A program made the position numbers and the translations under genes. From Candidatus Fermentibacterales bacterium (GTDB lineage: Bacteria; Fermentibacterota; Fermentibacteria; Fermentibacterales; JAFGKQ01), in the NCBI GenBank assembly GCA_016928495.1, contig JAFGKQ010000054.1, forward strand, positions 1 to 20,800: DNA of 20,800 nucleotides. The letters are read 5' to 3'. Below are positions 1 to 20,800 of this stretch, piece after piece (the stretch's first letter is position 1; the number at the start of each line of letters is the position of its first letter). The notes below the pieces were generated by a model. It had not been told where the DNA came from. It did no database searches and saw only the letters and a program-made list of their open reading frames with translations.

Positions 1-632
1 CCGCCGAGCCAGTTACGCTCGACGCCGAAGATGATCTTGAGGCTCGTGGCCAGGATGCCGAACCCGACTCCCAGCTCGATGGCCCTCTTGGCTGCCATGT
101 TGGGGAAACGCAGGATCCACTGACCGAGCCCGGGGAACCAGCTCCCGAGGAGATCTCCTATCGGAACCTGGCCCATCATCACCACGATGGCCGCAAGCAG
201 CAGCACCGTAGCCAGGGCAGACTTGGCGCGGAAGGCGCGGAAGGCCGCACTGGCTATGTAGAACGCCAGAAGGCTGAACATCGTGGACTGTATGGGAACC
301 TGGATGCTCATGTAGGAGAAGTGGAACAGGCTCGGAGCGTCCTGCCGCCCCCCGAAGGAGGCGGGGACGATCAGAGCGAAGATCGGGACGGCGAAGATGG
401 GGACGATGATGGCAAGGCTGTATGGCCAGTTCTTCGCCTTGCGCCGGATCTTGTGAGAGTGGACCCGGAGGAGGCTCCCCACGCCCAGCACGAGCGCGAA
501 GGCGGCGACTATCGGCACCCATTCGAGGTAGTAGTCGTAGACCAGCTGCGACACCTGGTGAGGGATGAAGTACTGGAGGATCATCAGGATGCCGCCGGTC
601 ATGACCACAAGGAGGGGAACGAATCTCTTCAT
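1..632 (-). CDS. Polytopic membrane protein, 3' end outside window
   Basis: I do not recognise a named family. The visible 210 residues start at ATG 632, preceded by GGAGAGG about 8-10 nt upstream, and read open to the window edge, so the C-terminus is missing. Hydrophobic segments lie near residues 5-20, 38-55, 72-92, 112-128 and 140-155, with a basic loop (HSHKIRRKAK) after the second; this predicts an inner-membrane protein with at least four or five membrane passes. It begins 21 nt after the stop of the FN3/DUF6754 membrane protein and is probably co-transcribed with it, so the two may form one membrane complex. That partnership is inferred only from adjacency and topology. No catalytic motif is visible. 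Confidence 0.8.
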   Translation of the reverse strand, partial: MKRFVPLLVVMTGGILMILQYFIPHQVSQLVYDYYLEWVPIVAAFALVLGVGSLLRVHSHKIRRKAKNWPYSLAIIVPIFAVPIFALIVPASFGGRQDAPSLFHFSYMSIQVPIQSTMFSLLAFYIASAAFRAFRAKSALATVLLLAAIVVMMGQVPIGDLLGSWFPGLGQWILRFPNMAAKRAIELGVGFGILATSLKIIFGVERNWLG

Positions 633-653
633 GTCACATGCCTCTCCACCGGC

Positions 654-1925
654 CTAGTCCGTTAGCGGCATCGTAAGCAGCTGCCGCAGCCATGGCAGGG
701 TCTCCGTGCCCGCGACCGCATCGAGGATCCACAGGCACAGGCCGACCGTGATGATGGTCATGATTATGCCCTTGCAGGCGTCCTGGCTCTTGACCGCACC
801 GAGCTGTTTCGGCTCGCGCCCCAGGTAGGCGCTGGCAGCGTAGAGCTCTTCCCCTATCAGCGTGTAGTCGCAGGTGGTTATGAAGAAGGGAAGCTGGGTG
901 ACTGCGTCGGTCCCGGCTATCTGGATCGCTCCCGAGAGGGAGCCGGTCTCGGCCAGGATCAGTGACTCGGCCCAGAACATGCCGAGGTAGAAGTTGGTAG
1001 CCGGCTTGTCGCGGGCCATTATGCCGTTGACGGCCGCCACGAACGCGAACTGGCTGTCGGTGAGGTAGAAGACCGAGTCCTGATCGTAGGAATCCGGGCG
1101 CCCGGCCTCGAGATACGCCTGCTTGACGCATTCCTCGGCAACCGTGTAGACGATCGGGTCACGGTTCGGAACCAGGAGCGGCGTCTGGTACTCCGCCACC
1201 TTCCTGGCGACCCTGCTCAGTATGGTCAGGCTCGCGATGGTCGCCACATCGCTGATGGTCGAGAGGCCGGGAACGTAGAGGATCGGCTTGCCCATCTCGG
1301 TGGCGCGGCCGATGGCCTCGTCTATCGCCTCTATGCCGGCTATGGGCCTGAGGTAGAGCGACGCGCCCCTCCTGGCCCTCTGGAAGTAGTAGAAGATCAG
1401 ACCGATGAAGAGGACGCAAGCCACCAGGTTCCTGGTCTTCTGCAGGTGGTACCACTCACCTCCCGCGGTCTCGGAGGCGACCGAGACTGGACCGCTGATC
1501 TCGGTCCCGTCCACGTAGAGCGCGGCTATCATGTACTCGTACCTGACGCCGCTCTCGATGGGGAAGTCAGGGTCATATCCATCCACGAAGCTGGTGCCCT
1601 CCCCGACCGCGATGGCCTCCACCAGGACCCAGTCGGTATCGCCCGCGGCTCTGCGGTAGACACGGTAGCTGAGGATACCCTCCTCGTCCGGGGACGGGCT
1701 GAAGCAGACCGAGAGATGGTCACCCGCATCGTTGGGATAGTCCTGAGCCGTGACGGATCCGGGGGGATCCGCCACGATCGCACCGGCCGGCTGCTCGGCC
1801 GGAGGAATCGCCGGCGCTATCACCGAGTCGGTCGCGATCGGCTCGCCCGCCGGCGCCGGCTGGCCGGCAACGCTGCCGAAGGCCAGCAGCGCGACCGGAA
1901 TCCAGCATCGCATCGTGTTGCGCAT
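654..1925 (-). CDS. FN3 domain membrane protein with DUF6754-like domain
   Basis: This 423-residue protein has an N-terminal signal-like hydrophobic segment (about residues 8-25), a Pro/Ala-rich linker, a fibronectin type III-like beta domain (about 56-150, with a YRVYRR strand and a YEYMIAALYVDG strand), one transmembrane helix (about 167-181) and a conserved region (about 190-400). That region includes EAIDEAIGRATEMGKPILY, which I associate with DUF6754, a family of unknown function. A second hydrophobic helix (about 402-420) lies near the C-terminus. The start is ATG 1925, with a GGTGG element just upstream; ATG 1913 is an in-frame alternative. It lies 17 nt downstream of the dehydrogenase gene and 21 nt before the membrane protein to its left. 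The FN3 part is predicted to be periplasmic and the DUF6754 part on the other face. Function unknown. Confidence 0.82.
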   Translation of the reverse strand: MRNTMRCWIPVALLAFGSVAGQPAPAGEPIATDSVIAPAIPPAEQPAGAIVADPPGSVTAQDYPNDAGDHLSVCFSPSPDEEGILSYRVYRRAAGDTDWVLVEAIAVGEGTSFVDGYDPDFPIESGVRYEYMIAALYVDGTEISGPVSVASETAGGEWYHLQKTRNLVACVLFIGLIFYYFQRARRGASLYLRPIAGIEAIDEAIGRATEMGKPILYVPGLSTISDVATIASLTILSRVARKVAEYQTPLLVPNRDPIVYTVAEECVKQAYLEAGRPDSYDQDSVFYLTDSQFAFVAAVNGIMARDKPATNFYLGMFWAESLILAETGSLSGAIQIAGTDAVTQLPFFITTCDYTLIGEELYAASAYLGREPKQLGAVKSQDACKGIIMTIITVGLCLWILDAVAGTETLPWLRQLLTMPLTD

Positions 1926-1942
1926 CTCGTCCACCGGGCCGG

Positions 1943-2860
1943 TCAGACCTTGAAGTAGTCGACGATGATCGAGGCCACCTCTTTGCCGACCCTGTTGGAG
2001 GCACCCTTCGTTCCGGCGCCGATGTGAGGCGTCGCCACAACGTTGCCATGCCTTGCGAGCAGGTTGTCCTTGACGGGCTCCTCTTCGTACACGTCGCACC
2101 CCGCGAATGCCACCCTGCCCGACTCCAGCGCCTCGAGAAGGGCCTTCTCGTTGACGGTGCCGCCCCTGCCGCAGTTTATGATGACAGCGCCCTGCTTCAT
2201 CATGTCGAACCGGGGCTTGTCGAGGATGTAGTGCGTGTCGTCGGTATGGGGGACGTGGAGCGTGATGTAGTCCGACTCCCTGCACAGGGTGTCGAGGTCG
2301 ACCTTCCTGGCCTGGACGTCACCGGCGGAATCCACGTTCGGGTCGTAGAAGAGGACACTCATGCCGAAGGCCGCCGCGCGCCTGGCGACCTCCTTGCCGA
2401 TCCTCCCCATGCCGATTATGCCGAGAGTGGACTCGAAGAGCTCCTTGCCCTTGCTGTAGGCCTTCTTGTTCCACTCCCCTGCCTTCATGGTGGAGTCCGC
2501 CACAGTGATGTACCTGGAGCAGGCGAGCATCTGAGCCAGGGCCAGCTCGGCCACGGCGACGGAGCTGGCGGCAGGGGTGTTGCGAACGTCTATGCCGGCC
2601 TCGCTGGCTGCCTCGAGGTCTATGTTGTCCAGACCCACGCCGCCGCGCACGATGAGCTTCATGCGGCCGGTGGCGGCACGCTCGACCACCTCGCGCCTGA
2701 CCTTGGTGGCGCTCCGGACTACCATGGCATCGAAGTCGGGAACCGTCTCGACGAGCTCCTCAGGGGTCATTCCGGTCTTCTCGACTACCTCGTGCCCGGC
2801 CCTCCGGATCTCGTCCAGGGCCGCAGCATCGGTCGGATCGCACACCAGGACTCTGGCCAT
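1943..2860 (-). CDS. serA: D-2-hydroxyacid dehydrogenase, phosphoglycerate dehydrogenase-like (short form)
   Basis: This 305-residue NAD-dependent D-isomer-specific 2-hydroxyacid dehydrogenase most likely oxidises 3-phosphoglycerate in the first step of serine synthesis. The Rossmann motif GIIGMGRIG lies at residues 147-155. The catalytic triad of the family is visible: Arg232 in NCGRGG, Glu261 in YEEEP and His279 in TPHIGA. The substrate-side [11 protein letters not shown] motif is at about 71-81. It lacks the C-terminal ACT domain of long SerA enzymes, so allosteric serine feedback through ACT is not expected. The start is ATG 2860, with GGAGG about 8 nt upstream. A 136-nt gap with a promoter-like sequence separates it from the transketolase genes. 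Another 2-hydroxyacid substrate cannot be excluded, because short members are hard to assign. Confidence 0.88.
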
Positions 2861-2863
2861 GAC

Positions 2864-2905
2864 TCAGACCTCCAGGATTTCGAGCATGTACTGCTCCCCG
2901 ATCAT
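2864..2905 (-). other. Possible 13-residue upstream ORF in the serA leader
   Basis: An ATG at 2905 opens a 13-codon frame ([13 protein letters not shown]) that ends with TGA three bases before the serA ATG, and the serA Shine-Dalgarno lies inside it. It could couple translation or be chance. It has no serine run, so classical attenuation by serine is not suggested. Confidence 0.2.
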
Positions 2906-2935
2906 ACCATCACCGACAGGCTTCGCTCGAACCGC

Positions 2936-2964
2936 AAACTACGCCCGGGCGCGAGTCTCGTCAA
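2936..2964 (-). promoter_or_regulatory. Candidate sigma70-type promoter for serA
   Basis: On the minus strand, TTGACG (2964-2959) and TAGTTT (2941-2936) are separated by 17 bp. The -35 matches the consensus at five of six positions; the -10 is weak. Transcription would start near 2929, giving a leader of about 70 nt. It lies in the largest gap of the left-hand gene cluster, consistent with serA starting its own transcript. Prediction only. Confidence 0.4.
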
Positions 2965-2996
2965 TGAACGGCGCGCCTCGCGCGACACCAGCGGGA

Positions 2997-3935
2997 TCAA
3001 CTGCGCTCGAGCATCTTCCGCGCCATGCGGGAGATACCCGAGGCAGTCAGATCGAAGCTCTCCCGCACCTCCTCCGGCGAACCGCTCTGCCCGAAGACCC
3101 CCGGCACGCCCATGCGCTCGACCGGGACGGGACAGCGGGAGCAGAGGAGCTCGCAGACTGCCCCACCGAGCCCGCCGGAGTCCTGATGGTCCTCGGCGAC
3201 GAGCACGTGGCCGGTCTTCTTCGCTGAAGACACGAGCATGTCCTCGTCCATGGGCTTCACGGAGACCATGTTGATCAGGTCAGCCGTCATGCCCCTGCTC
3301 ACCAGCAGGGGCAGCGCATCCAGCGCCTCGCTGACCATCACTCCCCCGGCCACGATGGTCAGGTGCCTGCCCTCCGACAGCAGGTCTGCCTTGCCGATCT
3401 CCACCGAGCACCCCTCCGGGTAGATCTCCGGAACCGGGTTGCGGCCGAATCGGATGTAGACCGGTCCCTGATGCCTCGACGCCGCCAGGACACAGGCCTT
3501 CGTCTGGCTGGCGTCCGCGGGGAAGAGCACCGACATGCCCGGCAGGACGCGCATGATGGCCAGATCCTCCAGTGCCTGGTGCGTGGCCCCGTCGGGCCCC
3601 ACGCTCACACCACCGTGGGCACCGCCTATCTTCACGTTCAGGTTGTTGTGGCAGACGGTGGTCCTGATCTGATCCCATGCCCTTCCGGCCGCGAAGACCC
3701 CGTATGTACTGGCGAACGGGATGAGCCCGGCGAGGGCCAGGCCGGCGGCCTCGCCGATCATGTCCTGTTCGCTTATGCCGACGTTGAAGTAGCGGTCGGG
3801 AAAGACCTGACCGAATCCCTCGCTTCCTATAGAGCTCGCGAGGTCAGCGTCCAGGACCACGACCAGGGGGCTCTCCCAGCCGGCAGCGAGCAGGCCTTCG
3901 GAGTATCCCTCGCGAGTGGGCCTCATGCGTCCCAT
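2997..3935 (-). CDS. Transketolase, C-terminal subunit (split)
   Basis: This 312-residue protein carries the pyrimidine-binding and C-terminal domains of transketolase. The conserved glutamate that activates thiamine diphosphate is in GISEQDM (Glu56). It is followed by [20 protein letters not shown] and the [17 protein letters not shown] loop typical of the family. The Rossmann-like C-terminal domain starts at about residue 185. With the N-terminal subunit encoded just upstream it should form the active enzyme moving two-carbon ketol units between sugar phosphates. The start is ATG 3935, three bases after the upstream stop; ATG 3926 is an in-frame alternative. Split transketolases are well known in archaea and many bacteria. 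A DXS identity is unlikely, because DXS is a single longer chain. Confidence 0.92.
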
Positions 3936-3938
3936 GGC

Positions 3939-4829
3939 TCAGTCTTCCCCGCTCTCGAGCTCGCTCATGGCCCTGCCGTAGGACTCGTCGTCCGGGCACT
4001 TCCCGTGCCATGCGGATCGCCCCTCCATGAACGATACGCCCTTCCCCTTCACGGTACGCGCGATCACCACCGACGGCCCCGAGGCCGAGAGCGACCAGGA
4101 CCGGCACTCCTCGAATGCCCCGTGCAGCGCGTCCAGGTCATGGCCGTCCACGGGGACGACGTGCCATCCGAACGCGGCCCACTTGGACTCGAGGGGCTCG
4201 AGGGCCATGACCTGTTCCGTGGGGCCGTCGAGCTGGACCATGTTGCGATCGACAACGGCCACCAGGTTCGATACCCGGCCGTGCGCCGCCGTCATGGCTG
4301 CCTCCCAGACGGACCCTTCCTGCAGCTCCCCGTCGCCCAAGAGGCAGAAGACCCTTCTTCCCTCCCCGGCCGGCTGGCCTTCCGGCGCTCTTGCTTCGAG
4401 GAGCCTGATGCCCAGCGCGAAGCCGCAGGCAATGGACAGGCCGTGGCCCAGGCTGCCGGCCGAGACCTCGAGGCCCGGGAGCTTCGCCGCGTCCGGATGG
4501 CCCTGCAATCGGCTCCCCATCTTTCTCAGGGTCCCCAGCTCCCGGACCGGGAAGTAGCCTCTCCTGGCCATTACGGAGTACAGAACGGGACAGGCATGGC
4601 CCTTGGAGAGTATGAAGACATCCCGCTCGGGCCAGCCCGGCTTCGACGGGTCCAGCCGGAGCTGCCTGAAGAAGAGCTCTACGAGTATCTCGACTGCCGA
4701 CAGGGAGCCTCCCGGATGGCCGCTTCCAGCGTTGTGGATCATGGTGACGATATCCTGACGCACCGTCACGCACAGCCGGCGCAGGTCTATCCCCGGGTCC
4801 CGGGGAGCGCTCACCATTCCGGAGCCCAC
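3939..4829 (-). CDS. Transketolase, N-terminal subunit (split)
   Basis: This 296-residue thiamine-diphosphate-binding half of transketolase shows GSGHPGG (35-41), SKGHA (75-79), GSLGHG (125-130) and the ThDP/Mg motif starting at GDGELQEG (165-172) and ending at Asn196. The C-terminal part carries TVKGKGVSFMEG, a typical transketolase loop. The longest start is GTG 4829; ATG 4817 (fifth codon) is equally possible, because the AGGAG at 4837-4833 is only 3 nt from the GTG and 15 nt from the ATG. The gene begins 7 nt after the talC stop and ends 3 nt before the C-terminal subunit, so all three are likely translated from one transcript, giving stoichiometric subunits of the non-oxidative pentose phosphate pathway. 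Confidence 0.92.
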   Translation of the reverse strand: MGSGMVSAPRDPGIDLRRLCVTVRQDIVTMIHNAGSGHPGGSLSAVEILVELFFRQLRLDPSKPGWPERDVFILSKGHACPVLYSVMARRGYFPVRELGTLRKMGSRLQGHPDAAKLPGLEVSAGSLGHGLSIACGFALGIRLLEARAPEGQPAGEGRRVFCLLGDGELQEGSVWEAAMTAAHGRVSNLVAVVDRNMVQLDGPTEQVMALEPLESKWAAFGWHVVPVDGHDLDALHGAFEECRSWSLSASGPSVVIARTVKGKGVSFMEGRSAWHGKCPDDESYGRAMSELESGED

Positions 4830-4836
4830 ACGCTCC

Positions 4837-5490
4837 TCAGCCCTTCTCCCCGGAGTGCCTGGCCCAGTCGGACAGGAATGCCTCGATACCCCTGTCGGTG
4901 AGAGGGTGCGAGACCATCTTCTGCATGACCTTGTAGGGAATGGTCGCTATGTGGGCGCCGGACAGCGCTGCATCGATCACGTGAGCAGGGTGCCTGATGC
5001 TGGCGGCTATGATCTTCGACCCAAGGTCGTAGCGTTCCAGGATCTCCGCAAGCGTCGAGACCACTTCCATTCCGTCCACGCCGATGTCGTCGAGCCGGCC
5101 GACGAAGGGGCTGATGTAGCTCGCCCCTGCCCTGGCCGAGAGCAGCCCCTGCTCCGCCGAGAACACGAGCGTCATGTTGCAGCGTATGCCCCGGCCCTCG
5201 AGCACGCTGACGGCGGCAAGGCCCTCCGGCCCCATGGGTATCTTGATAACCACGTTCTCGTGCCAGCCGGACTTCTCCCCGGCCTCGCGGATCATGCCCG
5301 CCCTGTCGGTGCTGATCACCTCGGCGCTGACCGGACCATCGACGATGTCACAGATCTCGGCGATCACGGTCCTGAAGTCCCGGCCCTCCTTCGCAACCAG
5401 GCTGGGGTTCGTCGTCACGCCGGAAAGCACGCCCCAGGAGGCCACCTCCCGTATCTCATCCAGGTTGGCCGTGTCGAGATAGAGCTCCAA
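4837..5490 (-). CDS. Transaldolase / fructose-6-phosphate aldolase-like (TalC type)
   Basis: This 217-residue protein belongs to the short TalC/MipB transaldolase family, which transfers dihydroxyacetone units between sugar phosphates or cleaves fructose 6-phosphate. Visible residues include LDTAN (Asp6), TTNPSL (26-31), the Schiff-base lysine Lys83 in VIKIP, NMTLVFS (105-111) and FVGRLDD (129-135). The start is TTG 5490: family members begin like this one ([13 protein letters not shown]), and AGGAGG sits 4 nt upstream of the TTG. The stop is TGA 4837. It lies between the helicase gene (21-nt gap) and the split transketolase (7-nt gap). Together with transketolase it would complete the non-oxidative pentose phosphate branch. 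Sequence alone does not separate transaldolase from F6P aldolase activity. Confidence 0.92.
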
Positions 5491-5511
5491 CCGTCCTCCT
5501 GTCCATCACGC

Positions 5512-7773
5512 TCATCGCGCGTGCCATGTCTTGCCGCGTCCACCGGATCCCCGCCTGGCAACCACGGGCAGGTCCACGTAGCCCGTAAGCAGCGTCTTCG
5601 GCTCGTCTCCGCCGAAATCGACCGTCAGAGCCCACTCCTCGCCATCGCGCCTTGCCGAGAGGACCATGCCCTGCCCGAAGCGGGGGTGCCGTATTATGTC
5701 CCCTTTGCGGTACCCTTCGGAAGACCCCTGCCGATCTTCCCCGAGTCCCGCCACGCGCTCCGGATCCCGTCCCGGGGCCTGAGCGGGCTGCCCCGCAGCA
5801 CCTATCTCCGAGAGGAACCTGGAAGGCCTGCCGTGGAAACCGCCCCTGCCCGGGTAGCCGGCACGGCGCAGCGACAGGGTCAGCAGCAGGCGCTTCCTGG
5901 CCCTGGTCATCCCGACGTAGAGGAGTCTTCTCTCCTCCTCGATGTCGCACATCTCGCCGCGGGCATCCCCCCTTGCCGGCCGCTCGAGCGGCAGCAGCCC
6001 CTCCTCGAGCCCGCAGATGAACACGGTGTCGAGCTCCAGGCCCTTGGAGCAATGCAGGGTCATCAGCGCCAGCCTCTCGGCGTCGGAGTCGTACTCGTCC
6101 ACGCTGGTCAGCAGGCTGGTCTGAGCGAGGAACTCCGCCAGCCCCTCTCCGGGGCTGTCCAGGTCGAACTGGGCCGCCATCCCCAGGAGCTCCGCGAGGT
6201 TGTAGAGCCGCGAGTCGTCCTCGGACAGGCCGGTTCTGAAGCTATCCTCCAGGCCCGATCGGGTCAGGAGGAAGGCGGCTATCTCCCGGACCCCCGCGGA
6301 GCGACTCCGGTCCATCTCAGCCGCATCCGCCAGCAGCGCCGCCAGATCCCTCATCGCGGAGGCGGCGCGCGTGGAGAGGCCCCGGCAGAGCCCTGCGGGG
6401 TCCCCCATCACCTCCAGCGGAGATAGCTCCGGCCTGCTGTCGATCGCCTGCAGCAGAGCTTGCCGGCTCTTGTCGCCGATTCCCCTGCGGGGCCTGGAGA
6501 GCACCCTGATCAGGCTGACGCGATCCTTCGGGTTCACCACCAGCCGCAGGTAGCAGACCGTGTCCTTGATCTCCTGCCTCTCGAAGAACCTCAGAGAGCC
6601 GACGAGCTCGTAGGGGACTCCGGCTTTCCTTGCCTGCAGCTCCAGCTCCCTCGACTGAGCATTGGTCCTGAACAGGACTGCGATGGAACCGAGAGGCACG
6701 TTCAATCGATCACGCAGGTCGAGGGCGCTCTGCACGATCCAGGCAGCCTCCTCGCTCGCCGTGGCGAACCGGAGCTCCCGCACGGGATCACCCGGCGGCG
6801 CCTCGGACCACAGCGTCTTGGAGTGCCGGGCCCTGTTGTAGGAGACCAGCGTCGAGGCCGCCTTCAGGATGTTCCCGGTGGACCTGTAGTTCCTCTCCAT
6901 CCTGATTATCCGCGTGCCGGGGAAGTCCCTTCCGAAGTCCAGCAGGTTGGCGACCCTTGCGCCCCGCCAGCCGTATATGGACTGGTCGTCGTCACCGACG
7001 ACGCATATGCCCGTCTCTTTCGAGGCAAGCTCTCTCAGGATCAGGTGCTGGACCCTGTTCGTGTCCTGGTACTCGTCCACCAGGATGTGTGAGAACATGC
7101 CCGAGCAGGGCCTGGCAGCCCCTCCTGCGTCATTATTACGACGGAGAAGCCCCAGGCAAAGCGTCAAGATATCGTCGAAATCTATGGCGTTGCTCTGCCT
7201 CAGACCGGCCTCGTAGCCGTCATACACGGCCCTCATCTCCCTGCAGACGCTTTCGCTGAGAGACGCGTCGGTCCACTCTGCGGGATCGATCAGCCCGCTC
7301 TTGCAGCGCGAGATCATCCTCATGCAACTGGCGGGATCCGCCCCGGGGGACGGATCCGAGCCGCCACGCTCGCGGGCGATCCTGCGCAACAGGGAGAGGG
7401 AGTCATCGCGGTCGTATATCACGTAGTCCCTGTCTCTTCCGCAGTTCAGACCCTCGATGCCCTTGCGCAGCAGCCAGGCGCACATGGAATGGAACGTCCC
7501 CATGCGGAGCCTGGCCGCGACGTCGGCAGGAACCAGCGTCGCCACCCTCTCCTGCATCTCCCTCGCGGCTTTTCTCGTAAAGGTCATCGCGAGTATGCCC
7601 CATGGCGGCGCCAGTGACCTCTCGAGCAGGTAGGCGATCCTGTAGGTGATGACCCTTGTCTTGCCGCTTCCCGCGCCCGCCAGCACGAGAAGAGGGGGAC
7701 CGGACTCGTGGGTCACTGCCTCGAGCTGCCTGTCGTTCAGGGATGCCTCGAAGAGCGTGGAGGGGGATGGCAC
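5512..7773 (-). CDS. UvrD/PcrA/Rep-family superfamily 1 DNA helicase
   Basis: This 753-residue 3'-5' DNA helicase of the UvrD/PcrA group acts in repair and removal of replication or transcription obstacles. Motifs in order: Q-motif region LNDRQLEAV (12-20), Walker A GAGSGKT (33-39), motif Ia TFTRKAA (64-70), GTFHS (92-96), Walker B VDEYQDT (232-238), motif III DDDQSIYGWRGA (261-272), motif IV ERNYRST, motif V TLHCSKGLE and motif VI YVGMTRAR. A C-terminal Tudor-like segment (GDIIRHPRFGQG) matches the PcrA/UvrD RNA-polymerase-binding tail. The start is GTG 7773, with AAGG about 12 nt upstream, so translation may be modest. It heads a cluster with talC and transketolase, which have no obvious functional link to it. 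Confidence 0.95.
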   Translation of the reverse strand: MPSPSTLFEASLNDRQLEAVTHESGPPLLVLAGAGSGKTRVITYRIAYLLERSLAPPWGILAMTFTRKAAREMQERVATLVPADVAARLRMGTFHSMCAWLLRKGIEGLNCGRDRDYVIYDRDDSLSLLRRIARERGGSDPSPGADPASCMRMISRCKSGLIDPAEWTDASLSESVCREMRAVYDGYEAGLRQSNAIDFDDILTLCLGLLRRNNDAGGAARPCSGMFSHILVDEYQDTNRVQHLILRELASKETGICVVGDDDQSIYGWRGARVANLLDFGRDFPGTRIIRMERNYRSTGNILKAASTLVSYNRARHSKTLWSEAPPGDPVRELRFATASEEAAWIVQSALDLRDRLNVPLGSIAVLFRTNAQSRELELQARKAGVPYELVGSLRFFERQEIKDTVCYLRLVVNPKDRVSLIRVLSRPRRGIGDKSRQALLQAIDSRPELSPLEVMGDPAGLCRGLSTRAASAMRDLAALLADAAEMDRSRSAGVREIAAFLLTRSGLEDSFRTGLSEDDSRLYNLAELLGMAAQFDLDSPGEGLAEFLAQTSLLTSVDEYDSDAERLALMTLHCSKGLELDTVFICGLEEGLLPLERPARGDARGEMCDIEEERRLLYVGMTRARKRLLLTLSLRRAGYPGRGGFHGRPSRFLSEIGAAGQPAQAPGRDPERVAGLGEDRQGSSEGYRKGDIIRHPRFGQGMVLSARRDGEEWALTVDFGGDEPKTLLTGYVDLPVVARRGSGGRGKTWHAR

Positions 7774-8022
7774 GGATATTGCTACCTTACAAGGAGCCCT
7801 GGAACTCTTGTTACACCAGAGGGGCCTTTGCTCACGAGAATGAGTGAAAGGAATCGAAGGACGTGAAACCCGGGCCGAGAAGCTGGTTGATCCTGGTAGC
7901 TGGTTGCCTGCTGCTGCCGTTGCTGCTTCTTCTCGGCTGGCCGGTTTAGCCCCCTCCCAGGCCGGTCAGCCCCGTTGCCCCCGGCAGGCCCGGGTGCACA
8001 GGCGGGCAGGTAGTGGCCCCAC
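7774..8022. other. Intergenic region rich in hairpins
   Basis: This 249-bp gap lies between the deoC stop and the GTG start of the helicase gene, so it should hold the end of one minus-strand transcript and the start of another. It contains a 9-bp inverted repeat (7874-7882 / 7929-7937), a 10-bp near-perfect stem (7935-7944 / 7962-7971, one G-U), and the strong hairpin around the deoC stop. None is followed by a clear U-run. A short ORF lies on the plus strand. I see no convincing promoter for the helicase gene. Confidence 0.5.
7863..7949 (+). CDS. Possible 28-residue single-pass membrane microprotein
   Basis: GTG 7863 opens a 28-codon frame ending at TAG 7947-7949. The peptide has a basic start (MKPGPRSW) followed by about 17 strongly hydrophobic residues rich in leucine, the layout of a small inner-membrane protein or an uncleaved signal. 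AAAGGA (7847-7852) lies 10 nt upstream. The GTG overlaps the TGA of an even shorter frame (ATG 7840, MSERNRRT) as GTGA, which would suit translational coupling; a single-base indel would join the two into one 37-residue membrane peptide. It runs opposite to both neighbours. No homology is recognised, and a Leu-rich frame can arise by chance in CTG-rich DNA. Confidence 0.25.
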   Translation: MKPGPRSWLILVAGCLLLPLLLLLGWPV

Positions 8023-8034
8023 CTACCTGCCCGC
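8002..8034 (-). terminator. Hairpin straddling the deoC stop codon
   Basis: A perfect 12-bp inverted repeat (8023-8034 with 8002-8013) encloses a 9-nt loop. The 5' arm encodes the last residues of DeoC (AGR) and its TAG stop. The stem is GC-rich and very stable, but no U-run follows, so it may be a non-canonical terminator or a 3'-end RNA stabiliser. Confidence 0.4.
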
Positions 8035-8709
8035 AACGTCTATCCGCCCGTCGCGCTCCCGGGCTTCCCTCATTATCTGAACGCTTCCGCTGCATCCAAG
8101 CCGCGTCGCACCCGCCTCGACCATCGCCAGGGCGTCGTCCAGCGTCCGAATGCCTCCGGAGGCCTTCACTCCTATCCGGCCGGCACACCTCTCACGCAGC
8201 AGCCTCACGTCCTCGACGGTGGCTCCTCCGGCCCCGAAGCCCGTAGACGTCTTGACGAAGGCAGCACCGGCCTCCATGGCGACGTCGCAGCCAAGGAGCT
8301 TCTGCTCCCGGCTCAGGAGGCAGGTTTCGATGATCAGCTTGACCGGCTTCCCCCCTGAGGCCCCCACTACGTCCTCGACCTCCCTGCGGACCTCGTCCGT
8401 CCTGCCTTCCAGAATGCCCGAGATGCTGGCTACCATGTCTATCTCCCCGGCGCCCAGCCTGACAGCCATGGAGGCCTCGACCGCCTTGCAGAGACCCGCC
8501 CCCAGGGGGAACCCCACGACCGAGCAGACCAGAACACCGCTGCCCTCCAGCAGAGATGAGGCCAGCTCGACCATGCAGGGATTCACGCAGACGCTGCAGA
8601 AGGAGTGCTCGATCGCCTCTCCACAGAGGCGCTCGATGTCGCTCGAGGTCGCGTCGGCTCTCAGGAGAGTGTGATCGATCATACGCGCAAGCTGCCTGCT
8701 GTCGAGCAC
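8023..8709 (-). CDS. deoC: Deoxyribose-phosphate aldolase
   Basis: This 228-residue class I aldolase cleaves 2-deoxyribose 5-phosphate to glyceraldehyde 3-phosphate and acetaldehyde in deoxynucleoside catabolism. Family marks: IDHTLL (11-16), CVNP (41-44), the VVGFPLG loop (64-70), EIDMV with Asp91, the Schiff-base lysine Lys153 in FVKTSTGF, and Lys182 in GVKASGGIR. The phosphate-binding end reads GATRLGCSGSV rather than the usual GASRIGTSSG, a mild deviation. The start is GTG 8709, one base after the stop of the TPR lipoprotein; no strong Shine-Dalgarno is seen, so translational coupling is likely. It is the last gene of the long minus-strand run starting at 15843. Confidence 0.95.
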   Translation of the reverse strand: MLDSRQLARMIDHTLLRADATSSDIERLCGEAIEHSFCSVCVNPCMVELASSLLEGSGVLVCSVVGFPLGAGLCKAVEASMAVRLGAGEIDMVASISGILEGRTDEVRREVEDVVGASGGKPVKLIIETCLLSREQKLLGCDVAMEAGAAFVKTSTGFGAGGATVEDVRLLRERCAGRIGVKASGGIRTLDDALAMVEAGATRLGCSGSVQIMREARERDGRIDVAGR

Positions 8710-8710
8710 T

Positions 8711-10105
8711 CTAGAAGCCCAGCCTCACGAAGAGCATCTGGATGCGCCCGGCCCTCACCTCGAGCGATCTCTCCATCACCAGCTCGGGCCCTCCAGCGCT
8801 GGAGACGCTGACCTGGTGAGTCCCCGGAGCAAGCGGGATCCTGGCGACGTGGACCTGGGCGGGAAGCGTCAGCCATGACCTGAGGTCTGCGTGCTCGGTC
8901 GCCGCCCCGAAGAGGCTGATGAGGAACCCGGCTCCCTCCGAGAGGCATCCGTCCTCCTCGTCGGTGATCTCCTCCACGATCTCCTCTCCCGCCTCCGCAA
9001 GCGCTGCCTTGGCCGCCAGCCTGGCCATAGCGAGCAGCAGGGCCCGGCCGGCCTGGTCTTCCAGGTTCTTTCTCGCTATGGCCGAGAGATCCTCGGCAAG
9101 GAACGCAGTGACCGTCTCCGGGCCCGCCCTGACGACCACCGGAGAGGAGTACCTGAAGGGCCAGCGAAGCTCCTTCTCGTCCGGGATGGCCGGCACGGCC
9201 AGCCTGTAGACGCGGCTCTCGCCGTAGGCCTCGACCGAGGTCTCGATCCTCTCGGGGATGCTGCCTCTCTCGATGAAGACCACGAGCTCGCCCCGGTCCG
9301 GGGATGGCCCGCTCGACCGCCAGTCCAGACCGGGCCAGTCGCTCTCGTAGGAGTCGTGGAGGCTCTCGAAGCCCTGAAGCCAGGAGAGCCTGAGCAGGTC
9401 CATGCCGAGCTGGCGGGGAGGTGTCAGGCCGTAGTGCTCGGCGTAGTCCCCGGCGTAGACATCGTAGCTCGCCCTGTAGGCAACCAGCGCGTCGTCCAGG
9501 TTGCCATCGGCTTCGAACATGACACCCATCACGTAGCGAACGAAGGCATCGTCGGCGTACCTGCTCGATCCCGAGTCGCCGTACTCGAGGTTGAAGGCCC
9601 GGAGCTTCTCGCCGACTCTCCGGCACTCAACGAGCGCATCCTCGAGGTTCCCCATAGAGGCATAGCAGGTCGCCAGGCAGTAGTTGATCATGACGGACTC
9701 GTAGTCGGCGCCGCGGAAGGTGACCGATTCCTCGCTGGTGATGAGGGACTCCAGTCTCTCGACGAGGTCGGTGCCGCGGAGCATGTCGCTGACCCGATCG
9801 GCCTCGAGCAGGAGGCGGATCGCCTCCTCGTAGCGGCCGGCCAGCCTCAGGAGGTTGCCTTTCTCCATGAGGAAGAGCAGCCTGTCGAGGCCCGTGCTGT
9901 CAGGCGCTGCGGAGGTATAGGACTCCAGGGCGGCGCAGGCTCTTCCGGATCGAAGGTCCGCCCGCACCGGCCTCATCAGATCCGGATGCGAGACGGCACA
10001 CGAGAGACAGAGCATCGACGTGAGCGCCACGCACAGGCTCCATCGCGGAGTTCTGCGCAGCGCGCCGGAGAGAGCTGAATGATCCACTACCCGGTCATCT
10101 CCCAT
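8711..10105 (-). CDS. TPR-containing outer-membrane lipoprotein-like protein (COG3014-like)
   Basis: This 464-residue predicted exported protein has a hydrophobic segment (about 22-36) ending in LCLSC; Cys36 could be lipidated, although the lipobox is imperfect (Cys at -3). TPR-like helices follow at about 60-230, for example LAGRYEEAIRLLLEADRV and CYASMGNLEDALVECRRV. A C-terminal region (about 265-464) holds beta-rich segments resembling COG3014, a poorly characterised lipoprotein group often found beside LpoB-like genes, as here. The longest start is ATG 10105 without a clear Shine-Dalgarno; GTG 10087 (codon 7) has GGGAG about 11 nt upstream and may be the real start. The gene follows the LpoB-like gene by 45 nt. 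The role is unknown, presumably in the envelope. Confidence 0.8.
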   Translation of the reverse strand: MGDDRVVDHSALSGALRRTPRWSLCVALTSMLCLSCAVSHPDLMRPVRADLRSGRACAALESYTSAAPDSTGLDRLLFLMEKGNLLRLAGRYEEAIRLLLEADRVSDMLRGTDLVERLESLITSEESVTFRGADYESVMINYCLATCYASMGNLEDALVECRRVGEKLRAFNLEYGDSGSSRYADDAFVRYVMGVMFEADGNLDDALVAYRASYDVYAGDYAEHYGLTPPRQLGMDLLRLSWLQGFESLHDSYESDWPGLDWRSSGPSPDRGELVVFIERGSIPERIETSVEAYGESRVYRLAVPAIPDEKELRWPFRYSSPVVVRAGPETVTAFLAEDLSAIARKNLEDQAGRALLLAMARLAAKAALAEAGEEIVEEITDEEDGCLSEGAGFLISLFGAATEHADLRSWLTLPAQVHVARIPLAPGTHQVSVSSAGGPELVMERSLEVRAGRIQMLFVRLGF

Positions 10106-10150
10106 GCGGATGGCTCGATGATCCGGCTGATCGGGGCATTACTGGCCGGC

Positions 10151-10771
10151 CTACCACTCGATGATCTTCTTTATCTCCTGGTTCCCGATCCAGACCTTCT
10201 CTACCGTCTCCACATCGATGAGCTCCAGGCTGACCTGGTAGTAGACGGCCCTGACGTCACCCTCCTCATCGATGTTCGAGTTGACCGTGCCGATCATGAC
10301 GTAGTCCGCCCCCAGCTCCCGGCCCAGCTCAGCCGCGGTCTCCGGCGAAGCGTAGAGCTGCTGCTCGTCGCGCTCCTGCCGGATCTCATCCCTCTCTCTG
10401 GCACCGGCGACCAGGGACACCTCGCCGGACTCGATCAGAGCTCGCTCGATCTCGTTCATGAAGATATCCGAGTTGATGTGCTCGCTGCTCTGGTTTCTCA
10501 CCCTGCCGACGAGCACGATCGGCTTCTCGCCCCTGCCTCCGCTTCCGGGATGCCTGATCAGCCAGGCTCCGTCCAGGCACTCGAGGACCATGGAGTCCGC
10601 CACCATCCTGGCATCGGTGTCGTTCCAGTAGCCGCTTAGATCGGTGACGGTATCAGGATCCGTTCTGGTGACGGTCCTGCCGCACCCACCGAGAACCATC
10701 ACGAGCACGGCCATCGTGGCCAGCGCTATCGAGGAGTGTCTTACCGCTATCAACTCTCCCGCTCCCTCCAT
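10151..10771 (-). CDS. LpoB-like penicillin-binding-protein activator lipoprotein
   Basis: This protein of up to 206 residues has a signal peptide ending in the lipobox LGGC (Cys30). The mature part starts RTVTRTDPDTVTDLSGYWN, the typical opening of the LpoB-like family, whose E. coli member activates PBP1b peptidoglycan synthase from the outer membrane. The fold region includes IVLVGRVRNQSSEHI, an ADYVMIGTV strand and a C-terminal VWIGNQEIKK strand. The longest start is ATG 10771, 5 nt after the nitroreductase stop and without a Shine-Dalgarno. TTG 10753 (codon 7) is preceded by a GGAGGGAGCGGGAGAG tract and gives MIAVRHSSIAL as a compact signal peptide, so it may be the true start. Many such homologues have no proven PBP partner. 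Confidence 0.88.
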   Translation of the reverse strand: MEGAGELIAVRHSSIALATMAVLVMVLGGCGRTVTRTDPDTVTDLSGYWNDTDARMVADSMVLECLDGAWLIRHPGSGGRGEKPIVLVGRVRNQSSEHINSDIFMNEIERALIESGEVSLVAGARERDEIRQERDEQQLYASPETAAELGRELGADYVMIGTVNSNIDEEGDVRAVYYQVSLELIDVETVEKVWIGNQEIKKIIEW

Positions 10772-10776
10772 TGCTG

Positions 10777-11292
10777 CTACAACCCGCGCGAGTTGAACTC
10801 CAGAACATCATCGAGCGGCTTTCTGGGCCTGGCCTCCGGGGACTCGGCCGGGTAGCCGAGGGTCATGAGACCCACCACACGAGCGCCGGAAGGCAGCCCC
10901 AGCACGCCCGATACACCTTCCTGATCGAACGAGCCCAGCCAGCAGCTTCCGATGCCTCTCGAGCAGGCCAGGAGCTGCAGATGATCCAGTGCTATGGCCA
11001 GGTCCACATCGGATGCATTCGCGCCGCACCTCATGACGTAGCCGGAGTCCGTGGCCACCGCCGCCACGACGACCGGAGCGGAGGCCACGAAGCCTGACGT
11101 TGCCCCCCGTGCCGCGATCTCGCGGATCAGTGCCGGATCGTCCACGACCAGGAACCTCCACTCCTGCCGATTTCGCGCCGAGGGCGCGAGCCTGACGAGG
11201 TCCATGATCTCGACCAGCGTCTCCCGCTCGACCGGCCTTGCGGCGTAGGCCCTGATGCTCCTCCTGGCTCTTACGGCTTCTTCCACGTTCAC
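10777..11292 (-). CDS. Nitroreductase-family flavoprotein
   Basis: This 171-residue FMN-dependent oxidoreductase of the nitroreductase superfamily shows the N-terminal FMN-phosphate motif RRSIRAY (residues 10-16), RLAPSARNRQEWRFLVV (34-50, the flavin-contacting PSA-N-Q-W pattern) and a GIGSCWLG motif followed by LGLPSGARVVGLMTLGYP, all typical. The substrate is unknown; members reduce nitroaromatics, quinones or other acceptors. The start is GTG 11292 with GGGGGA about 7 nt upstream; the open frame extends further upstream, but only into the SUMF-like gene read in another frame. It starts 14 nt after the upstream gene and ends 5 nt before the LpoB-like ATG. Confidence 0.93.
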   Translation of the reverse strand: MNVEEAVRARRSIRAYAARPVERETLVEIMDLVRLAPSARNRQEWRFLVVDDPALIREIAARGATSGFVASAPVVVAAVATDSGYVMRCGANASDVDLAIALDHLQLLACSRGIGSCWLGSFDQEGVSGVLGLPSGARVVGLMTLGYPAESPEARPRKPLDDVLEFNSRGL

Positions 11293-11306
11293 GCGAAGTC
11301 CCCCGA

Positions 11307-12167
11307 TCAGTCCGGGTAGCCGGGAAGCCTGGCGGCTACCACACCCCTGAATATCACGTTGAAGTAGCCGTTGTTCCTGCCCGCGAAACCGAAGACGGGC
11401 GGATCCAGCGGCTTCATTATCGTCCTGTTGCCCTCGTCCAGATCCGAGAGGTCTCCCGCTGCCTGCAGCCAGGCATCCCTGGTCCACTCCCACATGAGGC
11501 GTTCCTCGGGAGAGCTGTTGCCGGGCATGAACATCGCCTGCCTGTCGAGCGATCCAAGCACGGTGCCCAGAGTCGCCACCATTACGCTCTCGAAGCAGCC
11601 CATGACTGCGTGGGTGTCCACCGGGTCCACCAGCCCGGCCTGCCAGGCGGCGAGCAGCTCGGCTCTGGTCGGGAGCCTCTTGCCCTGGTCGCTGAGGAAG
11701 TGCCTGGCTCCTTCCCAGGTGAACGAGGCGGCGGGCAGATCGAAGCAGGAGGCAGGAACGACGATCGAAGACCGGTCGGAGCTGCCGGTGAAGGGCGTGA
11801 ACTTGAGGAAGAGAAGGTCATCGTCGTACTGGCCCGTGACTATCATCGCCCACTCCTCGGGGCTCTGTATCGTGGCGTTGAGCCACGGCAGGACTTGCCT
11901 GTAGGATGCTGGAGCGGAGTCGATGAAGAAGGCCTCGAAGGTCACCTCCTCTCCGTTCAGGAGAACGGCTCCCTCCGGGATGAAGGCCATGCCCTCCGGA
12001 GGCTTCATCAGTCCGCAGGAGAGGCAGAAATCGCCCTCTACGCTCGCTCCGCACGCGGGGCAGACCCAGTCAGCGAGGCACGCGGGGCAGCCGGCCAGCA
12101 GCGCGGCAGTCAGCGCGGCAGCGGCCAGACGGATCCTGGGCAGGCTCATGTTCCTCACCGTCGTCAT
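11307..12167 (-). CDS. Exported SUMF/FGE-like protein with N-terminal zinc ribbon
   Basis: This 286-residue protein has an N-terminal hydrophobic segment with a good lipobox (LLAGC, Cys27), so it is probably a lipoprotein, although cleavage after CLA is also possible. A small zinc-ribbon-like module follows (CPAC 36-39 and CLSC 48-51). The rest resembles the formylglycine-generating enzyme (SUMF1) C-type-lectin-like fold: GMAFIPEG near 59, SFTWEGARHFLSDQGKRLPT with LPTRAEL near 165, an EWTRDAW strand and a C-terminal GYFNVIFRGVV strand. The catalytic cysteine pair of true FGE is not evident, so a binding or structural role is more likely. Its ATG overlaps the stop of the transporter gene as ATGA, indicating translational coupling. 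Confidence 0.82.
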   Translation of the reverse strand: MTTVRNMSLPRIRLAAAALTAALLAGCPACLADWVCPACGASVEGDFCLSCGLMKPPEGMAFIPEGAVLLNGEEVTFEAFFIDSAPASYRQVLPWLNATIQSPEEWAMIVTGQYDDDLLFLKFTPFTGSSDRSSIVVPASCFDLPAASFTWEGARHFLSDQGKRLPTRAELLAAWQAGLVDPVDTHAVMGCFESVMVATLGTVLGSLDRQAMFMPGNSSPEERLMWEWTRDAWLQAAGDLSDLDEGNRTIMKPLDPPVFGFAGRNNGYFNVIFRGVVAARLPGYPD

Positions 12168-12880
12168 GCGTTCGTCTCACCTCTCTCGATCAGCTCCCCC
12201 CTTGCCAGGGCGATCCTTCGCCCCAGGTACATGAAGGGCGTATCCATCATCGCCACGGCCAGCTTCATCACATAGGTGCTTATCAGTATCTCGATGAACG
12301 GCTGCGTTCCCACGACACCATAGAACGCCACCGTGCAGAAGATGGCGGTGTCTATGAGCTGGCTCACTGCCGTCGAGAAGTTGTTGCGAAGCCAGAGGTG
12401 CCTCCCGCGGGTCCTGGCCTTCCAGTAGTGGAAGGCCCAGACATCGTGGAACTGACTAACCAGGTAGGCCACCACGCTGGCCAGGGCGATCCTGGGAACC
12501 AGGCCGAAGAGAGTGCTCATCGCGGACTGGATGGCCTCGGCCCACGGGTCGGGAGCCACGGAGAACAGCAGCGCTATCTGGGTGACGCCGGTGAACATGA
12601 GCAGTGCCACGAACCCTATCATCACCCCGCGCCTGGCCTGCCTCTTGCCATAGATCTCCGAGAGCATGTCGGTAGCGAAGAAGATCGATCCGTAGAGGAT
12701 GTTGCCGAGTGTCACCGTGACCCCGAACAGGGTGGTCAGCTTCATGACCTGCAGATTGCAGAGTATCACGTTGGCGGCGATGAGAAGGATCAGGCCATCC
12801 CTCCCGAGCAGCCTGAAGAGCAGCAGGGCGACCGAGAAGTCGGCAAGCATGAACAGGATCCAGAGGATCTCGTTGCTCAG
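12164..12880 (-). CDS. yhhQ: Queuosine precursor transporter, YhhQ/VUT family, CTG start proposed
   Basis: This 238-residue polytopic inner-membrane protein imports queuosine precursors (preQ0/preQ1) in characterised members. It has about six hydrophobic helices and the family motifs LQVMKL, TLGNILYGSIFFATDMLSEIYGK and a C-terminal DTPFMYLGRR. The first ATG (12850) would begin inside the first helix. Homologues start with NE-hL-W-hhF-type residues, and the same pattern (SNEILWILF) is encoded just upstream with no ATG, GTG or TTG available. The only start-like codon is CTG 12880-12878, which overlaps the upstream TGA as CTGA, with GGGGG six nt before it. The stop TGA overlaps the next ATG. If CTG is not used, the gene begins at 12850 (228 residues). 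Confidence 0.88.
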   Translation of the reverse strand: MSNEILWILFMLADFSVALLLFRLLGRDGLILLIAANVILCNLQVMKLTTLFGVTVTLGNILYGSIFFATDMLSEIYGKRQARRGVMIGFVALLMFTGVTQIALLFSVAPDPWAEAIQSAMSTLFGLVPRIALASVVAYLVSQFHDVWAFHYWKARTRGRHLWLRNNFSTAVSQLIDTAIFCTVAFYGVVGTQPFIEILISTYVMKLAVAMMDTPFMYLGRRIALARGELIERGETNA

Positions 12881-15843
12881 AACTCGCCCCCGAAGGTGAT
12901 GTAGTGCCGGGGATGGGCGGAGATGTCATGCAGGTCCGTCAGCCACCCCACGTCGTGCTTCAGAACGAAAACACCGAGGTTGACCCGCCAGCCCAGTCCG
13001 ATGCCCAGGCAGATGTCCTCGAGCCTGAAGCCACCCTGAGTCGAGACCCCGCGGAAATCCGACGGATCGTCGAAGGCCGTGCCGGCATCCACGAACATCA
13101 CGCCGCGTGCCTGGGTCAGGGTCAGCGGCAGTGGTGCGTCGAGCGCAAGTGAGCGCACGAACGGAACGCGGAGCTCGGCGGTCGCCGTCACGTACCTCCT
13201 GCCTGAGATCGAGCTGTAGTCCATCCCTCGCAGGTAGTCTCCATAGTTGCTGTAGAACCCCACAAGGTCATCGAGGTCCTTGACCTCGCCGGTAAGGCGC
13301 CTGTGGGGCACTGCGCCTCCGAGGTAGAACCTCTGGGCATCTTCCCCCCAGCTCGTAGCCCCGGCGAGCCGGAGCGCGAGCGTCGCCCTCGAAGAGAGCC
13401 ACACGTAGTGCCTGAGATCGGCAGAGAGGGTCGCGTAGCTCGCGAACTCCCCCAGACCCGGGGCTATCTCGAACCATGCTCGAAGCCTGTTGCCCACTCT
13501 GGGACCTACGTAGCCCCACTGCGCGTTGTCGACGACGAGCCCGGCGCCAACGGAGAGGATGTCGGCGCTCGAGTCGGCGGTGGAGTAGGCCAGCCCCGAC
13601 CTCTGTATGTGACGGTAGACCGCCTCACCCTCGAGCTTCAGCGCCTGCGTGAAGGGATAGCGTCCGTATAGCACCCCGCCGATGTCGGTGTCACGTATCA
13701 GCTCGTCATGGTCGGGGTAGACGAAAATGTACCGGCTCGTTACCCTGAACGCGCCGAGTCCCAGATCGAACCTGTCAGGCAGGTAGAGGTAGTAGGCTGC
13801 CGCATCAGCGTCGGCTATGTCGCCCGAAACGTCCGCGTTTATGATCAGACGGTGATGGTTGAGCATGTCGCTCATCACGAACTGGGTGTAGCCCGCCAGC
13901 CCCAGGTAGGAATCGTAGCCGGCAAGCGCGGTAACGTAGTCCACGGACAGCCTGGGGGAATAGGGCCTGATCCTGATCTCCCGTCTCGAGCTGACGCTGT
14001 CAGCGCCTTGCGGCTGGCTACCTCCTCCGACGAAGGGCGGGGCCTCGGGAACCCGAGCGGGCAAATCCCCGCCGGCTCCCTCAGGGGCGACCCCACGGAC
14101 ATCGGGCTCCGGCCCCGTCTCCAGAGCTTCGCCGAGCCGGCCTACGGTCAGACCGGACTCGTCCACCCAGCTGACCGCCCTATGGTCAACGTCGTCGGCC
14201 AGGAAGACCCCGCAGCCGCTCAGCCCCGTGGAGACGAAGGTCATGGTTCCGGAGGAATCCGACCAGGAGGGGTAGTCTATCGAACGGTAGAGGCACGAGA
14301 GCTGCACCAGCTCACCGTCGTTCCGCAGGAGGAACAGGTTCCACATGTCCGGACGGGGCAGCATCATCATCACGCCGCTGTCGCACGCCATCGGGAAGCT
14401 GATCCCGCCCGCCTCCCAGTGGAGCGTATCGGGACGGCCCGGCTGCCCCGGGACCGTGGCCGGATCCAGCTCGAGCAGCATCGACCCATTGTAGCCCTCA
14501 CACTCGGAGACGTAGAGAATGCTGCCTTCGTTCCATTCGGGGTAGAGGTCGGCCTCGGGGCTGCTGGTGAGCTGCCTGAGGGACCGGCTGTCCAGCTCGT
14601 AGAGGTAGAGGTCCAAGTCCCCTTCACTCATGCCCGAGAAGCAGATGCTCCGTCCGTCAGGCGACCATGCAGGATCACGGATCAGGTCGAAGCGCGGCTC
14701 GAGATCCCAGGACTCGCCATCACAGCAGATGGAAAGGAAGTCGACGTCTATGTCGTGCCTGGCAACGACCAGGCTGTCTCCGCTCGGAGAGAAGCTGCAT
14801 ATGCGGTAGAGGTAGGAGATGCTCCGGTCGCCCAGGCCCTCGGTCGGGAAGTAGCGATGCTCGACACGCCCCGTGTAGGCCGACCTGACGGCCACGACGA
14901 AACTGGCATGGTGCTGCTCGACGCCGGCGAAGCTCTCCCCGCCCCTCGAGAGCACAGGGCCGGCCTGGCAGATGGATCTGCTCCCCTCCCGGATCTCGTG
15001 ACCCAGATCATCGGGTGACTCTTGCCATCCGAGCCTGGGCCAGTAGGTCTCCCTGGCCCAGGTCTGGAACCGCGAGTCGAAGAGCTCCAACGAGATCCCC
15101 AGTGCCTCGTCCAGTGCTCCTTCCAGTCCCCTGTCAGAGTCCAGGGCTCCCACGAACCTCTGGAGCCTCTCGATGCCGTACCGCTCCGCCATGAAGTGGT
15201 AGATCGCCTGTCCCTGCCTGTAGACCAGGAAATCCTGCCTGTTGCCCAGCTCCTGTACGGAGACTATCTCCTCTCCTATGACCATGTCCTTGAACTCGCC
15301 GTCGGATTGCGCGTCCCAGCCAAGGGAGGTGTACTCGGCCAGCCCTTCCAGAGCCCACAGGGGCGTTCTGGAATAGAGTATGTTCTCGATGGACCTGTGG
15401 AACAGCATGTCGTAGATGAAGGCATGGTTCATCTCATGGCTCACCACGTGCCTGAACTCCGTCCAGGAGCCAGTGAAGGGCACGACCACCCTTCCCTTGA
15501 AGAACTCGGTGACTCCTCCGACGGCTTCGCCCAGCTCCCCGCTGATGATCTCGGTATGGCGGAAGGAGGCCGGGTTCGTGTAGAGGATGACCGGGATGGG
15601 CCTCCCCGGGCGGTAGTCGAGGGTCCGCGTGAGCTGCTCCAGCTCGCGCTCGGCTATCGCTATGAGCGACTCGGCCTGCGCCTCCGAGCCCTGAAGGAAG
15701 TAGACCGTGACGGCCTCCGTGGAGACTACCCACCAGGGTCCTTCATCGACCTGGATCTTGGTTCTGCCGTAGCTGGAGGCCGAGACGGCGGCGGGCAGAA
15801 TGGCAACGGCCACGAAAAGGGTAACCGCGAGAGATGGCTTCAT
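12877..15843 (-). CDS. Secreted HExxH peptidase - Tol-like propeller - outer-membrane barrel protein
   Basis: This 988-residue multidomain protein starts with a signal peptide (1-23). A gluzincin-type metallopeptidase domain (about 40-290) has HEMNH at 136-140 and EGLAEY at 166-171, so both zinc histidines and the downstream glutamate are present. PD40/TolB-like propeller repeats follow (about 310-620, for example DPAWSPDGRSICFSG and ADLYPEWNEGSILYVS), then a Pro/Gly-rich linker, then a beta-strand-rich region (about 665-988) like the surface-antigen/Omp85-type barrel, ending in the aromatic-terminated strand HYITFGGEF. It is therefore expected in the outer membrane. The start is ATG 15843 with GGAG nearby; the open frame before it lacks signal-peptide character. 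It is the first gene of the run down to deoC. Confidence 0.9.
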   Translation of the reverse strand: MKPSLAVTLFVAVAILPAAVSASSYGRTKIQVDEGPWWVVSTEAVTVYFLQGSEAQAESLIAIAERELEQLTRTLDYRPGRPIPVILYTNPASFRHTEIISGELGEAVGGVTEFFKGRVVVPFTGSWTEFRHVVSHEMNHAFIYDMLFHRSIENILYSRTPLWALEGLAEYTSLGWDAQSDGEFKDMVIGEEIVSVQELGNRQDFLVYRQGQAIYHFMAERYGIERLQRFVGALDSDRGLEGALDEALGISLELFDSRFQTWARETYWPRLGWQESPDDLGHEIREGSRSICQAGPVLSRGGESFAGVEQHHASFVVAVRSAYTGRVEHRYFPTEGLGDRSISYLYRICSFSPSGDSLVVARHDIDVDFLSICCDGESWDLEPRFDLIRDPAWSPDGRSICFSGMSEGDLDLYLYELDSRSLRQLTSSPEADLYPEWNEGSILYVSECEGYNGSMLLELDPATVPGQPGRPDTLHWEAGGISFPMACDSGVMMMLPRPDMWNLFLLRNDGELVQLSCLYRSIDYPSWSDSSGTMTFVSTGLSGCGVFLADDVDHRAVSWVDESGLTVGRLGEALETGPEPDVRGVAPEGAGGDLPARVPEAPPFVGGGSQPQGADSVSSRREIRIRPYSPRLSVDYVTALAGYDSYLGLAGYTQFVMSDMLNHHRLIINADVSGDIADADAAAYYLYLPDRFDLGLGAFRVTSRYIFVYPDHDELIRDTDIGGVLYGRYPFTQALKLEGEAVYRHIQRSGLAYSTADSSADILSVGAGLVVDNAQWGYVGPRVGNRLRAWFEIAPGLGEFASYATLSADLRHYVWLSSRATLALRLAGATSWGEDAQRFYLGGAVPHRRLTGEVKDLDDLVGFYSNYGDYLRGMDYSSISGRRYVTATAELRVPFVRSLALDAPLPLTLTQARGVMFVDAGTAFDDPSDFRGVSTQGGFRLEDICLGIGLGWRVNLGVFVLKHDVGWLTDLHDISAHPRHYITFGGEF

Positions 15844-15941
15844 GGCTCTCCAGGAGCAGCTGTTGACACAGCGGTCTGTTCCGGCAATCTGACACCGACT
15901 ATAGTGATTGCAGGCCCGGTTCACTATGGGGAGAGGCGTTG
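15844..15941. promoter_or_regulatory. Divergent intergenic region with palindromic ACTATAGT
   Basis: These 98 bp separate the only divergent gene pair. An 8-bp palindrome ACTATAGT (15898-15905) offers the same -10-like hexamer TATAGT on both strands: 15900-15905 for the plus-strand genes (leader about 30 nt) and 15903-15898 for the minus-strand protease gene (leader about 48 nt). No good -35 is positioned for either; the TTGACA at 15863-15868 is 31 bp from the plus -10. Confidence 0.4.
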
Positions 15942-16331
15942 ATGCTGACAATCAGAGGCGTCACGGTATTCGCGCTGTTCCTGGCCCTGGGCTGCACGGC
16001 CCGCGAGTCCCGGCGCGAGACCTTGAGCATCGCCGATCGCGACTACCTCGAGGCCTGGGCCGGGAGGCTGCCCGGCATCTGGCTCTCCCTCCCATGCGAG
16101 CGGCATAGCCTGGACTCGCTTCTCCGAGCTCGCGGAACCTCTCTTCCGGAGCTCGAGGAGCTGATCGACAGGTGTAACGCCAACCCGGAGAACTTCTACC
16201 CCTACCTCTACCAGGCGGCCGTGGAGTCCATCTCGACCATCGAGGTGCCGGACCCCTCGTGCCTTCAGCCGCCGGCTCACGCGACAGGCAACGTCACCAG
16301 CCAGGGAACGGCCACGGAGGAAGGTCCCTGA
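15942..16331 (+). CDS. Small lipoprotein-like protein of unknown function
   Basis: This 129-residue protein starts at ATG 15942; GGGGAGAGG ends 5 nt upstream, and the preceding TTG (15939) is less likely. The N-terminus MLTIRGVTVFALFLALGC is a signal segment with a plausible but imperfect lipobox (Ala at -3, Cys at about 18). The mature part is short and partly helical, with a charged stretch (LPELEELIDRCNANPENFYPYLYQ) and a low-complexity Thr/Gly/Ala tail. I recognise no family. It is followed directly by the membrane/TPR gene, whose proposed CTG start overlaps its TGA stop, so the two are probably translationally coupled and may work together at the envelope. Confidence 0.72.
   Translation: MLTIRGVTVFALFLALGCTARESRRETLSIADRDYLEAWAGRLPGIWLSLPCERHSLDSLLRARGTSLPELEELIDRCNANPENFYPYLYQAAVESISTIEVPDPSCLQPPAHATGNVTSQGTATEEGP
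16316..16330 (+). promoter_or_regulatory. Shine-Dalgarno and CTG start of the membrane/TPR gene
   Basis: GGAGG (16316-16320) stands 7 nt before CTG 16328-16330, which overlaps TGA 16329-16331 of the preceding gene. No ATG, GTG or TTG lies in frame at a suitable distance. The next in-frame ATG (16400) falls inside the first hydrophobic helix and has no Shine-Dalgarno. Confidence 0.65.
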
Positions 16332-18103
16332 GCTCCGGGCCGGCACAGCTCGGCATCCGCTGGCGTAGCGCTCTCACGCTGGTTCTGCTGACCGTCCTGA
16401 TGCTGTGTCCGTTGGTGAAAGCAGAGCCGTCAGCCTGTCCGTTCTCCGTCTCGTCGGCACTTCCGGCCGCCGGAATGGCGCTCGCTGCCGCCTCGGCGCT
16501 GATCGCGGCGGGAAGGACCGGAAGACCCATCCTGATCGCAGCCTGCTTCGTTCTCTGCCTCGCGGCCGTTGCCCTGCTCTTCCCCCAGGCCTTCCATCTC
16601 TGGGGAGATGGAGCTCTCAGGCTCCGTAACCTTCGGACGCAGACGGGAGTAGCAGCGAGCGGCCTCTTCGAGCCGGGGGATACGCTGCTGCACATGACGC
16701 TGGTCGGAGCCGGCATGAGACCGGAAGCCTCCTTTCTTGTCACAGGGCTCCTGGCGGGCCTCGTCTACGCAGCCTCACTGCTGCTCATCAGTGCTCGTGA
16801 GCCTGACGGAGGACGGGTATCCACGTCCTGGAGAGCGATCGCATGGGCAGCGCCGGTCTGGACCGTGATGTTCAGCGGGTACGTGGAGAGCTATGGCCCC
16901 TTCCTGTCGCTCGCCTGCCTGACACTTGCCATCCTGATCACCGGAGGCAGAAGCGCTCTGGCTGCCGCTGCGATGGCGATGTGCTGCTTTTTCCATCTCA
17001 TGGGGCTCCTGTTGCTTCCTTCGGTTGTCCTGTACTGGTGGAAGCGAAGGAACGCGGAAAGAGCGGCAACACCTCTTATCCTGGCCCTCACGGTCTCCGG
17101 CTGCGCCGTCTGGCTCCTTCTCGCCAGCCCGGCGGCCACAGGGCATCCCGGAGGCGCCCTCAGCCTGGTCCATAGTCCGCTCCAGGGTCTTCGACAACTG
17201 GCTTTCACTCTGGTCTTCGCAGCACCGGTGGTCCCCTTGCTTCTCCCGTCGATCCGCTTGAAGGGACTGGCAACCGGAGCGGGGGCGGCCCTGCCATCGG
17301 CCCTCCTGGGGCTCGTCCTGGTGGTGCTATGGAGCCCGGCAAGAGGCATGGTCCGCGACTGGGACATCCTGGCGCTGCTCCTCATGCCTCTGTTCGTCTG
17401 GCTGATCGCCAGCCAGGACTTCGGCAGGCGCCTGACCAGGATGGCCGCGCTTGCCGGGTTGATCCTCGGCTCTACAAGGATGGGGATCTTCCACTCCGGC
17501 GAGCTCGCTCTGGAACACTACCGCCGGAGTCTCGCAACAGAGCTGTCAGCCTCCGCAGCAGAGGAGCTGGCGATATACCTGCGCGATCTCGGCGACCTGC
17601 AGACTGCCTCCGCCCTGTTCAGGGAGGCCTTCGAGATCGAGGGCAACGGGCGTCATCTGGCGCAGGCCTCGGAGGTCGAGAGGATCATGGGGAATCAGCG
17701 CGAGGCGCTCGAGCTGGCCCGGAGAGCGGTTGCGGAGAGAGAAGACCTCGCCGTGGCTCATCAGCAGCTTCTCTACGCGGCCTGTGATGCGGGATTGCCG
17801 GCGGAGGCCCTCTCCGCGGCCACTGCAGCGTGCTCTCTCGCCGGAGATGACCCCATGATCTGGGGCAAGGCCCTGGAATGCGCGGTGATAGGCAACAGGC
17901 CGGACCTGGGAGCTCTGGCAGCGGAACGTGTGCTCAGCTGCGGTGGCGACACCATTCCCGCGATAGTCACCAACCTCGGTGTGCTGGCATACCAGAGGGG
18001 CGACCGCGAGGAGGCCATCCGCTACTTCGAGAGGGCCTGCCAGTTGGACCCGTCCGACCCGCTCCCCAGGAGAAACCTGGAGATCCTTCGGGGACGTAGT
18101 TAA
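16328..18103 (+). CDS. Polytopic membrane protein with C-terminal TPRs (GT-C-like), CTG start proposed
   Basis: This 591-residue protein has about ten hydrophobic helices in its first 390 residues and a soluble helical C-terminus (about 400-591) with TPR-like repeats, the last reading LGVLAYQRGDREEAIRYFERACQLDPSDP. The membrane part has an acidic motif after an early helix (WGDGALRLRNL) and FSGYVESYGP, a pattern I associate with GT-C-type glycosyltransferase-like membrane proteins of uncultured bacteria. Lipid-linked sugar transfer is only a guess. The start is inferred at CTG 16328; an in-frame ATG at 16259 lies within the previous gene and would add an unlikely Arg/Gly-rich tail. The last four residues and the TAA stop come from the adjacent inverted-repeat element, and this is the only TAA stop in the window. 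Confidence 0.8.
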   Translation: MSSGPAQLGIRWRSALTLVLLTVLMLCPLVKAEPSACPFSVSSALPAAGMALAAASALIAAGRTGRPILIAACFVLCLAAVALLFPQAFHLWGDGALRLRNLRTQTGVAASGLFEPGDTLLHMTLVGAGMRPEASFLVTGLLAGLVYAASLLLISAREPDGGRVSTSWRAIAWAAPVWTVMFSGYVESYGPFLSLACLTLAILITGGRSALAAAAMAMCCFFHLMGLLLLPSVVLYWWKRRNAERAATPLILALTVSGCAVWLLLASPAATGHPGGALSLVHSPLQGLRQLAFTLVFAAPVVPLLLPSIRLKGLATGAGAALPSALLGLVLVVLWSPARGMVRDWDILALLLMPLFVWLIASQDFGRRLTRMAALAGLILGSTRMGIFHSGELALEHYRRSLATELSASAAEELAIYLRDLGDLQTASALFREAFEIEGNGRHLAQASEVERIMGNQREALELARRAVAEREDLAVAHQQLLYAACDAGLPAEALSAATAACSLAGDDPMIWGKALECAVIGNRPDLGALAAERVLSCGGDTIPAIVTNLGVLAYQRGDREEAIRYFERACQLDPSDPLPRRNLEILRGRS

Positions 18104-18238
18104 AGAAACTTAAGAAACTTGGCTGTTTAATCAGCCATTCGCGAATCAGATGGAGCTTCCAAAGCAGGGAAGCACCTCTAGCAGCCCAGCGGTTCTATAA
18201 TAGGACAAGTTTCTTAAGTTTCTTTAACTACGTCCCCG
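18089..18238. mobile_element. 150-bp inverted-repeat element (MITE/REPIN-like)
   Basis: Two perfect 33-bp inverted repeats (18089-18121 and 18206-18238) enclose an 84-nt core. Each arm runs from CGGGGACGTAG at the outer end into a tandem AAGAAACTT repeat at the inner end. The core starts with a small hairpin (GGCTG / CAGCC, 18121-18136) and contains AT-rich TTCTATAATAGG. Its A+T-rich arms contrast with the GC-rich surroundings. There is no ORF, so it would be non-autonomous; RAYT (IS200-like) or DDE-transposase mobilisation is an inference. It sits between convergent genes, where the long stem could also act as a bidirectional terminator. Confidence 0.75.
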
Positions 18239-18255
18239 GCCAACACGTCCCCGGC
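18230..18255. repeat. 11-bp direct repeat at the element's right edge
   Basis: ACGTCCCCGGC occurs at 18230-18240, inside the end of the right terminal repeat, and again at 18245-18255, reaching the rseP stop codon. The second copy may be a remnant of another element end or an insertion-associated duplication. Confidence 0.5.
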
Positions 18256-19496
18256 TAGCCGCGGGAGATGATGCGGGCAAGGTCTCTCCACATGACCAGG
18301 ACCAGGATCGAGAGGATGATGAAGAAGCCGATCTGTTGAGCGATCTGGATCTTCCTTCGAGAGAGGGGCCTTCCGAAGATGCCCTCGAAGAGCAGGAAGA
18401 TGACGTGGCCTCCGTCCAGGATGGGAAGTGGAAGCAGGTTGAAGCCCATTATCGCGATGGAGATGACGGCCACCGTTTCGAGAAAGCGGCCGAAGCCCAT
18501 GCCGGCCTGCTGGCCCAGCGTCTCCGCTGCGAACACGGGGCCGCCGGACATCTCCACGATCTCCCTGGGCCTGGTGAAGAGCATCGCTATGCTCTCGTAG
18601 AAGATGCCCGCACCCCTGAGAGCGGCCTCGATCCCGTAGCGCACGGCCAGCCCGAACGGCCTCACCTTCAGTCTCACGGTCTCGGTGAGAACGACCACGC
18701 CCACGCGCCAGGTCCCGTCTATATCCACGGGCCGGAAGAGGAACTCCATCTCGGCCCCATCCCTCAGGACCTCCACCTCCATCTCGTTTCCGCCCTGGCG
18801 CTGAACCGACTCCCGGAACTGGCTCCAGGAGGTGACAGGTTTGCCGTTGATGCCGGTGATGAGGTCGCCGGGACGCAGCCCGGCCTCGTATGCCGGCAGC
18901 CCAACGGGAGCCTCGCCGACCACCGGGAGCTGCAGAGGCTCGAATCCCGGAACCTGGTCCGGCTCGATATCGTAGCCGACCTCCCGCCTGCCATCCGGAC
19001 CGCCCACCACCATCGTGCCGTTGCCGCCGGAAGCTGTCATGGCGGAGGCTATCGCCTGGTAGTCGGAGACCGTGCGGCCGTCGACCTCCAGTATCGTATC
19101 GCCCGGGGCGATCCCGAGGAGGTTGCCCTCGTCGCCCACTACCGTGGGCAACATCGGCTGCTGCTGGCCCACAAGCCCCAGGATGACAACGAAGAGAACC
19201 GCAGCCAGCAGCAGGTTCGAGGCCGGTCCCGCCAGGACCACCAGGATCCTCAGGTACCAGGGCCTGTCCGGCGGCTCTCCCCCCTCGGTACCCAGCCTGA
19301 CCTTGACGTATCCTCCGAGCGGTATGGCCCCCAGGCAATACTCGGTCTTCCTGCTCCTGAAGCGGACCAGAGTCGGCGGGAAGCCTATGGAGAACCTTTC
19401 CACGGGAAGGCCGACGGCCTTTGCTACCAGGAAGTGGCCCAGCTCGTGAACCAGCACGATGCAGCCCAGCCCGACAACGACAGCCAGTATGGTCAT
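18255..19496 (-). CDS. rseP: RseP-type site-2 membrane zinc metalloprotease
   Basis: This 413-residue intramembrane protease, in the best-known members, cuts anti-sigma factors and leftover signal peptides within the inner membrane. The zinc-binding HELGH is at 17-21 in the first helix, and the third ligand region, NLLPLPILDGGH, ends at His364 (Asp361 in LDG). Two PDZ-like segments lie between (about 115-190 and 195-260, with YEAGLRPGDLITGINGKPV). The C-terminal helix is near 385-402. The start is ATG 19496, overlapping the dxr stop as ATGA. The cdsA-dxr-rseP order is conserved widely in bacteria. The stop TAG 18255-18257 abuts the partial repeat next to the inverted-repeat element. Confidence 0.95.
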   Translation of the reverse strand: MTILAVVVGLGCIVLVHELGHFLVAKAVGLPVERFSIGFPPTLVRFRSRKTEYCLGAIPLGGYVKVRLGTEGGEPPDRPWYLRILVVLAGPASNLLLAAVLFVVILGLVGQQQPMLPTVVGDEGNLLGIAPGDTILEVDGRTVSDYQAIASAMTASGGNGTMVVGGPDGRREVGYDIEPDQVPGFEPLQLPVVGEAPVGLPAYEAGLRPGDLITGINGKPVTSWSQFRESVQRQGGNEMEVEVLRDGAEMEFLFRPVDIDGTWRVGVVVLTETVRLKVRPFGLAVRYGIEAALRGAGIFYESIAMLFTRPREIVEMSGGPVFAAETLGQQAGMGFGRFLETVAVISIAIMGFNLLPLPILDGGHVIFLLFEGIFGRPLSRRKIQIAQQIGFFIILSILVLVMWRDLARIISRG

Positions 19497-20638
19497 TCCG
19501 TCCCCCCGACCAGGCTGCTGGCGCGGGCCCTGGCCCAGGCGTCGGTCTCCCGAAGGGTCTCCCGGTCCACCGGCGCCGGGCTATGACTCGAGAGGGTCTC
19601 ACCCAGCACCCGCGCTATGTCCCCGAAGCGTATCCTCCCGTCGAGGAAGGCCTTCACGGCAACCTCGTCCGCAGCATTGGCGGCACAGGGAGCCGTTCCG
19701 CCGGTCCTCCCGGCCTCCAGGACGATCCCGAATGCCGGGTAGCGCTCATGATCCATGGGCGAGAAGGACAGGCCGGGCCAGCTTGCCGGATCGTCGCTCG
19801 CGCGGAAGAGGCTGGAGCAGCCCGGATCGGCCATCTCCGGCCAGGACAGCGCGTAGGCTATCGGAACCCGCATGTCCGGGCTTCCCATCAGGCACTTGTA
19901 GCATCCGTCCGCCAGCTCGACCATCGAATGGACGAAGCTCCCCGGGTGGATCAGGACTTCAATGGCATCGAGGCCTGGCATCGAGAACAGCCAGCGGGCC
20001 TCGATCACCTCGAAGGCCTTGTTGACCATGCTGGAGGAGTCAACCGTTATCCTCGGGCCCATGTTCCAGCTCGGGTGCCGCAGTATGCGCTCGGGTCCGC
20101 ACGAGGGCAGCTCGTCCCTCGGTATCCCGAGGGCGGCCCCTCCGCTTGCCGTGAGCACGATCCTCGCCGGTGGGCAAGCCTCACCGGCAAGGCAGCGGAA
20201 GATGGTGCTGTGCTCGCTGTCGACCGGGACCACGAGACCCCGTTCGATCGCGGGCCGGAGCAACTCGCCACCGACCACCAGGCTCTCCTTGTTGGCGAGC
20301 GCCAGGCGAATCCCACGACGCGTGCACTCCAGGCTGGCCTCGAGGCCGGCACTTCCCACGATCGCGTTCAGGACCAGGTCCGCGCCCTCGATCGCGGCAC
20401 CGATCGCCTCGTCCCCCGTGATCATGCCCGGCAGCCTCGGGGCCCCGGGAGCAGGTGAGATCGCGGCGACCACGGATGGCTGGTGATCCCCGGCCTGTTC
20501 CTCGAGCAACCGGGTGTTGCCGTAGCAGAGCAGGCTGTGAACGACCAGCCCGGCCCTCCGGCTTTCCGTCCCGGAGAGGATGTCGAGCGCCTGCCTGCCG
20601 ATGGATCCCGTGCTTCCCAGAATGGCGATCCTCTTCAT
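19493..20638 (-). CDS. dxr: 1-deoxy-D-xylulose-5-phosphate reductoisomerase
   Basis: This 381-residue enzyme converts DXP to 2-C-methyl-D-erythritol 4-phosphate using NADPH and a divalent metal, the committed step of the MEP isoprenoid pathway. Visible motifs: GSTGSIG (8-14) for NADPH, LANKESLVVGGELL, VDSEHSTIF with metal ligands Asp and Glu, the ASGG substrate loop, HPSWNMGPRITVDSSSMVNK (the conserved flexible-loop region) and EVIEARWLF. Length is close to the family norm of about 390. The start is ATG 20638, with GGGGAAG about 12 nt upstream. It follows cdsA by 34 nt and overlaps rseP by 4 nt. Confidence 0.97.
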   Translation of the reverse strand: MKRIAILGSTGSIGRQALDILSGTESRRAGLVVHSLLCYGNTRLLEEQAGDHQPSVVAAISPAPGAPRLPGMITGDEAIGAAIEGADLVLNAIVGSAGLEASLECTRRGIRLALANKESLVVGGELLRPAIERGLVVPVDSEHSTIFRCLAGEACPPARIVLTASGGAALGIPRDELPSCGPERILRHPSWNMGPRITVDSSSMVNKAFEVIEARWLFSMPGLDAIEVLIHPGSFVHSMVELADGCYKCLMGSPDMRVPIAYALSWPEMADPGCSSLFRASDDPASWPGLSFSPMDHERYPAFGIVLEAGRTGGTAPCAANAADEVAVKAFLDGRIRFGDIARVLGETLSSHSPAPVDRETLRETDAWARARASSLVGGTE

Positions 20639-20672
20639 TGCGGGACGGACTTCCCCGCGCGCATCCGTGCGC

Positions 20673-20800
20673 TCACCGCAGGACGCCCTGAACCGCGCTC
20701 AGCCAGATCCAGCACAGCGGCGCGACCAGGACCAGGCTGTCGAACCTGTCCAGGATCCCCCCGTGCCCGGGCAGGATCCCCCCGCTGTCCTTCACGCCGG
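20673..20800 (-). CDS. cdsA: Phosphatidate cytidylyltransferase, C-terminal fragment
   Basis: Only the last 42 codons lie in the window; the 5' part is beyond the right edge. The segment [20 protein letters not shown] is the CdsA signature, with the aspartates that bind metal and CTP, followed by a final hydrophobic helix and a TGA stop (20673-20675). The enzyme makes CDP-diacylglycerol from phosphatidate and CTP in the inner membrane. Its place just before dxr and rseP is the usual one. Confidence 0.93.

Follow-up and report, generated by a model that had tools for sequence, protein, structure and literature searches.

CTG is a known but rare start codon in bacteria, allowed in NCBI translation table 11 and normally a very weak initiator. 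In E. coli, CUG was found to be a poor initiator whose complexes are unstable, and discrimination against it was lower with the initiator tRNA variant M1 (PMC11497404). A selection in mycobacteria yielded hardly any CTG (0.03%; PMC4633059). Upstream of Caulobacter dnaA, a CUG that has a Shine-Dalgarno (SD) sequence binds the 30S subunit in vitro, as seen by toeprint, and is not used in vivo (PMC8443254). Switches of annotated starts to CUG are very rare, being recorded in 2 of 61,358 cases from AUG, 1 of 5,080 from GUG and 1 of 2,468 from UUG (PMC5622118). Two surveys of overlapping genes do not mention CTGA as an overlap class (PMC6728339, PMC10666635).

The locus analyzed here lies in a window of 20,800 nucleotides (the whole stretch of DNA studied) from an uncultured Candidatus Fermentibacterales bacterium; its features are listed in Table 1. 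The yhhQ product matched TIGR00697 with 213.2 bits (curated cut-off 50.95; 3e-63) and also PF02592, and is by these matches a predicted queuosine precursor transporter. Read along the minus strand, the upstream Omp85-type gene ends with GGC GAG TTC TGA (protein end GGEF), and the yhhQ frame reads CTG AGC AAC GAG ATC CTC TGG ATC CTG TTC ATG, the last codon being the first in-frame ATG. Fifteen codons without a stop separate the CTG from the nearest in-frame TGA upstream (12928-12926), and among them no ATG, GTG or TTG, nor any ATN codon, was found. This agrees with the earlier note, according to which family-typical N-terminal residues precede the first ATG and the lone start-like codon in frame is a CTG overlapping the TGA. 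Frame and homologue alignment together leave no canonical start that yields the conserved N-terminus, and a start of yhhQ at the CTG is well supported by these comparisons. The duplex of GGGGGCGAG with the anti-SD has a predicted energy of -8.6 kcal/mol, the match to GGAGG being imperfect. The start codon shares bases with the upstream TGA and lies in the -1 frame, which is the four-base geometry of NTGA pairs; the start of such pairs is ATG, GTG or TTG, and at yhhQ it is CTG. The junction works like an NTGA overlap pair yet falls outside the usual definition. We propose that yhhQ is read from this CTG, likely by reinitiation, that the codon arose by a synonymous change in the upstream gene and that the lineage tolerates it. 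We put the probability of this whole account at about 0.8, the evidence being computational throughout.

Table 1. Features of the yhhQ junction and of a second CTGA overlap in the window (SD, Shine-Dalgarno energy)
Feature	Position	Strand	Remarks
Start codon CTG of yhhQ	12880-12878	minus	Best-supported start; sole start-like codon before the conserved N-terminus
Stop codon TGA of the Omp85-type gene	12879-12877	minus	Shares bases with the CTG (CTGA)
Shine-Dalgarno-like GGGGGCGAG	12883..12891	minus	Within the 3' end of the Omp85-type gene
yhhQ, predicted queuosine precursor transporter	12164..12880	minus	238 aa counted from the CTG
First in-frame ATG of yhhQ	12850-12848	minus	Rejected start; would shorten the protein by 10 residues and truncate helix 1
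Omp85-type gene: Peptidase_MA, PD40/TolB-like propeller, Omp85 barrel; last residue Phe	12877..15951	minus	Profile matches
Second CTG start candidate (CTGA overlap), membrane/TPR gene 16328-18103	16328..16330	plus	CTG AGC TCC; SD -9.5

The earlier note had also pointed to two CTGA overlaps on opposite strands within 4 kb. The second was indeed located at position 16328, 3.4 kb away; homologues of its gene align from residue 9 (G005) or 13 (G002), and the first canonical start comes at residue 25. The AGC that follows both CTG codons did not hold up as a motif and is a coincidence, the other CTG starts continuing with AGA, ACT, ACC, ATC, AGG, GGC, AAG and others. Two further in-frame CTGA tetramers on the minus strand, at 11310 and 1946, are followed a few codons later by a GTG or ATG, which is the likelier start. 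Hence, CTGA alone means little. In the Omp85-type gene, the metalloprotease domain carries HExxH within HVVSHEMNHAF.

The strongest evidence for a general use of CTG comes from individual genes. The polA product, (CTG)KLLLVDAPGLLYRGHFAL, matches its profile from residue 2 (profile positions 2-888 of 889); its next canonical start is at residue 85, and GGAGG lies upstream of the CTG. Starts were compared base by base with those of relatives for polA and yhhQ. In all 22 readable relatives, anchored by tblastn, polA has an ATG or GTG at most about four codons away from the CTG position, and at exactly this codon one relative (G005) has ATG and three (G002, G004 and G006) have GTG. The xerC gene, which begins in a CTGA overlap, matches its profile from residue 3, with the next canonical start at residue 23. 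For truB the profile match begins at residue 12 and the first canonical start is at 31, and in rnhB the catalytic motif GIDEAGRGPVAGP lies upstream of the first canonical start. Without a CTG start, the entire signal peptide, as judged by eye, would be missing from the products of an rlpA-like lipoprotein gene and of an lptD-like gene. In the relative G005, the dxr gene (L118:1869-2981) opens with a CTGA overlap; its product reads (CTG)RKIAVLGSTGSIG, and the next canonical start is at residue 20. The dxr gene of the window itself (19493-20638, minus strand) starts at ATG. The tally among about 800 genes is five homology-backed cases (yhhQ, polA, xerC, rnhB and truB) and up to 13 candidates, or 0.6-1.6%. 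About ten further genes in the sampled third of the genome, polA included, seem to begin with CTG. CTG starts are a known rarity, and it would be unusual for them to make up roughly 1% of a genome's genes.

The genome, taken as a metagenome assembly, comprises 2.3 Mb in 337 contigs and is 81% complete. For statistics, 836 kb of it (about 36%) were sampled in stretches and genes were called with a simple gene finder of our own; several tests were tried, the p values given are uncorrected, and numbers are small. The 492 close co-directional gene pairs contained 56 ATGA, 37 GTGA, 24 TTGA and 50 CTGA in-frame overlaps, and 16 of the 50 CTGA cases were CTGATG, with an adjoining ATG. The genome-wide count that the earlier note had suggested as a check did not bear it out: in these 492 pairs, and measured against TAG/TAA junctions, the raw number of CTGA was not in excess of that expected from C-ending codons. 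The informative test was instead the coding score from the overlap codon to the next canonical start. Per codon, this score was 0.22-0.26 for canonical overlaps, 0.081 for CTGA without a nearby canonical start and -0.147 for negative frames (CTGA versus negative frames, p=6e-4), and a mixture estimate gave 0.61 (interval 0.33-0.90). In the GC-matched control, S. meliloti pSymB (62% GC), the signal was absent, with -0.086 for the CTGA class versus -0.156 for its negatives (p=0.35). Among 28 informative CTGA junctions, 8 show coding signal and SD strength equal to those of ATGA, GTGA and TTGA junctions. As an independent check, the SD energy of these 8 was -7.7, close to the -7.4 to -7.5 of canonical overlaps and, with p=0.012 and 0.004, apart from the -4.6 of CTGA lacking coding signal and the value of about -4.3 for CTGA read in other frames. 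Most CTGA junctions are not starts.

Other controls were less sharp. A same-frame XTAR geometry control (n=15, a small sample) gave no significant difference (p=0.18). CTG was modestly enriched in an unsupervised scan over all codons, combining SD and coding onset, and ranked first only with a strong SD (6 versus 1.5 expected, p=0.004); noise codons reached similar p values, and the control showed noise of that size as well. Genes without any apparent start were as frequent in pSymB as in this genome (24 of 681 versus 34 of 743), and weight was consequently given only to cases with conserved N-termini. The CTGA junctions of TatD-like, ribosomal S11- and L5-like and PHP-like genes were not counted, as a later ATG or TTG is evident from the protein.

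The earlier note had ascribed CTG use to coupled reinitiation, and most candidates do sit in CTGA overlaps (yhhQ, xerC, the rlpA-like and lptD-like genes and dxr of G005), which would fit a lineage that accepts CTG only when termination and reinitiation are coupled. However, the CTG of polA, of a radical SAM gene, of an EamA-type gene and of an ankyrin gene lies 42-96 nt past the stop of the previous gene, that of rnhB 8 nt and that of truB 4 nt, and all six have a Shine-Dalgarno sequence. Since CTG is needed outside overlaps in polA, truB and rnhB, the property is a tolerance of CTG rather than something special to coupled reinitiation; the overlaps named by the note stand, its restriction to them does not, and the framing is too narrow. 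We regard a strictly coupled use as unlikely. We lean towards the view that CTG serves this order as a regular fourth start, in some 0.6-1.6% of its genes (among them polA, xerC, rnhB, truB and, in one relative, dxr), with an ordinary initiator tRNA anticodon stem and IF3, and that gene callers blind to CTG truncate the proteins encoded.

At yhhQ itself, the first in-frame ATG has to be considered, which would make the residues upstream a decoy. ATG is a far better initiator, and standard gene finders would pick it. Homologues were collected from 60 relatives and from public genomes (one scan), and they speak against this start. In near homologues the match to the CTG-initiated protein begins at its residue 1 or 2, and relatives have their start at the CTG position, or an ATG in that place. 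N3 and E4, directly after the CTG start, are invariant across the 11 homologues aligned (11 of 11), and NE-x-LW, like residues 3-10 as a whole, is conserved in the close ones. The coding signal likewise extends up to the CTG. In a structure model of YhhQ (mean pLDDT 85), helix 1 comprises residues 3-25; a start at residue 11, the ATG, would remove 8 of its 23 residues and leave 15. The earlier note had asked for this alignment and named close relatives aligning only from the ATG as evidence to the contrary. With near homologues aligning from the CTG, N3 and E4 invariant and helix 1 shortened by the later start, these comparisons favor the CTG; none of the near homologues compared aligns solely from the ATG, which we consider a very improbable start. 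Relatives of YhhQ with 57-60% identity were found on contigs labelled as Thermotogaceae and Desulfovibrionales MAGs (L015, L016), which suggests misbinning or gene transfer.

The junction of the barrel gene and yhhQ is also present in four relatives belonging to the same taxonomic order (G021, G005, G011 and G018), whose barrel genes are 48-59% identical to that of the window across the last 300 residues. In G021 and G005 the junction reads GA(A/G) TTT TGA and yhhQ starts at TTG, while in G011 and G018 it reads GA(A/G) TTC TGATG and yhhQ starts at ATG. All five genes retain the C-terminal Phe of the barrel; a Phe at this position is well known as a barrel assembly signal. As this last residue is fixed as Phe (TTT or TTC), a four-base overlap is limited to TTGA or CTGA. 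Phe codons of the genome are TTC and TTT in a ratio of 3968:220 (95:5), which would let TTG drift to CTG, and the yhhQ CTG is one synonymous base away from the TTG of G021 and G005. It could be argued that the C is a base error or reflects a strain variant, and that yhhQ in truth starts at a TTG within TTTTGA, as it does in these two relatives; the same one-base difference and the fragmented metagenome assembly speak for this. However, TTC is the preferred Phe codon, and at least four other conserved genes (polA, xerC, rnhB and truB) have CTG at the start that they need, so that independent errors are unlikely; we consider such an error slightly less probable still than a start at the ATG. The 15 open codons upstream of the CTG could be cited for a barrel-YhhQ fusion produced through -1 frameshifting where the barrel gene ends. 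We consider this most unlikely, since no slippery sequence or structure is apparent, these codons are unlike the homologues, an inner-membrane transporter as the tail of a barrel is topologically odd and the relatives have plain starts.

The reading that we prefer, a yhhQ start at CTG, can be put as a sequence of steps. A one-base change, synonymous in the barrel gene (TTT to TTC), would have converted a TTG start into CTG. Immediately after termination at the TGA of the Omp85-type gene, ribosomes probably begin yhhQ at this CTG, presumably aided by GGGGGCGAG, and the ordinary initiator tRNA would read the codon as fMet. The SD energies at yhhQ of the relatives are -5.8 and -5.0 for the TTG starts and -1.5 and -4.0 for the ATG starts (-8.6 for the CTG), and the stronger predicted pairing may compensate for the CTG. 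The codon would be tolerated because the lineage accepts CTG as an occasional fourth start in about 1% of genes, whether or not these overlap the gene before.

The initiation machinery offered no obvious cause. The anticodon stem of the initiator tRNA (L177:1469-1545) has the three usual G-C pairs, TTGGG-CTCATAA-CCCAA, and an M1-type change (alteration of the G30-C40 pair) is absent from it; hence, an M1-like variant was rejected as the cause of relaxed start choice. The same tRNA has C1-U72, still a mismatch, where E. coli has C1-A72. A lack of IF3 was rejected as well, IF3 being present in the genome. The infC frame (G000:C154:1141-1638) is open for 424 codons, versus 178-193 in relatives.

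The yhhQ junction illustrates a simple evolutionary route, in which a fixed C-terminal Phe and codon bias turn TTG into CTG and both proteins remain unchanged. If conserved genes indeed depend on CTG while initiator tRNA and IF3 show no obvious change, this lineage would allow one to ask directly what determines how strictly start codons are chosen, and standard gene finders would systematically shorten proteins of such genomes in public annotation.

In comparison to the YhhQ/TIGR00697 family, the protein matches far above the cut-off and its N-terminus resembles that of near relatives; it differs in the start codon only. With the coupled ATGA, GTGA and TTGA overlaps (PMC6728339, PMC10666635) the junction shares the geometry of TGA and start and a similar SD strength, coupling here being putative, and it departs from them in starting with CTG. 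Relaxed selection by M1 (PMC11497404) is alike in concerning discrimination against CUG and unlike in that the anticodon stem is normal here. Finally, against the rare annotated CTG starts (PMC5622118), about five homology-backed cases and at most 13 candidates were counted here among roughly 800 genes, a rough comparison that carries annotation bias.
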